DNA of 64,000 nt from Bacteroidota bacterium (GTDB taxonomy: Bacteria > Bacteroidota > Ignavibacteria > Palsa-1295), in assembly GCA_018266755.1 (NCBI GenBank), contig JAFDZW010000011.1, positions 1 to 64,000 on the forward strand, written 5' to 3'. The notes below the pieces were generated by a model. That model saw only the letters and a program-made list of their open reading frames with translations. It was not told the DNA's origin and did no database searches. Position 1 is the stretch's first letter. Each line of letters starts with the position of its first letter. Positions 1 through 64,000 of the stretch are shown one piece after another. A program made the translations under genes and the position numbers.

Positions 1-1
1 C

Positions 2-694
2 TGCGAGAAGTCAACCGATGCGGGGCTTACATGGAATCAGGTGTACACCGGAATACCACATCAACTAACCGCCTGTTTTTGTCCATCTCGAGGTCTAATT
101 GTCGTCGGTACTTCAGAAGGGTTAGCCGCCCGATCAAGTGATTATGGGGAGCACTGGGATACGACAATCATTGGTGTTGCAAGCAGTGTGTTAGACCATA
201 TCTCATTCTCAGATTCTTTACACGGTGTAATAGCTGGTGGTTTGAGCACCTTGCGAGAGCTTTTCGCCGTAACCAATGATGGGGGGATGAGTTGGACACG
301 GTACGACTTTGTGGCACCGCCATTGACAGGGATTGCGATGCTTAACGATAGCGTAGTGTTGGCCTGCGCGGATGGGAACATCTACCGAACGACCACCGGC
401 GGTCTCCCATCGGGTGTGCCACCGCAACCAATGATCGATCTGAGTGTCCAGGTCTATCCAAACCCCACTCCGGGGGCTTCCACGATTCAGTATGTGCTGC
501 CTTCGGCGACTACGGTCTCGTGTACCTTCACCGATGCGCGAGGCGTTATCGTCTCCAGCACCGCTCCACAAATTCAGGATGCCGGAACGCACACACAGCC
601 GTTCGACGGGACGTTGCTTCCGAATGGAGTGTATTATTTCACCTTGTCCACCACGCAAGGTAGAGCTACCGGTTCGATCACGGTCCAACGATAA
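2..694 (+). CDS. Secreted BNR-repeat protein with T9SS sorting domain, 3' part only
   Basis: The reading frame is open from base 2, so the gene begins outside the window; a GTG at 41 is internal. The first visible residues read EKSTDAGLTWNQV, a BNR/sortilin-type propeller blade motif, and a second blade (TNDGGMSWTRYDF) follows around base 270. From about base 433 the protein changes to a C-terminal type IX sorting domain: VQVYPNPTPG, then a beta-rich segment, then LPNGVYYFTL and a terminal basic VQR. Such proteins are exported by Sec, moved across the outer membrane by T9SS and anchored or released there. The substrate of the propeller cannot be deduced. It resembles the larger protein at 19427-22390. 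Confidence 0.85.
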   Translation, partial: CEKSTDAGLTWNQVYTGIPHQLTACFCPSRGLIVVGTSEGLAARSSDYGEHWDTTIIGVASSVLDHISFSDSLHGVIAGGLSTLRELFAVTNDGGMSWTRYDFVAPPLTGIAMLNDSVVLACADGNIYRTTTGGLPSGVPPQPMIDLSVQVYPNPTPGASTIQYVLPSATTVSCTFTDARGVIVSSTAPQIQDAGTHTQPFDGTLLPNGVYYFTLSTTQGRATGSITVQR

Positions 695-849
695 GGCGAG
701 ATCAGAACAACATCGCTCCGGCCGGAGCGTAGTGATTACAAGACAACAGGTGCATGTCGCATTGTTCGCTGCGCATCTCAATTGTTTAAAGAGATGAGAG
801 AATCACGGAGGGGATGCAGGATACCGTGAGGGTTGTGAAGCTCCGCCGA

Positions 850-891
850 AGGGATTCTTCCCCTTCGCGTTGCTCAGGGTCAGAATGACAG
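850..891 (-). repeat. Dispersed GTCATTCTGA-type repeat, copy 1
   Basis: Read on the minus strand this contains CTGTCATTCTGACCCTGAGC and then GCGAAGGGGAAGAATCCC. A shorter relative, GTCATTCTGAGCGAACGAAG, lies at 35961-35980. Repeats of this form are scattered between genes in many bacterial genomes. It encodes nothing credible, and only two copies are visible here. Confidence 0.55.
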
Positions 892-904
892 GTGGTTGAA
901 TGTA

Positions 905-926
905 GAGACGCGCATATGCGCGTCTC
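905..926. repeat. 22-base perfect palindrome, left outer copy
   Basis: The sequence is GAGACGCGCAT followed by its exact reverse complement. It is preceded by TGTA. The second copy at 1162-1183 is followed by TACA, so the two extended copies (with the adjoining TGTA/TACA) face each other in inverted orientation. Confidence 0.8.
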
Positions 927-970
927 ATCGTTCGGAAAGTACCAATGATTGATTGAGTGGTGCACCAAAG

Positions 971-1003
971 AACCACCCCACCCCCTCCTCGCAGAGGAGG
1001 GGC
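971..1003. repeat. Inner inverted repeat, left arm
   Basis: This begins AACCACCCCACCCCCTCCTC and ends GAGGAGGGGC. It can fold on itself (CCCCTCCTC with GAGGAGGGG) and is the inverted counterpart of 1082-1113, with one base of length difference and one substitution in the small loop. Confidence 0.75.
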
Positions 1004-1081
1004 TCTCTTATTGTCTTTGCTGACGCTGAATTCAAGGTACTGCCAATAATTTCAAATCGGCGCAAGCAAGGAAGAACAGTT

Positions 1082-1113
1082 GCCCCTCCTCTACGAGGAG
1101 GGGTGGGGTGGTT
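1082..1113. repeat. Inner inverted repeat, right arm
   Basis: The arm reads GCCCCTCCTC, TAC, GAGGAGGGG, TGGGGTGGTT, the reverse complement of 971-1003 apart from one missing C and one loop change. The roughly 78 bases between the two arms encode nothing recognisable. Confidence 0.75.
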
Positions 1114-1161
1114 GTCCCGGGCGGTGCGGATCTTCCAGAAAGCAAGAACAGGCCGACAGCG

Positions 1162-1183
1162 GAGACGCGCATATGCGCGTCTC
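1162..1183. repeat. 22-base perfect palindrome, right outer copy
   Basis: This is identical to 905-926 over 22 bases and followed by TACA, mirroring the TGTA before the first copy. Together the four arms form a nested inverted structure of about 280 bases (903-1187). Confidence 0.8.
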
Positions 1184-1514
1184 TACAATCAGCCCAGGTG
1201 CTCGGAATATTAACTTTTTCATGGGCACCTTGACGGAGCCATTCTTATCATGTATCTTGTCTTTGAAATGACGGGCACCAGGCGTCACAGATTCAAAATA
1301 TCCATTGAAATGCAGATCCACATATACTCAGACCGCAAGCTCCCAATTCTTCCGCTCAGGTACTCAGTTGCCCGGGTGTGTGCACAATTATGTTGTTGAT
1401 GATATGTGCACTTACAGACCTAATCCCGCACATTGGCACCTCGCTGGTGACGGGAACAGAATGGGAACGAAAACACCCACTTTTTGACATAATAATATTG
1501 CTGTATCATTCCTC

Positions 1515-1543
1515 TTGCAAGTGCGAAAATTTTTTCGTACATT
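1515..1543 (+). promoter_or_regulatory. Candidate promoter with internal palindrome upstream of 1608
   Basis: TTGCAA at 1515-1520 and TACATT at 1538-1543 are 17 bases apart, as in a housekeeping-type -35/-10 pair. The spacer contains the palindrome CGAAAATTTTTTCG (1524-1537), with flanking GT and AC (1521-1522, 1539-1540) extending the symmetry. A repressor bound there would cover the -10 box. A strong ribosome site (AGGAGG) then lies just before the ATG at 1608. Prediction only. Confidence 0.4.
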
Positions 1544-1607
1544 TCATGTAAGCAGTTTTGCGCTCGGTGATTGAGTTTGTATTCGCGGGCTTTTAGGAGG
1601 GATCAGT

Positions 1608-2552
1608 ATGGAACACACAGTAGGATCAGGGAATATCAATGCCACTCAATATGCTGGATTTGTCACCGGGCGCGCAACTTCCCTTCGACACGAACCGCCG
1701 ACGAGTTCGACCGGCGGAGTAACGTTCACCGAACGTCCGCTTGTCGCGATCTCGGATACCGAAGTCCGTGCTCGGGTACAGTGGGGCAACCTCCCGTCGC
1801 GCCATTTCAACGTGTATTACGATCGGATCTGCTATCACGAAAAAGAAGCCGCGACGCTTGCCGTGATGCTCGACGATGCGTATCGTGCGGTCTTTGCAAT
1901 GACGCACGAAGGATTCTTCGACCGGGTGCCGGTGTACTTGTGCGATCTGCGCAGCCCGTCGTTGCTTGGGCGAAAAGCCGCGACACACTTCAATGTCGGC
2001 GAGCGGTCGGTGTATATCGTCCGTTCGATGACGCTCTCGGCGGAAGCAGAGCTGATCCCGATGGTGGTGCATGCAACGAGGTTTCATCGCTACCTCAAGC
2101 ACTACGGCATCACGCCGGGTTGGGCAATGCTCGAAGATGCCTACGCCACGTTCGTCGCCGAGCGCATCGCACATCATCGCCTGACGCATCCGTTCTTCGG
2201 AGCCGAGCCGGATGTCATCGCACATCACGTGATCGCACGGTCGTTTCTGCCGTCACTCAGCTATGCATGGCAAAGTGTCCGGTTCTCTTCGGATCTGGAG
2301 CGTCGAGTCCTCGCCGGAGCATTTTTGGTCTATCTCGGCGATACGGCGTCGGACGATCGGGTCACGACATTCTCGAAATGCGACGACGATGTGACCAGCA
2401 CGACCTTCAGAGCATACTTTGGAAAATCGCTCGAACAATTGGAAGCAGCCTGGCACGAGCATTTACCGAAAGCGTTGATGTCGTATACCGACGACGAGCG
2501 TAACGATATGCTCGGTCATTGGAACAGCATCATGTCGAGATTGCAAGGATAA
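1608..2552 (+). CDS. Peptidase-MA-like protein lacking the metal-binding HExxH motif
   Basis: The 314-residue product has no signal peptide and is probably cytoplasmic. ATG 1608 follows a strong AGGAGG. From about residue 64 (SRHFNVYYDR) the pattern matches the N-terminal strand and helix of gluzincin-type peptidase-MA domains. Where those enzymes carry HExxH, this protein has HATRFH (155-160), and the following WAMLEDAYATFVAE (172-185) matches the usual second zinc-ligand helix, with Glu176 in place. With a broken first motif it is probably not an active metallopeptidase. The fold assignment is inference; a completely different function is possible. It stands alone, convergent with the neighbouring operon. 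Confidence 0.6.
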   Translation: MEHTVGSGNINATQYAGFVTGRATSLRHEPPTSSTGGVTFTERPLVAISDTEVRARVQWGNLPSRHFNVYYDRICYHEKEAATLAVMLDDAYRAVFAMTHEGFFDRVPVYLCDLRSPSLLGRKAATHFNVGERSVYIVRSMTLSAEAELIPMVVHATRFHRYLKHYGITPGWAMLEDAYATFVAERIAHHRLTHPFFGAEPDVIAHHVIARSFLPSLSYAWQSVRFSSDLERRVLAGAFLVYLGDTASDDRVTTFSKCDDDVTSTTFRAYFGKSLEQLEAAWHEHLPKALMSYTDDERNDMLGHWNSIMSRLQG

Positions 2553-2555
2553 GAT

Positions 2556-3833
2556 TCAGGCCCGTCGCAGACGAGCCACGAAAAATCCGTCTGCCCCTTC
2601 GATATCCGGACGAACACGGCGTTCTTCTTCCAGCGTAAACTCGGGATGGAGTTCGGTGAACCAGCGAACTTGATCTTCACTTTCGCTTCTCAGCAGCGAA
2701 CACGTTGAATATAGCAGTACGCCGCGCGATTTGACGTACGGTGCATTTCGTTCGAGAATACTACGTTGCTTGGCGATCAGTTCGTCATGCATCTCATCGC
2801 TCAGACGCCACTTGATGCTCGGGTTGCGGCGGATGGTCCCGGTACCGCTACACGGTACGTCGAGCAGAACGACATCGAACGTCCCGAACACCTTCGGGCC
2901 GAGCATCGCATCTTGTTTGTCGGGTTTGACAATGCGGATATTCTGCGCATTACTTCGCACGACTCGTTTCCGCATCTCGTCGAGCTTACGGGAATCGACA
3001 TCGGTCGAAAATATCTCACCGTGACTCTTAAGCAAACTGGCAAAGTGCAGCGACTTCCCCCCCGCCCCGGCACATGCATCGAGGACGCGAATACGATTCG
3101 AGGTGATCTTCGCAAACGGCGCGACAAGCTGGCTGCCTTCGTCCTGCACTTCGAGATGTCCTTGCTTGAACGGCTTGAGGTCCCAGACATTGAGACGTTT
3201 GGAGAGGATCAACGCATCCTCGGCAATAGCTGACGTCGTTGTTTGGATACCGAGATCATCGAGCTCCTTCTTGAGTTCGTCGCGGCCAACGAAGATGCGA
3301 TTGGCTCGTAAGACGGTCGGCGCCTCTTCGTTGAGCGATCGCAGGATCGGCTCGACCTGATCGGGGCCGTAATCCTTCTCGAGCACTTCAGCAAACCAGA
3401 TCGGGAAGGAATAGTAGAGTGCGAGCCGTTCGGCAGGTTTGAGTTGCTTCAGGCGTCGCTCTTCGCGTTTACGGTCTGCCATCTTCTCGAAGACATCGAG
3501 CGGATAGGTACGAGCGAAACTGTTGCCGAGCGTCTCGATAATTTTCTGCAACTCCGGCGGCCGTTCGTTTTTGAAGGCCAGCAGATATGCGGAAACGACA
3601 AGCTGTGGATGATTGAACTTCGTCTTCAGTGCATCCTGGGCCACTGCTTCGAGCCGCAGATAATGTTTGATCGTTCCGAAATAGACTTCACCGATAAAAC
3701 GGCGATCCGTCGAGCCGAGATATTTTCGGTCGCGAAAAAAATCGCGAATGATAATATCCGACGGCAGCGTCGGTCGTTCGGTAAACTTCGCAAATACCTC
3801 GATGGTATGTCCGATGAGACTCGCCTTGATCAT
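2556..3833 (-). CDS. rsmB: RsmB-like 16S rRNA (cytosine-C5) methyltransferase
   Basis: This is a SAM-dependent RNA m5C methyltransferase of 425 residues. The N-terminal 120 residues form a NusB-like helical domain (RRFIGEVYFGTIKHYLRLEA), typical of RsmB rather than other RsmB/NOP2-family enzymes. The Rossmann domain shows the SAM loop DACAGAGGK (252-260). The two active-site cysteines lie in DVPCSGTG (Cys328) and YSTCSL (Cys378). Its ATG overlaps the tsaD stop as ATGA, so the two are probably translationally coupled. The exact target base (C967 in E. coli) is inferred from the family; a related m5C site is possible. Confidence 0.85.
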   Translation of the reverse strand: MIKASLIGHTIEVFAKFTERPTLPSDIIIRDFFRDRKYLGSTDRRFIGEVYFGTIKHYLRLEAVAQDALKTKFNHPQLVVSAYLLAFKNERPPELQKIIETLGNSFARTYPLDVFEKMADRKREERRLKQLKPAERLALYYSFPIWFAEVLEKDYGPDQVEPILRSLNEEAPTVLRANRIFVGRDELKKELDDLGIQTTTSAIAEDALILSKRLNVWDLKPFKQGHLEVQDEGSQLVAPFAKITSNRIRVLDACAGAGGKSLHFASLLKSHGEIFSTDVDSRKLDEMRKRVVRSNAQNIRIVKPDKQDAMLGPKVFGTFDVVLLDVPCSGTGTIRRNPSIKWRLSDEMHDELIAKQRSILERNAPYVKSRGVLLYSTCSLLRSESEDQVRWFTELHPEFTLEEERRVRPDIEGADGFFVARLRRA

Positions 3834-4858
3834 CCGGGTAATGTAGCTCGGGCTTGCGCGGTTAGTGAGAGTGGGGCACGCTCGCCGGCGGCAAGTTTTA
3901 ACGCGCCGAGCATCGCTATCATTGCCGCATTATCGGTCGAGAGTAATGGCCGTGTGGTAAGGAAGCGTCGATTGCACTTCTCTACCGCTTTCTGTAACTC
4001 CGAGCGTAGCAAGCTGTTCGCACTGACGCCCCCGACGCAGACAATATCGCGCAGGCCAAATTCCTTCGCCGCTCGTAACGTCTTGGCAACCAGCACATCG
4101 ACGACCGCCCGCTGAAACGATGCAGCAATATCGTGAAGATGCGCTGCAATAACATCAGGATTGTCCCGAAGATAATACAAGACCGACGTCTTGATGCCGC
4201 TAAAACTAAAATCATACGAGTCATCATGCATCATTGGCCTCGGAAACGAGACGAAGGAGTCGTCGCCTTCGTTTGAAAGGTTGTCGATCACCGGGCCTGC
4301 TGGATATCCGAGGCCCAGCATCTTGCCGACTTTATCGAATGCTTCGCCCGCCGCATCGTCAAGTGTTTTGCCGATAATACGGTACGTGCCGATATTCTCG
4401 ACCACGACAAGCAGCGTATGACCTCCGCTCACGACAAGCGCAAGAAATGGCAGTTCGGGTCGTTCGTGTTCAAGCAACGCACTAAAGATATGCGCTTCGA
4501 TATGATGCACGCCGACAAGCGGGACACCGAGCGACATCGAAAGTCCCTTCGCAAAATTTGTCCCCACGAGCAGCGCACCGAGAAGCCCCGGGGCATTCGT
4601 CACAGCAATGGCAGTCAGATCCGACGTATGCAGCGAGGCCTTCGCAAGCGCTTCTTCGACGATCGGTACGATTGTCTTCAAATGCGCGCGCGATGCAAGC
4701 TCGGGAATAACACCGCCATACTGTGAATGAAATAGCTGCGACGATATCACAACCGATGCCAGTTCGCCGCCGCGCAGCACGGCCGCACTCGTTTCATCGC
4801 ACGAGCTCTCGATGCCGAGAACGATGCCCTCAGTTGGAATCGTGATCGCTGTGGGCAC
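3830..4858 (-). CDS. tsaD: tRNA N6-adenosine threonylcarbamoyltransferase TsaD
   Basis: TsaD transfers threonylcarbamoyl from the AMP intermediate to A37 of ANN-decoding tRNAs, in a complex with TsaB and TsaE. The 342-residue length is normal. The ASKHA fold starts at VLGIESSCDET (13-23); the metal-binding HIEAH is at 119-123; a late glycine-rich segment reads CVGGVSANS. The start is a GTG at 4858, inside the last 29 bases of uvrC, and the stop overlaps the next gene by ATGA. The three genes are therefore likely one transcript. Confidence 0.95.
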   Translation of the reverse strand: MPTAITIPTEGIVLGIESSCDETSAAVLRGGELASVVISSQLFHSQYGGVIPELASRAHLKTIVPIVEEALAKASLHTSDLTAIAVTNAPGLLGALLVGTNFAKGLSMSLGVPLVGVHHIEAHIFSALLEHERPELPFLALVVSGGHTLLVVVENIGTYRIIGKTLDDAAGEAFDKVGKMLGLGYPAGPVIDNLSNEGDDSFVSFPRPMMHDDSYDFSFSGIKTSVLYYLRDNPDVIAAHLHDIAASFQRAVVDVLVAKTLRAAKEFGLRDIVCVGGVSANSLLRSELQKAVEKCNRRFLTTRPLLSTDNAAMIAMLGALKLAAGERAPLSLTAQARATLPG

Positions 4859-6866
4859 GTGCGATAGCCTCCTGTTCTTTGAAATATTGAATAATCTGTT
4901 TGGTGGCCTTCAAGCCGACAGCGCTCACCAGCTCGGGCTCGGAGGTATGCCGTACGCCATCAACCGAACCGAAGACTTCTAATAATTTCATCGCCGTCTT
5001 CTTCCCGATGCCAGGGATCTGCATGAGTTCGGTACGGATCGTACGCTTTTCGCGCAGAACACGATGATACGTGATTGCAAAATTGTGCGCCTCGTCGCGA
5101 ATATGCTGTAATAACTTCAAGCTGCTCGACGTACGTGGCAACAGAATTGATTCGCTCGAACCGACGGTGAATACTTCTTCGAGCCGTTTTGCAAGACCGA
5201 TAACCGGAATATCCTTCAGCCCCAGGCCGCTCAATACTTCGTATGCACTGGACAATTGGCCTTTGCCGCCGTCGATAATGATGAGATCCGGAAGTTCTGC
5301 ATTCTCATCGAGCAGACGGCCGTACCGGCGCATGACCACTTCGCGCATCGCGGCGAAGTCATCATTCCCTTCGATCGTACGAAGTTTGTACTTCCGGTAC
5401 TCATTCTTCTTCGGTTTGCCGTTCTCGAAGTAGACCATTGAGCTGACGTACTCGGTGCCCTGCAAATGAGAATTATCGAAGCACTCGATATGCTTCGGCA
5501 GCTTTGACAGATGCAGATCGCGTTGCAACGCCTTCACGGCATGCGGAGTAAAGTCGCTTTGCTTGAGCTTTTGGATCTTGATCTCGCCAAGCAGGAATTT
5601 CGCGTTCGTTGCTGCCATCGCGACAAGTTTTACCTTATCGCCGATCTTCGGCACAATGAGTTTCGGAGGCTTCATCGCGCCGGCGTCTTCGTCGTTCGAG
5701 AGTTCGCGCGAACGACGTGCAAGCCACTTCTCGACCGTTTCGGTATCCTCAAGTTCTACCGGAAGGAATATTTCTTCAGGGATGTAATCGGTAGTAGAAT
5801 AAAACCGCTCGAGCAGTGCCTCGAGAATTTCCTGTTCGTTTTTGCCTTCGGTACCGGTAAAAAAGAATTGCTGCTTACCGACAAGTTTGCCGTCGCGGAC
5901 TTTGAAGACGACACCACATGCATCATCGTCATCCGCGCTTGTGGCAAAGATGTCGCGGTCGGTGTGTTCCTCGCTGAGTACTTTCTGCTTGTTCGAATAC
6001 TCGGCAAGAATCGTGATCTGGTCTCGGACCTTCGCTGCTTCTTCGAAGCGCATCTCCTCCGCATGCCGATGCATTTCTTCGCGAAGTGCTTTTTCAAGAT
6101 CGCGTGTGCGGCCGGCAAGGAATTGCCTGACCTTCTTGATCATTGCAGCATACGATTCCTGGCTTACCAGTCCTTCGCACGGACCTTCGCAGCGTTTGAT
6201 GTGATATTCAAGACAGACGCGCGCCCTTTTTCGGGCGATGAAATCGGCATCGATCGCATACTCGCACGTACGCAACGGAAAGATGTCGCGCAATGTGCGA
6301 AGCACATAGTGCAACATCGTCCCGTCGGTATACGGACCGAAATATTTAGAACCGTCATGACGTTTGCGGCGGGTCGGAAATACTTTGGGATACGGCTCGT
6401 TCGTGATGCACACCCACGGATAGGTTTTGTCATCACGAAGATTGACGTTATACCGAGGCTTCAGCTTTTTGATCAGCGTATTCTCAAGAATGAGGGCCTC
6501 GACATCGCTATCGGTCAGAATCAGCTCGACATCGGCGATCTTCTCGACGAGTGCTCTGAGCTTCGCATCGCCTGCGCCGCGACGATAGTTTTGAAAATAG
6601 GAACGGACGCGATTCTTCAGATTCTTTGCCTTGCCGACATAGATGACTTTGCCAGCGGCGTTCTTGTACTGGTACACACCGGGGTTCTTCGGCAGCCCTT
6701 CGAGCTTTTCCTCAAGGCGGATGTCGTCAATCGTCACCGCCAGACGAAATTGCTCGGCACCCTCGGCGATGTCGAGGGCGTCCTCTTCCTGTTCGAACTC
6801 ATCGTCGAACCCGGCAACGTCATCGTCGTCGCCGTTATAGATCGGAAGTGGGTGGTAGTCAGTCAC
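4830..6866 (-). CDS. uvrC: Excinuclease ABC subunit C
   Basis: UvrC makes the dual incisions in nucleotide excision repair. Visible domains in order are the GIY-YIG nuclease (PGVYQY with VIYVGKAKNL), the UvrB-interacting UVR motif (EEMRFEEAAKVRDQI), the RNase H-like C-terminal nuclease (ECFDNSHLQG and LIIIDGGKGQ), and a helix-hairpin-helix (IPGIGKKTAMKLL). At 678 residues it is somewhat longer than usual because of an acidic N-terminal leader of about 55 residues (NGDDDDVAGFDDEFEQEED) before the first nuclease domain. The start used is a GTG; no in-frame ATG lies between it and the GIY-YIG domain. Confidence 0.95.
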   Translation of the reverse strand: MTDYHPLPIYNGDDDDVAGFDDEFEQEEDALDIAEGAEQFRLAVTIDDIRLEEKLEGLPKNPGVYQYKNAAGKVIYVGKAKNLKNRVRSYFQNYRRGAGDAKLRALVEKIADVELILTDSDVEALILENTLIKKLKPRYNVNLRDDKTYPWVCITNEPYPKVFPTRRKRHDGSKYFGPYTDGTMLHYVLRTLRDIFPLRTCEYAIDADFIARKRARVCLEYHIKRCEGPCEGLVSQESYAAMIKKVRQFLAGRTRDLEKALREEMHRHAEEMRFEEAAKVRDQITILAEYSNKQKVLSEEHTDRDIFATSADDDDACGVVFKVRDGKLVGKQQFFFTGTEGKNEQEILEALLERFYSTTDYIPEEIFLPVELEDTETVEKWLARRSRELSNDEDAGAMKPPKLIVPKIGDKVKLVAMAATNAKFLLGEIKIQKLKQSDFTPHAVKALQRDLHLSKLPKHIECFDNSHLQGTEYVSSMVYFENGKPKKNEYRKYKLRTIEGNDDFAAMREVVMRRYGRLLDENAELPDLIIIDGGKGQLSSAYEVLSGLGLKDIPVIGLAKRLEEVFTVGSSESILLPRTSSSLKLLQHIRDEAHNFAITYHRVLREKRTIRTELMQIPGIGKKTAMKLLEVFGSVDGVRHTSEPELVSAVGLKATKQIIQYFKEQEAIARAHSDHDSN

Positions 6867-6906
6867 GGTAATCGATTATCACGGGAGAGCCAAGACTCGC
6901 TGAGGG

Positions 6907-7311
6907 TTATTTCGTATGCTGGCACAATTCTACGAGCACACCGTTCGTCGACTTCGGATGCAAAAATGCAATCTGCATTTCATGCGCACCGGGTCGCGGA
7001 GCCTCGTCGATCAATTGCACCCCCTCGGCCTTCAAACGGGTAAGTTCGGCGGCAACATCATCCACTTCGAGCGCCATGTGATGGATGCCCTCGCCACGTT
7101 TCTCAAGGAATTTCGAGATCGGGGACGACTCCGAGAGTGGCGCCGTCAACTCGATGACGCTTTCGCCCACTTTGAACGAGGCGATGCGAACCTGCTGGTC
7201 TTCGACGATCTCGTGGTGAATCTCGCCGGAGCCCAACAGCTTCGCGAACAACGATTCAGCCGCTGCAAGATCTTTGACAGCAATGCCAAGATGGGATATG
7301 CGTGTTGCCAT
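6907..7311 (-). CDS. mce: Methylmalonyl-CoA epimerase
   Basis: The enzyme interconverts (2R)- and (2S)-methylmalonyl-CoA, linking propionyl-CoA or branched-chain catabolism with succinyl-CoA. The 134-residue product is a single glyoxalase/VOC pair: ISHLGIAVKDL at the N-terminus (His7), GIHHMALEVDD in the middle (His77/78) and GVLVELCQ at the end (Glu128), matching the expected metal ligands. I chose the ATG at 7311; a longer frame reading SQVQVLPRP upstream is translated tRNA sequence. The ATG lies only 3 bases after the mature tRNA-Arg end, with no ribosome site except inside the tRNA. Confidence 0.88.
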   Translation of the reverse strand: MATRISHLGIAVKDLAAAESLFAKLLGSGEIHHEIVEDQQVRIASFKVGESVIELTAPLSESSPISKFLEKRGEGIHHMALEVDDVAAELTRLKAEGVQLIDEAPRPGAHEMQIAFLHPKSTNGVLVELCQHTK

Positions 7312-7314
7312 GTG

Positions 7315-7388
7315 TGGTCTCGGCAGGACTTGAACCTGCGACACCCAGTTTAGGAAACTGGTGTTCTATCCATCTGAACTACGAGACC
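7315..7388 (-). tRNA. tRNA-Arg (anticodon CCT)
   Basis: The gene is 74 bases. Acceptor arms GGTCTCG and CGAGACC pair fully, the anticodon stem CCAGT/ACTGG encloses TTCCTAA giving anticodon CCT, and the T arm contains GGTTCAAGTCC. The discriminator is A, followed by CAC, so CCA is not encoded and must be added. It reads AGG codons. The epimerase gene starts immediately downstream. Confidence 0.95.
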
Positions 7389-7466
7389 AGTCCTCGTATC
7401 GGTTTGAAAACAGTATGAGTGCGGGTCTGGTGTCCTTGCAATGTCGTTGCGGAATGTGAAGAGAAT

Positions 7467-7498
7467 AAAAAAGGGCAGGCTCATCGCCTACCCTTTCA
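7467..7498 (-). terminator. Rho-independent terminator after the redox operon
   Basis: On the minus strand GGGTAGGC and GCCTGCCC pair (one G-U) around the loop GATGA, followed by a run of six T. It lies about 20 bases after the ferredoxin stop codon. Confidence 0.8.
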
Positions 7499-7517
7499 AG
7501 ATCATGTTCTACACAAC

Positions 7518-8210
7518 TTAGAACCACTTCCCAACCACATCGAAACCGATGACGGTCAAGACAAGCAACATGATCACCGTAAACACTCCAAAGAGTGAGA
7601 TATTACGGACAAAGTTGCGCATCAAGTGGCCGTAGTCACGAGCCGGCTTCGTGCTGACTTTTACCGGTCCTGTGACTTCGCACTGACAAGCGAGGCGGTA
7701 TTTCGGATTATCACGGATCAGATGGACCTTCTCCATCGCTGTCGGCTGGCTGATCCCGTCTGCCGGATCGACCGACACGCGACACGACGTGCAGAGCCCC
7801 AGGCCTCGGCAATTCAAAAGGGTCATCACGTCCGAGTATAGCGGAACACTATTCTCAAGACAGACCTGCCGAAGATTCGAGCCTTTCTCGGCGATCACGA
7901 CAATATCGTCTTCGACGAATGTGATCGGGACATAGCCTTCCGGAATATTGATCTGCGAAAGATCAGCGCTGACCGTACGCTCGCGACGGATTTTCTGGTA
8001 CTCGGAATCCGTACTCTCCGGAGCATCCTTGAAAAAGCCCTTAAACTCCTCGCTAACGTGCGGGGCGTCATGGTGGGCATGCTTTGCGGCAGTCGGGGTC
8101 GGGACGACCGTGCCGCCGCCTGCACCGAAGAGCCAGCGGGAGAACCCGCCGACGCGCATTTCCTCGTTATGACGCTCTAAACTCGATTTTCCGGAATGAT
8201 CGTGTGACAC
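7518..8210 (-). CDS. Membrane-anchored [2Fe-2S] ferredoxin-domain protein
   Basis: The 230-residue product starts at a GTG (8210) eight bases after AAAGGAG. Residues 1-80 are polar and His-rich. Residues about 95-190 form a plant-type [2Fe-2S] ferredoxin domain with Cys134, Cys140, Cys143 and Cys175, in the order C-x5-C-x2-C-x31-C. A C-terminal hydrophobic helix (about 204-224) should anchor it in the membrane. It is the last gene of a redox cluster, 99 bases after a dihaem cytochrome. It probably passes electrons between a soluble partner and a membrane or periplasmic chain. Which side the cluster faces is uncertain: the single C-terminal anchor with no signal peptide favours the cytoplasm. 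Confidence 0.75.
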   Translation of the reverse strand: MSHDHSGKSSLERHNEEMRVGGFSRWLFGAGGGTVVPTPTAAKHAHHDAPHVSEEFKGFFKDAPESTDSEYQKIRRERTVSADLSQINIPEGYVPITFVEDDIVVIAEKGSNLRQVCLENSVPLYSDVMTLLNCRGLGLCTSCRVSVDPADGISQPTAMEKVHLIRDNPKYRLACQCEVTGPVKVSTKPARDYGHLMRNFVRNISLFGVFTVIMLLVLTVIGFDVVGKWF

Positions 8211-8309
8211 CGTTTGGTCTCCTTTTACTCTAAGCTACAAATATACGAAACCGAGGGGGTCAGCCGGGGCGAAAACACCCGACGCGGCAGTACATTGCTG
8301 AAGCTATAT

Positions 8310-9086
8310 TCAACGGCGAGGAGGATGCGCAGCATCGCCTGTGCGCAGCGACCAGACATAGTTCGAGAGGTCCCACCGCTCATGGGGGCTGAGTTTGCGA
8401 GCATCGAGTTCGGAGGAGAAAATGCGGTACAGGTCACGGACATCCGTCGAGAACCGGTAGTCGGATCGGTTCGTCAGGTCGCTCTTGACCATCACCTTGC
8501 CCAAGGTATTCGGTACTCCAACGGCTGGGCTGTCTCCCTTCCCTTCCGGCCCATGGCACGATCCGCACTTCGCCTGAATATATACTGCTTTCCCACGGGT
8601 AATACTTTCTGCATCCATTGGGACTTGATCGTCGAAATCGACCGGGATGATGGGGTACCAAAACGTATCACGAAATTTCGGAGCAATGCTGCGAATGAAT
8701 TCGAGTATTGCCAGACGATCTTCCGGCGAAAGCGACGAGAACGACGGCATTGCCGTATTGTGAATTCCACTCGTTACCGTATGGTAAATATCGTAGTCGA
8801 GCGGCAACTCACCGCAGATCGTCGAACGATTCGCAAAGACACCTTTTGTCAGATCCGTTGGAACACGTACCATGTTCGCTGCCATCGGTCCGTCGCCTTT
8901 TCCTCCTGTCCCATGACAGGGTGCGCAGGAGAGTCGAAAGACCGTACGCCCCCGGTCAATGATTTTGATATCGGCCAAGGGGCGCATCTTCAGATGCTCC
9001 GGCGGATCTGTCACCGACGCAAAACCGACTCCCCTCACCGAAGCAAGCACCATTGCGACAGATACCAGTGACGTGACGATCCACAT
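8310..9086 (-). CDS. Dihaem cytochrome c, second haem domain without the usual Met
   Basis: A signal peptide (WIVTSLVSVAMVLASVRGVGFA) leads to two cytochrome c domains: CAPCH at 54-58 and CGSCH at 174-178, both followed by KGD and, in the first, GDGP. The first domain has a candidate distal ligand at Met113 (TAMPSF). At the corresponding place in the second domain the paralogue at 9086 has VPMPSY, but this protein has DARKLSP, so no Met is available. Its ATG shares one base with the stop of the upstream paralogue (TAATG). It acts in the periplasm, as an electron carrier or a subunit of a larger redox complex. Confidence 0.85.
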   Translation of the reverse strand: MWIVTSLVSVAMVLASVRGVGFASVTDPPEHLKMRPLADIKIIDRGRTVFRLSCAPCHGTGGKGDGPMAANMVRVPTDLTKGVFANRSTICGELPLDYDIYHTVTSGIHNTAMPSFSSLSPEDRLAILEFIRSIAPKFRDTFWYPIIPVDFDDQVPMDAESITRGKAVYIQAKCGSCHGPEGKGDSPAVGVPNTLGKVMVKSDLTNRSDYRFSTDVRDLYRIFSSELDARKLSPHERWDLSNYVWSLRTGDAAHPPRR

Positions 9087-9880
9087 TACTGAATCCCTCC
9101 GATCGCCGGATATTGTTCATGGTTTTGCAGTGCCCACACGTAATTCGCCAGATGCCAGCGTTCGTCATCGCTGAGCGAATTAGTGTACGACGGCATCGGC
9201 ACACCGTTGAGCCCGGTCGAGAATATGCGATAGACATCGCTCACATTCGATGCAAATTTGTACGCCGAGCGATTGGTCAGGTCGGTACTAACCACATAAT
9301 GTCCGGCATCATCATGCTGCGTCGGGGCCGCCGGTCCGTCACCTCTGCCAAAGTTGCCGTGACAATCGTAGCATTTCATTGCAACGTATATCTTGCGTCC
9401 CTGGGCAAGCCCTGCGGGAGTTACCGGCAGCGGTTTTGAGAGCTTGACGGTATCGAGTGGATATTCTTCCGAATCCGAAAACCGTGTCGATAAAGTTTTG
9501 ACATACGCGACCAGCATCCACCGCACCTTCGGATCGAGTTGTGCGAACGGCGGCATGCTCGATGTGTGCACACCTGCGGTGATCGTGCGATAAATATCGT
9601 AATCGGTCGGGAGTTGACCGCTGGCGGTCGAACGGTTTTTATACACCCCGAGTGTCAGATCGCGCGGAAGATTGCGCAAGTTTGCCGCAATCGGACCGTC
9701 GCCTTTACCTCCTACCCCATGACATGGCGAGCATGACCATTCAAAGTACACCTTGCCTCTGGCTGCACGGTCGGCCTCGTTCTCGACAACCTGTACCGGG
9801 TTCTTCGGACGTGTCGTTCCTCCCAGCGCGAAGGCACCGGCAAGCAGAAGCGCGACTACACGTATAGTAAGCGGTATCAT
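9086..9880 (-). CDS. Dihaem cytochrome c
   Basis: The 264-residue precursor has a signal peptide ending near residue 20-24, then haem sites CSPCH (50-54) and CYDCH (170-174). Each site is followed by GDGP and a possible Met ligand (Met109 in SSMPPF, Met229 in VPMPSY). It is clearly paralogous to the next gene: both share DYDIY followed by a TxG(I/V)H segment, YRIFS, and ERWxLxNYVW. Tandem duplication of this dihaem module is the simplest reading. It lies 6 bases after the haem-containing outer-membrane protein gene. Predicted periplasmic electron carrier; partner unknown. Confidence 0.88.
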   Translation of the reverse strand: MIPLTIRVVALLLAGAFALGGTTRPKNPVQVVENEADRAARGKVYFEWSCSPCHGVGGKGDGPIAANLRNLPRDLTLGVYKNRSTASGQLPTDYDIYRTITAGVHTSSMPPFAQLDPKVRWMLVAYVKTLSTRFSDSEEYPLDTVKLSKPLPVTPAGLAQGRKIYVAMKCYDCHGNFGRGDGPAAPTQHDDAGHYVVSTDLTNRSAYKFASNVSDVYRIFSTGLNGVPMPSYTNSLSDDERWHLANYVWALQNHEQYPAIGGIQ

Positions 9881-9886
9881 GTCGTA

Positions 9887-11137
9887 TCAGAATCCGAAGA
9901 GCACTCCAAGAACCGCACTCGTCGTCGAACGATCGAGCAGCCCGATGCGTCGTTCATCCAATTGCGTCGCCCCTGCCGAGAGCACAACATTCGGCAGGAC
10001 GTGATATCGAATTCCAAGATCGAATTGCCGATTGAGGATGCCGAGCTCCTTGGCCTCGGCATAGTCGAGGCGGGCAAAGGCATAGAAGCGCTCGGGCAAG
10101 ATGATAATGTTCGTCCCGATCAATGCGATAGTACTATTGGCCGTATGGCCGCTGCTATCGGCTTTCGCGTCGAAGCCCCTCACAAATTCGCCGCAAAGCT
10201 GGAAGCGCTTGAGCCATGGGTCGGTCAGCTCGATGTTCACGGCGACTCGGTTTGTCGCATTATCCCAGTGTACTGTAGGGGTAAGGGCATCGGCGATCGT
10301 TTGTGTGCCACCGAAATAACTCAGACCAAACCGCAGCGGTGTATTGTCGAGGTAGATCGTTTGATCGAGTCCGACGAAGACGGCCCTGTTCTTTCCAAGG
10401 TCGATCTCGCTGAGATTGCCGCCGTATAATCCGACTTCCCATCTCAATCCCTCGAAGACTTGCGGAAGCAGCCCGAATGCCGATAGCCCGAACATCGGGT
10501 CGGTAAGGATGAACGTATTGACCTCCGAGTCGACCATCGAGAACGGTGCATACGATGTGACGAACGGATCGGCATTCGAGAGGATCACATTTGCCGGATA
10601 CGCGACGAGCGGCGACATCTTGCCGAAGCGTAGATTCAGATTCCCGAGCCCGTCGCCGAGAATATCGGACCATATCACTTCGGCAGTAAGCACATCGATA
10701 CCGACGTCACTTCCTGCGATCGCCACGGGTGTCTCGGCAAAATATGAAAAATGCGGCCCGAGCTGACCGGTGCTAAACAGAGCAAGTTCGATGCCGGAGA
10801 ATATTGTCTTTCGTACTGCACTCGAATCGCTCAGATTGTTTTTCGTGCTTGTCGTGACAATCTTCGGATGTGCGACCAGAGCGAGCGGGAACGGTCCCTG
10901 ATCGACCTGCGCGGTTGGATCAGCGCTGGCACCGGGCAATTGAAAACCGGATGCCTGGAATCGGCGGCCAAAATCGTTGAGGAGCGGCGGTGTGGTATGG
11001 CATGTAAAACATGTCGTGCCGTACTTCCTGGCAAACAGTGGGATCGCCCGAACATCGACGGTGATAAGCATTATTACAAGCGCACACGCCAACACAACGC
11101 CGGGATGAAATCTTCGGAATGGGTGGAGGGTATTCAT
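9887..11137 (-). CDS. Outer-membrane barrel-like protein with N-terminal monohaem c site (porin-cytochrome type)
   Basis: The 416-residue precursor has a signal peptide (about 1-31), then FARKYGTTCFTCHTTPP with one CxxCH (43-47) and a conserved-looking NDFGRRFQASGF. The remaining 340 residues alternate hydrophobic and polar positions, contain many aromatic-capped strand segments and end in LGVLFGF, with the C-terminal Phe typical of outer-membrane barrels. One N-terminal haem c fused to a barrel is the layout of Cyc2-like iron-oxidation proteins. Similarity to Cyc2 itself cannot be tested by eye; it may belong to a separate monohaem outer-membrane family. It sits between a cupredoxin and two dihaem cytochromes in one operon, which supports electron transfer across the outer membrane. 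Confidence 0.65.
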   Translation of the reverse strand: MNTLHPFRRFHPGVVLACALVIMLITVDVRAIPLFARKYGTTCFTCHTTPPLLNDFGRRFQASGFQLPGASADPTAQVDQGPFPLALVAHPKIVTTSTKNNLSDSSAVRKTIFSGIELALFSTGQLGPHFSYFAETPVAIAGSDVGIDVLTAEVIWSDILGDGLGNLNLRFGKMSPLVAYPANVILSNADPFVTSYAPFSMVDSEVNTFILTDPMFGLSAFGLLPQVFEGLRWEVGLYGGNLSEIDLGKNRAVFVGLDQTIYLDNTPLRFGLSYFGGTQTIADALTPTVHWDNATNRVAVNIELTDPWLKRFQLCGEFVRGFDAKADSSGHTANSTIALIGTNIIILPERFYAFARLDYAEAKELGILNRQFDLGIRYHVLPNVVLSAGATQLDERRIGLLDRSTTSAVLGVLFGF

Positions 11138-11151
11138 ATGCGTGTCGACCG

Positions 11152-11967
11152 TTAGCGGAGATCGAAGTTACATTGAGCACTGGCGCCGTCGCCGACCACA
11201 ACTTCACGCTCTTGCACGACGGGATCACTAAAGATCGGCCGACCGTCTACGCCCGACTCTTTCTGCTCCCACCCCTCGTGCCACATAACAACGGTATACG
11301 TGCCGGCCGGAAGCCCGTCCAGCGAGAACGAGCCGCGTTCGTCGGTCACTACGGCATACGGATTCGCCGTCACCCAGATCCACGCGGACATCCAGGTATG
11401 CCCCGCATCGCATTCTACGTTGATCATCCCCTGCTTGCGCAGTTCTTGCATCGAGCGTTGCCCTTCATTTGGCTGCGCAATATTAAATGCGGTCGAGCGC
11501 TCGGCTCGGTTGCCTGCATAGCTATAAAAATATCCATGGCAGTTATGCAGCACGGGATCTTCGTTCTTGAACTCGATGCTCGATCCGCGCGCTGCAACGA
11601 CCAGATGCGGCCAGAAACGGCAGCTCGTCTGGGTAATCGAGGCTTGCTTCATCGATGTCGTCGAAGCAGCCGGCGGATTCTTGATGAATATCAGCGTTGA
11701 TTGCACACCGTTCCCCGCACCGAGCAGCAGCCGGTCGAGCGGATGTTCTTTCCCACATGCCGCGTCGCCGACGGCTGTCATTGTTAGCTTCTTTGGGATT
11801 TTGCCACTAAACGTTACTGTCCCACGAATCGACCCCGAGGACGGCGCCGGTCGTTTCAAGGATTTCGATGTATGAAGTGCGCTCTGTGTTGTCGGAATGC
11901 CAATGGTGGAGAACATGAAGCAGACCATCACAATTTGCCACGCAAACGCAGCAATCTTTCTGTTCAT
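11152..11967 (-). CDS. Secreted cupredoxin-like type 1 copper protein
   Basis: The 271-residue precursor has a signal peptide (about 1-30). The core shows type 1 copper ligands in the usual order: a His in VLHNCHGY (His141, or His144), then VECDAGHTWM with Cys186, His190 and Met193, matching C-x3-H-x2-M. After the copper site comes a carboxypeptidase-regulatory-like segment (GSFSLDGLPAGTYTVVMWHEG). It is the first gene of the redox operon, 14 bases before the haem barrel gene, so a periplasmic single-electron carrier role is likely. Similar proteins are sometimes named methylamine utilization proteins; nothing here supports that pathway. Confidence 0.75.
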   Translation of the reverse strand: MNRKIAAFAWQIVMVCFMFSTIGIPTTQSALHTSKSLKRPAPSSGSIRGTVTFSGKIPKKLTMTAVGDAACGKEHPLDRLLLGAGNGVQSTLIFIKNPPAASTTSMKQASITQTSCRFWPHLVVAARGSSIEFKNEDPVLHNCHGYFYSYAGNRAERSTAFNIAQPNEGQRSMQELRKQGMINVECDAGHTWMSAWIWVTANPYAVVTDERGSFSLDGLPAGTYTVVMWHEGWEQKESGVDGRPIFSDPVVQEREVVVGDGASAQCNFDLR

Positions 11968-12048
11968 CGTATGCTCTTTCTGCTATTGCATACGGCAAAA
12001 ATACAGGACCAGCCCCCCTCTCAACAAGGACTAAAGTTGTCGTATATC

Positions 12049-12063
12049 GATAATCGGATTATC
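12049..12063. promoter_or_regulatory. Palindrome upstream of the redox operon, possible operator
   Basis: GATAATC, one G, then GATTATC form a perfect 7-base dyad about 80 bases before the cupredoxin start codon. It could be a binding site for a dimeric regulator of the redox operon. It also lies just downstream of the anti-sigma gene and could simply be chance. Confidence 0.3.
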
Positions 12064-12088
12064 TCGTGAGAGTTACACAGGGCGGGCA

Positions 12089-12514
12089 TTACGTTCGCTT
12101 GATGAGTTTGACGATACATTTACCATCGCGATAGTCAAAGGTGATATCGTCGACGAGATGATGCATGAGGAAGATACCGAGTCCGCCCGGCGTCTTGGAT
12201 TCGACACGTTTTGAGATTGTTTCTTTATCCGGTGCGGTCGGATTGAACGGCTTGTCATCTTCCCAGGTGATCTCGTAGATCACTTCGTGGTGTTCGCGGT
12301 CGCGTTCGCAGGCACAACCGATCGAACATGGATGATGGCTTGCGACGTGACGGATTACGTTCGTTGCGGCTTCATCGACGGCAAGGGCAAGCTGGCGCAG
12401 CGCTTCGTCGGCAAGACCGAGCATCTCGCCCGTCTGAAGCACAAACCGGCGAAGCTCCGCCAGCACCGAAGTATCCGGCGGGAATACGCGTGATTGGATG
12501 ATCTCTTCAGTCAT
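12089..12514 (-). CDS. RsbW-like anti-sigma factor / serine kinase (HATPase_c)
   Basis: The 141-residue GHKL ATPase has an N box (LALAVDEAATNVIRH, 43-56) and a G box (TPGGLGIFLMHHL, 108-120). In partner switching, such kinases bind a sigma factor or other target and phosphorylate an STAS antagonist to inactivate it. It overlaps by one base with the STAS gene upstream, which in turn follows a SpoIIE-type phosphatase: a complete U-V-W module. No sigma factor gene is adjacent. A cysteine pair (CAC, near residue 67) after the N box is unusual and might be redox sensitive, though this is speculative. Confidence 0.85.
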   Translation of the reverse strand: MTEEIIQSRVFPPDTSVLAELRRFVLQTGEMLGLADEALRQLALAVDEAATNVIRHVASHHPCSIGCACERDREHHEVIYEITWEDDKPFNPTAPDKETISKRVESKTPGGLGIFLMHHLVDDITFDYRDGKCIVKLIKRT

Positions 12515-12882
12515 TACGATGCAAATGAGCGTGCTGCTTCTTCGACGGTCGGTGCGATCGTAAAGACGACCGGAAATCCGAGCAGGTCGAGTACGTGATA
12601 GATCTTCTCGGGTACCGCACCGAACTTCATGTCACCGCCGTCGGAGCGGACCTCCTCGATAAAGCCCATGAGTACACCGAGCCCGGCACTGGAAATATAT
12701 TCGAGCGACGAGAAGTCGAGCACGATCTTATGTTCGTGTCCGTGGCGTACGAGTTGTTCGAGAAATCGCTCGAACTCCGGCGCAGTATGTGCATCCAGTT
12801 GGCCCGAAAGCGCCACGACCGCAACGCCGCTTGTGGGCGACGAAGCCTGGGTGACAGAAAATTGTGACGGTGTTGTCGCCAT
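12514..12882 (-). CDS. STAS-domain anti-sigma factor antagonist
   Basis: The 122-residue product is a single STAS domain. The phosphorylation loop reads LEYISSAGLGVLM, with Ser65 the expected target. It should bind the anti-sigma kinase encoded immediately downstream when unphosphorylated and be reactivated by the SpoIIE-type phosphatase encoded 10 bases upstream. Length and motif are normal for the SpoIIAA/RsbV family. Confidence 0.9.
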   Translation of the reverse strand: MATTPSQFSVTQASSPTSGVAVVALSGQLDAHTAPEFERFLEQLVRHGHEHKIVLDFSSLEYISSAGLGVLMGFIEEVRSDGGDMKFGAVPEKIYHVLDLLGFPVVFTIAPTVEEAARSFAS

Positions 12883-12891
12883 ACGGTCCTC

Positions 12892-15150
12892 TTATATTTT
12901 TCGAATGATCACAAATGTGGCATCGTCGGTGAACTGCGCATTGCCTGCGAAGAGCAGGACATCGCGCAAGATTCGGTCGGTCATTTTCGCAACGGTCGTT
13001 TCGAATCGCGCACCGCGGACGATCTCGGCGAATCGGACGTATCCGAGTTCTTCGCCATCGGCATTTCGTACTTCGGTGATGCCATCGCTGAAGAGAATCA
13101 GCGTTTCGCCGGGGTCGAGCGCGATTTGCTTTTGCTCGAGCACTGTATCGAAGATGTTCTTTCCAACAAACCCTACACCCATGCCTTTCGGCTGGAGATA
13201 TTGGTATTCGCCGTTCGCCTCGAAGATCAGAAGTGGCGTGTGGCCCGCACGCGAATACGTCAGGAGATTATCCTTGAATGCGATCGCCGCGAGCGTCACA
13301 AACGCGCGGCGGAACCCCTGTTCGGTGATATTACGCATTAATGCGTCGTTCGTTCCAACGAACAACTCCCGAAGATTCATCATCATCGGCGCCAGCGCCT
13401 GCACAATGCCTTTAATCTCGGCCATAAAGATGGATGCCGAAATTCCCTTGCCCGAAACGTCACCAATGACAACCATCGGCGAACCGTCCCATAACGCGGT
13501 AAAATCGTAGTAATCGCCACCAACTTCGTATGCCGGAATGCTGATCGCGCTGATCTCGAATCCGGGTACATCGGGTACGCGACTCGGTAGGAGGCTCTGT
13601 TGCATCGAACGGGCGGCTCGCAATTCGCCATCGAATTTTTGCTTTTCGATCGAATCGGCAAGCAACCTTGCGGTATCGAGCGCCAGCGATGCGATGTCGC
13701 TGAATGCCGTCAGAACGGTCACATCCTCATCGTCGTATCCGTATTCATGTGTTTTTGCAACGTAGATTGCTCCTCGCGATTCATCGCGGTGCAGCAACGG
13801 AATTGCAATCAACGAGGAGAGCGTCTCGAGTGTAAACTCCGGATCCGACGGCGAAGCGGAGAGTAAGTCGCCGGTTGTAATGAGCACCGGTTTGTTCGTC
13901 GTTGCAAGCTCGTCCTGCAATGATTTCGGTACACCGCTCGAGCGAAGCTGCGGATGTGGTGTACGGACCACATAGTCCGTAATGTCCTGCGTGATGTTAT
14001 TGAAGGAGCGATAGACTCGCGTATCGCCGGTTGCCGCACCGAACGCGGGTTTGAAGTTCAGCACCAGCCAGGCACAATCCGATTTTGTCGCCTCACGCGC
14101 AAGCGCCGTGATCTGGTCGGCAAGGCGCGGAATATCGAGCAGAAGTTCGCTCGTGAGAACGTCCGAGCTGAAGCGAGTTAGTTTCGCAAGCGATTGTACT
14201 TCGGCAGCGCGACGTTCGACAAGTTCGGTCGAAGAGAGCGAAAAGAGCGCGGTGAAGAAGATCAGGGCAAAGTACGCTGCCATACCGAGCATCGATACGA
14301 GTATGATGCTGTGCAAGAGGATCGCGTATCGCTCGATGAGGTGCCCGGTAAGACCAGTCGCATAACTGATGAAGACACTGGTGGACAATAATACTGCCAG
14401 TGCACTGAAGATGAGCAAGCGGTTCTTGTCTTTGCGAGAGACGTGGGGAATCCAGTCAATGCGAAACCACAGGAACAATGTGGAAAAGATCACCAGGAAT
14501 CGAAGACCATAGAGTGCGATGTCGCTGCTCATATCTCCGGCCAGGATCGAACGATCGCGCAAATATTCGGCGATGCCAAACAATCCGATCGGGATCAGCC
14601 AGGCGACAAATTTTCGCCGTACCTCCACGGTTTTTTGCCACAGAAACAGCAGTTTCGCAAACCCCACCATGATTGCGGCAAACCCCGTGAGCCACACGAT
14701 CCCCATGATATTGATACTCACGACCGTGTTCGGGACCATCGCCTCGTACTCGGTATTGAGCTTCAGGACGAACAAATCAGGAAGAAACGAAAACAACTCA
14801 CCGACTGCCAGCGCAACAACGAACCACCGGAGTGCCCGCACCGGGATCGTGCTTGCCTCCGGTTTCCCTACTCGGCGAGAGAGATCGCGGTAGCGGAAAA
14901 TAAGCGGATCGAGAGCGCGAGAGAAAAAGAACAGCGTGAGAAGTTGCAGTGCCGTACGCACCACGTCCAGCGTCAGCCCCTGCATCGTCCGCAGCGAATA
15001 CGAGACGAGATTCAGAACAAGGATAATGACAAAGGTTAGCCCTCCGATCAGGGCGTAGAAGGCCGAACGGGTAGCAGCGCCCTTGGCGATCGCCTTGTAG
15101 CGCTGTCGAACCATCGACGTAACCGATATCTCCTTTGTATCCTCGTTCAT
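12892..15150 (-). CDS. Membrane SpoIIE/RsbU-type PP2C phosphatase with GAF domain
   Basis: The 752-residue protein has about eight hydrophobic segments in residues 25-320, then a GAF-like sensory region (about 340-500), then a PP2C/SpoIIE phosphatase domain (about 515-750). The phosphatase shows ARSMQQSLLP, YEVGGDYYDF and VIGDVSGKGISAS, carrying the metal-binding aspartates, and a late LILFSDGITE. It should dephosphorylate the STAS protein encoded next, in response to a membrane or small-molecule signal, and so release a sigma factor. The ATG overlaps the stop of a possible short leader ORF (ATGA). Confidence 0.9.
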   Translation of the reverse strand: MNEDTKEISVTSMVRQRYKAIAKGAATRSAFYALIGGLTFVIILVLNLVSYSLRTMQGLTLDVVRTALQLLTLFFFSRALDPLIFRYRDLSRRVGKPEASTIPVRALRWFVVALAVGELFSFLPDLFVLKLNTEYEAMVPNTVVSINIMGIVWLTGFAAIMVGFAKLLFLWQKTVEVRRKFVAWLIPIGLFGIAEYLRDRSILAGDMSSDIALYGLRFLVIFSTLFLWFRIDWIPHVSRKDKNRLLIFSALAVLLSTSVFISYATGLTGHLIERYAILLHSIILVSMLGMAAYFALIFFTALFSLSSTELVERRAAEVQSLAKLTRFSSDVLTSELLLDIPRLADQITALAREATKSDCAWLVLNFKPAFGAATGDTRVYRSFNNITQDITDYVVRTPHPQLRSSGVPKSLQDELATTNKPVLITTGDLLSASPSDPEFTLETLSSLIAIPLLHRDESRGAIYVAKTHEYGYDDEDVTVLTAFSDIASLALDTARLLADSIEKQKFDGELRAARSMQQSLLPSRVPDVPGFEISAISIPAYEVGGDYYDFTALWDGSPMVVIGDVSGKGISASIFMAEIKGIVQALAPMMMNLRELFVGTNDALMRNITEQGFRRAFVTLAAIAFKDNLLTYSRAGHTPLLIFEANGEYQYLQPKGMGVGFVGKNIFDTVLEQKQIALDPGETLILFSDGITEVRNADGEELGYVRFAEIVRGARFETTVAKMTDRILRDVLLFAGNAQFTDDATFVIIRKI

Positions 15151-15233
15151 TCCAGAAGCTTATCTATACGCTTTTGCGCATCGGAGAGTTCAGGAAGACC
15201 CCGAAAGCTACCCACAACCTCACTGCACAACAA
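15147..15233 (-). CDS. Possible short leader ORF coupled to the SpoIIE-type gene
   Basis: A 28-codon frame beginning at TTG follows a TAG stop and ends at a TGA overlapping the phosphatase ATG as ATGA. The end of the peptide reads LPELSDAQKRIDKLLE, which looks like a genuine protein C-terminus. It could be a translated leader that couples expression, the remnant of a lost gene, or chance. The start codon is uncertain (TTG, or GTG six codons in). Confidence 0.25.
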   Translation of the reverse strand: MLCSEVVGSFRGLPELSDAQKRIDKLLE

Positions 15234-15282
15234 CTATCCGGCTCCCCAAGACCTCGGAGCCTGGCTGACGATCGCAACCGTC

Positions 15283-16239
15283 TTATCGCATCTTCAACCT
15301 GACGGTATTCGAATGCACGCCGGAAATCATGAGGGTATCGTGCACTACTGGAATACGAATCGTATTCGGTTCATCGTCCCACGCAAGCGTAATATTGATC
15401 GTGAAATTATCATACCCGTTCGGGTCTTTCTTCTCGTCAGCTGACCACAGCTCGAGCTCGTTCTTCTTGTGGTAGTTATCACGGTCACGTGCCGCGCGTG
15501 GGGTAAAGGAAATACTATCGAACCATATTTCGGTCGACGCGGTAGAATCGCCGCCGTGTGCATCCTCGATCACTACTTGTTGCCGCCGCATCGTGGTTGG
15601 GTCAATATAGGTCAATAGCCCGAAGTATGCCTTGTCCGAATCAAAATCCGGCTGTGGCAGTGCGGCTTGGCGGCTGAGGATACCGATATAGCGCTTCGTT
15701 CGTTGATTGGGGATACTGACCGTTGCAAGCTCGGAACTGAGGTTCATCAGTTTCTTGCCATCGCTGTATCGGTAGAGCATGTACCCGTGTTCGGCACCAC
15801 AACATCCGTACTGAACCGCCTGCAAGTAATCACTGCCGTAATCTATGTGATTCGCCTCTATCGACTTCTTCCAGATCGGCTGCTTGAAGTTATCATCACT
15901 CGAGGATGCCACCAGTTCGATACTCCCCTGTTCCCCCTCCATTGTCGTTGCCGAACGTTGCGTGCTGACTTCCTTGATCAGATAAGTCTGTATTCTTTGT
16001 ACTTCATCACCAGACCACTCGTGAATCGTGTGATATGATACCGTCTTCGTGATCTGCTCTTCCCGGTCGTACCCGCCGTCGGTATCGCGGACGATCTTGA
16101 CAGTTGAGAAAGCGCTATCGTGAAATACCTGCCGATAGCGTGCCGATGCCGGTTGCGCATGAACGGTAGCGAGACCGGACAATAACAGGAGGCACGACAC
16201 AGCTATCGTACAAATTCCAATTCGTCGGTACAGATGCAT
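15283..16239 (-). CDS. Secreted protein of unknown function
   Basis: The 318-residue precursor has a clear signal peptide ending in TVHAQ (about residue 29). The mature part is rich in Tyr, Asp and Ser, with charged clusters and a pair of cysteines (YGCCGAEHGY, around residue 150). I recognise no domain. Its stop lies 130 bases before the phosphatase gene on the same strand. Probably periplasmic or extracellular. Confidence 0.7.
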   Translation of the reverse strand: MHLYRRIGICTIAVSCLLLLSGLATVHAQPASARYRQVFHDSAFSTVKIVRDTDGGYDREEQITKTVSYHTIHEWSGDEVQRIQTYLIKEVSTQRSATTMEGEQGSIELVASSSDDNFKQPIWKKSIEANHIDYGSDYLQAVQYGCCGAEHGYMLYRYSDGKKLMNLSSELATVSIPNQRTKRYIGILSRQAALPQPDFDSDKAYFGLLTYIDPTTMRRQQVVIEDAHGGDSTASTEIWFDSISFTPRAARDRDNYHKKNELELWSADEKKDPNGYDNFTINITLAWDDEPNTIRIPVVHDTLMISGVHSNTVRLKMR

Positions 16240-16277
16240 CTACAGTAACTGAAAACTGAAGCGCACAAATCTACGGC

Positions 16278-16643
16278 TTAGTTGTCGATATCGGGAGAGA
16301 TACCTCGTGCGTAATCGAGCGAATCTTTGAATTGTACGAGTGTGTCGATAAAGCCTTTCAGGGCAACATTCTCAACGACATTCGCTTGTATTTCAGCGAG
16401 TTCTCCGCGCGTGAAATGACTCAGATACAGCATGACACTATCGTGTTCTGCCGGTGTTCGTGCCGAGGTATGTTGTTGCATACAATACGGTTTCGGGCCC
16501 ATCCGGATCTCATGCCGGAGGCTGTCGATCGTTCGCTTGTAACTCCACTCGGAACGACTGACGTCTCGTTCGTCGATATACGCCCACACAGCGAACCAGA
16601 CCGAAAGTAGTGTGAGACTGCTGAGAGTTATGAGAGTACGCAT
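16278..16643 (-). CDS. Small membrane-anchored protein of unknown function
   Basis: I chose the ATG at 16643 because GGAGG precedes it at a suitable distance; a longer frame adds 13 residues without support. The 121-residue product begins MRTLITLSSLTLLSVWFAVWAYIDE, one transmembrane helix or uncleaved signal, and then a charged, helix-prone region with a single Cys. No family is recognised. It sits between a secreted protein and hflX on the same strand. Confidence 0.6.
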   Translation of the reverse strand: MRTLITLSSLTLLSVWFAVWAYIDERDVSRSEWSYKRTIDSLRHEIRMGPKPYCMQQHTSARTPAEHDSVMLYLSHFTRGELAEIQANVVENVALKGFIDTLVQFKDSLDYARGISPDIDN

Positions 16644-16718
16644 GGCATGTCCTCCGTAATAGTCGCTACGGGGGACACACACAATTACTATACCACGTTT
16701 GCAGGCATTAATACATCC

Positions 16719-18011
16719 CTATGCGGCGCGAGCGAGCAAGCGTTCGACGCGAGAGACATTTCGGCGATGGACGAGCAATTTCAAGAGCACCGACCGGTCG
16801 GTATAGCGACGTTCCTTTACTTCCGCAAGCTCATGCAACCGCGATGCGATCTCGTAATGATCCATCGGCACCTCGACTTCCATTTCGCTTGACGCTTCGT
16901 TGAGGAGCACGGAGATTTCATGGCGGAGCGTCGGAATGCCGTACCCTCGCTCTGCGCTTACAAACACATGATGCGGGAATCGGGCGGCAATCTCGTTCAG
17001 GCGTTCTCGGTCTTCTTTATCGACCAAATCGGTCTTATTGAACACTAAGATCACGGGCTTGTCGCTTGCACCAAGCTCTTGGATCGTTTCGTTCACGACA
17101 GCAATATGCTCTTCAAGATCAAGCGAGCTCGCATCGACCACATGCAAGAGAATGTCGGCCCCGACAACTTCGCTGAGTGTAGTACGGAAGGAGGCAACGA
17201 GTTTCGCGGGTAGTTTGCGAATAAAACCCACCGTATCGGTCAGCAGAATTTTACGATCTTCCGGCACATCTACCGACCGTGTCGTTGCGTCGAGCGTAGC
17301 GAAGAGACGATCTTCGACGAACACACCTGCACTCGAGAGCGTATTCAGGAGTGACGACTTCCCGGCGTTAGTATAGCCAACGAGTGCAACACGCGCAAGC
17401 TCATCGCTGCGGCCTTCGCGCCGAGTCTCGTGTTGACGAGCGATCTGAACCAGTTTCTCTTTCAGCTTCGAGATGCGCGTTTTGATAAGCCGACGATCGG
17501 TTTCGATCTGCGTTTCGCCAGGACCTTTCGTGCCGATTCCGCCATATTGTTTGGACAAGTGCGTCCATTGACGTGTCAGTCTCGGCAGATAATACTCCAA
17601 CTGCGCCAGCTCGATCTGTGTCTTTGCTTCGCGTGTACGAGCGCGTGAGGCGAAGATATCGAGAATAAGGCCCGTGCGATCCAGCACCTTCACTTTCAAT
17701 TCCTGCTCCAGGTTTCGCACCTGCACCGGCGAAAGATCGTCATCGAAGAGCACGAGTTGCAGTTCAAGCATCTCGACATGTTTCCGAAGTTCTTCGACCT
17801 TGCCTTTGCCGAGATATAACGCAACATCCGGCAATGGGCGCTCCTGCGTCAGGCGCACGAGCACATCGGCACCGGCGGTGTCGGCAAGTCGCTCCAGTTC
17901 GTCGAGGTGATCTTCTGTTTCGGGTCGGGACTGTGGAGAGCGCACGAGCGTAATGATAGCAGCTCGTTCACGCGGCTTGTTCGTTTGGAAATACTCGAAT
18001 GTTTCTTTCAA
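16719..18011 (-). CDS. hflX: Ribosome-associated GTPase HflX
   Basis: HflX splits stalled or heat-damaged 70S ribosomes. At 430 residues it has normal length. The N-terminal HflX domain contains YLGKGKVEEL (66-75) and the linker GGIGTKGPGETQIETDRR (157-173). The G domain shows GYTNAGKSS (212-220), DTVGFIRKLP, and NKTD. The start is a TTG about 12 bases after AAGGAG; the family pattern is complete from it. Confidence 0.93.
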   Translation of the reverse strand: MKETFEYFQTNKPRERAAIITLVRSPQSRPETEDHLDELERLADTAGADVLVRLTQERPLPDVALYLGKGKVEELRKHVEMLELQLVLFDDDLSPVQVRNLEQELKVKVLDRTGLILDIFASRARTREAKTQIELAQLEYYLPRLTRQWTHLSKQYGGIGTKGPGETQIETDRRLIKTRISKLKEKLVQIARQHETRREGRSDELARVALVGYTNAGKSSLLNTLSSAGVFVEDRLFATLDATTRSVDVPEDRKILLTDTVGFIRKLPAKLVASFRTTLSEVVGADILLHVVDASSLDLEEHIAVVNETIQELGASDKPVILVFNKTDLVDKEDRERLNEIAARFPHHVFVSAERGYGIPTLRHEISVLLNEASSEMEVEVPMDHYEIASRLHELAEVKERRYTDRSVLLKLLVHRRNVSRVERLLARAA

Positions 18012-18096
18012 ATCGGTTGAGGTCTCCTTATACTATTGCAAACTCCGCGACTGCCAGCTCTGTTCCGCATCCAGGAATACCCGAATATTATCAGCA

Positions 18097-18807
18097 TTAT
18101 ACGAGCAGCCGATTTCGAAGAAATGCCATCGAAAGTGCCCACGCTTCTGTTGCGGCGCGTGGGTTATACGCCGCCCGCTCGTCGCAGTGAAATCCGTGCT
18201 CGGCATGCGAGAATTCCGCACTCACGAACTCCTTTCCTGCCCCTTTCATCGCCGCTGCGACCGCTTCGACGTGTTCGTGGGTAATACTTTTGTCCAGACC
18301 GCCCCATACGAAGAGATGAGGCGCATGAACTTCGCTTGCGCGCGGTAAGAGCGGCATCATCCCACCTGCGTAGAACGATACTCCTGCTACGATCGGCAGC
18401 GTGACGTTCGCAAGGAACGAGACACGACCACCCATGCAAAAACCGATCGAGCCGATCGGGAACGGCTCGTTACTCATGCTCCGCAGATGATGGAATGTCG
18501 CAGCGAGGTCTGCTGCAATCGTTTCCTGGGTCAGCGCCATCACATGCGGTCGGGCAGATTCGAAGTCGGTATATGTCCACACAGACCCCGGCCCGGTTGT
18601 GCGGTGTAAGAATTCGGGTGCAATCGCGACATATCCCTCACCGGCAAGTCGGTCGCAAATATTTTTAATGTGTGAATTTACTCCGTATGCCTCCTGGCCG
18701 ACGATGAGCCCCGCGCGCATTGGCCCGCCAGCTGGCTGCGCGCAGTATGCTTGCATGGCTGTCCCATCGGTAACCTCGAGCATGATCAGATCCGATCTCG
18801 TCACCAT
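18097..18807 (-). CDS. Dienelactone hydrolase family protein
   Basis: An alpha/beta hydrolase of 236 residues when started at ATG 18807, one base after the stop of the upstream gene; a longer frame adds 18 residues that look like read-through. The catalytic triad of the family is present: Cys124 in GFCMGG, Asp172 in WGGLDKS and His204 in AEHGFH. Family members hydrolyse dienelactones or other small esters and lactones. The natural substrate is unknown. No aromatic degradation genes are nearby. Confidence 0.85.
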   Translation of the reverse strand: MVTRSDLIMLEVTDGTAMQAYCAQPAGGPMRAGLIVGQEAYGVNSHIKNICDRLAGEGYVAIAPEFLHRTTGPGSVWTYTDFESARPHVMALTQETIAADLAATFHHLRSMSNEPFPIGSIGFCMGGRVSFLANVTLPIVAGVSFYAGGMMPLLPRASEVHAPHLFVWGGLDKSITHEHVEAVAAAMKGAGKEFVSAEFSHAEHGFHCDERAAYNPRAATEAWALSMAFLRNRLLV

Positions 18808-18808
18808 A

Positions 18809-19408
18809 TTATTCGAGCGTTTTATATTGTGAGCGAAAGGTAGAGAGAGGGACAACGACATTTTCGCGGCCCATGGGATCGAAGAAGATCAACACCAGAA
18901 AATCATATTTCAACAGGTCCGCATAGAGATCCGCACTCGCGACGCTAATGCGTCCGCTGCTATACGCATCCTTGAATTGAATGGTACAGAACTCCGGATT
19001 GCAGTCTTGATAAGTCACATGCGTGCGAGTATTTGTGTCGATCACCATTCCATGCGAGCCGTCAGGATGCGTGGTCCGGGTTGCGAATGCAAGAAATGCG
19101 TCTTTCGATCGCTCGACCGGCGCAGGGATCATGATGCTGACGACTGCCGGTCGCTCGACGGTGCGGTCTTTCGAGACCGTTAGTGTGAGTACGGTTACAG
19201 AATCGTGCCGGATATAGGGGACATCGAGGTACATGATGTTCCCACGAGGCGAGGGCTGGATATCCCACTTTGCTGCCGCGATGGCAGAATCGGAGAGAAG
19301 CTTCGGGTCGGCCTTCGCCTCTTGCGCACGTGTGCTTCTGGCGTTGCCGAACAGCAACGCCCCAAGCATGAAGATGTGAATATGGGAGAAGGACAGTCTG
19401 TGCATCAA
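18809..19408 (-). CDS. Secreted protein of unknown function, weakly IalB-like
   Basis: The 199-residue precursor has a signal peptide ending STRAQ. The mature part contains PAVVSIMIPAPV, HGMVIDTNTRTHVTYQDC and a C-x4-C pair (CNPEFC). This order vaguely recalls invasion-associated locus B family proteins, which are small periplasmic proteins with a disulphide. That match is weak. It precedes the dienelactone hydrolase gene with a one-base gap, so both may be on one transcript. Confidence 0.55.
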   Translation of the reverse strand: MMHRLSFSHIHIFMLGALLFGNARSTRAQEAKADPKLLSDSAIAAAKWDIQPSPRGNIMYLDVPYIRHDSVTVLTLTVSKDRTVERPAVVSIMIPAPVERSKDAFLAFATRTTHPDGSHGMVIDTNTRTHVTYQDCNPEFCTIQFKDAYSSGRISVASADLYADLLKYDFLVLIFFDPMGRENVVVPLSTFRSQYKTLE

Positions 19409-19426
19409 CGATAGCCTTCGCGATCG

Positions 19427-22390
19427 TTACTTGCGAACAAAGATCATTTTGTTCGTCAACCGTGCACCGCTTGCCGTTTCGAGCGTATAGAAATATGCTC
19501 CACTTTCGACGCTCGTACCGGCATCGTCGGTGCCGTCCCAGAAGGCGTCCTGTTCGCCACCGGCTTGGGTGAGATGATTGACCAGTGTCCGAACAACCGC
19601 GCCCGTCGCAGCATAGATGTTCAGCGTCACAACGTCCTCATCGGCAAGCTGGTAACGGATGCGCGTACTTCCGGCTGCCGTCGCACTGGCGATAAATGGA
19701 TTGGGAAAATTCTGATCGAGTCGCACCTGTGCACTCGCCCCATAGCTGACATCCACCATATTCGATAGATGCAGCGTCCCGTCGAGATCGACTTGCTGCA
19801 ACTGGTACGTGTAGTGTCCGGGAGCAAACATCGAATCGAGGAATGCATAATCACGCTGGGTGTTCGAGTTGCCCGCTCCTTCGACAAAGCCGATACGCTC
19901 GAATGGGGCATAATTATAACTGCGCGTGATATAGAACCCGGAATTCGAGATCTCGCTGTCGGTCCGCCACGAGAGCTGCGTACCCTTCGAGGTCTTTGTC
20001 GCGGTAAGTCCGGTAAGTTCGACCGGAAGGATATTCGTATTCGCTTCCCAAATACTGCGGCCGTGCGTTCCTACACGGATCGTCTTTCCGTTGGCATGAA
20101 CCTGCACATCGTAACAAGCTGCAAGACCGAGCCCCGAACCCGCGATGGTCCACTTCGCACCGGCGTTCGTGGTATAGTAGATGCCATTGAACGTGGCCGC
20201 ATACCATACGCTCGACGGGTTCGTGGAGTCGATCGCAACACAATTGACCGGCACGCCCGGCAACCGACCGGCTGAGGTACCGCTGACATCCGTCCACGAG
20301 GTGCCGCCGTTTGTCGTCAGCATTACCCGTGCACTACCTTGTGAGTACGACGCAAGGGAAATGATGGCAAAATCGGAATTTGTCGGATGACAGACGATCG
20401 AGAGAATCGAATTTTTCGGCACCCCGGTAGAGGCGTCGTTCCAATTCGCACCACCGTCCGTCGTTACTTTCACCCCTCCGCCTGAGGTACCAAGCCACCA
20501 CACGTTGGCATCCGACGGCGAAAGGCCGATCGAGCTAACATACCCTCCGAATGCAGGAGAAACTGCCGTCCAACTTGTACCCGAATTATTCGACCACCAC
20601 AGCTTCGTCCGACCGGTAAAGAGCGTTTGCGAGTTCTTCGGAGCCATCCGGAACGGCGCATCCCATGGGGCATTTGCTTCAAAGTTCGAGCCAGTAATAT
20701 CCGTCGGAGTTGTGCCGTTAACACGGATAAGGTCGCCTTGCGGACCTTCGACATACCAAATGTTCGAGTTCGTCGGATCGACGATCGGTTGAAAACCGTC
20801 GCCACCCCATACTTGCGACGGCGATTGCCCGGTGACCGTCTTCCAATATCCCTGATCCTGAAAACCGGCCAGCGTCTTCTTGAAATCACCGGCATCGAGT
20901 GCAATGTGATACACACGCATCGTCATCATGCCGTTCGAGGAGTATGACCATGAGGAACCGGAATTGCCGGACTTATATACTCCGCCATCTGTACCGATAA
21001 ATACCGTGCGTGAATTGTTCGGGTCAATCCCGATCGACTGATTATCCACATGGACATAGGAATGCGAACCGTAATCGCTGTATGCGGTCCACGAAGAACC
21101 CCCATTGTATGAACGGTACGCTTCGACACCGCCGATATAGAGCGTATCGTGGCTCGCTGCGCTCGGTGCAACACCGAGATACAGATCATACCAACCCTGC
21201 GCACCCGCACCAACATTGAAGAGTGTCGAAGGTACTGTTATATTGGAGAACGTAGTCCCTCCATCGGATGAAAAGTAGAGCCCAGCTCCGTTGAGATCGC
21301 CGTTCGGGTTTGCCATTAAACAGTACACCCGCGTTTTGTCATATTTCGTAACGCCAAGGGCAGCCTTGCCAATCGAACTGCCGCCGGGAAGCCCGCCGCT
21401 CGTTATCTTCGCCCACGTCGATCCGCCGTTTACCGACTTATACACTCCACACTCCGCCGACGATCCACCGGGATTATTTCCTTCGACGAAGTACATGATC
21501 AGATTATTGCCGACCGTCTGCGCGCTAATCACATCCCAAATGATGCCGCCTGCATTGCCGCTGCTTGGGAACACCTTGCTAAACGTTGCGCCACCGTCGG
21601 TCGAACGATACAACCCGCGACTCGAAGCGTCATAACTTGTGGCGAAGACGATACTCGAATTCGACGGATGCACGAATACTTTGTTCACCGTCCCTTTGAA
21701 CGTCGAGGCGGCGATGCGCGACCACGTCGCACCACCGTCGGTAGTCTTATAGAGCCCGCTGCCGCCGAGTGCATCGATCGCGACCGCAGGGTCGCCGGTA
21801 CCGACATAGACCGTCTTGGTATTCGAAGGATCGACCGCGATAGAGCTGATCGCAAGGTCGGGTATGATGTTATCCGTCAGTGGCAGCCACGACGAACCGC
21901 CGTCCGTCGATTTCCATACTCCACCGGCTGCTCCGCCCGCATAGATGATCTTCGAGTTCGACGGATCGAACGCCAACGCTTTGGTACAACCGGCCGCAAT
22001 ATTCCCATTGCTGGTCGGGCCGATGTTCGACCATGCATCGGCAAAGATCGGAAGTTTGCTGCCTACGGATTTCATCGATACACCGGCCGAGCGGTACATA
22101 TCCTGCTTCGCCTGCTCGAATGCGGAGAGGCGCGCCTCCGTTGTTGAAGCTCCTTCGGGTGTTGCCGTGCGAGAAAATTCATCGAGCAGACGTGCGAATG
22201 GCTTCGTACGGCGAACGCTTTCCGGGATCGAATTTAATGTGCCAAACACACCACTGTTCGTCGGGGCGCTGACCGGCTCGCGTAGCAACTCCTCCTCTTC
22301 CAGAGCCGATTGTGCCCGTACACCCGGGGCCAACACGACAAACGAAAAACAAACAGCCATCAATAAGAATGGTAATTGCGTACGCTTCAT
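19427..22390 (-). CDS. Large secreted BNR/sortilin-type propeller protein with T9SS sorting domain
   Basis: The 987-residue precursor has a signal peptide (to about VRAQ, residue 27). Residues about 120-770 consist of repeated propeller blades of the form STDGGSSW, TTDGGATW, SGNSGSSW and TTNGGTSW, with linking phrases such as NSKIIYAGGAAGGVWKS. Similar proteins include Vps10/sortilin-like glycosidase-type propellers. Residues about 785-900 are an immunoglobulin-like region (LPVELTGLTATKT). The T9SS sorting domain follows (VRLDQNFPNPF, then GTSVESGAYFYTL, ending NKMIFVRK). Extracellular or surface-attached; substrate unknown. Confidence 0.88.
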   Translation of the reverse strand: MKRTQLPFLLMAVCFSFVVLAPGVRAQSALEEEELLREPVSAPTNSGVFGTLNSIPESVRRTKPFARLLDEFSRTATPEGASTTEARLSAFEQAKQDMYRSAGVSMKSVGSKLPIFADAWSNIGPTSNGNIAAGCTKALAFDPSNSKIIYAGGAAGGVWKSTDGGSSWLPLTDNIIPDLAISSIAVDPSNTKTVYVGTGDPAVAIDALGGSGLYKTTDGGATWSRIAASTFKGTVNKVFVHPSNSSIVFATSYDASSRGLYRSTDGGATFSKVFPSSGNAGGIIWDVISAQTVGNNLIMYFVEGNNPGGSSAECGVYKSVNGGSTWAKITSGGLPGGSSIGKAALGVTKYDKTRVYCLMANPNGDLNGAGLYFSSDGGTTFSNITVPSTLFNVGAGAQGWYDLYLGVAPSAASHDTLYIGGVEAYRSYNGGSSWTAYSDYGSHSYVHVDNQSIGIDPNNSRTVFIGTDGGVYKSGNSGSSWSYSSNGMMTMRVYHIALDAGDFKKTLAGFQDQGYWKTVTGQSPSQVWGGDGFQPIVDPTNSNIWYVEGPQGDLIRVNGTTPTDITGSNFEANAPWDAPFRMAPKNSQTLFTGRTKLWWSNNSGTSWTAVSPAFGGYVSSIGLSPSDANVWWLGTSGGGVKVTTDGGANWNDASTGVPKNSILSIVCHPTNSDFAIISLASYSQGSARVMLTTNGGTSWTDVSGTSAGRLPGVPVNCVAIDSTNPSSVWYAATFNGIYYTTNAGAKWTIAGSGLGLAACYDVQVHANGKTIRVGTHGRSIWEANTNILPVELTGLTATKTSKGTQLSWRTDSEISNSGFYITRSYNYAPFERIGFVEGAGNSNTQRDYAFLDSMFAPGHYTYQLQQVDLDGTLHLSNMVDVSYGASAQVRLDQNFPNPFIASATAAGSTRIRYQLADEDVVTLNIYAATGAVVRTLVNHLTQAGGEQDAFWDGTDDAGTSVESGAYFYTLETASGARLTNKMIFVRK

Positions 22391-22420
22391 AATAAGTATC
22401 TATATCCTCTCTCAGTAATT

Positions 22421-22437
22421 GCCCAGCGGCGCTGGGC
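22421..22437. other. Hairpin in the 5' region of the BNR protein gene
   Basis: GCCCAGC, GGC, GCTGGGC forms a perfect 7-base stem, 30-50 bases upstream of the start at 22390 (minus strand). No T run follows on either strand, so it is unlikely to be a terminator. A role in mRNA stability or regulation is possible. Confidence 0.35.
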
Positions 22438-22663
22438 ATCAACACGTCCCAACAACTGCGCCGATGGATGGGTAGCTAAGTTTAAAAACCATTAGGTTGC
22501 CTTTTGTTTCAGGATTATAAGCACCGAAAATGGTAATATCGCTGTAACTCCAACTATCAATATCCTTACACCGTTGTGGGTATTTAGGCCCGAACGTCCC
22601 GAATCAATCAACCCCTTGAACTCGTTCGTACTTCTAATACGTACGATAGTCACGAGCACCTCT

Positions 22664-24025
22664 ATGGCGAAGAAACAACCGTACCCCGACTCACAGCCGA
22701 TGCTTGGCGGCGAACTCGACCCGCCGGCCGACCGCTTCGCGCCGCTTGCCGAGCGAATGCGGCCTCGGACGATCGACGATATCGTCGGGCAAACCCATTT
22801 GCTCGGTCCGGGGAAGCCGCTGCGACTGATGTCGGAATCGGGTGCGATCCACTCGATGATTCTCTGGGGCCCGCCGGGTACAGGCAAAACGACGATCGCG
22901 CGTTCGCTGGCGTCACGGACCGGTGCGGCCTTCTTCGCGCTCTCTGCGGTGGCTTCCGGCGTCAAGGAATTGCGCGAGACGATTGACGAAGCTCGTCGGG
23001 CAAATGCTCGCAACAAGAAACGCTCGATTCTCTTCATCGACGAAATTCACCGGTTCTCAAAATCGCAGCAGGATGCATTGCTCGGAGCCGTCGAAGACGG
23101 AACTGTGACCCTCATCGGCGCAACCACGGAGAACCCATCGTTCGAGGTAATTTCGCCTCTGCTCTCGAGAGCACGGGTGTACGTGCTTGAACCACTCGGG
23201 GCGGACGCGCTCCGTGAGGTTATTTCCCATGCGTTGAAGAACGACACCGAGCTGAACCGACTGTCGATCTCGTTCGCAGACGCGGCAATGAGTTCGTTGC
23301 TTGCACTTAGTGGCGGCGACGCACGAAAGCTGCTCTCTGCACTGGAGCTTTCGGTCTCGCTTGCACCTCGAACGGAGGATGGTGGTGCCGTTCTGACTCA
23401 AGAGATCGTCGAGAATGCATTCGGGCGCAAGGCATCGCGCTATGACAAAGGCGGGGAGATGCACTACGATATCATCAGCGCCTTTATCAAATCAATGCGG
23501 GGTTCGGACCCGAACGCATCGCTCTACTGGCTTGCCCGCATGATCGAAGCAGGCGAAGACCCGGAGTTCATCGCGCGACGCATGATTATTCTAGCCTCGG
23601 AAGACATCGGCAATGCCGATCCGTTTGCACTTTCGCTAGCGACTAGCTGCTGGCAGGCGACGCATGCCGTCGGCTGGCCGGAGTCACGCATTATCTTCGC
23701 ACAATGCGTTGTGTACCTGGCGATGGCTCCGAAGTCGAATGCATCGTACATGGCGATTGACGCTGCGATGGCCGACGCCGCGGCCGACCCGAATCTGCCC
23801 GTTCCGATGCATCTGCGAAACGCGCCGACCAAGCTCATGAAAGAACTCGGGTATCACGAAGGATACAAATATGCTCATAGCTACGAAGGCGGCTTCACCG
23901 ATGAGATTGCCTACCTACCCGAAAGCTACGAGGATAAGGTCTATTACGATCCGAAAGGCTATGGCCGCGAAAAGCAGATTCGAGAGCGGTTGGAGACATT
24001 GATGCCGAAGAAATACAAGAAGTAG
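22664..24025 (+). CDS. rarA: Replication-associated recombination protein A (AAA ATPase)
   Basis: RarA/MgsA, the bacterial homologue of Mgs1/WRNIP1, acts at stalled replication forks with SSB. The 453 residues from ATG 22664 match the family; a longer upstream frame is unsupported. Visible features are RPRTIDDIVGQTHLLGP near the N-terminus, Walker A GPPGTGKTT (69-77), Walker B LFIDEIHR (123-130), sensor region GATTENPSF, and a C-terminal tetramer domain with DPNASLYWLARM and HLRNAPTKLM. It is divergent from the BNR protein gene. Confidence 0.93.
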   Translation: MAKKQPYPDSQPMLGGELDPPADRFAPLAERMRPRTIDDIVGQTHLLGPGKPLRLMSESGAIHSMILWGPPGTGKTTIARSLASRTGAAFFALSAVASGVKELRETIDEARRANARNKKRSILFIDEIHRFSKSQQDALLGAVEDGTVTLIGATTENPSFEVISPLLSRARVYVLEPLGADALREVISHALKNDTELNRLSISFADAAMSSLLALSGGDARKLLSALELSVSLAPRTEDGGAVLTQEIVENAFGRKASRYDKGGEMHYDIISAFIKSMRGSDPNASLYWLARMIEAGEDPEFIARRMIILASEDIGNADPFALSLATSCWQATHAVGWPESRIIFAQCVVYLAMAPKSNASYMAIDAAMADAAADPNLPVPMHLRNAPTKLMKELGYHEGYKYAHSYEGGFTDEIAYLPESYEDKVYYDPKGYGREKQIRERLETLMPKKYKK

Positions 24026-24107
24026 CGCCGACTTCCGTCGGCGCCCCAGGATTCTTTGTGTTGTTCACGACAGTTACAAATCCGAACGACCTTCGTAGAT
24101 CCAAGTA

Positions 24108-26009
24108 ATGATTCGCTCGATCTGCATCGCACTACTCATTGCGGCATTACCGCTCGCTGCCGTTGCGCAAGAGCCGGGATCGCAGGAGTTTCTCCAGAAG
24201 CTGCAGCTTGCATCTATTTTCGATGCACGCGGCGACTATCAGAATTCGTCGAGACTCTACGAAGAACTGTACCACCTTCAGCCGGATAATCCCGATATTC
24301 TCTTCGGCTATGTGCGCGTGCTCACAGCACTCAAGCGATTTACAACTGCTGATTCGGTACTAACCGATGCGCTTTCACATCCGACGAATCAGGCATACGA
24401 CCTCTACCTCCTTCTCGGTAAAACACGTTCGATGCTCGGCCGAAAGGCCGACGCACTCGATGCATTTCACAAGGCGATCGATGCGGGCTCGGGGCAAAAT
24501 CCATATAGCCTTACGTATGCAGTTTCACAAGCCATGTCGGATGTCGGATATACCGACGAGGCGCTCAAGCTATTGCAGGATCATCGCAAGAACGAACAAG
24601 ATGGACAATTCTATACGCCGCTGATCGGCGATCTGCTCTTTCGCATGGGCAAGTACGATCTCGGGACGCGCGAGTTCTTATCCCTGCTGCGCTCGAACGA
24701 TAAAAGTGCATCGATCGGTAATATTCTTGCAAGCATCGAAGGGCGCATCTCGCGCTTCACGGCCGACACCGCAAGCAACCGGACGATTATACGTACTGTC
24801 ATCGCACAAATTAATACCGAGACCGATAACATCGCAGAGCTGGAGTTGCTGGAGTGGTGCTACGGCGAACTTCGCAATTACGACGGAGGACTCGACGTCG
24901 CCTTGCGCATCGACGGACTTCGCGATCAAAAAGACAATGGGTTCGCGCTGATGCAATTTGCCGATAAAGCAATCTCCGAAGGCGCATTCGATGCTGCATC
25001 ACGGGCATACGCTGCAGCCGCACAACGCGCCGAAGAGCATACCACGCCCGACACTCGTACCGAGCTATATTACGATGCAAAGCTCGGTGTTCTGCGCGCA
25101 AAACTGGCCGCGCTCGAACGCCGCGTTCCTCGTGACGACAATGCGATCCGCGCCGTTGTAACTGAATATGCATCGCTCGGTACGTCACCTGTCACCCCCA
25201 CAGAGATTGCACTCGAAGCGCTCGATCTCGCTGGAGACGCCGCACTCAATACGCTGCATGACCCTGCACTTGCAAAGCCATACTATGAAGCAATTGTCAA
25301 ACGTTCGACATCGATGCCGAGCGTGACACGCGATGCATACTTCGCACTCGAATCGATCGCTCTCGCACAAAACCAAATCGACGTCGCACGCAACGAACTT
25401 GAAGCACTTAGCACGTTGCTCGATCGACGTCGACGTTCGGAGGACATCGAGATCCGGCGACACATCCAGTTTGAAAAGGCTCGCATCTTCTACTTCGAAG
25501 GCCGCTTCGACACGGCCCTCGCAACACTCACCCCTATTGTTGCTGCATCGTCGAGCGAATTTGCGAACGATGCGATCGCGATGCAATCGCTCATCAGCGA
25601 GAACCGAGAAGGTCCGAGAGACGCGGCATTAACGGTATTTTCAAAAGCCGAGCTTCTTTCGCTCGGTGCCGATCTGCCGACCGCACTTGCGGGGTACCAG
25701 TCGATTGCCCAAACCAATCCGAAGCCTGCAATCGCGGACGAAGCGATACTGCGCGCTGCAGACCTTCTCGTGCGCCTCGGCAAACCAAGCGATGCCGTTT
25801 TGTTACTCGAGAACATGCAAGACACGATGACGGATAGCCCCCTTCTCGATCGCGCTGCCATGCGTCAAGCCGAAATTACCGAACACGAACTGCATTCAAA
25901 AGACAAGGCCCTCACACTCTATCAGGATTTTCTCGCGCGATATCCGAAATCGCCACTCTGTACCGAAGTCCGTCAGCGAGCTCGGCGGCTACGAGGTGAT
26001 ATATTTTGA
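24108..26009 (+). CDS. Exported TPR-repeat protein
   Basis: The 633-residue precursor has a signal peptide (MIRSICIALLIAALPLAAVAQ). The rest is almost entirely helical, with TPR-like units such as GDYQNSSRLYEELYHLQPDNPDILFGY and GRKADALDAFHKAI, continuing to DKALTLYQDFLARYPKSPLC near the C-terminus, where the unit is closest to YbgF/BamD-type TPRs. It is probably a periplasmic scaffold. It follows rarA by 80 bases and is convergent with the next gene. Partners unknown. Confidence 0.8.
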   Translation: MIRSICIALLIAALPLAAVAQEPGSQEFLQKLQLASIFDARGDYQNSSRLYEELYHLQPDNPDILFGYVRVLTALKRFTTADSVLTDALSHPTNQAYDLYLLLGKTRSMLGRKADALDAFHKAIDAGSGQNPYSLTYAVSQAMSDVGYTDEALKLLQDHRKNEQDGQFYTPLIGDLLFRMGKYDLGTREFLSLLRSNDKSASIGNILASIEGRISRFTADTASNRTIIRTVIAQINTETDNIAELELLEWCYGELRNYDGGLDVALRIDGLRDQKDNGFALMQFADKAISEGAFDAASRAYAAAAQRAEEHTTPDTRTELYYDAKLGVLRAKLAALERRVPRDDNAIRAVVTEYASLGTSPVTPTEIALEALDLAGDAALNTLHDPALAKPYYEAIVKRSTSMPSVTRDAYFALESIALAQNQIDVARNELEALSTLLDRRRRSEDIEIRRHIQFEKARIFYFEGRFDTALATLTPIVAASSSEFANDAIAMQSLISENREGPRDAALTVFSKAELLSLGADLPTALAGYQSIAQTNPKPAIADEAILRAADLLVRLGKPSDAVLLLENMQDTMTDSPLLDRAAMRQAEITEHELHSKDKALTLYQDFLARYPKSPLCTEVRQRARRLRGDIF

Positions 26010-26019
26010 TCGAAACAGG

Positions 26020-27444
26020 TCAGAGACGCAGGATGACGCTGGCTTTCGGCTCGATGATGGTCTGGCGTGTGACGTGATCGGTCTCGGGGTCTCGCGTCCA
26101 ACTCCAGCGGGCAATGAGTGTGAGCGTAATGAATTTCAATGGCTGAACGCTCAAACGGGCTGAGGCCTGTGTGTTGTCGTCGAACACAATATAATCTGCC
26201 GGGCCGTCGATGAAGCGCCGCTGATAATCGAAGGCGCCGTAGAACGTCCACCAGATATGCGGGAAGGTGAAGCTCATGGTCAACAGATCACTGTGGCGCA
26301 GGTTATCGAGGTGATGATATGTGATCCCGAGCTGTATCTTGTTGTCGAAGTCGAAGAATGTCCCCGCCTTCCAGCCATTTCCATTGCCGGCGACGGTATC
26401 GGCGAGTTTGGTGGTCTTCGTCAGAAAATCGTCGGGGGCGACGTCATCATTGAAGCGTTCGCGCTCGTAGAACGAGTTGTAGTAGCTCGGAATGAAATAG
26501 TTACGATAGAACTCGCGTTCGAATCGAAGGTCGAGAAAATACACCGAGTCGAAGAGAAAACTCGTGCGAAAGCCGGCGACAAGACCATCGTTAAAATTCG
26601 CGATCTTGACGTAATCGCCGTACACGAATCCTTCGGCACGCCGCGTCTGGTAGATCATCAACCCTGCATCGAGGCCATAGATGGCAAGCGGTGTCGGAAT
26701 ATGAGCCGAATCGCGCATTACGGCAAGCGAATCGCTGAGTCGATCGCCGTTGAGAACTTTGAAGTCGCGCACAAACGGTTCATGGTTCGGGATGATGCGT
26801 GTGGCGTTCGAGTCGAAGTCGAACGATGCCGTCGCACCGAATTGGATATTCCGAAAGAACCACGAGTTCGCCAGTACCGGGAAAATATGAAAGGGCCGCG
26901 TGAAGCCTCGGGCTGCGATGAGACTTTTATTCACAAGGACATCGCTCGAAAGTCCCTCGACGCCGACGACTCCGATATCGGCGCGACCGACGAGACCAAC
27001 GCGACGGTTATCGTACGACGAATTATTCGAATAATTATCGACAATCGTGCCGTGACCGAGTGTCACGTTGGTCAGGCCGCCAGCTCGAACATAGAGGTCT
27101 TCGCCAGGATGTCCAAAGCGAATGTAGTTGATCCACCGAACGATACTATAGACGTCGTGAAAATCTTCTTTGCGGAATTTGCCGTCGTTATTGAGTCGCA
27201 GGTTGCCGTCGATACCGATGCCAAGTGTACCCCAGAACTCGTACTGCGGGCGGACTGCGATCAACAGATACGGTTTGCCGTTGAAGATGCTCGCGCCGAG
27301 TCCGCCGCCGATGCCATTATATTTCTGCGAAGGATCGGGAGTCGGCGTGGCTCTGTCGCCGAGATTTTGCGAATATGCGGAAGCAGCCGTTATCAGCAGT
27401 AACAGAACGAGGAGCAGACAGCAGCTCTGAGCATGGGTACGCAT
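26020..27444 (-). CDS. Probable outer-membrane beta-barrel protein
   Basis: The 474-residue precursor has a signal peptide ending ASAYSQ. The mature part has many alternating, aromatic-rich strands (KPYLLIAVRPQYEFWGTLGIG, TFPHIWWTFYGAFDYQRRF) separated by Asp/Asn-rich turns, and ends in EPKASVILRL. This is typical of outer-membrane barrels of this phylum. No enzyme motif is seen. It lies just upstream of nothing on its strand but follows spmB by 14 bases, so could be co-transcribed with spmAB. Confidence 0.65.
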   Translation of the reverse strand: MRTHAQSCCLLLVLLLLITAASAYSQNLGDRATPTPDPSQKYNGIGGGLGASIFNGKPYLLIAVRPQYEFWGTLGIGIDGNLRLNNDGKFRKEDFHDVYSIVRWINYIRFGHPGEDLYVRAGGLTNVTLGHGTIVDNYSNNSSYDNRRVGLVGRADIGVVGVEGLSSDVLVNKSLIAARGFTRPFHIFPVLANSWFFRNIQFGATASFDFDSNATRIIPNHEPFVRDFKVLNGDRLSDSLAVMRDSAHIPTPLAIYGLDAGLMIYQTRRAEGFVYGDYVKIANFNDGLVAGFRTSFLFDSVYFLDLRFEREFYRNYFIPSYYNSFYERERFNDDVAPDDFLTKTTKLADTVAGNGNGWKAGTFFDFDNKIQLGITYHHLDNLRHSDLLTMSFTFPHIWWTFYGAFDYQRRFIDGPADYIVFDDNTQASARLSVQPLKFITLTLIARWSWTRDPETDHVTRQTIIEPKASVILRL

Positions 27445-27458
27445 GATCTGCGGGCTTC

Positions 27459-27992
27459 TTACTGGAACATGATCCGAACAAGGATCACGCTCACTATGAC
27501 ACTCACTATGTCCGCAAAGATTCCCGCAAGCGGTGCATGACGGGCTTTCTTCACGCCGACAGCACCGAAATACACGGCCAGCACGTAAAATGTCGTCTCA
27601 TGCGATCCCATCATGACGGCAGAAAGACGGCCGATGAACGAGTCGGTGCCGTGGGTTTTCATGAGATCCGTCATCAGCCCGAGCGAGCCGCTGCCGGAAA
27701 GATTACGAATAACGGCAAGTGGAAATACTTCCGCCGGAAGGCCGATCGCATTTGTCAGCGGCGAGATCGCATTCGTGAGAATATCCATCGCGCCGCTTGC
27801 GCGGAACATGCCGATCGCCGCAAGCATTGCGACGAGATACGGAATGATCTTCACTGCCGTCGTGAACCCGTCCTTCGCACCCTCTACAAATTCTTCGTAG
27901 ACCTTTACTTTTTTGACAGCACCGACGATTACGATCGTCGCGATCACAACCGGCACGGCAAGCGTCGAGAGTATCTTCAAAAGTTCGATCAT
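27459..27992 (-). CDS. spmB: Spore maturation protein B-like (nucleoside-recognition/gate domain)
   Basis: The 177-residue product starts at ATG 27992, overlapping the spmA stop as ATGA; a longer frame is not supported. It has about five hydrophobic segments and family phrases VEGAKDGFTTAVKIIPYLVAMLAAIGMFRASGAMD and MGSHETTFYVLAVYFGAVGVKKARHA. In Bacillus, SpmA and SpmB affect spore core dehydration. In this non-sporulating context they are probably membrane transport or gate proteins of unknown substrate. Confidence 0.88.
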   Translation of the reverse strand: MIELLKILSTLAVPVVIATIVIVGAVKKVKVYEEFVEGAKDGFTTAVKIIPYLVAMLAAIGMFRASGAMDILTNAISPLTNAIGLPAEVFPLAVIRNLSGSGSLGLMTDLMKTHGTDSFIGRLSAVMMGSHETTFYVLAVYFGAVGVKKARHAPLAGIFADIVSVIVSVILVRIMFQ

Positions 27993-28930
27993 GCCTTGGT
28001 CACCGGGAAGAATCGTTGAATGAACCGGTTGAAGATCACGCCGCAGGTGAGCGCAACGATCGTAGCAAGAAACGTCGGAATAATAATATCGCTCGGATTG
28101 TGTGAACCAAGCGACACCCGAATGGCGATCACTGTTGCCGGGATAATCGTGATGGCACTGGTATTGATCGTCAGAAACATACACATCGCATTGGTAGCTA
28201 CACCGGCATGTTCGTTGAGCTTGTTGAGCTCCTCCATTGCTTTCAAGCCAAGTGGGGTAGCCGCATTTGAAAGCCCGAGCATATTTGCTGCCATGTTCGA
28301 GAGCATCGCGCCCATGGCCGGATGCTCGGGTGGCACATCGGGGAAGAGCCTCACCATCAGCGGTTTCGCCATCTTCGCAAGCAGTGTTACCAGCCCCGCC
28401 GCTTCGGCGATGCGCATGATCCCAAGCCAGAGCGCCATGACGCCGATCAGACCAAGCGCAATAGTCACGGCCGTATCGGCCATCTTGAGCAATCCCTCAT
28501 TCACTACTTTAGAAAGGATACGATATCGAACCGGTTCGGCGATAAACATCACGTGATCGCCTTGTATCGCGAGAGTCCCGCTGATTTGTTTTTCGTCGCC
28601 CTGGGCAGATGCCATATCTTGCCATACAAGCGGCGATTGTGCAGGCAGGGCGAACGTGCATGTGCCGGACTCCTTGTACTCAAGATGAACGTTGACCGAA
28701 TCCGCCTTCACCGAGCGGGTATCATCCGCTTCGTAGAATGAACGAAGCGACGCGGAGGGAATATAGGCGTCGACCGTATGATGCTCCCGGTCGATCGACT
28801 GGGCCGAGACAATCGAGAACGGGATTGCCTTCCCGTTTCGGAAGCGGTCGCTCGAAAGCTCACTGACGTCGCGGCCGGTTGCGACGGCGAGTGCGATGAC
28901 AACAAGCCCCAGCCATATCCAATTGAGCAT
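27989..28930 (-). CDS. spmA: Spore maturation protein A-like with an extra external domain
   Basis: The 313-residue product begins MLNWIWLGLVVIALAVATGR, the normal SpmA first helix. The conserved core resumes at about residue 150 (MADTAVTIALGLIGVMALWLGIMRIAE) and continues to the usual SNMAANMLGLSNAATPLGLKAMEELN. Between them, about 125 residues are soluble and beta-rich in appearance, making this much longer than typical SpmA (about 200). The insert should lie outside the cytoplasmic membrane if topology is conserved. It is translationally coupled to spmB. Confidence 0.88.
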   Translation of the reverse strand: MLNWIWLGLVVIALAVATGRDVSELSSDRFRNGKAIPFSIVSAQSIDREHHTVDAYIPSASLRSFYEADDTRSVKADSVNVHLEYKESGTCTFALPAQSPLVWQDMASAQGDEKQISGTLAIQGDHVMFIAEPVRYRILSKVVNEGLLKMADTAVTIALGLIGVMALWLGIMRIAEAAGLVTLLAKMAKPLMVRLFPDVPPEHPAMGAMLSNMAANMLGLSNAATPLGLKAMEELNKLNEHAGVATNAMCMFLTINTSAITIIPATVIAIRVSLGSHNPSDIIIPTFLATIVALTCGVIFNRFIQRFFPVTKA

Positions 28931-29103
28931 GAACGAATTTACGGAAGATTGTAGCGCCGGATGCTATTCTTTTCCACCCCGGCAATATTCTTTGTGGTCC
29001 GTACGGGGCACCCTCAGTTAACTGATTGATAAGTCAACCGCATTTCCGCTGGCATGGAAATTGTGTCTGGTAGATGTTATCACAAACGATTTGGGAGGAA
29101 ATT

Positions 29104-32100
29104 ATGAACTTATACTCCTCTATGGCAAGGATATCCCTTTCCCTCGTCATTATCAGCATACTCGCTACGACACTCCGTGCGCAGACGATCACCTCGAAAT
29201 CGACAGGCGGAAATTGGGAAGATGCATCCACGTGGGTTGGAAATACCGTTCCGACAGCGACAAACGATGTCGTCATCGCCGGGACGGTATCGGTTACGAG
29301 TTCTGCATCGACATGTCGCAATCTCACCGTCAATTCCGGAAGCTTCTTACAGAACGGAGGCGGGCTCGGGTGGGTAACATTCGTCGTACGCGGCAATATT
29401 GTCAATAACGGCACCATCCGCAATAACCCAGTCAACTATGTCCTTGTGCTTGACCTCCGTGGCGACGTTACGAACAACGGTGTGTGGCAACCGTCCAATA
29501 CGTATTTCGCTACAAAACAGGATCAGCATATTTCGCAATCGGCCGGCAAACGTTTTGAGGGCAATTTCGGACTCCGCGACGGGAACGGTTATACCGATAC
29601 AAACGGACATGCTATCGCTGCAAGTGACCTTACGTTCACCGGGGAGTTCGACCTGAAATGGCTGATCTTCGACTTCGCATCACATGCGTTGACGATGGAG
29701 AAAGAAGGACATCTTTCGTGGGGCACGATCGCAAATGCGTCCGACATCTACTTCCGTGACAGCGCATTTTTCTATAACACGATCGTTACAGGGAACACGG
29801 CTCAGTTGCACGGCGTGGTTCGCATTGACGGAGCGGTCTCGTTCTATGCGAATATCGTTAATAGCGATACGATGCAACACCGTGGCGGTCTTGGCTGGGT
29901 GACGCCCGTCTTTTACGGCGACTTCACGAATAACGGTCTCATCCGTAATAATCCGGTCACAGGGTACGCAATCGCGTTGGATCTGCGCGGCGATGTACAC
30001 AATAATGGTATCTGGAGAGCAGGCTCGACATACTTCGCGGCGAAGAAGCTTCAACACGTCTCGCAAACACAGGGGAAAGTGTTCGAGAACGCCATCGCGA
30101 TCCGCGATGGCAGCGGCTATGTAGATACCAACGGCTCACTCATCGCAACGTCGGACCTAACCTTCAGCGGCGAGTTCGATATGCACTGGAGTTGGCTCGA
30201 CATGGACAGCAACACGCTGACGCTCATTAATCATGGGCATCTGGGTTGGGGGACGATTAAACATGTCCCGCACATCTATTGCCACGATAGCAGCTACTTC
30301 TACAACACAATTGTAGGCAGCGACGTGGTCCTCCACGGCTCGGCAAACATCGATGGTGCTGTTACTTTCCTCGGCGATGTCACGGTTGCAGACACAATGC
30401 GTCACTGGGGCGGGCTCGGATGGGTCACGCCCGAGATTCACGGTAATTTCATCAACAACGGGCTTGTGACGAATAACCCGTTTAACAATTGGGGCATTGT
30501 CATCCGCGGCTTCAAGGATATTATCAACAACGGCACGTGGAAAGCAGGACAAGCAACCCTTGACGGCGAAGGCCGACGGACAGTGAGTCTGCATGGTGCA
30601 ACCGGAACGGCGATCAGCGTGCAAGGCAAAAAAGTCATCCTCGTCGGTGATAACTACCTACCGACACTTGCCATGAGTTCGGGTGCAATCTGTTATGTCG
30701 CCTCCGAAGCGACACTTGTCGTGGAAGACGGCACAACGAACTACGGTTGGAACGGTGTCGGTAATCTTGGTCGAATCACGATTCCGCACAAAACCGTGGC
30801 GAATACGACACGCTACGACTTCTATAGCGGGATCACGCACTTTAATAACGGCACACAACCCGATTCCGTCATTGTCGAGTCGTATGGCCGACAGACGCCG
30901 AAAACATTCGGGAATGCCGTCGAGAGTTGGTTCAGGCTCCGGACCGTGCCGGCGACTGCGGTACAATTACAATATCTCGATATCTATTATGGGCAAGCCG
31001 ATCTCAATGGGACCGCCGAAAAAGATCTCAGCCTGTATCGCAGCACCGACAACGGCGCGACATGGACGATGATCGACCGCGCAAACTTGCTGTATCACGA
31101 TTCAAGCGGCAATTACATGCGCTGGAAAGATATGGTGTGCTCGGGCGATTATGTGCTTGCGTCAGCAGGCATGACTCCTATTCCTGCGAGATCGAACGTT
31201 CGCGTTTCCATTGTCGGCAGCAGCGATCTGCGTGTCGGCGCACCAAACCGCATGGTCGTCAACCTTTACAATAATAGCGATGCGATCAGCGGCGACATCT
31301 TCCTTACGCTCGAAGCAAATCAGAAGACACGCTTCTTGAAGACGGAAGATCAAATGGACAATACGCTTCGCACGTATGCACTCGATGATTTCGCAACCGA
31401 TAGCACCGATCAGCAGATCACCTTCCTCGTCAGCAGTATGGGGCCGCGCGAGGAGCGCGACTTCACACTCTATCTGACGACGCCGACTGCCAGCAGCATC
31501 AAAGGCGGGGCAAAGCCACAGGTGTTCTGGTTCATCGCGGCAGCGGCCGTCTATGTAGCCGGCGCATATATCAGCGACTATCTGACAGATAAGGCCGTCG
31601 AAGGCTGCTTTGATCTGTGGATGCCACCGGGCTCGAATGCGAATGACAAGACACTTGCCGCGAACGATGTGAAGGCTGCGATCAAAGAACAGGCAAAGCG
31701 GGCCGCACTCTCGACCGGGAAACAACTTGCAGAAGACGGCGCGAAGAAGATTCTCGCCAACAAAGGTCTCGAACATCTCGTCTGGCCCGCGAAACTATCG
31801 GTGAATCTATTGTCATGTCTGGAGAATACGATCAAAGGCATGCAATGCTATCTCGGCCAGAAGCCGATCAAAGATGTGTTCACACATGTCGATTGTAATG
31901 GCTCGCAAAAGGAAGTGCGTCCGGTCGTCTCGAAGGACCCGAACCACAAATCCGGTCCGGCAGGATTCGGGACGGAGGGCTTCATCTCGAGTACCGGCCG
32001 CATGGAATACATGATCGAATTCGAAAACGCGCCGGACGCACAGGCGGCAGCATATAAGATCGTCGTCGTCGATACTCTGGCCGACGTGTTCGATCCAGCC

Positions 32101-32922
32101 ACGGTCGTCTTCGGTCGCATGAGTCACGCATTCACCGCAACTCAAAGCGGGAACATCCTTCGTTGGGAAATTACCGGTATCGACTTGCCGGCAAACAAAG
32201 TACCGCCGGAGGGTGAAGGGTGGCTGACCTATAGTGTACTTCCGAAAGCCGGATTGACGACTGGTACCACCCTTGGCAACCGGGCGAACATTTACTTCGA
32301 TGCAAACGCGCCGATCATGACGAATTCGTACATCAATACACTCGACTTCGCAGCGCCGAGTACCATGATGAGTGCTCTGCCGTCGAAGACGAGCGATACG
32401 ATCGTCACCGTTCGGTGGAACAGTATCGATCCGGTCGGCGGCTCAGGGTATGAAAGTGCGATGCTGTATATGGCGAAGGATGACGGTGCGTACGTCGCTG
32501 TCGGAAATCAGGATGCAGATTCAGCGCAGATAATCGTCTCACTGGACCATACCTATAGCTTCTTCGCGCTCGCAAAAGATCATGTTGGCAATCTTGAAAT
32601 GACCCAACCGACCCCTGTGAGTATCCGAGTCACCTCCGGTGTACTTCCCTCGAATCTCGAAGCTGATTTCTGGATTCGTGAGCCGTACCCGAACCCTACG
32701 GCAACGTACATCAATCTCGACTATTCACTTTCCCTTACCGGTCATACCTCGGTCGTGGTATTCGATGCTCTTGGCCGTGAGGTCGCATCCGAACCATCGG
32801 CGTTCCGAAGCGAGGGTGTGTACCACACCCAAATCGATTGCTCCGGCTTCACCGCGGGCACATACTATGTTCGCCTCGAACAAGGCGGACACATTCGCAC
32901 GAAGAAATTCGTCGTCCACTAA
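29104..32922 (+). CDS. Giant secreted repeat protein with T9SS sorting domain and an internal hydrophobic helix
   Basis: ATG 29104 follows GGGAGGAAATT; the 1,272-residue precursor has a signal peptide ending TLRAQ. After a G8-like start (GGNWEDASTWVGNTVP) there are three repeats of about 175 residues, each with GGLGWVT near bases 29355, 29880 and 30410. They look like beta-helix or solenoid structure (NNGTIRNNP, DVTNNGVW). At 31522-31572 there is a hydrophobic helix (VFWFIAAAAVYVAGAYI), then about 100 helix-prone residues. A conserved-looking domain with SKDPNHKSGPAGFGTEGF and RANIYFDANAP follows, then the sorting domain (EPYPNPTATYINL to the terminal FVVH). Probably a surface adhesin or structural protein. 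Confidence 0.82.
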   Translation: MNLYSSMARISLSLVIISILATTLRAQTITSKSTGGNWEDASTWVGNTVPTATNDVVIAGTVSVTSSASTCRNLTVNSGSFLQNGGGLGWVTFVVRGNIVNNGTIRNNPVNYVLVLDLRGDVTNNGVWQPSNTYFATKQDQHISQSAGKRFEGNFGLRDGNGYTDTNGHAIAASDLTFTGEFDLKWLIFDFASHALTMEKEGHLSWGTIANASDIYFRDSAFFYNTIVTGNTAQLHGVVRIDGAVSFYANIVNSDTMQHRGGLGWVTPVFYGDFTNNGLIRNNPVTGYAIALDLRGDVHNNGIWRAGSTYFAAKKLQHVSQTQGKVFENAIAIRDGSGYVDTNGSLIATSDLTFSGEFDMHWSWLDMDSNTLTLINHGHLGWGTIKHVPHIYCHDSSYFYNTIVGSDVVLHGSANIDGAVTFLGDVTVADTMRHWGGLGWVTPEIHGNFINNGLVTNNPFNNWGIVIRGFKDIINNGTWKAGQATLDGEGRRTVSLHGATGTAISVQGKKVILVGDNYLPTLAMSSGAICYVASEATLVVEDGTTNYGWNGVGNLGRITIPHKTVANTTRYDFYSGITHFNNGTQPDSVIVESYGRQTPKTFGNAVESWFRLRTVPATAVQLQYLDIYYGQADLNGTAEKDLSLYRSTDNGATWTMIDRANLLYHDSSGNYMRWKDMVCSGDYVLASAGMTPIPARSNVRVSIVGSSDLRVGAPNRMVVNLYNNSDAISGDIFLTLEANQKTRFLKTEDQMDNTLRTYALDDFATDSTDQQITFLVSSMGPREERDFTLYLTTPTASSIKGGAKPQVFWFIAAAAVYVAGAYISDYLTDKAVEGCFDLWMPPGSNANDKTLAANDVKAAIKEQAKRAALSTGKQLAEDGAKKILANKGLEHLVWPAKLSVNLLSCLENTIKGMQCYLGQKPIKDVFTHVDCNGSQKEVRPVVSKDPNHKSGPAGFGTEGFISSTGRMEYMIEFENAPDAQAAAYKIVVVDTLADVFDPATVVFGRMSHAFTATQSGNILRWEITGIDLPANKVPPEGEGWLTYSVLPKAGLTTGTTLGNRANIYFDANAPIMTNSYINTLDFAAPSTMMSALPSKTSDTIVTVRWNSIDPVGGSGYESAMLYMAKDDGAYVAVGNQDADSAQIIVSLDHTYSFFALAKDHVGNLEMTQPTPVSIRVTSGVLPSNLEADFWIREPYPNPTATYINLDYSLSLTGHTSVVVFDALGREVASEPSAFRSEGVYHTQIDCSGFTAGTYYVRLEQGGHIRTKKFVVH

Positions 32923-32938
32923 CGAAGTGGGGGCAGAG

Positions 32939-32978
32939 CACGTCCGGGAGTACCATCGATCGGTTACTCCCGGACGTG
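32939..32978 (+). terminator. Strong 14-base-stem hairpin between two secreted protein genes
   Basis: CACGTCCGGGAGTA pairs perfectly with TACTCCCGGACGTG around a short AT/GC loop. The following bases are TATCATTT, not a clean T run. It may end the transcript of the T9SS protein, or protect or attenuate a joint message with the lipoprotein gene at 33015. Confidence 0.5.
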
Positions 32979-33014
32979 TATCATTTGGCACTCACCGCCA
33001 CGAGGAGACTTACC

Positions 33015-35915
33015 ATGAAGATCGGTCAACGCATCCTCTCACTTGCCATATTGACGAGCATCGCTGTGTATTCCTGTTCTACAAGCAGTACCGAACCGGA
33101 GCCAACACCATCGCCGAAGATCGAGACCGGAACGGAAGTACCGGTCATCACACAATCGGTCTCGAGCGGCGGCGGGCGCATCATTGTTACGGCTCCTGAC
33201 TCGCTCATTGGCGGGCTCGAAATCTCCGTGCCGGCGAACTCCTATACGGATACGCGACTATTCACGGTATCGTATGCGCCGGTGAAGTCGCACACGCTCG
33301 GCGAGTTCTTTAAGCCGATCTCACCGGTGATCACCATTTCGAACGGCGGTGGGTACGCCGATTCGATCATGGCGGTGCAGATCCCGGCAACGATCGCCGA
33401 CTCGGTAATACCGCTTGCGTTCTTCTATAACGACGTCAGTGGTGCACTCGAAGGAATTCCGGTTATTGCATACGATCACAATAGTGTAACGATTGCGACA
33501 AGACACTTCGATGTAAGCGGCATCGCTGCAGGCAGCCCTCACTCGAAGAGCGGCACGCCGCAAGGTACGATCTCCAATTTCTCACGCATCGTGCTGACAA
33601 TGGCTACCCCGTACATGGTCTCTGCGATCTCCCGACTGAGCCCGCTAATTCGCACGGGCTATTATCCGGGTGCGGACGATTGGGATTTTGTCAACTACGG
33701 CTCGTATCTCCTGAAGGCGCGCGCCGGACATTGTGCCGGACAGAACTCATCCTCGCTCTGGTACTACTTTGAACTACGACGCAAAAAGGGTGCACCGATG
33801 CTGCATCATCTCTATGATTCCATCGATGTGACACCGAACAAAATCTGGGAAGATAATCCGCAAGGATACCGCTGGGCGTCGGCTGTACAACAAGACATGG
33901 ACTGGACTGCACTCACGGGTGAGATATATGAAAAGTATGTCTCAGCATACGATAATTATACATGGACGGCATTCGTGGTTTCGATGTATCTTACCGGCGA
34001 GCCCTTCGACGTAGGACTCTACGGCTTCGACGGCACCGGACGCAGAGGCGGACACGACGTGACGGCATACAGCATCGACGTTCCGAACCAAACCATCTAC
34101 ATTGCCGACCCCAACTACCCCGGCGACCGAACCCGCTCGATCAAGTTCAACGGCTCTACCTTCGACCCTTACTACGCAGGTCTCAATGCTGCCGAAGGCT
34201 CCATGAAATTCAATTCCATCAAGTTCACATCGAAGACCGCCTTCATCGATTGGACGACGATCGGGATCGATCACTCGCTCTATTTCATACAAAAGATGAA
34301 TCCGAGGTACCCCGACTATTCGCTATGGGTCAATGTCGTACCAAGCGTGAAACTGGGTACGGCATACCATTCGTCGACCCCGTCGGTGGACGTCTCGGTG
34401 TCATGGAATGAAGTACTGAAATCATATTTCACAGTGTACGACCGAAACGGGGACCGACTGCTTCCCGCTCCGACCGTCCCGGCGTCACTGACCGATCGAG
34501 GCATCATCGCCCTCAAACCCGGCGAAAACATCATCGGCTTTGCCATCTTTGGCGACATCGGCGGCACACCGAAACAGTATCGATGGGTCGATTTTCGATG
34601 GATTCATTTCTTCTACGATACGATCCTTGCTCGTATCGAGCCGGCTACAACATCCGGCGTGAAGAACCAACAGTATACGTGGAGTGGAATTGTGATGAAC
34701 CGACCATCGGACGCAAGATTCGAATGGGATTTCGGCGACGGTAGTTCGAAGTTTATCCGCAACAACGATACCGTTGCATACCACTCATACACGAACGACG
34801 GTGACTACACCATCACGCTCGACGTATTTAATCGAAGCACGAACATAAAAGTCGCCTCGGCGACGGCAACAGCGTCGATCCATAGTGGCATCGAAGTCAC
34901 ATCCGTTTGGCCGAGCGAGCAATCGTTCGCAATGCCGGTGCATATCACCGGCAAGAACTTTGGGACCTCTCAAGGCTCAAGCACGGTATTGATGGGGCCG
35001 TATCCCGCGTACTCCATCGTGTCGTGGTCACCGACAGAAATTGTTGCGACCGTCCCGGAAATGTTCTCCGGCGGGAATGTGACGGTCACAGTCGGCGGAG
35101 TCACAACTGCCGGGGTACATCTCGGATTCAAAGGGCCAGCGATTACTTCCGTCAAGCCCGATTCGGCGTATCCCGGTGATATGATCACCATCAAAGGCGA
35201 GGGATTCGGAGCACTGCAGGCGCAGCGGTCGACTGTCGAGTTCAACTCCAACGAAGGTACCATCGTCTCGTGGTCCGATACCACACTTCTGGTGATCGTG
35301 CCCGAGGTCAGTTCCTACGGGTCGGTACTGCTCGACGTCACCGTGTCGAACGGATATCTCGACCGATGGAACACCTTCCGCGTGCGCGAGAACTTCCTCA
35401 ATACGCTGCACGGAATGAACTGCCTGTCATTGGCATGGTTCAATGCGAAGATCAAGAAGTATTACAGCACACCGTCGCCGCACGAATCATTCACGACAGG
35501 CGGCGTGTCGATTTCCTCGCCGTTATGTTCGCTCTCGTATATGAAATGGAGCGGGACGAGTTTCTCGCAGCAGGTGACGGATAATACCGTACCAGGTACC
35601 ACGGAGATCACGACGGTCGCCGGGACGGTATCGAGCGATGGATCGATGATCTCTACGATCACCGTGAAATATCAATGGACTCGAGCCGAGTACTCGCGTA
35701 CCGAAGAGCTAACATTTACTGACATCCCGGTCTCAACCAGCTCGCCGCATAGTTCGATGTTTTACTCGATGACCGGACTGGCGATTCAGAATCACGTTTC
35801 AAAGGTGGTTGATGAAACGACAAAAAGTGGGGTCAGCTACGAAAAATACTTACTAACCGACTGGACCGATACACCCGCGAATTACGGGATCTACGTGAAC
35901 TTTGAAAATGATTGA
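33015..35915 (+). CDS. Lipoprotein with papain-like peptidase segment, PKD and IPT/TIG domains
   Basis: ATG 33015 follows GAGGAGACTTACC; a longer frame is not credible. Residues 1-21 form a lipoprotein signal with lipobox AVYSC (Cys21). Residues about 225-370 resemble a papain-fold (C39/C1-like) peptidase: GHCAGQNSSSLWYY (Cys240), GGHDVTAYSID (His347) and IADPNYPGD (Asp365/Asn367). A PKD-like domain follows (ARFEWDFGDGSSKF), then two IPT/TIG domains (ITGKNFGTSQGS and IKGEGFGALQAQ) and an unrecognised C-terminal region. Total 966 residues, with no T9SS sorting domain. It should be attached to the inner or outer membrane by lipid. Substrate unknown; the peptidase call is inference. Confidence 0.7.
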   Translation: MKIGQRILSLAILTSIAVYSCSTSSTEPEPTPSPKIETGTEVPVITQSVSSGGGRIIVTAPDSLIGGLEISVPANSYTDTRLFTVSYAPVKSHTLGEFFKPISPVITISNGGGYADSIMAVQIPATIADSVIPLAFFYNDVSGALEGIPVIAYDHNSVTIATRHFDVSGIAAGSPHSKSGTPQGTISNFSRIVLTMATPYMVSAISRLSPLIRTGYYPGADDWDFVNYGSYLLKARAGHCAGQNSSSLWYYFELRRKKGAPMLHHLYDSIDVTPNKIWEDNPQGYRWASAVQQDMDWTALTGEIYEKYVSAYDNYTWTAFVVSMYLTGEPFDVGLYGFDGTGRRGGHDVTAYSIDVPNQTIYIADPNYPGDRTRSIKFNGSTFDPYYAGLNAAEGSMKFNSIKFTSKTAFIDWTTIGIDHSLYFIQKMNPRYPDYSLWVNVVPSVKLGTAYHSSTPSVDVSVSWNEVLKSYFTVYDRNGDRLLPAPTVPASLTDRGIIALKPGENIIGFAIFGDIGGTPKQYRWVDFRWIHFFYDTILARIEPATTSGVKNQQYTWSGIVMNRPSDARFEWDFGDGSSKFIRNNDTVAYHSYTNDGDYTITLDVFNRSTNIKVASATATASIHSGIEVTSVWPSEQSFAMPVHITGKNFGTSQGSSTVLMGPYPAYSIVSWSPTEIVATVPEMFSGGNVTVTVGGVTTAGVHLGFKGPAITSVKPDSAYPGDMITIKGEGFGALQAQRSTVEFNSNEGTIVSWSDTTLLVIVPEVSSYGSVLLDVTVSNGYLDRWNTFRVRENFLNTLHGMNCLSLAWFNAKIKKYYSTPSPHESFTTGGVSISSPLCSLSYMKWSGTSFSQQVTDNTVPGTTEITTVAGTVSSDGSMISTITVKYQWTRAEYSRTEELTFTDIPVSTSSPHSSMFYSMTGLAIQNHVSKVVDETTKSGVSYEKYLLTDWTDTPANYGIYVNFEND

Positions 35916-35960
35916 GTCAGTGACTAAGTAGAGTAGCTCTGTATAAACTGTACTCGCATT

Positions 35961-35980
35961 GTCATTCTGAGCGAACGAAG
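35961..35980 (+). repeat. Dispersed GTCATTCTGA-type repeat, copy 2
   Basis: GTCATTCTGAGCGAACGAAG lies immediately downstream of the TraB/GumN stop codon. It shares its first ten bases with the minus-strand reading of 850-891 and has the same purine-rich tail. It encodes nothing. Confidence 0.45.
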
Positions 35981-35983
35981 TCA

Positions 35984-36856
35984 CTACCGCTTCTTCCAGA
36001 GTGGTGTTATCTCGTACCCCTTCCCTTTTAACAAATTCAGCACCCCTTCCGGCCCAGGGAGGTGCAGCGCGCCGACTGCGACGAAAATAGATTTGACATG
36101 TGCGATAGAGTCGATGCGGTCGGCCATGCGGTGGTTGCGGTCGAGGATGAGCGCTTTGTTGAACTCATTCGAAAGCTCGCCTTTTTGGTACATCGAATAC
36201 AGCGAGTCCAGATTCCCGGTCTGATACACGTTTAAGAGATCGTCAAGTTGCATCCCGCTGCTGTCGTTCGAGGTGGTTTCTTCGAGCAGCATCCGAGCCT
36301 GTTCCTTCAATGGTACAAGATCCACCGCATGTAGTTGTTCGGCGATCGTCTCGATCCCGATCAATTCCTGATCTGCCTTCTTCGCGTTGTCCATTAAGTA
36401 CTCGTCGAGGAAGGTTGAATACTGATCTCCGTCGCCGGTGGGCATTTGCATCAACCCGACAAGAAACATCGGCTTCATACGCGCGAACATTGAGAGCTCA
36501 ATGCTAAACGAATCCCGCATCACTGTTTCGAGCACATGGAATGCGCTGTCGCCGACAAGCATCTGGAGTGTGGTGTCACCCGGCATCTGAATCTGCCCCA
36601 GGAGCGAAAACGGATCGAAGTCGTCGAGTTTGATCTCCATGCCGAACGCCGAACACGTTCGCATATAGGAGTCGACCAAATCCCGGAACACAAATGCGCG
36701 CTTATCGTATGAATGGACAGTGCCGTAAATGTAGGAGGGCTGTCTCAGTCCGTTTCCTGAAATCTTCCACAACAGAGAAGTCTGACGCTGCGCATGCAAC
36801 GACACGGCGCTGCAGAGCAGCGCCAACACAAGGATCGTACGTTTGAGTGCGCACAT
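35984..36856 (-). CDS. TraB/GumN family exported protein
   Basis: I chose ATG 36856; the frame can be extended eight codons to a TTG without a ribosome site. The 290-residue precursor has a signal peptide (LKRTILVLALLCSAVSLHAQ). TraB/GumN hallmarks are present: IYGTVHSYD near the N-terminus and VAVGALHLPGPEGVLNLL near the C-terminus, together with GMEIKLD. The family includes the Tiki/TraB fold, which has conserved GxH motifs and may be metallopeptidases. Substrate unknown. It is divergent from ygfZ, with 57 bases between. Confidence 0.85.
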   Translation of the reverse strand: MCALKRTILVLALLCSAVSLHAQRQTSLLWKISGNGLRQPSYIYGTVHSYDKRAFVFRDLVDSYMRTCSAFGMEIKLDDFDPFSLLGQIQMPGDTTLQMLVGDSAFHVLETVMRDSFSIELSMFARMKPMFLVGLMQMPTGDGDQYSTFLDEYLMDNAKKADQELIGIETIAEQLHAVDLVPLKEQARMLLEETTSNDSSGMQLDDLLNVYQTGNLDSLYSMYQKGELSNEFNKALILDRNHRMADRIDSIAHVKSIFVAVGALHLPGPEGVLNLLKGKGYEITPLWKKR

Positions 36857-36913
36857 GATGGAAGACCAACACGCAAACAATCATTTCCCTCACCGATTTG
36901 TTTTTGACTGCCA

Positions 36914-37924
36914 ATGAATCTAGACGCATACACAGCTGCCCACCGTGCACTCGCGCTTGTCGATGCGAGCGGCCTTAGCGGGCGTGTCCGGGCCAGCGGG
37001 CCGGACGCGATCGACCTTCTGCATCGTATGAGCACGAACGACCTTACGCCACTCATCGGACATAGCGGCAACGGTGCACAAACCGTGCTGACTACGGAAA
37101 AGGGTCGTATCGTCGATCTGTTGAACGTGCTCTCGACGAATGACGGCGCGCTCCTCGTCACCGGCAGTGACCGCGAAGACGCGGTCGTGCAGTGGCTCGA
37201 TAAGTATGTCATCATGGAGGATGCGAAGTTTACGAACGTCACCGCCGAGATTTCACACTTCCTCGTCTTTGGCCCATCGGCGCTCGGGGTACTGTCATCG
37301 GCGACGGACGTCGATCTTTTGGGGCTAGCAAACTTCGGATCGACGGAGATTGCGTTCGGCGCAGTACCGGTGCGCATCCAACGAAGTCATCGCATTATCG
37401 AAAGCGGCTTCTCGATCTTCTGCGACGCAGCGTCTCACGACGCGATTCTCTCCGCATTGACTGAACTCGTCACATCCAACGGCGGCGCGGTGCTTGATGC
37501 CGAGACCTACGAGACGATCCGCATCGAGGCCGGCATTCCGTCCGTGCCAAACGAACTCAACGAAAAGCATAATCCGCTCGAGACGACACTGGTGCAGGCG
37601 ATCAGTTGGACGAAAGGTTGCTACATCGGCCAGGAAGTCATCGCCCGACTTGACACCTATGACAAAGTACAGCGACACCTCATGGGTATCCGATTCGACG
37701 ATGCTCTCCCCGCATCGGTTCCGTTTCCGCTGCAAGCGAACGATGCGACGGAGATCGGCGAAGTGACGTCACTCACGTTCAGTCCGGGGCTCAATGCCAC
37801 GATCGCGCTTGCATTCGTGAAGACGGCATTCGCAAATCCGGGAGCGGCCGTCAGCGCCGCTGGGGTCGCAGGTACACTGACAAAATTGCCGTTCGACATC
37901 GAAGTATCATACGCCACCCACTAA
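36914..37924 (+). CDS. ygfZ: YgfZ/GcvT-like folate-binding protein
   Basis: The 336-residue product matches the YgfZ branch of the glycine-cleavage T fold. The N-terminus has LLHRMSTNDLTPL and the signature KGCYIGQEVIARLDTYDKVQRHL is complete. YgfZ proteins bind tetrahydrofolate and support iron-sulphur enzymes such as MiaB. That role fits the next gene, NadA, a [4Fe-4S] enzyme, only 11 bases downstream. Confidence 0.88.
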   Translation: MNLDAYTAAHRALALVDASGLSGRVRASGPDAIDLLHRMSTNDLTPLIGHSGNGAQTVLTTEKGRIVDLLNVLSTNDGALLVTGSDREDAVVQWLDKYVIMEDAKFTNVTAEISHFLVFGPSALGVLSSATDVDLLGLANFGSTEIAFGAVPVRIQRSHRIIESGFSIFCDAASHDAILSALTELVTSNGGAVLDAETYETIRIEAGIPSVPNELNEKHNPLETTLVQAISWTKGCYIGQEVIARLDTYDKVQRHLMGIRFDDALPASVPFPLQANDATEIGEVTSLTFSPGLNATIALAFVKTAFANPGAAVSAAGVAGTLTKLPFDIEVSYATH

Positions 37925-37935
37925 CAGGACTTACC

Positions 37936-39072
37936 ATGTCTACCACTATAGACTTACCGGTCGTCGGTCAAACGGTTGAAGAATTTCTCTCGAGCGAATC
38001 GACATCGGCAGAAGTCGTTGCACGCATTCACGAGTTGAAGACAACGCTGCGCGAGAAGGTGATCGTCCTCGGGCATCACTACCAACGCGACGATATTATT
38101 CAATTCGCCGACAAGACGGGCGACTCCTTCGAGCTAGCGCGGTATGCTTCGTCGCTGAAAGAACGCGAATATATCATCTTCTGCGGGGTGCACTTCATGG
38201 CCGAGACCGCTGATGTTCTTTCCGGGATCAGCCAGAAAGTATTGTTGCCCGACCTCAAGGCCGGCTGCTCGATGAGCGACATGGCTCGAGCAGAGCAAGT
38301 GTTCGATTCGTGGGAAGCGCTTGGCGAACTCACCGATACCAAGAAAATCTGTCCGATCACCTATATGAACTCGAGTGCCGCAATCAAAGCATTTTGCGGC
38401 GAGCATGGCGGCGCAGTCTCGACAAGTTCGAATAACAAGCTCGTCTTCGAATGGGCATTCCGCCAAGGCTTCGAGAAGATCATCTTCTTCCCCGATCAGC
38501 ACCTTGGCCGCAACACGGCGTATTTCCAGATGGGTATTCCTCTCGACGAAATCGTGCTCTTCGATCAGACACAAGGCCCGCTTGGCGGACTGACGAAGAA
38601 ACAGATCGACAAGGCGAAAGTGATTCTCTGGCGCGGGCATTGTTCCGTGCATCAGCACTTTCAACCGTCGCATCCCGATATCATGCGTGCACTCTATCCC
38701 GGCATTCAAGTCATCGTACATCCGGAGTGCATGTTCGAGGTTGTTCAAAAGGCGGATCTCGTCGGTTCGACGTCCTACATCTGCAAGACGATCGAGGCAG
38801 CAAAGCCGGGCTCTTCGTTTGCCGTTGGGACGGAACATCATCTCGTCAACCGACTCAAACATGAGAATCCTGACAAATTTGTCACCACGCTCGCACCCTA
38901 TGCGTGCGAATGCGCAACGATGTACCGTATCTCGCCGGAAGCGTTGTTGAACATACTCGAACATATTGACCGCGGCGAGATCGTCAACAGAATCGTTGTC
39001 GGAGAAAGTGACGCACACTGGGCCCGTATTGCGTTGCAACGGATGCTTGACATTACTTCCTCGGGGGCATGA
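37936..39072 (+). CDS. nadA: Quinolinate synthase A
   Basis: NadA condenses iminoaspartate with dihydroxyacetone phosphate to give quinolinate for NAD synthesis, using a [4Fe-4S] cluster. The 378 residues include VLGHHYQRDDIIQFAD (44-59), FCGVHFMAETADVL, and the cluster cysteines in DLKAGCSMSDM (Cys111), HPECMFEV and CECATMY. nadB and nadC are not in the window. Its stop overlaps the next start as ATGA. Confidence 0.95.
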   Translation: MSTTIDLPVVGQTVEEFLSSESTSAEVVARIHELKTTLREKVIVLGHHYQRDDIIQFADKTGDSFELARYASSLKEREYIIFCGVHFMAETADVLSGISQKVLLPDLKAGCSMSDMARAEQVFDSWEALGELTDTKKICPITYMNSSAAIKAFCGEHGGAVSTSSNNKLVFEWAFRQGFEKIIFFPDQHLGRNTAYFQMGIPLDEIVLFDQTQGPLGGLTKKQIDKAKVILWRGHCSVHQHFQPSHPDIMRALYPGIQVIVHPECMFEVVQKADLVGSTSYICKTIEAAKPGSSFAVGTEHHLVNRLKHENPDKFVTTLAPYACECATMYRISPEALLNILEHIDRGEIVNRIVVGESDAHWARIALQRMLDITSSGA

Positions 39073-39824
39073 AACGGGACCACACTGCGCCGACATGGTC
39101 CTCGAAGCGCGTCCTCATCACCGGCGGCGTGCGACGGATGGGGCTGCATATCGCATACGCATGCAGCGAACGCGGAGCAATTCTTGGGTTGAATTATGCT
39201 CATGCGTCGAAGAAGGAGGCCGAGGCCGCACAAGCGGAGTGTTTGAAGCGAGGCGCGAAACAGGTATTCCTGATCAAGGGAGATATTATTGAAGATGGCG
39301 CAGCGATCGTCGGCCGGTTCATCAAGCTTGCCGGTGGTATCGATGTGCTGGTCAACAACGCTGGTGTCTTCCCACCGCAAACCCCGCTGCACGACCTGAC
39401 CCTGCATCAATTTCAATCTACACTCGACTTGAACCTGATCGCACCGTTCGTGCTCGCGAAAGCAGCGGCAGCGCATCTGCCTCAGGGTGGAGCCATCGTC
39501 AATATTGCCTCGCTCGGAGCGTTCGAGATCTGGAAGTCGAGAATCGACTATCACGTGTCCAAAGCGGGACTTGTGACACTGACAAAGGCATTGGCCCGCG
39601 AGCTCGGACCGCAGGGGATCACCGTAAATGCGATCGCGCCGGGTGCAATCGCCGCCGACCCCGAACAAGCATCCATTATCGGGACAGCCGAAGAGAAGAT
39701 CCCGATGGGTCATTACGGTACGCCGGACGATGTGGCAAAAGCCGCCGTATTCTTCGCATACGATGCCCCGTATATCACAGGCCAGGTTCTGATCGTCGAT
39801 GGCGGACGCAGTGTGTTTCGTTAG
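39069..39824 (+). CDS. Short-chain dehydrogenase/reductase (SDR)
   Basis: The 251-residue classical SDR has the cofactor loop TGGVRRMG (18-25), NNAG (96-99), catalytic Ser148, Tyr161 and Lys165 in YHVSK, and IAPGAI after the active site. The TGGxRRxG loop is the form seen in pteridine-reductase-like and some FabG-like enzymes, and suggests NADPH. Starts by ATGA overlap with nadA. The substrate is not known; pterin or 3-oxoacyl substrates are both possible. Confidence 0.85.
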   Translation: MKRDHTAPTWSSKRVLITGGVRRMGLHIAYACSERGAILGLNYAHASKKEAEAAQAECLKRGAKQVFLIKGDIIEDGAAIVGRFIKLAGGIDVLVNNAGVFPPQTPLHDLTLHQFQSTLDLNLIAPFVLAKAAAAHLPQGGAIVNIASLGAFEIWKSRIDYHVSKAGLVTLTKALARELGPQGITVNAIAPGAIAADPEQASIIGTAEEKIPMGHYGTPDDVAKAAVFFAYDAPYITGQVLIVDGGRSVFR

Positions 39825-39893
39825 ACTGCCCTCGAAAGAATAGAACAATCCGCCACGAACTCCGTACTCTACACGATAGTTAGCATATATCCG

Positions 39894-40439
39894 ATGAAGA
39901 GCATTCGACTGTTGATATTCGGCGTTCTGTGCGCTGGCCTCGGTATCCTCGCGCCGCAGGTGCGCGCACAAACCGATCGCACATATCTCTCGACCGCAGA
40001 TTCGACCGAGGAGCGCATGGGTACCTTCCCGCAGCGCATCGGTTGGGTCAACGATTACGAGAAGTTGCTCACCGCCAACGAAATCGCCGAACTCACAACG
40101 ATCATCCGAAATCATCAGCAGCTCACCGGTGACGAGATCGCGATTGTCACAACCAAAAGCTTCGCGCCATACCACGATCTCGGCGGCTATGGAAAGGACC
40201 TTGCAACCGTCTGGGGCATCGGGAAATCGAAAAAGGACAAAGGGCTGATGATCATGCTCAGTAAAACAAAGGGTGAAATTCAGTTCGTCCCGGGAGACGG
40301 GTTGAAAGGCACATTGACCGACACCCTTTTGAACCAACTCATCGACAATAAAATGATTGGATCACTGCAAAAAGAGCTCTTCGGAGATGCATTGATCGCT
40401 GGTACGAAAGAGATTATCCGGATTCTCGAATCACACTAA
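39894..40439 (+). CDS. TPM-domain (Psb32-type) exported protein
   Basis: The 181-residue precursor has a signal peptide (LRAQ-like end: PQVRAQ). The mature part is a TPM domain: GWVNDYEKLLTANEIAELTTII, TGDEIAIVTTKSF, YGKDLATVWGIGKSKKDKGLMIM and the C-terminal IPGDGLKG-like VPGDGLKGTL. The family is linked to repair of photosystem II in chloroplasts and to envelope functions in bacteria; a phosphatase activity has been reported for some members. No C-terminal membrane anchor is present, unlike many relatives. Confidence 0.85.
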   Translation: MKSIRLLIFGVLCAGLGILAPQVRAQTDRTYLSTADSTEERMGTFPQRIGWVNDYEKLLTANEIAELTTIIRNHQQLTGDEIAIVTTKSFAPYHDLGGYGKDLATVWGIGKSKKDKGLMIMLSKTKGEIQFVPGDGLKGTLTDTLLNQLIDNKMIGSLQKELFGDALIAGTKEIIRILESH

Positions 40440-40537
40440 GGCGGCAGCCGTCAGCCCCTCGAAAACCCGATACTCCCTCCCCTGCCCCGGTTGCTTCGTA
40501 TTTTTGTAGTCTTAGTAATTGAAGCAGGAAATATCCG

Positions 40538-41701
40538 ATGAAAATTCACGAGTATCAAGCCAAAGAAATTCTCAAGAAATACGGCGTCCCGGTTCCGGAA
40601 GGGTATGTCGCCTATAGCGTTGAAGAAGCAATGGAAGCGGCGGCAAAGCTCCCGACCCAGGTAGCGGTTGTCAAGGCCCAAATTCACGCCGGTGGACGTG
40701 GCAAGGGCGGCGGCGTCAAGGTCGCAAAGAATCGCGACGAGGTTCGTCAGTACGCCTCGCAAATCCTCGGCATGACGCTCGTCACGCACCAAACCGGCCC
40801 GGAGGGCAAGCTCGTGAAGCGACTGCTCGTCGAGCAGGGCATGAACATCCAGAAGGAGTTCTATGCCGGCATCGTGCTCGATCGCGCAACCGGTCAGAAC
40901 ACGATCATGGTCTCCACCGAAGGCGGTATGGAGATCGAAAAAGTCGCCGAGGAGACTCCGGAGAAGATCGTAAAAGTGAGCGTGAACCCGGCGGTCGGCC
41001 TGCGCGAATTCCAAGCCCGCGACCTGGCATTTGCCCTGGGACTCAGCGGCGAAGCATTTAAGCAATGCGTCAAGTTCTTGAAGGCGCTCTATCGTGCATA
41101 CGAAGAGACCGATGCATCGCTGTTCGAGATCAACCCGCTCGTGCTCACGGCCGAGCAACAGATGTTCGCACTCGATGCCAAAGTCAACTTTGATGACAAT
41201 GCACTCTATCGTCATCCTGACTACGCCGCTCTGCGCGACCTCGACGAAGAGGATCCGCTCGAGATCGAAGCGTCGAAATCGAACCTCAACTACATCAAGC
41301 TTGACGGTAACGTCGGCTGTATGGTCAACGGAGCAGGCCTCGCGATGGCAACGATGGACATTATCAAACTCGCAGGCGGCGACCCGGCGAACTTCCTCGA
41401 TGTCGGCGGCGGCGCCAATGCCGAGACGGTTGCCAACGGCTTCCGTATCATCCTGAGCGACCCGAACGTGAAGGCAATTTTGATCAATATCTTCGGTGGT
41501 ATCGTCCGTTGCGACCGCGTTGCGAACGGCGTCGTCGAGGCCTCGAACCGTGTGAAACCGCACGTGCCGATCGTCGTTCGTCTCGAAGGGACCAATGCCA
41601 TCGAAGCCGGCAAGATCCTCGAGGACAGCGGGCTGAATTTCCTCGTCGCACACGGCCTTAAAGATGCGGCCGCGAAGGTGACACAGGCGCTCGCTGCATA
41701 A
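40538..41701 (+). CDS. sucC: Succinyl-CoA ligase (ADP-forming) beta subunit
   Basis: SucC, with SucD, makes ATP or GTP from succinyl-CoA in the TCA cycle. The 387 residues have the usual ATP-grasp start ([20 protein letters not shown]), [14 protein letters not shown], and [19 protein letters not shown] followed by [14 protein letters not shown] precedes the ATG. sucD is not adjacent; the gene is followed by a terminator. Succinyl-CoA also connects to the methylmalonyl-CoA epimerase at 6907. Confidence 0.96.
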
Positions 41702-41723
41702 GCAACCATTGGTATTGAAATAC

Positions 41724-41760
41724 AAACGGGGCTGGATCCGTCGGATCCAGCCCCGTTTTA
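41724..41760 (+). terminator. Rho-independent terminator after sucC
   Basis: AAACGGGGCTGGATCC pairs over 16 bases with GGATCCAGCCCCGTTT around the loop GTC, ending in TTTTA. It lies 22 bases after the sucC stop, and the convergent T9SS protein gene ends just beyond. Confidence 0.9.
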
Positions 41761-41777
41761 CTTTGAATAACTCTGTA

Positions 41778-43955
41778 TTAGCGAACGAGCTGGAGTGTCA
41801 TTGCTTTTGGCGAGGTCCAGACAATCCCGCCGGTATTCGCATCGCGCACGATCACGCTTACATAGTACGAGCCACTGCCTGCAAGGCCCTCGGCACTGAT
41901 GTTCAACCGATGGTCACCCGCACTCATCGGGACATTATCGTACGGAGTAGCGATCACGCGACCAAGCACATCGCTGATGCGCACACTCACAAGTGATTGT
42001 GCGCCCAACTGCAGCGGCAACATCGTCTGGGTGGTGAACGGGTTCGGAACTGCCTGGCCGATGCCGTTTGAAATTTGCGAAACGCTCGAAAGCTCAATTC
42101 GCTTGGGCTCGTGCATCTTACGTTCGCCGTCGAGCGTCACGTCCACAAGCCGGTATTCATAGATTCCCATCGCTCCTGGCGCATCGACATAACTGTACGA
42201 CGATGCTCCGCTCGCGTCGCCGTGACCGAGGAGTTGCGCATCGCTCCGGTAGGATGCCACTACCTCGAAACTGTTCGCATCGCTCGTGCCATCGACTCGA
42301 CGGCGTTCGATCTCGAAGCCGGCGTTCTGCCGTTCGGACTCGGTCTCCCACTGGAGCAGGACGCGATTGTCAGCGGTCGGGTGAAGATCGAACGATGCAA
42401 GCTCGATCGGCAGCGAACCGTCGATGAAAATCACTTGTGCATAAATGTCCTGATTGTTCGTCCCGTTGCGATTGTCACGCCAGACGGCAATCGCACCGTT
42501 ACTGCGCGGGATCAGCACCAACTCGTCGGCGTTTGAATTTGTCCGATTCGATATGGGGACACCCCAACTCGACGTTGCCGGTGAAGGCCCGAGAAAGCGT
42601 TTCGGCGTTTTATCAAGTCGTTGTGCGTAGATAGAGGTAACTGTCGATGAACCGCTGAGACGGTTATCAAGCCATGCGGCTAGTACTTGCCCCGTCCCAA
42701 CCTTTACAGCAACCGGGTCATACTGATCGACAGAATTGCCATTGGCATCGAGTTGGTAACAGACGGTGTACATCTGATTCGGCGCGGCAGGAGTGTAGTT
42801 GATGCCATCTCCCCATCCGCGTGTCATGACAATGGAATTCTTGGACACATCACTCTGGAAAACGACCATTACGCCGGCATAGCCGCTCGACACCATGAAC
42901 GAGTCGTCGCTGAAGATCGAGGGATTGGTCTGATCGCCGAAGTAATCGGTCGAGATCTCAAATGCCGTCGTTGCAGTCCCCCACGCACGTGTCCCATCGT
43001 TCTTAAAGCGCTGAGCGTAGACGTTCCAGCCTTTCGATGTATTGATTGAATTCTTGGTTTCCCAGGTAATCATCACCTGATTGCCATCTCTGGTGAGATT
43101 CGGATTCCGGGATGCATCTTCTGTCCCCTTCGCTCCGCTATAGACCGCAATGCCATTGGCGCCATTCCACGACGACGAACCGAACGCGTTGATTCTTGTG
43201 ATGAGGATCGCCGACGGCAACCCGGAAGAAACCCAAGCCAGGTAGCACCCACCACTGCCATCAGGAACAATCCGCGGCGTGGTCTGCGATGCCGAAAGCG
43301 AGATCACTGCCTGGCCGCTCTTGCCCCACGAGGCACCGCCAGAGGTAAGTCGGTTACCATAGATATCGGGCCGCGAATTGGACGAAATTGCCGAGCGATT
43401 ATCTTCCCACATCACATACGCCCCCCCGCTGCCGTCTTCGCAGATCACAGCATTATTCGGGGACGTTGCAGACGACGGTGAGTTCGGTACGGAATCCACT
43501 GCGACTCCTTTCGAACCATAGCCAAGCGAACCATCGGAGTTCACATGCTGCCCATACAAATCGATCATACCACCGCCACGGCGTTGATCTTTCCAGACGA
43601 TGTACGCCCCGCCATTTCCGTCGGTCGCAATGACCGGCAGATTCTTGGCTGTCGTTGTGTTGCAGACGAGGACACCATCTTTTGTCCATTGTGCATTACC
43701 GTAGCGATCGAGTTTCTGGGCATACACATCCCAGTGATTCGACCGAAAGTCCTCCCAGGTGATGATAATCCCATCGTTCCCATCCGAGCAAGCCTTTGGG
43801 TTCTGTTGGATGCCAGACGCGGTACAGACCGGGGTGTTCTTAGTAGAGTCCGATACCCATTGCGAACGGACTGTTCCAGGGTTGAGGAAATAGAGTACTG
43901 TGGGGACAATCAACAGTGCAACTCTCTGATATATAATCCGATATGATCCAACCAT
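41778..43955 (-). CDS. Secreted propeller-like protein with T9SS sorting domain
   Basis: The 725-residue precursor has a signal peptide ending TVRSQ. The N-terminal 500 residues hold repeats of the type NHWDVYAQKLDRYGNAQW, RPDIYGNRLTSGGASWG and GWNVYAQRFKNDGTRAWG, alternating with GGAYIVWKDQR and GGAYVMWEDNR. This suggests a beta-propeller. Residues about 535-640 are an Ig-like domain (LPIELASFDLHPTADNRVLLQWETESE), followed by the sorting domain (GQAVPNPFTTQTMLPL, then DVLGRVIATPY and GSGSYYVSVIV). Exported to the surface or medium; function unknown. Confidence 0.85.
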   Translation of the reverse strand: MVGSYRIIYQRVALLIVPTVLYFLNPGTVRSQWVSDSTKNTPVCTASGIQQNPKACSDGNDGIIITWEDFRSNHWDVYAQKLDRYGNAQWTKDGVLVCNTTTAKNLPVIATDGNGGAYIVWKDQRRGGGMIDLYGQHVNSDGSLGYGSKGVAVDSVPNSPSSATSPNNAVICEDGSGGAYVMWEDNRSAISSNSRPDIYGNRLTSGGASWGKSGQAVISLSASQTTPRIVPDGSGGCYLAWVSSGLPSAILITRINAFGSSSWNGANGIAVYSGAKGTEDASRNPNLTRDGNQVMITWETKNSINTSKGWNVYAQRFKNDGTRAWGTATTAFEISTDYFGDQTNPSIFSDDSFMVSSGYAGVMVVFQSDVSKNSIVMTRGWGDGINYTPAAPNQMYTVCYQLDANGNSVDQYDPVAVKVGTGQVLAAWLDNRLSGSSTVTSIYAQRLDKTPKRFLGPSPATSSWGVPISNRTNSNADELVLIPRSNGAIAVWRDNRNGTNNQDIYAQVIFIDGSLPIELASFDLHPTADNRVLLQWETESERQNAGFEIERRRVDGTSDANSFEVVASYRSDAQLLGHGDASGASSYSYVDAPGAMGIYEYRLVDVTLDGERKMHEPKRIELSSVSQISNGIGQAVPNPFTTQTMLPLQLGAQSLVSVRISDVLGRVIATPYDNVPMSAGDHRLNISAEGLAGSGSYYVSVIVRDANTGGIVWTSPKAMTLQLVR

Positions 43956-44132
43956 CGATTCGTTATCCTTCTGCGCTAATCATTCGTATCGACACACAAT
44001 GACGTAACCTAAAATGAACACCTTGACGTATGAGATAATCACAGCAATTCTTGTGCCGAAGAACTCAGCTTCTTTGGCATGGTGCCATAGAACATTCAGC
44101 CCCCGATGGCTGTTCTACGACTCCCAATTCCT

Positions 44133-44214
44133 GCCGGAGTGGCGAAATTGGCAGACGCGCCAGACTTAGGATCTGGTACAGCGATGTGTGCAGGTTCAAG
44201 TCCTGTCTCCGGCA
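44133..44214 (+). tRNA. tRNA-Leu (anticodon TAG)
   Basis: An 82-base class II tRNA. Acceptor arms GCCGGAG and CTCCGGC pair, the anticodon stem CCAGA/TCTGG encloses CTTAGGA (anticodon TAG), there is a long variable arm, and the T arm contains GGTTCAAGTCC. The discriminator A is followed by CGT, so CCA is not encoded. The trigger factor gene starts 21 bases downstream. Confidence 0.95.
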
Positions 44215-44235
44215 CGTAACTTATTGAAATATAAC

Positions 44236-45501
44236 GTGGAAACAACAATTCATAAGCGCTCACAAGTGCTTCGCGAGCTCGAGATCTTCGTCGGCGAAGA
44301 TGAACTCAATGCTGCATTCGACTCAGCGTATGCCGCCATACGGCCCCGGATGACGCTTCCGGGCTTCCGTGCGGGGAAAGCCCCGATCTCTTTGATCAAA
44401 AAGATGCATGGCGATGCCGTCGAGGGCGATGCTCTCGAAAAGCTGGCACAGGAAAAATTCAAAGAGATCGTCGAAGAACAGAAGCTCGAGCCGATCGGTA
44501 CACCCGTGATGACCGATCTTCACCGCCACAGCGGAGAAGGCGCGCACTTCAAGATCAGCTACGAAGTTCGCCCCGAGATCACGCTCGCCAGTTACGAAGG
44601 CACCGACGTCGAGCAGCCGATCTACACGGTCACCGACAAGGATGTCGAAGAGCGCGTCCACTACCTGCGATTCAATTACTCGGAGAAGACCCCTGCAACG
44701 AAGATCGAGGATGCGGAGTCGATCGTGAACCTGCACTTCACCGATAACACCAACCCCGACGGACCGAAGAACGAACACACGGCTGTGTATCTGCAGGATC
44801 CGCAGATCGTGCCGGAGCTTCGCGATGCACTGATTGGCAAGTCGCTCGGCGATACATTCGAGATCGAACTGCCGCAGACGATCGGCGGCGAGACGAAAAA
44901 GTCTCCTGTTTCGATCACCGTCGAAGGCGTCGAGAAGGTGACGCTCCCGACAGTCGACGAAGACTTCTGCAAGAAGATCAGCCGTGACAAGGCAACCAAC
45001 GAGGATGAGGTCCGCAAGCTCGTCCGCGATGAGCTCGAAGCGAACGTGCAGCGCCGCTCGCAAGAAGCGTTGGAATCGAACATGGTTGCGTCGCTTCTTG
45101 GGAAACACGATTTTCAGGTGCCGCGCACGTACACCTATGCCATCATCGATTCGATGATGAAAGAGGCTCGTGAAGAGAACGTGCGACGAGGCTACCCGGA
45201 AAACTACGGCATCGACGAGGAGGAATTCCGCAAGACAGCCTGGAACAACGCAGAGACGCGTGCAAAGTGGCTCTTGTTGCGTGAAAAGCTTGTCGAGGCG
45301 ATGGGACTCGAAGCAACCGAGGAAGATATCAAAGCGCTCGCAGCGAAGGATGCCGAACAGTACGGCATTCCGCCGGAAAATCTGGAGAAGTATTACCTCT
45401 CGAACGAGGAGGTCAAAGAACGCGTACGGAGCGAGAAGCTCGTCGAGCACCTGCGGACGCAGTTCGTGATTAATCAGAAGCCAGTCGACACGGCGGCATA
45501 A
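44236..45501 (+). CDS. tig: Trigger factor
   Basis: Trigger factor is the ribosome-bound chaperone and peptidyl-prolyl isomerase. The start chosen is the GTG at 44236 (421 residues), where the family N-terminus VETTIHKRSQVLRELEI begins. A longer frame runs back into the tRNA (QVQVLSPA). The ribosome-binding loop has LPGFRAGKAPISLIKK (the FRxGKxP signature). The PPIase domain (about 150-240) and the C-terminal helical arms follow. No clear ribosome site precedes the GTG. Confidence 0.92.
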   Translation: METTIHKRSQVLRELEIFVGEDELNAAFDSAYAAIRPRMTLPGFRAGKAPISLIKKMHGDAVEGDALEKLAQEKFKEIVEEQKLEPIGTPVMTDLHRHSGEGAHFKISYEVRPEITLASYEGTDVEQPIYTVTDKDVEERVHYLRFNYSEKTPATKIEDAESIVNLHFTDNTNPDGPKNEHTAVYLQDPQIVPELRDALIGKSLGDTFEIELPQTIGGETKKSPVSITVEGVEKVTLPTVDEDFCKKISRDKATNEDEVRKLVRDELEANVQRRSQEALESNMVASLLGKHDFQVPRTYTYAIIDSMMKEAREENVRRGYPENYGIDEEEFRKTAWNNAETRAKWLLLREKLVEAMGLEATEEDIKALAAKDAEQYGIPPENLEKYYLSNEEVKERVRSEKLVEHLRTQFVINQKPVDTAA

Positions 45502-45527
45502 CAACGACTTCCATCCGAATCGTCGAT

Positions 45528-45562
45528 GAAAAAAAAGACGGACATGTTGTCCGTCTTTTTTT
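45528..45562. terminator. Bidirectional terminator between tig and an outer-membrane protein gene
   Basis: GACGGACA, TGT, TGTCCGTC form an 8-base perfect stem with A and T runs on both sides. It can terminate tig on the plus strand and the gene ending at 45583 on the minus strand. Confidence 0.9.
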
Positions 45563-45582
45563 ATTCGTGCATTACCCTACAC

Positions 45583-46374
45583 TTACTTCTCTCGTTCTTC
45601 CTTCGGAGGTACCGGTACATGCTCCGGGGTGTGCAACGGCGAAAACAGCAGGACAACCCCTGCCCGGACCGAGTTTGCTTTCCATTGTAGGCTCGTCGCG
45701 ATGTTTGTTACTCCGTATGAGTACATAAGCTCCGGATGGAGTTCCATCGTGCGCTGCTCGTTTAGTGGAAGTGAGTACGAGATGCCTGTAATGAGCGCGG
45801 CTTGGAATGCAGATGCATTCGGGATCGTACCGCTGGACTGATTGCGAATACGGCTGTGCGAGTCGTTGCCGAGCGAATCGAGGAAGGTACCGCTGCCGTC
45901 CGGTTGGGTGATCTGCTCCTGTTGTGTGTACGATTTTGCAAGCAGCAACGCGGCGTGCATGCCGAGATGCAACTGTAACTTACCGAGCACTTTCCATCCT
46001 ACGATCGGTTCAAGCCCCAGCGTCGAGATCGATGCATCGAGTGTATGAGTAAACGCGCCTTGCACCGGCGCACTGTTGTGATATACAGTCGTGAATTCCG
46101 TTTCGGAAAGTGTCGCACCGATCGATTGAAATCCGAGCCGAAACTGCATCATCAGATCAGTTGCAACCGGCAAGCTGTACAGCACACCGGCTGCGATCCC
46201 CGGGCCGGTCCCCGTTTCATACCGAGGGCAGCAGCTCGGGACACCCGGCAAATGCTGGAAATCTGCGCTATGAATGTTATCGGAGAAATCTCCGTACACT
46301 CCGAACGCAGGACGCTCTTGTGCAAAAAGATTCGCACCGACGACAAGCAAGAGCACGATGAGTATCGGTCGCAT
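45583..46374 (-). CDS. Small outer-membrane barrel-like protein
   Basis: The 263-residue precursor has a signal peptide (MRPILIVLLLVVGANLFAQ). The mature chain alternates strand-like segments (FGVYGDFSDN, GPGIAAGVLYSLPVATDLMMQFRLGFQSIG, LQLHLGMHAALLLA, NSVRAGVVLLFSPL) and resembles OmpA/OmpW-sized barrels. A CC pair (PSCCPRY) is unusual. The last residues PVPPKEEREK are polar and lack a terminal Phe. It follows the von Willebrand A protein gene by 5 bases and probably shares its transcript. Confidence 0.65.
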   Translation of the reverse strand: MRPILIVLLLVVGANLFAQERPAFGVYGDFSDNIHSADFQHLPGVPSCCPRYETGTGPGIAAGVLYSLPVATDLMMQFRLGFQSIGATLSETEFTTVYHNSAPVQGAFTHTLDASISTLGLEPIVGWKVLGKLQLHLGMHAALLLAKSYTQQEQITQPDGSGTFLDSLGNDSHSRIRNQSSGTIPNASAFQAALITGISYSLPLNEQRTMELHPELMYSYGVTNIATSLQWKANSVRAGVVLLFSPLHTPEHVPVPPKEEREK

Positions 46375-46379
46375 CGAGA

Positions 46380-49300
46380 TTACTTAACGATATCGATCCG
46401 TTGCAGCCGCTGCACGGTCGGTGTGGTTAGTGTGAGATAGTAACTACCCGCTGACAATCCGGCAGTATTGATTTGGAATGTGTGAGTGCCCGGTTTGAGC
46501 TCGCCATCGAAGATCGTTGTAACGGGACTGCCGAGCAGGTCAGTGATGCGAAGAACTGTACGTCCGTTCTCGATCGTCTGAATATCAATCTGCGAGATCT
46601 TCTCCGATGGATTCGGGCTCACGCGTGCGATCTGTACGACGCCGTTCGGATCAAATAGGCGTGTTCCTCCTGACGTACATAACCCCAGCACGTCGAATGT
46701 TCCACTCTCGGACTCTACGTCGTAGTCAGCCGGCTGCCCACTGTCGTCGAGCCATGCGAAGTTGACGACGCTCATCGGACTTTGCGAACTCTCGCCAAGC
46801 ATCGCAACGAACGGGATGCGAGCCAGTACGGAATCCGCGCCGATCGAACCGGTGATATCGAGCGTATCGAACCGGGTGCCATGCTTTACGGTACCGCTTG
46901 TCGGGAACAGCACGGATGCGTCGTAGAGGACACGTGCCTGAAAATTTGTCGCAACCGATTGCAGCGAGGAGACGGGGACATTCTCGAGGATCATCGGCAC
47001 GACACGATGATCGCCGGGGTACCCTGAGTCGTCCGGTATTCGAACACGCCCCCCGAGACCCTGGCCGAATGTCGTGAGTACAGCAGGCGAGCCGACCCCG
47101 GAATACTCAAAGCCTATCCTGCCGGATGCTCTTCCGATATATTTTGGAGTGAACCGAAGCGTGACAGTCTGCGACGCACCGCTCGCAAGCGTGAATGGCG
47201 GACCGCCCGACACTACGGAAAACTGTTTCAGATCCGGACCGAGTTGCGAGATGCCCGTGAAGTCGATGGATGTGCTTCCGACGTTTCGTATCGCAACAGC
47301 GATCGTCGTATCCTTGTAGTCACCGACTTTGAGTTGTCCGAAGTCGATCACCGTACCGACGGAGGAAACCGTCGGTTGAATGCCGGTGCCCGTGATCGTT
47401 TGCGTGAGCGTACCGGACTGCGTAAAGATTAGGATACGGGCAGTCTTCGTACCCACCGATGTCGGTGCAAAATGGAATTCGACGCGCTGGGCTCCGCCCG
47501 CCGGCACAACAAACGGCGGCAACCCGGAGGCGATCACAAACTGCGATGCACTGGCGCCAACGATCGCCATCGAATCGACACGTACGGGATACGAACCCAC
47601 ATTGCGAATGAACGTCTGAACGACGGAATCTCTGCTTTGTGGAACGATCACAGTACCCATATCCACATCCTGGCTAGCAGGTTGTGGTTGCACGATGGAG
47701 AAGACCGCGTCAGATGTATCGGCTTGCACCCCCCCTTGCGTGCCCATCTTCCAGATGAACATATTGCCGTTCTGGCCGACGCTGGTGAGCGTATCCGAGT
47801 CAAAACCTGCCCGGCCGAAAAAGAGACCCGCGACATATAGCTGCCCGTGAGGATCCACACAGAGTGCTGAACCATCGGCGTCTCCCGCTCCACCGGCTTT
47901 CTTGGCCCATTCAGGAGATCCATCGGACGCAAATTTTACCACGAAGGCATCGTCTAACCCTGTTCGTTTCAATGTTGTGCCACCGAAAACCAGATCAGAA
48001 ATGAGACTCCCCGTCACGTACGCCGCCCCCGAAGGAGTAACAACAACATCGGCCGCTTCCCCACCTCCGCTTGTACTGCTGCCAACCCACTTGACTGTCC
48101 CATCCGGCGCATACTTGGCAAGAAAAACATTAAAGCTTTTCCCTATAAGGTTGAAGCTATCAAAGCTGCTAGGCCCGTAGGTGTAGCCGGTGATGTATGC
48201 ATTGCCGGAATTGTCGAGCCCAATATCTTCGCCGATGTCCATATCGGGACCCCCTGCACGCTTTACCCATTCGATACTTCCATCGGAATGATACTTCGCG
48301 ATGAAGAGGTCCCATGCGTCCCGTACGGAAAGATCTGCATACAAGGTGGTGATGCCGAAATCACAATGCCAAGAAAAGCTGCCCGTGACATAACAGTTAC
48401 CTGCGTTATCGACCGCGATTTTTTTGCCAAAGTCCTTCTCGATGCCACCGGCACCTTTTACCCACAGGAGGGTACCTTTGGAACTGTATTTCGCGACGAA
48501 CATGTCCTCCTGACCCGCCGATGACAGCTTGATTCCTCCGAAGTCGGTAACATCGGTATACAATCCGGTTATGTACACATTATCGGCGGCATCGACAGCG
48601 ACACCATTGGCCTCAACGTCGCTATTCGATATGGCGTCAACTGCATCCTTGACCCAGACAAGGCTTCCGTTCGGATCATAAGTCGCGACAAAGGCGCTCC
48701 TTCCACCCTGCCCGGTTAGGCTGACTCCTCCAAAGTCGACCACACCTGAAAATATTCCCGCGACGCAAAGATAGCCGGCATGATCAATCGTGATCGAATG
48801 CACCTCATCGATGTATGACCCTCCGATGCCCTTCACCCACGTCAGATACCCGTCCGGTCGATACTTCGCAATAAAGCCGTCGGCGGATCCGGAATTCTGC
48901 GAGGTCAACGAAGTCCCTCCAAAATCGATGCTGCCTTGAAAGCTCCCTACCACATAGATATTCCCGGATGAATCTGCAATAGTGGCGGCTGGGTCCACTA
49001 TCCCGGTCCCGCCAGCACCGATCACCCAACCATCCGAAGCGCCAGGACTGTTCTGCGCAACCCTCACCAAGCAACGGTTGCTGGTTGTGTTGGGCACATG
49101 CCACGCATACTGTCCTCCGGTCGTCGCATTCGTGATTGCAGACCACGTGGCACCGGCGTCGGTACTCAATGCGAGACTGACCGTCATACTGGTATCAATA
49201 CCGCGCCAGACGATCGGCGTATCAATGCCTGCCTCAAAGACTTCCCCTCCGTTTGGCTTCAGGAGCGCCAGCGTTCGTGTAGTGGAGTGATATCCTGAGA

Positions 49301-50519
49301 AACTCGCACTCGCGCTGCAGGTTGCGTCACAGAAATCGGTATGCAGGTCAAACTCAGACCAACTGTAATCGCTATCCTGCGGGGTGTACGTGATGGTGAG
49401 TGTTTTGCTCTCACCATCGGCAAGCACGAATGATTTGGGATTAATATCGAATCGTGGGTTCGAACTCGTAATACCGGTAACGGTGAATGATGCATGATCC
49501 GCCCGAACGGTCATTGTCGTACTCGAAGGCACATTGACTTGTGTTGGCAAGATCGAGACCAGCGAGGGGGAACACATTAGTTCAGCAACATCACTGGAAG
49601 GAAGTTGATAGTCGATTTGCACTGACTGCCCTCGCCAATTGAAGGCAACGGTTGTCATACCCGCAGAACACTCGGGCTTACTTTCCCATTGGATTAAACA
49701 AGGAGAAGCACCTTGTGCCGATTGATCGACCGAAGTGGCAACATCTAATGCGGCTTGCTTGCTATCGATCCCGTCGAATAATTGTCCACCCGTCGCCGTC
49801 GCTAATGCCCGAAGCGAAGACTTGATCCCGTCCGGCTCCGCCTCTGGACGGCTGTAAATGATCGCGAAGAATTCTATGGAATACTTAGTGCATGTATCGA
49901 TGCATTGCTGTAGCTCTACGTCCGACAACGCATCCCACCATGCATCGGTATAGAGAACGGCGACGCGCTTGTACTTCCCCGATTTTGCGATATTGAGGAT
50001 TCCAGTCCGCGGATTGAGCAGATGTTCGACAAAATCGTTACCTCCGCCAGCATCCAGCGTACTGATCTCCGTGAGGATCTTCGCGCGATTCGTGGTAAAG
50101 TCCTGAATAATCAGCGCGTGATCGTTGCACGTTTGCAGGGCAAACTCCGAAGCCGGGTCGTCAATCATCGGCACGAGAGTTTCCATCGTGCTCTTCCCAA
50201 GATCGACCGGGCGCTCCACGAAATTACTATATCCCATCGACCCGGAAACATCGAGACTCATCGCAAGCGAGACACGCGGGATCGGTTGATGTGATGGGCA
50301 GTCGATCAAGACTCCTTGGCGCAGCGTGCCGTTCTCGGTCACTGTAAGATCTGACGAAGATGGTGACTGCTGCTGGCCGCTTGCATCGAAGGCGTAGAAT
50401 TTCGCCTTCATTGTTGGAAATGCAGACGCATCCAGTCCGAAGACCGTAAAGCTCTGTGCAGAAAGCGAACCGGCCGCAATGAAGAGAATCGCGGTTATAA
50501 TGATCAGCCTCTTAACCAT
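46380..50519 (-). CDS. Secreted von Willebrand A / SBBP propeller protein with T9SS sorting domain
   Basis: The 1,379-residue precursor has a signal peptide ending GSLSAQ. A von Willebrand A domain follows with the metal-site DVSGS (Asp90, Ser92, Ser94). Residues about 480-940 contain SBBP repeats: DSSGNIYVVGSF, DAADNVYITGLYTD, DNAGNCYVTGSF, DNSGNAYITGYTYG, each followed by FVAKYxxxGxLxWVK. Two choice-of-anchor/ASPM-like modules follow (PASQDVDMGTVIVPQ and VGTVIDFGQLKVGD), and then the sorting domain (ARVSPNPSEKI, LSAGSYYLTL, terminal QRIDIVK). Its surface position and metal-binding domain suggest adhesion. Ligand unknown. Confidence 0.85.
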   Translation of the reverse strand: MVKRLIIITAILFIAAGSLSAQSFTVFGLDASAFPTMKAKFYAFDASGQQQSPSSSDLTVTENGTLRQGVLIDCPSHQPIPRVSLAMSLDVSGSMGYSNFVERPVDLGKSTMETLVPMIDDPASEFALQTCNDHALIIQDFTTNRAKILTEISTLDAGGGNDFVEHLLNPRTGILNIAKSGKYKRVAVLYTDAWWDALSDVELQQCIDTCTKYSIEFFAIIYSRPEAEPDGIKSSLRALATATGGQLFDGIDSKQAALDVATSVDQSAQGASPCLIQWESKPECSAGMTTVAFNWRGQSVQIDYQLPSSDVAELMCSPSLVSILPTQVNVPSSTTMTVRADHASFTVTGITSSNPRFDINPKSFVLADGESKTLTITYTPQDSDYSWSEFDLHTDFCDATCSASASFSGYHSTTRTLALLKPNGGEVFEAGIDTPIVWRGIDTSMTVSLALSTDAGATWSAITNATTGGQYAWHVPNTTSNRCLVRVAQNSPGASDGWVIGAGGTGIVDPAATIADSSGNIYVVGSFQGSIDFGGTSLTSQNSGSADGFIAKYRPDGYLTWVKGIGGSYIDEVHSITIDHAGYLCVAGIFSGVVDFGGVSLTGQGGRSAFVATYDPNGSLVWVKDAVDAISNSDVEANGVAVDAADNVYITGLYTDVTDFGGIKLSSAGQEDMFVAKYSSKGTLLWVKGAGGIEKDFGKKIAVDNAGNCYVTGSFSWHCDFGITTLYADLSVRDAWDLFIAKYHSDGSIEWVKRAGGPDMDIGEDIGLDNSGNAYITGYTYGPSSFDSFNLIGKSFNVFLAKYAPDGTVKWVGSSTSGGGEAADVVVTPSGAAYVTGSLISDLVFGGTTLKRTGLDDAFVVKFASDGSPEWAKKAGGAGDADGSALCVDPHGQLYVAGLFFGRAGFDSDTLTSVGQNGNMFIWKMGTQGGVQADTSDAVFSIVQPQPASQDVDMGTVIVPQSRDSVVQTFIRNVGSYPVRVDSMAIVGASASQFVIASGLPPFVVPAGGAQRVEFHFAPTSVGTKTARILIFTQSGTLTQTITGTGIQPTVSSVGTVIDFGQLKVGDYKDTTIAVAIRNVGSTSIDFTGISQLGPDLKQFSVVSGGPPFTLASGASQTVTLRFTPKYIGRASGRIGFEYSGVGSPAVLTTFGQGLGGRVRIPDDSGYPGDHRVVPMILENVPVSSLQSVATNFQARVLYDASVLFPTSGTVKHGTRFDTLDITGSIGADSVLARIPFVAMLGESSQSPMSVVNFAWLDDSGQPADYDVESESGTFDVLGLCTSGGTRLFDPNGVVQIARVSPNPSEKISQIDIQTIENGRTVLRITDLLGSPVTTIFDGELKPGTHTFQINTAGLSAGSYYLTLTTPTVQRLQRIDIVK

Positions 50520-50706
50520 GGGGATGATGATGATGAGCTCAAATATACGAGCCTGTCTGGCACTTCAGGTATTGATTGCCATACAATATTCAAGAAAGAC
50601 GTTCTGGACAGGGGAAACCTTACAAAAACAGCTGTCGCCCACCGGGCCCCACACCCCGCACTGTTACAATAGAAAATTCGTTGAAACGTCTGCCCAGTAG
50701 AAGGGC

Positions 50707-50735
50707 TTGAAACTCCGTATCTTAGACGGTAGTAT
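50707..50735 (+). promoter_or_regulatory. Candidate promoter of clpP
   Basis: TTGAAA at 50707-50712 and TAGTAT at 50730-50735 are separated by 17 bases, 32 bases before the clpP ATG. The match to a housekeeping consensus is good. Between 50520 and 50766 I see nothing else. Confidence 0.5.
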
Positions 50736-50766
50736 ACCCAGAAGATTTGTATAATATTCCTATTTC

Positions 50767-51435
50767 ATGAAAGTACCATTTGACTATAACAAGCTGACAA
50801 GCCTCTACGAGGCGAGCCCGATCTCCGCAGCCTTGGTGCCGATGGTCGTCGAGCAAACGTCGCGTGGCGAGCGAGCATATGATATCTTTTCTCGGTTGCT
50901 CAAAGAGCGCATCGTCTTCATCGGCACACCGATCGACGATACGGTCTCGAGCCTGATCATTGCGCAGTTGCTGTTCCTCGAATCCGAAGATCCGGACAAG
51001 GACATCAACATCTACATCAACTCGCCCGGCGGCTCGGTCTCGGCAGGGCTGGCGATCTACGATACGATGCAGTACATCAAGCCGGACTGCGCGACGATCT
51101 GCATGGGCATGGCGGCATCGATGGCATCGATCCTGCTCGCAGGCGGTACGGCCGGCAAGCGTTCGGCGCTCCCGCATTCGCGCATCATGATCCACCAGCC
51201 GCTCGGCGGAACGCAGGGTCAGGCACGCGACATCGAGATCTACACGAAGGAGATGCTCCGTGTCCGCAACGAACTCTATGCGATCTACTCGAAACATACC
51301 GGAAAGCCGACGGACCAGATCATGATCGACTGCGACCGTGATAACTACATGTCGCCGGACGAAGCGAAGGATTATCACCTCATCGACGCCGTCATGACGC
51401 AGAACGAGCGTAAGGATACGAAGACCACCTCGTAA
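50767..51435 (+). CDS. clpP: ATP-dependent Clp protease proteolytic subunit
   Basis: ClpP forms the 14-subunit protease chamber used by ClpX, ClpA or ClpC. At 222 residues it has normal length, with the triad Ser118 in MGMAASMAS, His143 in RIMIHQP and Asp192 in DCDRDNYMS. clpX is not adjacent; a terminator follows directly. The short N-terminal region before [10 protein letters not shown] could be a propeptide. Confidence 0.96.
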
Positions 51436-51455
51436 CGAGTTACGTATTTAAATGA

Positions 51456-51495
51456 CAACAGTCAGGTTGGGACACCCCGGCCTGACTGTTTTTTT
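51456..51495 (+). terminator. Rho-independent terminator after clpP
   Basis: ACAGTCAGG pairs with CCTGACTGT, with further pairing inside (GGG/CCC), and is followed by seven T. It lies about 20 bases after the clpP stop. Confidence 0.9.
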
Positions 51496-51518
51496 ACAGG
51501 AAGCGAACTTCCACAGTA

Positions 51519-52397
51519 TTAAAAATGATAGCTCAGGCTCAAACCGCCAAGGCTTGGGGTAATCTCGAGACCGGACTGGTCGAGCGGATGACTCGCTTCG
51601 TTATTCTTCCGCCTCTCGTCGCGATGTACAACCCACAATCCTGTTGTCGTTGCAATCGCGGCGCCGAGAAACGTGTCGGATAGCCAATGCTTGTCATGAT
51701 ACATCCGTGAAAATGCCGTCGTAGCAGCAGCGCCATAGAGCAACACCGTCGCAATTGGGTGGTCGATCCGCGCTGCAAGTACCGAGGAAATCGCGAACGC
51801 TACCGTCGTATGTCCGCTCGGCATCGAGAACCGCGCATCGTTGAACGAGAACGGGTGAAATGAGTACGAGCCATCGCCGGTAAACGGGCGCGAGCGGCCG
51901 AGTGCGTATTTGACCACTGTTGTAGTCACGCCGGCGAGCGCAAGCGTCTCGATCAATTCCCGCCCGGTCACCCGAAGGTCTTCCGAGCCGAATGCCAACC
52001 CACCGAGATACGTCACTGCACATGCACCGCCAATGGCGTAAATATCGCCATAATGTGTTGCAAGGTTCATGAAGTCCTGCATGGACGCACTTTGCGAGGA
52101 GGTCAGCGAAGCATGTCGGCCTGCGCTGTCGAGGGGCATGAGCACGCCCGTCCCGCCAACGACGATCGCCGTATTGCGCCAGTCAGTCCCATCGTAATGC
52201 AATGGTGCGGTGAAGTACGGACCTACATCGCTCCAGACGACCGCGATGTCGCTCCCGATCGTTGCGAAGAAGCTGCGATGTGTCGCGGTTGAATCGGCCG
52301 CCTGTGCCGTGCCGAAGGATAGCACGCTGGTCAACAACAGAACAACACCGGTAATCAACGAGGCGGGTCTGCTTGCGTGGGAATGCGTTGTGCTCAA
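51519..52397 (-). CDS. PAP2-family membrane or periplasmic phosphatase
   Basis: I chose a TTG at 52397, one base past the ppk1 stop; an upstream ATG would overlap ppk1 by 74 bases and adds a basic tail. The 292-residue product has a signal or anchor helix (SLITGVVLLLTSVLSFGTAQA). The PAP2 motifs are present: KYALGRSRP, MPSGHTTVAFA and SRMYHDKHWLSD, holding the catalytic His residues. Substrates could be undecaprenyl pyrophosphate, phosphatidic acid or polyphosphate-related. Coupling to ppk1 suggests phosphate or polyphosphate metabolism, but this is inference. Confidence 0.82.
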   Translation of the reverse strand: MSTTHSHASRPASLITGVVLLLTSVLSFGTAQAADSTATHRSFFATIGSDIAVVWSDVGPYFTAPLHYDGTDWRNTAIVVGGTGVLMPLDSAGRHASLTSSQSASMQDFMNLATHYGDIYAIGGACAVTYLGGLAFGSEDLRVTGRELIETLALAGVTTTVVKYALGRSRPFTGDGSYSFHPFSFNDARFSMPSGHTTVAFAISSVLAARIDHPIATVLLYGAAATTAFSRMYHDKHWLSDTFLGAAIATTTGLWVVHRDERRKNNEASHPLDQSGLEITPSLGGLSLSYHF

Positions 52398-52398
52398 T

Positions 52399-54504
52399 TC
52401 AAAGCGGTTTGTGCTTCGTTCGCAGAAGCTTGTGGATCTCGATCTGTGACTGCACCTTCGGCGTATCGGCACGGGTACTCTTATAGCGATTCATCTTGCC
52501 TTTCGTCAGCACACGTGCCTTGACGTTGTCGCGAAGTTGCAGGTCCAGTAACGCACGGATCTGCTCTCGGATTCGCTCGTCATAGACGGGGAAGCCGACT
52601 TCGATACGATGGGAGAGGTTACGAGTCATCCAATCCGCACTCGACAAATAGAGCCGTTCGTTACCGCCGTTGTAGAAATAGTACACACGTGCGTGTTCAA
52701 GATATCGATCGACGATACTAATCCCACGAATATTTGTGCTATAGGGCGATGCTCCAACGACCGCACAGCACACACCGCGAATGATGAGCTGCACCTTCAC
52801 CCCGGCCGTACTCGCTTCGTAGAGCTTCGCGATCATCTCCTCATCCTCAAGCGAATTGAGCTTCAGAAGGATACGTCCCTTCCCGCCCTCTTTGACGTTC
52901 TTAATCTCCTTATCGATGAACTTCGTTAATTGCTTGCGCATCGTGAACGGCGATACGAGCAGATGGTCGAAATCGGTCGAGCGCTCCTTGCGGCCAAGGA
53001 TTTGAAAGACCTCTTTTACTTCTTTCGTAATGCGCGGGTCGGTCGTGAAGAAACCGAAATCACCGTAGAGTTTCGCTGTCTTCTCGTTGAAGTTGCCGGT
53101 TGCAAGATAGCAATAGCGTTTCTTTTCTCCTGCGATCATACGCGTGACAATACACATCTTCCCGTGTACTTTCAGCCCAGGAAAGCTATAGAGGACCCGA
53201 ACGCCGCCGCGTTCGAGCTCGCCGGCCCAGAAGAGATTCCGCTCCTCGTCGAATCGGGCTTTGATCTCGACGAACGCCGTCACTTCTTTACCGGCTTTTG
53301 CGCATTCCTTCAATGCCTCGACCACTTCGGAGTTATTCGCAACGCGATATAATGTGATCTTCACCGCAATCACAGATGCATCTGCCGCGGCTTCGCGAAT
53401 GAACCGAACGACATACTCATACGACTGGTACGGATAGGTTACGAGTACATCGCGCGATTCGATCGCAGAAACAATCGTTGTGGCATCGGCAAACTCGGTA
53501 CACGCGAGTGTCGGCAGCGGTTTGTTTTCGAGCGATGCGATCCCTGGGTTCGGGAAACTCATCAGATCGCTGAAGTTGTGATACCGACCGCCGGGAATCA
53601 GATCGTCCTCAGTGAGCTTGAATTTCTTAGCAAGGTAGCGTATTGCATCCTGTGGCATCGCCGGATCGTATAGAAATCGCGACGGCACGCCCTTCCTTCG
53701 ACTTCCCAAACTCTCTTTAATCATTGCGAGAAGGTCACCCTGGAATTCATCTTCGATGTGCAATTCCGCGTCGCGGGTGAGCTTGAACGAATACGCACCG
53801 AGTACATCGTGCCGAGGAAACATTTCTTTGAGCGACACACGGATCACATCGTCGATGAACAGGATATGCGTATCCTTGCCGTCGTTCGGGAGCGTATAAA
53901 ACCGTGGGAGTTTATCGGTTGGGATCTCGAGAATCGCAAATTGCACGTCTCCGGCATTCGGATAATTTCCGTCAGCCCGAGTCGCCAACTCGATCACAAA
54001 ATAGAGCGAGCGATTCTTCAGAAACGGTTGCAGCGCTGGATTATTGAGAAAGACCGGGTCGAGGGTCGGCAATACCGTTTCACGGAAATAGGCCCGCACC
54101 TGTTCGTTCTGGGTTGGCGTTAACTGTGTTTCGTTGACGAGATAAATGCGATGCTTGTGCAGTCCCGGGACGATCTTCGTTTGAAATATCTTGCCAAAGA
54201 TTTCCTGTTGCGCGCGAACGATCTTATGAATCTTCTTCAGCAGCTTTTCCGGTTCGAGGTCCAGTCCGCTCTTTGCCGCTTTCTTGCTATTGAGCAGGCT
54301 CCGAAGCGATGCCACCCGCACGCGGAAGAACTCGTCGAGATTCGACGAATAGATTGCGAGAAATTTGATCCGCTCGAATAGTGGGTTACGCGGATCGGCG
54401 GCTTCTTGCAGGACGCGTTCGTTGAACTGCAGCCAGCTAATCTCGCGGTTAATCGTCTTTTGCGACGCCGGCATTGAATTGAGTGGTTCGATCGAGAATG
54501 TCAT
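52399..54504 (-). CDS. ppk1: Polyphosphate kinase 1
   Basis: Ppk1 polymerises ATP gamma-phosphate to polyphosphate reversibly. The 701-residue protein has the N domain (INREISWLQFNERVLQEA), SSNLDEFFRVRV, the phospho-acceptor His region FPGLKVHGKMC, YLATGNFNEKTAKLYGDFG, and the second PLD-like motif YLEHARVYYFYNGG with LSSADWMTRNL. All are complete. The start may be the first ATG or Met11. It shares a transcript with the PAP2 gene. Confidence 0.95.
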   Translation of the reverse strand: MTFSIEPLNSMPASQKTINREISWLQFNERVLQEAADPRNPLFERIKFLAIYSSNLDEFFRVRVASLRSLLNSKKAAKSGLDLEPEKLLKKIHKIVRAQQEIFGKIFQTKIVPGLHKHRIYLVNETQLTPTQNEQVRAYFRETVLPTLDPVFLNNPALQPFLKNRSLYFVIELATRADGNYPNAGDVQFAILEIPTDKLPRFYTLPNDGKDTHILFIDDVIRVSLKEMFPRHDVLGAYSFKLTRDAELHIEDEFQGDLLAMIKESLGSRRKGVPSRFLYDPAMPQDAIRYLAKKFKLTEDDLIPGGRYHNFSDLMSFPNPGIASLENKPLPTLACTEFADATTIVSAIESRDVLVTYPYQSYEYVVRFIREAAADASVIAVKITLYRVANNSEVVEALKECAKAGKEVTAFVEIKARFDEERNLFWAGELERGGVRVLYSFPGLKVHGKMCIVTRMIAGEKKRYCYLATGNFNEKTAKLYGDFGFFTTDPRITKEVKEVFQILGRKERSTDFDHLLVSPFTMRKQLTKFIDKEIKNVKEGGKGRILLKLNSLEDEEMIAKLYEASTAGVKVQLIIRGVCCAVVGASPYSTNIRGISIVDRYLEHARVYYFYNGGNERLYLSSADWMTRNLSHRIEVGFPVYDERIREQIRALLDLQLRDNVKARVLTKGKMNRYKSTRADTPKVQSQIEIHKLLRTKHKPL

Positions 54505-54601
54505 AAGCCGGCAAAATAGCCGAATGACATTACTATACGATTAGTGAAGTATTATGCGTATGTAAAGCGACAGCGAGGGATGTTGTTCCCATCCCCAATC
54601 T

Positions 54602-55687
54602 TTAGTAGCGCATCGTTTGCGGATAGAACCACACGAGCAGGTGTGTAATTACTCCGACCACAATACCAAGCACGAACCAGAGAGTCACCCATTGGTTCGT
54701 AGCTTCTTTGCGTTCGGCGGAGTGTCCGAGTTCGTCAAGCTCGGTGTGTAAACGTTCGGCTGTGAGCTGACCGCTATGGTCGGTAACACGATACGAGAGT
54801 GACCGAATGCTGGCGAACAACGATAGCAAGAAACAAGGAGCGAACAGGATATACGGTTTTCCGAAGATAGACGTATGCCCTACACGTAATGCATCGTTCG
54901 CGAGTACGAGCAGCAACACAATATTCGCAACGAGGAAAAATTGAGCCCTTCGGTTGGCAAGCTCGATCAGACGGACACTTTTGTCCGTCATAAGCATCAG
55001 GAGCGAAAGGTCCGGCGATTGTAGAGGTGCGGCAGACTGGATGGGCGCCGCAGACTCAGGGGCGGATTCACTGACTGTCGGTGGTGCGGATTCCGTCTTC
55101 TGTTTGTAGAGTCTCCTGAGATTCTCCGCTTGTCTGGGCGCATATCGTTCTTGCGCCGCACGGGTAAAGAAGGTGTGCTTCGAGAGGAGATCGATATTCT
55201 GCTCCAGCCACTCTTCATCGGTATAGTGGCGACCCTGTGCGCGTTCCCATTCGATGCGCAGGAGCTCGCTCTGCTCGAAGAAGCTTTTCTTGCCAAGCGA
55301 TGCCAGGTCGGCGTCGGCAACAATCTCTTCGAGAATATTACGTGGAGATTGCGGGATCCGTGTTGCACGGATGCAGCCGAGAACGACTTCGATCTTCTCC
55401 TGCGCGTATGCCTGCGAACGTAAGTACTCGGCAGCAATCCGAACACTGATTTCTTCGTGACCTTTGTACAGCTCCGTGTACCCCGTGTCGTGCAACAACG
55501 ACGCAAGCATGACGACCTCCACTCCTTCCTCGCCCAACTCCGTATCCTGCGCCAGCTTGCGAGCCGTCTTGGTGACGGACTCGGAATGAGCGTAGGTGTG
55601 GTAGACGAGGTAGTCCGGCAGCTTGTGCTTGAAGAGATCGAAAACGAACTCCTCGGTGCGCGCGATAATATCGTGGTGCTCGGTCAT
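54602..55687 (-). CDS. HD-domain phosphohydrolase fused to a Pycsar-effector-like (PycTM) membrane region
   Basis: The ATG at 55687 follows AAAGAG. A longer frame begins inside the repeat at 55736 and is an artefact. The 361-residue product has an N-terminal HD domain: YHTYAHS (His34), SLLHDTGYTELYKGHEEIS (His66, Asp67) and VADADLASLG (Asp125/127). A proline/alanine linker (200-225) leads to a membrane region with about three helices (250-268, 278-297, 333-355), beginning SVRLIELANRRAQFFLVANIV. HD plus PycTM proteins occur widely in Bacteroidota and are often annotated as Pycsar system effector family. PycTM is the membrane effector of cyclic-nucleotide antiphage systems. The loop between the last two helices is shorter than in relatives I recall. 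Activity and a defence role are unproven. Confidence 0.75.
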   Translation of the reverse strand: MTEHHDIIARTEEFVFDLFKHKLPDYLVYHTYAHSESVTKTARKLAQDTELGEEGVEVVMLASLLHDTGYTELYKGHEEISVRIAAEYLRSQAYAQEKIEVVLGCIRATRIPQSPRNILEEIVADADLASLGKKSFFEQSELLRIEWERAQGRHYTDEEWLEQNIDLLSKHTFFTRAAQERYAPRQAENLRRLYKQKTESAPPTVSESAPESAAPIQSAAPLQSPDLSLLMLMTDKSVRLIELANRRAQFFLVANIVLLLVLANDALRVGHTSIFGKPYILFAPCFLLSLFASIRSLSYRVTDHSGQLTAERLHTELDELGHSAERKEATNQWVTLWFVLGIVVGVITHLLVWFYPQTMRY

Positions 55688-55735
55688 GCTCTTTGATTCA
55701 AAAATAAGATACTTTGAGCGAAGCGAGCAAATTAT

Positions 55736-55777
55736 TAACCACAGAGGTACACAGAGGGCACACAGAGTAACACAGAG
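55736..55777. repeat. 42-base inverted repeat, left arm, flanking GxxExxY gene
   Basis: TAACCACAGAGGTACACAGA and on to CACAGAG: four CACAGAG units spaced 9-10 bases apart. It matches the reverse complement of 56158-56199 with a single difference (TAA against TAT before the last unit). Confidence 0.9.
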
Positions 55778-55781
55778 AAAT

Positions 55782-56111
55782 TCAAAGTGCAAAACGCCTC
55801 AGCCCTTCCTTAAGGTGGGCCACATTGAAATTGATAAGCAAGCCCACTCTGCATTTTGAGAGCTTGAGGTATGTTAGAACTTGCGCTGTGTGGACATCCG
55901 TCAACCCCTCCACAGCTTTGATCTCGACTACAACCTGATTTTCAACAAGCAAATCGATGCGGTATCCACAATCTAATTTCACATCGTGATACACTAACGG
56001 GAACGCTCGCTCCTTTTCTACGAACAATCCCTCCTGCCGTAGCTCGAACAGTAAGCATTCTTGATATGCGCTTTCGAGCAGGCCCGGTCCCAATGCAGAA
56101 TGTACTTTCAT
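55782..56111 (-). CDS. GxxExxY family protein, start uncertain
   Basis: From the only ATG the product has 109 residues. The family name motif is exact, GLLESAY (10-16), and later parts match a PD-(D/E)xK-like nuclease core: LDCGYRIDLLVENQVVVEIKAVE, LTYLKLSKCRVGLLINFN. Family members usually start about 15 residues earlier, and the sequence continues upstream in frame as NELTHKIIGCAMKVHSALG, which looks genuine. No ATG, GTG or TTG is found there; only ATT codons near 56150 could serve. So either a rare start is used or the N-terminus is damaged. The frame is open back to the stop of the acyl-CoA ligase at 56226. The gene sits between two near-identical inverted repeats. Confidence 0.75.
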   Translation of the reverse strand: MKVHSALGPGLLESAYQECLLFELRQEGLFVEKERAFPLVYHDVKLDCGYRIDLLVENQVVVEIKAVEGLTDVHTAQVLTYLKLSKCRVGLLINFNVAHLKEGLRRFAL

Positions 56112-56157
56112 TGCGCATCCGATGATCTTGTGCGTGAGTTCGTTCGTAGAAATAATG

Positions 56158-56199
56158 CTCTGTGATACTCTGTGTGCCCTCTGTGTACCTCTGTGGTTA
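56158..56199. repeat. 42-base inverted repeat, right arm, flanking GxxExxY gene
   Basis: Reverse-complement partner of 55736-55777: 41 of 42 bases match. The right arm ends 27 bases after the acyl-CoA ligase stop. The enclosed unit from arm to arm is 464 bases. Confidence 0.9.
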
Positions 56200-56225
56200 G
56201 ACCCGGCTGAAGTTGGTACGGGTCT

Positions 56226-57941
56226 CTATTTTCTCTCCTTGCGAAACTGCACGGCCCTCCACTCAGCGAAGAGATGTTTACATTTGTTACGTTGGTACTT
56301 CCCCGTGCTTGTCACAGGCAGCTCTTCACCGAAGATCACCACCTTCGGAGCCTTGGAAAAAGGGAGGTGTTCTTTGCAGAAGGTAATGATCTCGGATTCG
56401 CTCACCTCCGATCCGTCCGCTCGCTGTACATACGCACCGACCTCCTCGCCGTAAAAATCATTCTCGAAGCCGACGGCGATGCCCGCCTTCACGCCCGGAC
56501 ACCGGCCGATGACCTCGTCGATCTCCAGCGGAGAGAGATTTACTCCGCCGCGAATGATAAGTTCTTTCAGACGGCCGGTAATGAAGAAGTACTTCTTCCC
56601 TTCCGCATCGAGCTGATAGAATCCTTCATCACCAGAGCGAAACCAGCCGTACGAAAACGTGCTTGCGTTGGCCTCGTCGTTGTTGTAGTAATACTTCATC
56701 ACGTTAAACCCGCGAATGGCGATCTCGCCGCGTTCGCCGGGCGCGAGTTCATTCCCATTCTCATCGGCGATCATCATCTCGTTCTGTGGAATGGCCTGCC
56801 CAATTGACGGGAAGCCGAAGTCGCGCATCCAATGCGTGTGCTCATCCGCACCGAGCGACGTCGGGAGGTAGCACGAGTAACACGTCGTTTCCGAAAGGCC
56901 GTACCCGTGCACGATCGGGATAGAGAACAGATCCTCGAACTGCTGCCCGAGTTCGACCGTGAGCGGACCCGCACCGCAGATGATATGTCGGAAGCCAGAA
57001 GGAGCCGGGATGCCCAACTGCGGATTGGCGCGGTAGTATTCGATGAGGAATGCCAACAGCGTCGGCACGACGCTCACGACGTTCACCTTCTCCGATTCGA
57101 TTCGTGGGAAGAATTGCTCCGATTGGAATTTCTGGTTCAATACCACCGTCGCTCCGGCGTACATCGGCGTGACGAGCGTCACGATCGTACCATTGACGTG
57201 GTGGATCGGCAGCACACACATCATGCGCTGCGAGTTGGTGATGCCATGCCATTCGCTAATGCCTTTGGCATCGATGAGCAAGTTATACTGCGTCAGCACG
57301 ACACCTTTCGGATTGCCAGTCGTACCGCTGGTATAGACGATCAGCGCCTCGTCATCCTTCGTCACTGCCTCCTCGGAGCGAAAGATTGATTCTGCCGTTG
57401 CAAGTTCATCCTCGTACGAATAGAAACCCTTCGGCAGATCCTTCGGGGACATACTGCCGCAGACCATCGTCACGACCACATTCGTCGCTTCGGCGATGAT
57501 CGGAGCGACACGCTCTACATACTCATTTCGAATGAATGCGAGCTTTACACCGCTATTCTGGAGGATATATGAGATACGTCCGTCGTCTTCCGAAAGACTC
57601 ACCGGCACGACACACACGCCCATGAGCCACGCCGCATAGTAATGCACGACAGTATCGGCATGATTATGTGCGATGGTTGCGATGCGGTCGCCGCGGCGCA
57701 CACCATGCGTGCGCATCATGTCGGCGCACATCGAGGCGAGCATGAAGAAATCCTTATAATTGTCCTCGCGGCGGTTGCCATCGATATCGTAATAGATAAG
57801 GTACGGCTTCGTATCGTAATCGCGCGCACGCTTGAACATCAGCTCCCCGATGTTCTCATACCCCGCATACCCGGCCGGCGCATTTGGGTCGGTAATCGTA
57901 CGTGCATGCTCGATTTTTCTCAGGATATCCCCGTTCAACAT
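56226..57941 (-). CDS. AMP-forming acyl-CoA synthetase
   Basis: The 571-residue adenylate-forming enzyme has IVYTSGTTGNPKGVVLTQYN (the P-loop), YGLSETTCYSCYLP, GWFRSGDEGFYQLD, ITGRLKELIIRGGVNLSP and a C-terminal catalytic Lys region STGKYQRNKCKHLF. This fits a long- or medium-chain fatty acid CoA ligase or a related acid:CoA ligase. It follows the cyclase gene by 27 bases, probably in one transcript with it and the barrel protein gene. Chain length preference cannot be judged. Confidence 0.85.
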   Translation of the reverse strand: MLNGDILRKIEHARTITDPNAPAGYAGYENIGELMFKRARDYDTKPYLIYYDIDGNRREDNYKDFFMLASMCADMMRTHGVRRGDRIATIAHNHADTVVHYYAAWLMGVCVVPVSLSEDDGRISYILQNSGVKLAFIRNEYVERVAPIIAEATNVVVTMVCGSMSPKDLPKGFYSYEDELATAESIFRSEEAVTKDDEALIVYTSGTTGNPKGVVLTQYNLLIDAKGISEWHGITNSQRMMCVLPIHHVNGTIVTLVTPMYAGATVVLNQKFQSEQFFPRIESEKVNVVSVVPTLLAFLIEYYRANPQLGIPAPSGFRHIICGAGPLTVELGQQFEDLFSIPIVHGYGLSETTCYSCYLPTSLGADEHTHWMRDFGFPSIGQAIPQNEMMIADENGNELAPGERGEIAIRGFNVMKYYYNNDEANASTFSYGWFRSGDEGFYQLDAEGKKYFFITGRLKELIIRGGVNLSPLEIDEVIGRCPGVKAGIAVGFENDFYGEEVGAYVQRADGSEVSESEIITFCKEHLPFSKAPKVVIFGEELPVTSTGKYQRNKCKHLFAEWRAVQFRKERK

Positions 57942-57968
57942 GATTCACTCGAATGTAAGAATGCAAAT

Positions 57969-59006
57969 TTACGCCGCCGCCACGCTGTACAACTCCACCT
58001 CGTGCTCCTTGCCTTTGAGGAGGAACGAACCGACGCGGTCGGCATGATATGGCAGGCGTTCCATCGGGAGGGCATCGAGAAGTTCGCGACTGACGAGAAT
58101 GATCGCGCCGAGTGAATGACATTTCTCTTTGATACGCGAGGATGTATTGACGACGTCGCCCTGGAAGACGATCTCTTGTTTAACATCGCCGATTTGCCCC
58201 GCGATCACCGTACCGCAATGCATCCCCGCTTTGAATCCCGGTACCATCCCGTATTTCTGCAGGTACTTCGGCGAGAGCTCGTCCATGATACGGCAGATGC
58301 GGAAGAAACACTCGAGGCAGTTGCCGGTAGATCGGTGATGGCTGTCGAGCTTCCATGTGACAACGATCTCGTCGCCGACATATTGGTATATCTCTCCGCG
58401 ACTTTCGACGATAGCGGGTGTGATATCGAAGATATAATCGTCGATCAGTTCGTGGAACCGGATGTTTCCAAGACGCTCGGCAAGCGTTGTCGACGCATCC
58501 AGATCGAGAAACATAAAAATGCGCTCTTCTTCGATCGGGCGTGCGTAGCGGCCGATGACCATATTGATGAGCACATTCTGCCCGAGCATGCGGCTCATTT
58601 GGCGAATCATGTTGATCAAGAATGCTGCCGTGAGTGCATACACGACGATATAGAGCAAGTCGCCGCCGAAGAGAAATTGTTGCGTGCTCGGTTCGCGGTA
58701 TGCTTGCAGCAACGAACTGCCGTCGCGAATCATCCGAAGTCCCAGCTCGAAGAACACCGCATAAAATACTACTACCGCGATCTGAAGCGTCGTGCGAACG
58801 ACCAATGCAGAGAGAAACGGGATTCGCCGCAGGCGCCGGGCAAGAATTTCAAGATCGAGGTATGCGAGCGTCACCGCAATAGCGATACCCATGATCATCC
58901 CATTGGTCATCGAACGACTCGCAAACCCATACAGGAGGGCAGGCAACGCACCACCGACTACAATGCCGGCAAGTGCGAAAAGAATATAGGTGCGTGTCCG
59001 GTTCAC
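57969..59006 (-). CDS. Membrane-bound class III nucleotide cyclase
   Basis: The 345-residue protein has about four transmembrane helices (residues 7-28, 33-52, 66-92, 112-134), then a catalytic domain (about 160-345). Metal-binding Asp168 lies in MFLDLDAST and Asp212 in YVGDEIV. The transition-state pair is present as Asn287 and Arg291 (GDVVNTSSR). At the two base-recognition positions, Lys and Asp in adenylate cyclases, I place Gln208 and Val280. So the product nucleotide is uncertain. It lies 6 bases after the barrel protein gene and 27 before the acyl-CoA ligase gene. Confidence 0.85.
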   Translation of the reverse strand: MNRTRTYILFALAGIVVGGALPALLYGFASRSMTNGMIMGIAIAVTLAYLDLEILARRLRRIPFLSALVVRTTLQIAVVVFYAVFFELGLRMIRDGSSLLQAYREPSTQQFLFGGDLLYIVVYALTAAFLINMIRQMSRMLGQNVLINMVIGRYARPIEEERIFMFLDLDASTTLAERLGNIRFHELIDDYIFDITPAIVESRGEIYQYVGDEIVVTWKLDSHHRSTGNCLECFFRICRIMDELSPKYLQKYGMVPGFKAGMHCGTVIAGQIGDVKQEIVFQGDVVNTSSRIKEKCHSLGAIILVSRELLDALPMERLPYHADRVGSFLLKGKEHEVELYSVAAA

Positions 59007-59012
59007 GAATCG

Positions 59013-60797
59013 TTAGAACGCGAAGCCCGTGGTGAGGTATATCTGCGTTGCCTCGCTCGAATGCGCTAACGTCAGTGCAACCGTGTGCTCGCTTGTCACC
59101 GGAGCGAACCACAATCCGCCGCCGACGGACGTATGCCACGTATTCGAGAAATCGTTATCGACATAGACGCGACCGGCATCGATGAAACCGAGGATACCGA
59201 TCGTGGTCGGTTCGAATACATGTACTCGTGCAATCTGGATACGAAGATCGGCCGAGGCGAGTAATGACTGCACGCCGGCGAAACGATCGCGGTAATATCC
59301 GCGCAGCATCGTCGCACTGCCGAGAAATGCAGATTCATTGAAGGGATGTTCGCCGAAGATTTTCTCCACGTCGGCCCGCAAGGCAAGCGTCACCGGTGTG
59401 CCGAGCTCTGCTGTGAGATAGCCGCGAATATCGGTATGCAAGCGAGTGTACGCGTATGTATTATCCAATACCTCCGGCACCCATTCGCCGGAAAATGCTG
59501 CATAGAGTCCGCTGGTTGGCGCATGCAAGCCGTTGCGAGAATCGAACACACCCCCATAGGAGAGCGCAAGAGTATTCAGCGTTCCGACGCCATAGTCATG
59601 GCGGCGCTTGAGGAAGGTCGAGTCACGATATGGATTACCGTCCACCGTAACCGAACGGATCGCTGCCGAGCCCCAGAGCGATGTATTCTCGACAATCGAA
59701 TGTTTGTAGGTCGGCGCAAACGAGAAGGCTCGTTCGTTCAGGCGATAATCGTTCGTGTCGTATCGGGCCGACTCGAGCGTCGTCTCATTACCATAGCCGA
59801 AGAACCCAAGCCTTCCGAGCGTCGATGCATGTGCATCGAGCAGCAACTCACCACCGAGCACATTGTAGAATGTCGTATTGAGCCGCACATCATAGTGCTT
59901 TGCTTTAGTCGCGAATACGCCCTCAAGCGACATCGTCATGAAACTCGGGATATCTCGGAATCCATATTCGATGAGCGTGCCGCCGGCACCGGTGATCGCG
60001 CCGTCATCCGTCGTGAAGCCAAGAGAAGGGTGATAGTGCCACGCATGGCCCCAATCGCGCACGAGCGGCTCTGCGACGTCCGAGTCGTCGAAGACCGAGT
60101 GCTTACTGTCGATCACCGTGCTCGGCGAATAGACGAAGTTCGTCTCGTTCGGCTCACCAAAGAAGTAGGTTTTCTTCTGATCTTTTGCGATCGGCAAGAT
60201 ATGCCACAGATAGCCGCTCACACGCGAACTATCGACCAACTCGTCGTTTCCGCTGCCACCGACCACCGCAACATCGATACTCGATGCAACCGAACCACGC
60301 GCGATGGCATAATCATCTTCGCCACGCAGATGGATGCGAATCTCATCGGTCTTATCGGCGGTGAACTGATGCTCGAAGATCGGCTTGCCGCCTTTGCCGC
60401 CGGTGCTGCGGTCACGCTGATAGATGCGCACATCTACGGTATCGTCGGCGCTTCGCTCGATCTCGGTGTATTCCTGTTCGTCGGAGCAACGAATATCGAC
60501 GAAGCGGGCCACACAATTGGAATCTGCAATCTCGCCGGCAAATGCATTGTGTGCGATATCGATGACGGTCAGTCCGCCCACATAGTGCACGATCTGATCG
60601 ATGTGATCGAAGTCGCCCGAGACCGGCACACGGCTTGCAAACGTCGAATCGAACAGAAAATGATAGAACCAGGAATGGTGCAATGAATCGACCGCCTCGG
60701 CAGGAGCGACGGCCGAGTCAGCTTCCTGCGCACGCAGCGGCCGCACGGCAGCCGAGCAGACGATCAGGATGAATGCAACGAGTATGTACCTACGCAA
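59013..60797 (-). CDS. Omp85/BamA-like outer-membrane barrel protein
   Basis: The 594-residue precursor has a signal peptide (ending PLRAQ). Residues 30-200 are a soluble region with VVGGSGNDELVDSS. This part resembles the segment ahead of the barrel in large Bacteroidota proteins that fuse a metallophosphoesterase to a barrel; here no phosphoesterase motif is seen. From about residue 260 there are many barrel strands, ending in YLTTGFAF with a C-terminal Phe, plus the Omp85-like LRGYYRDRF motif. No POTRA domain is evident. Likely outer-membrane, function unknown. First gene of a probable three-gene unit with the cyclase and acyl-CoA ligase. Confidence 0.75.
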   Translation of the reverse strand: MRRYILVAFILIVCSAAVRPLRAQEADSAVAPAEAVDSLHHSWFYHFLFDSTFASRVPVSGDFDHIDQIVHYVGGLTVIDIAHNAFAGEIADSNCVARFVDIRCSDEQEYTEIERSADDTVDVRIYQRDRSTGGKGGKPIFEHQFTADKTDEIRIHLRGEDDYAIARGSVASSIDVAVVGGSGNDELVDSSRVSGYLWHILPIAKDQKKTYFFGEPNETNFVYSPSTVIDSKHSVFDDSDVAEPLVRDWGHAWHYHPSLGFTTDDGAITGAGGTLIEYGFRDIPSFMTMSLEGVFATKAKHYDVRLNTTFYNVLGGELLLDAHASTLGRLGFFGYGNETTLESARYDTNDYRLNERAFSFAPTYKHSIVENTSLWGSAAIRSVTVDGNPYRDSTFLKRRHDYGVGTLNTLALSYGGVFDSRNGLHAPTSGLYAAFSGEWVPEVLDNTYAYTRLHTDIRGYLTAELGTPVTLALRADVEKIFGEHPFNESAFLGSATMLRGYYRDRFAGVQSLLASADLRIQIARVHVFEPTTIGILGFIDAGRVYVDNDFSNTWHTSVGGGLWFAPVTSEHTVALTLAHSSEATQIYLTTGFAF

Positions 60798-60887
60798 TCG
60801 GCGGATGAATTACGAAGCAAGCACAACAAAGATACCACCGGAAGAATTGAACGTGGGAAATTGAGCGTCATGAAAGAACCAACCGCG

Positions 60888-61790
60888 TTACGGCACCACG
60901 AACGACGTTGTCAGCTCGCCGAGGCGAGCGAAGTAGAGGCCGGGGGGAAGGACCGAGCGTTTCAATGAGAGAGCCTGAGGAGTTATACTTATCTGCTCAC
61001 TCTTCATAATCCGTCCCAGAACATCACTCACAACCAGGGTCTCAGGATGATTCAACCGGGGAATATTTATGCTGATCTCACCGCTCTCCAAGACGTAGAA
61101 TATCTTCAAAGCTGAACGGTCAATCGCGGGACTCGACGGAGTCAACAAAGACGAGGAATCCACGGATATCGAGAACACGAACCGTGAGGGTACAGTATCC
61201 GGGGCCATTTTAACGAAGTGGAAGGTCTCGAGTGAATACGACGTATCGCTTAAAGGCTTTTGATTGAAGACAGTGAACTGCATCGTATCAAATTCTGCAT
61301 AGCATTGAGTGTTCGTCATAAGTGCATGCGGTGATCCGAGCGAATCGGTCACATACGGAAACGGTCGAGCATGAATATGGCATGTAGTATGATGTTGCTC
61401 GTCGCGATAGTCATAGTCGACGTGGTAATCAATTGTCAACGTCTCAACAATAGCCGCGCCTGGGTCAACGACAATGTGGACGTGATCATCATCTGAATAG
61501 AAAGGACTCCCGGAAGATGCAAACCACAGATCAACCGTGTCCCCTGTGCTTCGATAGCCCGTCATCTGGGAAGCCGGTCCTAACCCGTAGCCGAATTCAA
61601 AAAGCTTTGTTGTATCATAAGAGGTGGTCGTAGCACCATTCACCTCATAGTGATAATCAATCCAGATCGGCAAGTCAATTGACAATTGGATGGGGGTCCC
61701 AAACCGAAGTTGTGCCACGGTAGACCTACTACTCAGCATAGAGAGTAGACAAAGCGTGAGGCAAAGACCATGTCTGAGTAGTCTATTCAT
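60888..61790 (-). CDS. Secreted protein with T9SS-type C-terminal domain
   Basis: The 300-residue precursor has a signal peptide ending RSTVAQ. The middle is a beta-rich, Asp/Tyr-rich region with no recognised domain (SGSPFYSDDDHVHIVVDPG). The end fits a T9SS sorting domain: LVVSDVLGRIMKSEQI, VLPPGLYFARL, terminal TTSFVVP. The YPNP-like start of that domain is degenerate, so the call is less certain than for the larger T9SS proteins. Confidence 0.7.
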   Translation of the reverse strand: MNRLLRHGLCLTLCLLSMLSSRSTVAQLRFGTPIQLSIDLPIWIDYHYEVNGATTTSYDTTKLFEFGYGLGPASQMTGYRSTGDTVDLWFASSGSPFYSDDDHVHIVVDPGAAIVETLTIDYHVDYDYRDEQHHTTCHIHARPFPYVTDSLGSPHALMTNTQCYAEFDTMQFTVFNQKPLSDTSYSLETFHFVKMAPDTVPSRFVFSISVDSSSLLTPSSPAIDRSALKIFYVLESGEISINIPRLNHPETLVVSDVLGRIMKSEQISITPQALSLKRSVLPPGLYFARLGELTTSFVVP

Positions 61791-61927
61791 AGACTCTTGT
61801 TAGCACTATCTATTCTTCAGCCACGGTTTGTTTCTTAAGATGGCGAAACGAACATTACAAACACTTCAGTGGTGTTCAGTCCCCTACCCTATATATCAGA
61901 GGACACCCGAGAATCATTCATCGGCGC

Positions 61928-61958
61928 AAAAAAAAAGGGCACAACCCTGTGCCCCTTC
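61928..61958 (-). terminator. Rho-independent terminator after the M1 aminopeptidase gene
   Basis: On the minus strand GGGCAC and GTGCCC pair around AGGGTT, followed by a run of nine or more T. It lies about 25 bases after the stop of the gene ending at 61983. Confidence 0.88.
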
Positions 61959-61982
61959 CACAAACCATATCCAACGAAAGAG

Positions 61983-64000
61983 TTACTTGATCACCCGATC
62001 AATGATCTCTTTCTGCCACGGCTCCCACGACTTCGACTTGTAGTAGGTCATCATCATCGTGCGGAATTTCGTTTGTTCGTAGTACTTCGCGAGCACGGCG
62101 TTCGCCGAACCGGCGAGGCGGTTGTTCGTCGAGAGCAGCGCGTCGATGAGGTTTGCGACGAGCGGTTCGTTGAGGTAGTTCAACCGTTGCAGCGCGCTCA
62201 TGGCCGCCTGGCGCGTGATGAACTCATAGGAGATGCTTGCGTAATCGACAAGCTGATCGATGGCCGCCTGATCGCCTCCCTGCGCCTTGAGCTCGAGCCA
62301 CTTCAGACGGACTTTGTGCTCCATGCCGTCGACATCCTTCGTCATGTCGAGGTACTTCGCCGTGTTCTGCGGGAAGCTCTCGCAGAGCTTATCGAGCGCA
62401 GTGGCGATCGTTGCGTACGACGAATCCTTCAACAGGACTTCCATATCGCTTTCAAGATCGCTCGGGATGAAGCGATACGCATTGAGCGCCGCCTGACGAA
62501 CGCCGAGTACCGAGTCTTTGATCGCACGGCGAATGATGGCACGGGCTTCCGGCGAGTTATCGCTCGAAAGCTGGTTCACGATCTCGGAACGTGTTGCTTC
62601 GTAGTGTTCGTGATCGAATGCCTGCACCAACACGGAGCGACGGTCGCTCGACGGGATCGACGAATCGTCACGCAGCGCGACAAGCGCATCGTAGCGATCG
62701 AGCATCTTCGGCGCACCGAGCGCCTGTGCTTTCAGCTCGTCGAACGACTTCTTGAAATTCACTTTCTTGACGATCTCGTCACCCGGATCGAAGAGCACAT
62801 ACGCGATCGTTTTGCCCGAGGAGTTCGGAACAACGACCGTATGCGTCTGCTGCTCGATCCACTCCCGCACCGAATCCTTCGTCCCGTCGGTATAATGTAC
62901 TTCGAAGACGATCGGCATTTTGAAGAGCTTCGTCAGCTCGTCGGTATGCTGGGTTTGCGAAACGGTAATGTCGGTCTCGTTCGAATGCGCTTTGTAGCTC
63001 ACATCATAGATCGGATAACCGCCACGATAGAGCCACTCTTCGAAAAACCAATCGGGCGAGAGGCCGAGCGTGTCCTGAAAAGCCTGATACAGATCGTTCG
63101 TCTCGACGTTCTTATATGCGTGGTGCGTCAGGTAATAGTGATAGACGTGCCGCATTTCTTCCTCGCCGAAGCAATAAAGCATCATGCCGATGACCGCCGA
63201 TCCGCTCGGATAGATGCGAGACCCGCCCGCCTTCACATGCACGATCGGGAAACGATCGGCATCGTTGGCCGAAAGCATTGCATTATGCTCACCGCGGCGA
63301 TTCCACTCATACGCATCTTCGCCGAAGATCTCGCGTGTGAAGAGCTTCGGGAAAAACGTGGCGTGGCTTTCGTGCAGCCACATGTTCGGCCCGTTGCGGA
63401 TGGTGATATAGTCACCGAACCACTGGTGCGTCAGTTCATGCACATCGACGCCAAGATAGCCTCGGTCAAGCGTGCCACGTTCGTCGTTGAGGTAGAAGTC
63501 GCCGTAGATCGTGGCGGTGGTGTTCTCCATCGCGCCGTAGATAAAGTCCTGCACGGGAATGTTCGAGTACGACTCCCACGGAAACGGCACGCCTGTCCAG
63601 TTGGCGACGAAGTCGATACATTCGGTGGCATACTTGTACGTCGGCTTCACGTACTCCGGATGCTCGGGATAGTAGTACAAATTCACCGGCACACCCGCTT
63701 TCGTTTTGCGGTGCTCGATGCCGTACTTGCCGATACCGAGCATCACGAGATATGCCGAATGCGGATGCGTCATCTTATAGTGCCACGTCTTGGTGCCGTC
63801 GCCGTTATCCTTCTCGGCGAGCTTGGTGCCGTTCGAGAGCACTTCGTAATCCTTATCGAACTTCACGATCGTCTCGGTGATGAGCTTGTCATCCCAGTCG
63901 TCGTAGCACGGGATCCAGTAGCGGTTATCGGTGCCTTCGCCTTGCGTCCAGATCTGTTTGCGCGAAAGATTCTTCGGGTCGTTCCAGCCGATGAAGTAAA
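61983..64000 (-). CDS. M1-family metalloaminopeptidase, N-terminus outside the window
   Basis: The frame stays open to base 64000, reading NRYWIPCYDDW at the edge, so a start at 63866 would be internal. Visible hallmarks are GAMEN (substrate binding, near 63525) and VHELTHQWFGD (zinc motif, near 63440), followed by WLHESHATFFP with the third zinc ligand Glu. The C-terminal 250 residues are helical repeats of HEAT type. Family enzymes remove N-terminal residues from peptides. The missing N-terminus should hold the signal peptide, so location cannot be judged. Confidence 0.92.
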   Translation of the reverse strand, partial: YFIGWNDPKNLSRKQIWTQGEGTDNRYWIPCYDDWDDKLITETIVKFDKDYEVLSNGTKLAEKDNGDGTKTWHYKMTHPHSAYLVMLGIGKYGIEHRKTKAGVPVNLYYYPEHPEYVKPTYKYATECIDFVANWTGVPFPWESYSNIPVQDFIYGAMENTTATIYGDFYLNDERGTLDRGYLGVDVHELTHQWFGDYITIRNGPNMWLHESHATFFPKLFTREIFGEDAYEWNRRGEHNAMLSANDADRFPIVHVKAGGSRIYPSGSAVIGMMLYCFGEEEMRHVYHYYLTHHAYKNVETNDLYQAFQDTLGLSPDWFFEEWLYRGGYPIYDVSYKAHSNETDITVSQTQHTDELTKLFKMPIVFEVHYTDGTKDSVREWIEQQTHTVVVPNSSGKTIAYVLFDPGDEIVKKVNFKKSFDELKAQALGAPKMLDRYDALVALRDDSSIPSSDRRSVLVQAFDHEHYEATRSEIVNQLSSDNSPEARAIIRRAIKDSVLGVRQAALNAYRFIPSDLESDMEVLLKDSSYATIATALDKLCESFPQNTAKYLDMTKDVDGMEHKVRLKWLELKAQGGDQAAIDQLVDYASISYEFITRQAAMSALQRLNYLNEPLVANLIDALLSTNNRLAGSANAVLAKYYEQTKFRTMMMTYYKSKSWEPWQKEIIDRVIK

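Follow-up and report, generated by a model that had tools for sequence, protein, structure and literature searches.

Introduction

Cyc2 serves as a marker of microbial iron oxidation, an activity that its distant homologs may or may not share. Proteins of this kind – Mariprofundus Cyc2PV-1, A. ferrooxidans Cyc2 and Leptospirillum Cyt572 – are marked by a length of at least 365 aa, one CXXCH, the motif AXPXFAR[QK][TY], which is described as unique to Cyc2, and PXL (Keffer et al. 2021, PMC8406198); OprP and OprO are the structures named for Cyc2 in the same paper. Iron oxidation has been shown for one member per Cyc2 cluster only, and the Cyc2 authors regard the function of distant homologs, above all those of Cluster 3, as uncertain (PMC8406198). 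In Acidithiobacillus the gene belongs to the rus operon, cyc2-cyc1-cup-coxBACD-rus (PMC10654088), whose cupredoxin and dihaem cytochrome interact (PMC5982212). Two further systems bear on the comparison: Kustc0457 of Kuenenia, the dihaem partner of the HAO-like Kustc0458 (PDB 6h5l), and the MtrAB, MtoAB and Pcc porin-cytochrome complexes, in which a separate multihaem protein occupies a 26-strand barrel.

The subject of this work is a gene row in a 64,000-nucleotide stretch of DNA (the window) from a bacterium of the little-known Kapabacteria. An original prediction, made from the letters alone, had joined a cupredoxin, a haem-bearing outer-membrane protein, two dihaem cytochromes and a [2Fe-2S] ferredoxin into a single redox operon, had offered Cyc2-like iron oxidation as one lead, and could match the combination to no named pathway.

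Results

Five co-directional ORFs lie where they had been placed, on the minus strand, which had gone unstated: gene A (11152-11967, 271 aa), gene B (9887-11137, 416 aa), gene C (9086-9880, 264 aa), gene D (8310-9086, 258 aa, in stop/start overlap with C) and gene E (7518-8210, 230 aa). The intergenic gaps of 14, 6, -1 and 99 bases are likewise as first given, and where a terminator was said to close the row there is a terminator-like hairpin with a T tail (7497-7469, minus strand), 20 bases 3′ of the stop of E. We judge that A-D (8310-11967, minus strand) belong together and that E does not. Signal-peptide-like N-termini were computed for the haem and copper proteins of A-D. A promoter-like element of the form TAnnTTTG (TATTTTTG, 11996-12003, minus strand) lies 28 nt upstream of A and is not conserved in the 8 relatives examined; of the 15 sites of this type in the window, 6 are followed by an ORF start at a distance of 15-45 nt, against an expectation of 0.13. 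The GC content does not point to recent acquisition from a foreign source, and a plasmid search returned four weak matches and nothing more.

The product of gene B carries the marks of Cyc2. Its 416 aa exceed the minimum of 365 aa, and its only CXXCH, CFTCH at residues 43-47, lies near the N-terminus in the order AIPLFARKY-GTT-CFTCH-TTP-PLL. AIPLFARKY (residues 31-39) matches AXPXFAR[Q/K][T/Y] and is set off from Cys43 by three intervening residues, whereas the published placement is 5 amino acids upstream; P51-L52-L53 supplies the PXL expected four residues past the CXXCH, after H47. The predicted structure (mean pLDDT 73.6) is a barrel of 16-17 strands, for which Foldseek returned Omp32 as best match (E 4.3e-13), with OprP (2o4v, E 2.6e-11), OprO (4rjw, E 1.2e-10) and PorB also matched. 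The Cyc2-like lead was right; the single CXXCH is confirmed and the barrel is predicted. Of the N-terminal haem expected in the structure, the domain concerned (residues 26-73) was modelled at low confidence, with pLDDT under 50. No model in Pfam or NCBIfam matched B, and a sequence search of the PDB gave nothing convincing. A scan of genome contigs with B alone recovered no relatives, while an alignment-based scan recovered 40; in the tree, B falls within a clade of 20 members (support 100/98). Chlorobiaceae homologs from the alignment-based scan were tried as reference Cyc2 and set aside: they possess AXPXFARKY, but P-x-R where PXL is expected. Since they could not be certified as true Cluster 1 Cyc2, we claim no Cyc2 cluster for B. 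B is predicted, from motifs and model together, to be a Cyc2-like fused monohaem cytochrome-porin, and we infer that it is located in the outer membrane.

The copper carrier proposed for gene A gains support from its predicted fold (AF2 pLDDT 85), which Foldseek matched to purple cupredoxin, plastocyanin and amicyanin (E about 4e-6), and from putative type-1 copper ligands (H141, C186, H190 and M193) that are invariant across 15 homologs; this is despite the lack of a cupredoxin match in Pfam, where only a sub-threshold CarboxypepD_reg tail appeared, in keeping with a carboxypeptidase-regulatory-like domain at the C-terminus. We read A as an exported cupredoxin, probably acting as a periplasmic copper electron carrier. 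Of its paralogs in the same genome, one precedes coxB-coxA and another follows a bc-complex operon.

That C and D are dihaem cytochromes was confirmed: each has two CXXCH motifs and matches Cytochrom_C. The closest PDB entry for both is 6h5l chain B (C with E 3.7e-52 over residues 40-255, D with E 1.8e-29), and no cytochrome c4 was named among the PDB matches of C up to E 0.001. Judged by sequence, C is an exported Kustc0457-type dihaem cytochrome c and not a cytochrome c4 like Cyc1. C and D share 39.6% identity over 255 aa; no ortholog of D was found in the relatives, where its best matches are orthologs of C, and by the same comparison D, present only here, is a paralog of C that has diverged. 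The same genome also has another C paralog, immediately ahead of ccoN.

A total of 23 loci from Kapabacteria, Kryptoniota and Ignavibacteria relatives were examined. B is followed by C in every one and preceded by A in 15; the expected co-occurrence of all five genes failed, while A-B-C are often together and B-C always. Genes for a bc complex, an oxidase or denitrification lie within 7 kb of B in 10 of the 23 loci; the other 13 show no reference respiratory gene within that distance, several loci being incomplete and the reference set limited. In Kryptoniota the row reads coxB-coxA-SCO-B-C, with B in one row with coxA-SCO in three loci (L033, L057 and L058; coxB was not detected in L057) and oxidase genes nearby in a further locus (L031). 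In Kapabacteria A-B-C stand beside Rieske/cytochrome b, a cbb3 oxidase or nirK-SCO-nosZ-nosL, the last in L024, with nirK/SCO in L025; in genus g3 the module borders on genes of the bc complex. No oxidase gene lies beside the operon in the window. Neither RuBisCO nor NrfD (alternative complex III) was found in the genome, control genomes being positive for both; in the searches of the genome for NosZ and ATP-citrate lyase, control genomes gave no match.

Discussion

The combination of genes does have a named counterpart, contrary to the original prediction. The rus operon, like the contiguous genes A-C, sets a Cyc2-like protein, a dihaem periplasmic cytochrome and a cupredoxin in one operon, and A-D are best read, by analogy, as a counterpart of it with a different dihaem carrier. 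The differences are nonetheless clear: Cyc1 of the rus operon is of the cytochrome c4 type and C is Kustc0457-like; A, unlike the rus cupredoxin, carries an extra carboxypeptidase-regulatory-like domain; and oxidase genes, part of the rus operon, stand in one row with B in Kryptoniota relatives but not beside the operon in the window. B itself shares with Cyc2 the single N-terminal haem, both motifs, a similar length and an OprP/OprO-like porin barrel, yet within the Bacteroidota sampling it groups in a clade of its own, and at every locus examined a dihaem gene of the Kustc0457 type comes after it. C and D align with Kustc0457 over nearly the whole chain, but no HAO-like octahaem gene adjoins them, either around the operon in the window or at those loci of relatives that were read, and the operon partner of C is an outer-membrane cytochrome-porin. 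The likeness to MtrAB, MtoAB and Pcc is one of general idea – an outer-membrane barrel with haem – whereas B has one haem fused to its smaller barrel, and the operon contains no multihaem gene.

We consider it probable, if by no means assured, that A-D form a Cyc2-type uptake module that draws on an electron donor outside the cell, Fe(II) being the likeliest, and passes the electrons via periplasmic carriers to oxidases. B would take electrons from the extracellular reductant through a single haem seated at the periplasmic mouth of the porin barrel; C, D and the cupredoxin A would ferry them across the periplasm; and at the inner membrane either oxidases of the cbb3 and aa3 types or the bc complex would receive them. 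The order of the carriers, the direction of flow and Fe(II) as donor are what we infer; uptake is favoured over release because the attached enzymes are electron sinks. The proposed route between cell surface and inner membrane is plausible for A-D, with the ferredoxin excluded. A more tentative proposal, possible but somewhat short of an even chance, is that relatives in Kapabacteria, Kryptoniota and Ignavibacteria have in common a distinct pathway of this type: the monohaem cytochrome-porin, coupled to a dihaem cytochrome like Kustc0457 and to a cupredoxin of two domains, would feed Fe(II) electrons into aerobic and denitrifying respiration.

Other readings of the same proteins deserve consideration. 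The donor could be a small reductant other than Fe(II) that fits the pore, such as Mn(II), reduced organics or another metal ion: substrate range has been established for few Cyc2 homologs, and a host without RuBisCO is no obvious iron autotroph – growth on iron alone is, for that reason, not indicated – but all three Cyc2 proteins tested biochemically act on Fe(II), and we regard such a donor as unlikely. Flow might also run in reverse, with respiratory electrons exported to an extracellular acceptor, for example Fe(III) or humics. In the Trout Bog study, Cyc2-like genes are reported for taxa that reduce Fe(III), Ignavibacteriaceae among them (PMC6344600), and the bc-complex genes next to the module in genus g3 would suit export; against this, the neighbouring genes encode electron consumers, namely terminal oxidases and nitrogen-oxide reductases, the operon is without a multihaem conduit, and iron oxidation is what Cyc2 proteins have shown in tests to date, leaving this reading unlikely. 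A role in electron supply for nitrogen oxides, in which C and D would partner a nitrogen-cycle enzyme as Kustc0457 does and B would be a haem-bearing nitrite or NO porin, draws on the partnership of 6h5l chain B with HAO-like Kustc0458, on the nirK-containing neighbourhoods and on a qNOR in the genome. An HAO-like gene is nevertheless absent from the operon and its neighbours, and nir/nos linkage is confined to 2 of the 23 loci, oxidase or bc linkage being seen elsewhere, including the Kryptoniota loci, which have no nir/nos; we think this role decidedly improbable.

The route through all five genes, membrane ferredoxin included, has in its favour a common strand, the 99-base gap and a shared terminator. 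Set against these are the whereabouts of E in relatives. Its orthologs in 5 family members adjoin tRNA-Arg(CCT), with A-D missing there; in 4 of 5 relatives lacking A-D at that place they keep, at 27-30 nt upstream, the promoter-like element TATATTTG, which in the window occupies 8238-8245 (minus strand), 27 nt upstream of E, and which suggests that E is transcribed separately. In L098 and L095, E has next to it, or one gene away, the block of three genes that flanks A in the window. E is absent from all 7 genus-g3 genomes, each of which has B, and relatives possessing A-B-C either lack E or have it elsewhere. The protein, which matches Fer2 barely above the cut-off (22.7 against 21 bits), is a tail-anchored [2Fe-2S] ferredoxin without a signal peptide, and from its positive charges the [2Fe-2S] domain appears to face the cytoplasm. 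We judge E to be a resident neighbour from the tRNA-Arg/uvrC region, outside the module; the single five-gene operon was not borne out, and a route through E seems very improbable indeed. Its exclusion matters to anyone modelling the electron route.

If the shared Fe(II) pathway proposed above is real, iron oxidation would extend to lineages that are not known for it. Surveys have already reported Cyc2-like genes in Ignavibacteria (PMC8478452, PMC6344600), and in the literature searched Cyc2 is named with Kapabacteria or Kryptonia only once, in passing. The B clade – well supported, invariably paired with C and standing in one row with oxidase genes in some lineages – offers a concrete set of proteins for testing Cyc2 function outside Proteobacteria and Chlorobium.

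A Cyc2-like protein and its probable carriers

The original prediction of five co-directional genes held in its layout. All are minus-strand ORFs – A, a cupredoxin gene (11967-11152), B, encoding a Cyc2-like cytochrome-porin (11137-9887), C and D, for dihaem cytochromes (9880-9086 and 9086-8310), and E, for a [2Fe-2S] ferredoxin (8210-7518) – with gaps of 14, 6, -1 and 99 and, as anticipated, a terminator-like hairpin downstream of E.

No Pfam or NCBIfam family matches B. Its N-terminus has a signal-peptide-like stretch and then AIPLFARKY GTT CFTCH TTP PLL NDFGRRF; the Cyc2 consensus comprises AXPXFAR[Q/K][T/Y] upstream of the haem site – a motif termed unique to Cyc2 – and PXL four residues downstream (Keffer et al. 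2021, PMC8406198). AlphaFold2 (30 sequences; mean pLDDT 73.6, pTM 0.72) predicts a barrel of 16-17 strands, with the N-terminal haem segment (26-73) modelled at pLDDT <50. Foldseek matches of the model are porins: Omp32 (4e-13), PorB (3e-12), OprP (2o4v, 3e-11) and OprO (4rjw, 1e-10), the latter pair being the two structures named for Cyc2 in PMC8406198. With these motifs, and a predicted barrel with OprP and OprO among its matches, B shows the published sequence and fold marks of Cyc2 that the analysis covered and is a putative Cyc2, in line with the suspected barrel and likeness to Cyc2.

In a tree whose long branches were flagged by the tree tool, the 20 B proteins of this type form one clade (support 100/98), distinct both from Chlorobiaceae homologs and from another Cyc2-motif clade that occurs in the same genera. 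The Kapabacteria genus g3 also encodes a second Cyc2-motif protein, a distant one with AMPNFARKY (L022:523-1860, L026:3493-4914, L025:13330-14817), in L022 and L026 shortly upstream of Rieske-cytochrome b genes. Monohaem proteins of B's kind are also encoded on 20 Chlorobiaceae/Chlorobiales contigs (L061-L080); the homologs examined keep A[LI]P[VA]FARKY, and P-x-R-N replaces PXL after the haem site. They could be the Cyc2 that serves as a marker of photoferrotrophy. Cyc2-like genes are already known in Ignavibacteria, having been noted in DeMMO and Trout Bog (PMC8478452, PMC6344600); our literature search found no paper describing this pathway in Kapabacteria or Kryptoniota.

The sole sign of A in Pfam is a weak carboxypeptidase-regulatory-like tail; its model (pLDDT 85) matches the folds of purple cupredoxin, plastocyanin, NirK and amicyanin. 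Residues H121, H141, C186, H190 and M193 are invariant across 15 homologs, the last four being putative copper ligands. C and D are both exported dihaem cytochromes. Chain B of 6h5l is by far their best solved relative (E 3.7e-52 for C, 1.8e-29 for D), and we take it to be Kustc0457 of Kuenenia. The haems of Kustc0457 are said to lengthen the haem chain of its HAO-like partner, Kustc0458. C and D share 40% identity; searches of relatives with D hit orthologs of C best, so that D is apparently a paralog confined to this lineage. Another Kustc0457-like dihaem stretch lies elsewhere in the host genome (contig C2:25532-26098), inside a 580-aa open frame ~10 kb from aa3 oxidase genes.

Association with the respiratory chain

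That the five genes stay together in relatives proved true of part of the row: C follows B in all 23 distinct loci from relatives and A precedes B in 15, but E is unlinked. In 10 of these loci bc-complex, oxidase, NirK, NosZ, SCO or CcoI-type genes lie within 7 kb, as against a chance expectation of ~2% for a random 15-kb stretch to hold a haem-copper-oxidase or cytochrome b gene – a rough comparison, the estimate deriving from five genes of those two kinds only in the 3.55-Mb host genome (11 contigs). The order in Kryptoniota is coxB-coxA-SCO-B-C (L058, L033), of which the short L057 contig shows coxA-SCO-B-C. The neighbours of A-B-C in g3 are Rieske-cytochrome b, a fused ccoNO accompanied by a P-type ATPase, or nirK-SCO-nosZ-nosL. 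At L024:7481-16151, the genes after A-B-C are a nirK fused to a haem domain, an unclassified gene resembling those for formylglycine enzymes, SCO, a Sec-dependent type of nosZ, and nosL.

The host genome encodes three PF00115 proteins: an aa3-type oxidase (L099), a cbb3-type oxidase (L100) and a qNOR (L101). A paralog of A precedes coxB of the first and a paralog of C precedes ccoN of the second, while one of two cytochrome b genes (L105) shares an operon with a Rieske protein, an eight-haem protein and a further A paralog. The module, A-D, thus shares its two carrier kinds with the oxidases and bc complex of the same cell. The bc-complex operon (L105:2477-9704; contig C5, about 282.5-289.7 kb) has a split cytochrome b, and its eight-haem protein comprises 1019 aa with eight CXXCH motifs. 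Neither NrfD nor RuBisCO was found in this genome.

Probable direction of electron flow

Electrons would pass from an outside donor to the haem of B, then to C/D, to A and finally to an oxidase. A role in electron uptake in general is, we think, rather probable; Fe(II) is the leading candidate donor, a choice we make tentatively. The same carriers could instead serve electron release, a reading we prefer less because the enzymes attached to the module are electron sinks and because the Cyc2 proteins tested so far oxidise Fe(II). In its part list the module matches the Acidithiobacillus rus operon (cyc2-cyc1-cup-cox; PMC10654088), whose dihaem cytochrome and cupredoxin interact (PMC5982212). 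The module differs in having another dihaem family, a two-domain cupredoxin and no oxidase genes beside it in the window.

The ferredoxin neighbour

E does not belong to the module. Its orthologs in five family members (59-75% identity) all adjoin tRNA-Arg(CCT) with A-D not there, and all seven g3 genomes have B and lack E: the single operon originally proposed is not borne out. As in the window, uvrC lies nearby downstream of E in L094, L096 and L097. The three genes preceding A (12892, 12514, 12089) have counterparts directly upstream of E in L098, and in L095 one unrelated gene separates the same block from E; the simplest reading is that A-D came to lie between block and E. With no signal peptide, and a single C-terminal membrane helix following positive residues, E probably has its cluster facing the cytoplasm.

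TAnnTTTG is a Bacteroidota-type -7 element. Six of its 15 sites in the window fall 15-45 nt upstream of an ORF start (0.13 expected at random), two of these preceding A and E, and TATATTTG is kept 27-30 nt upstream of E in four of the five relatives without A-D there.
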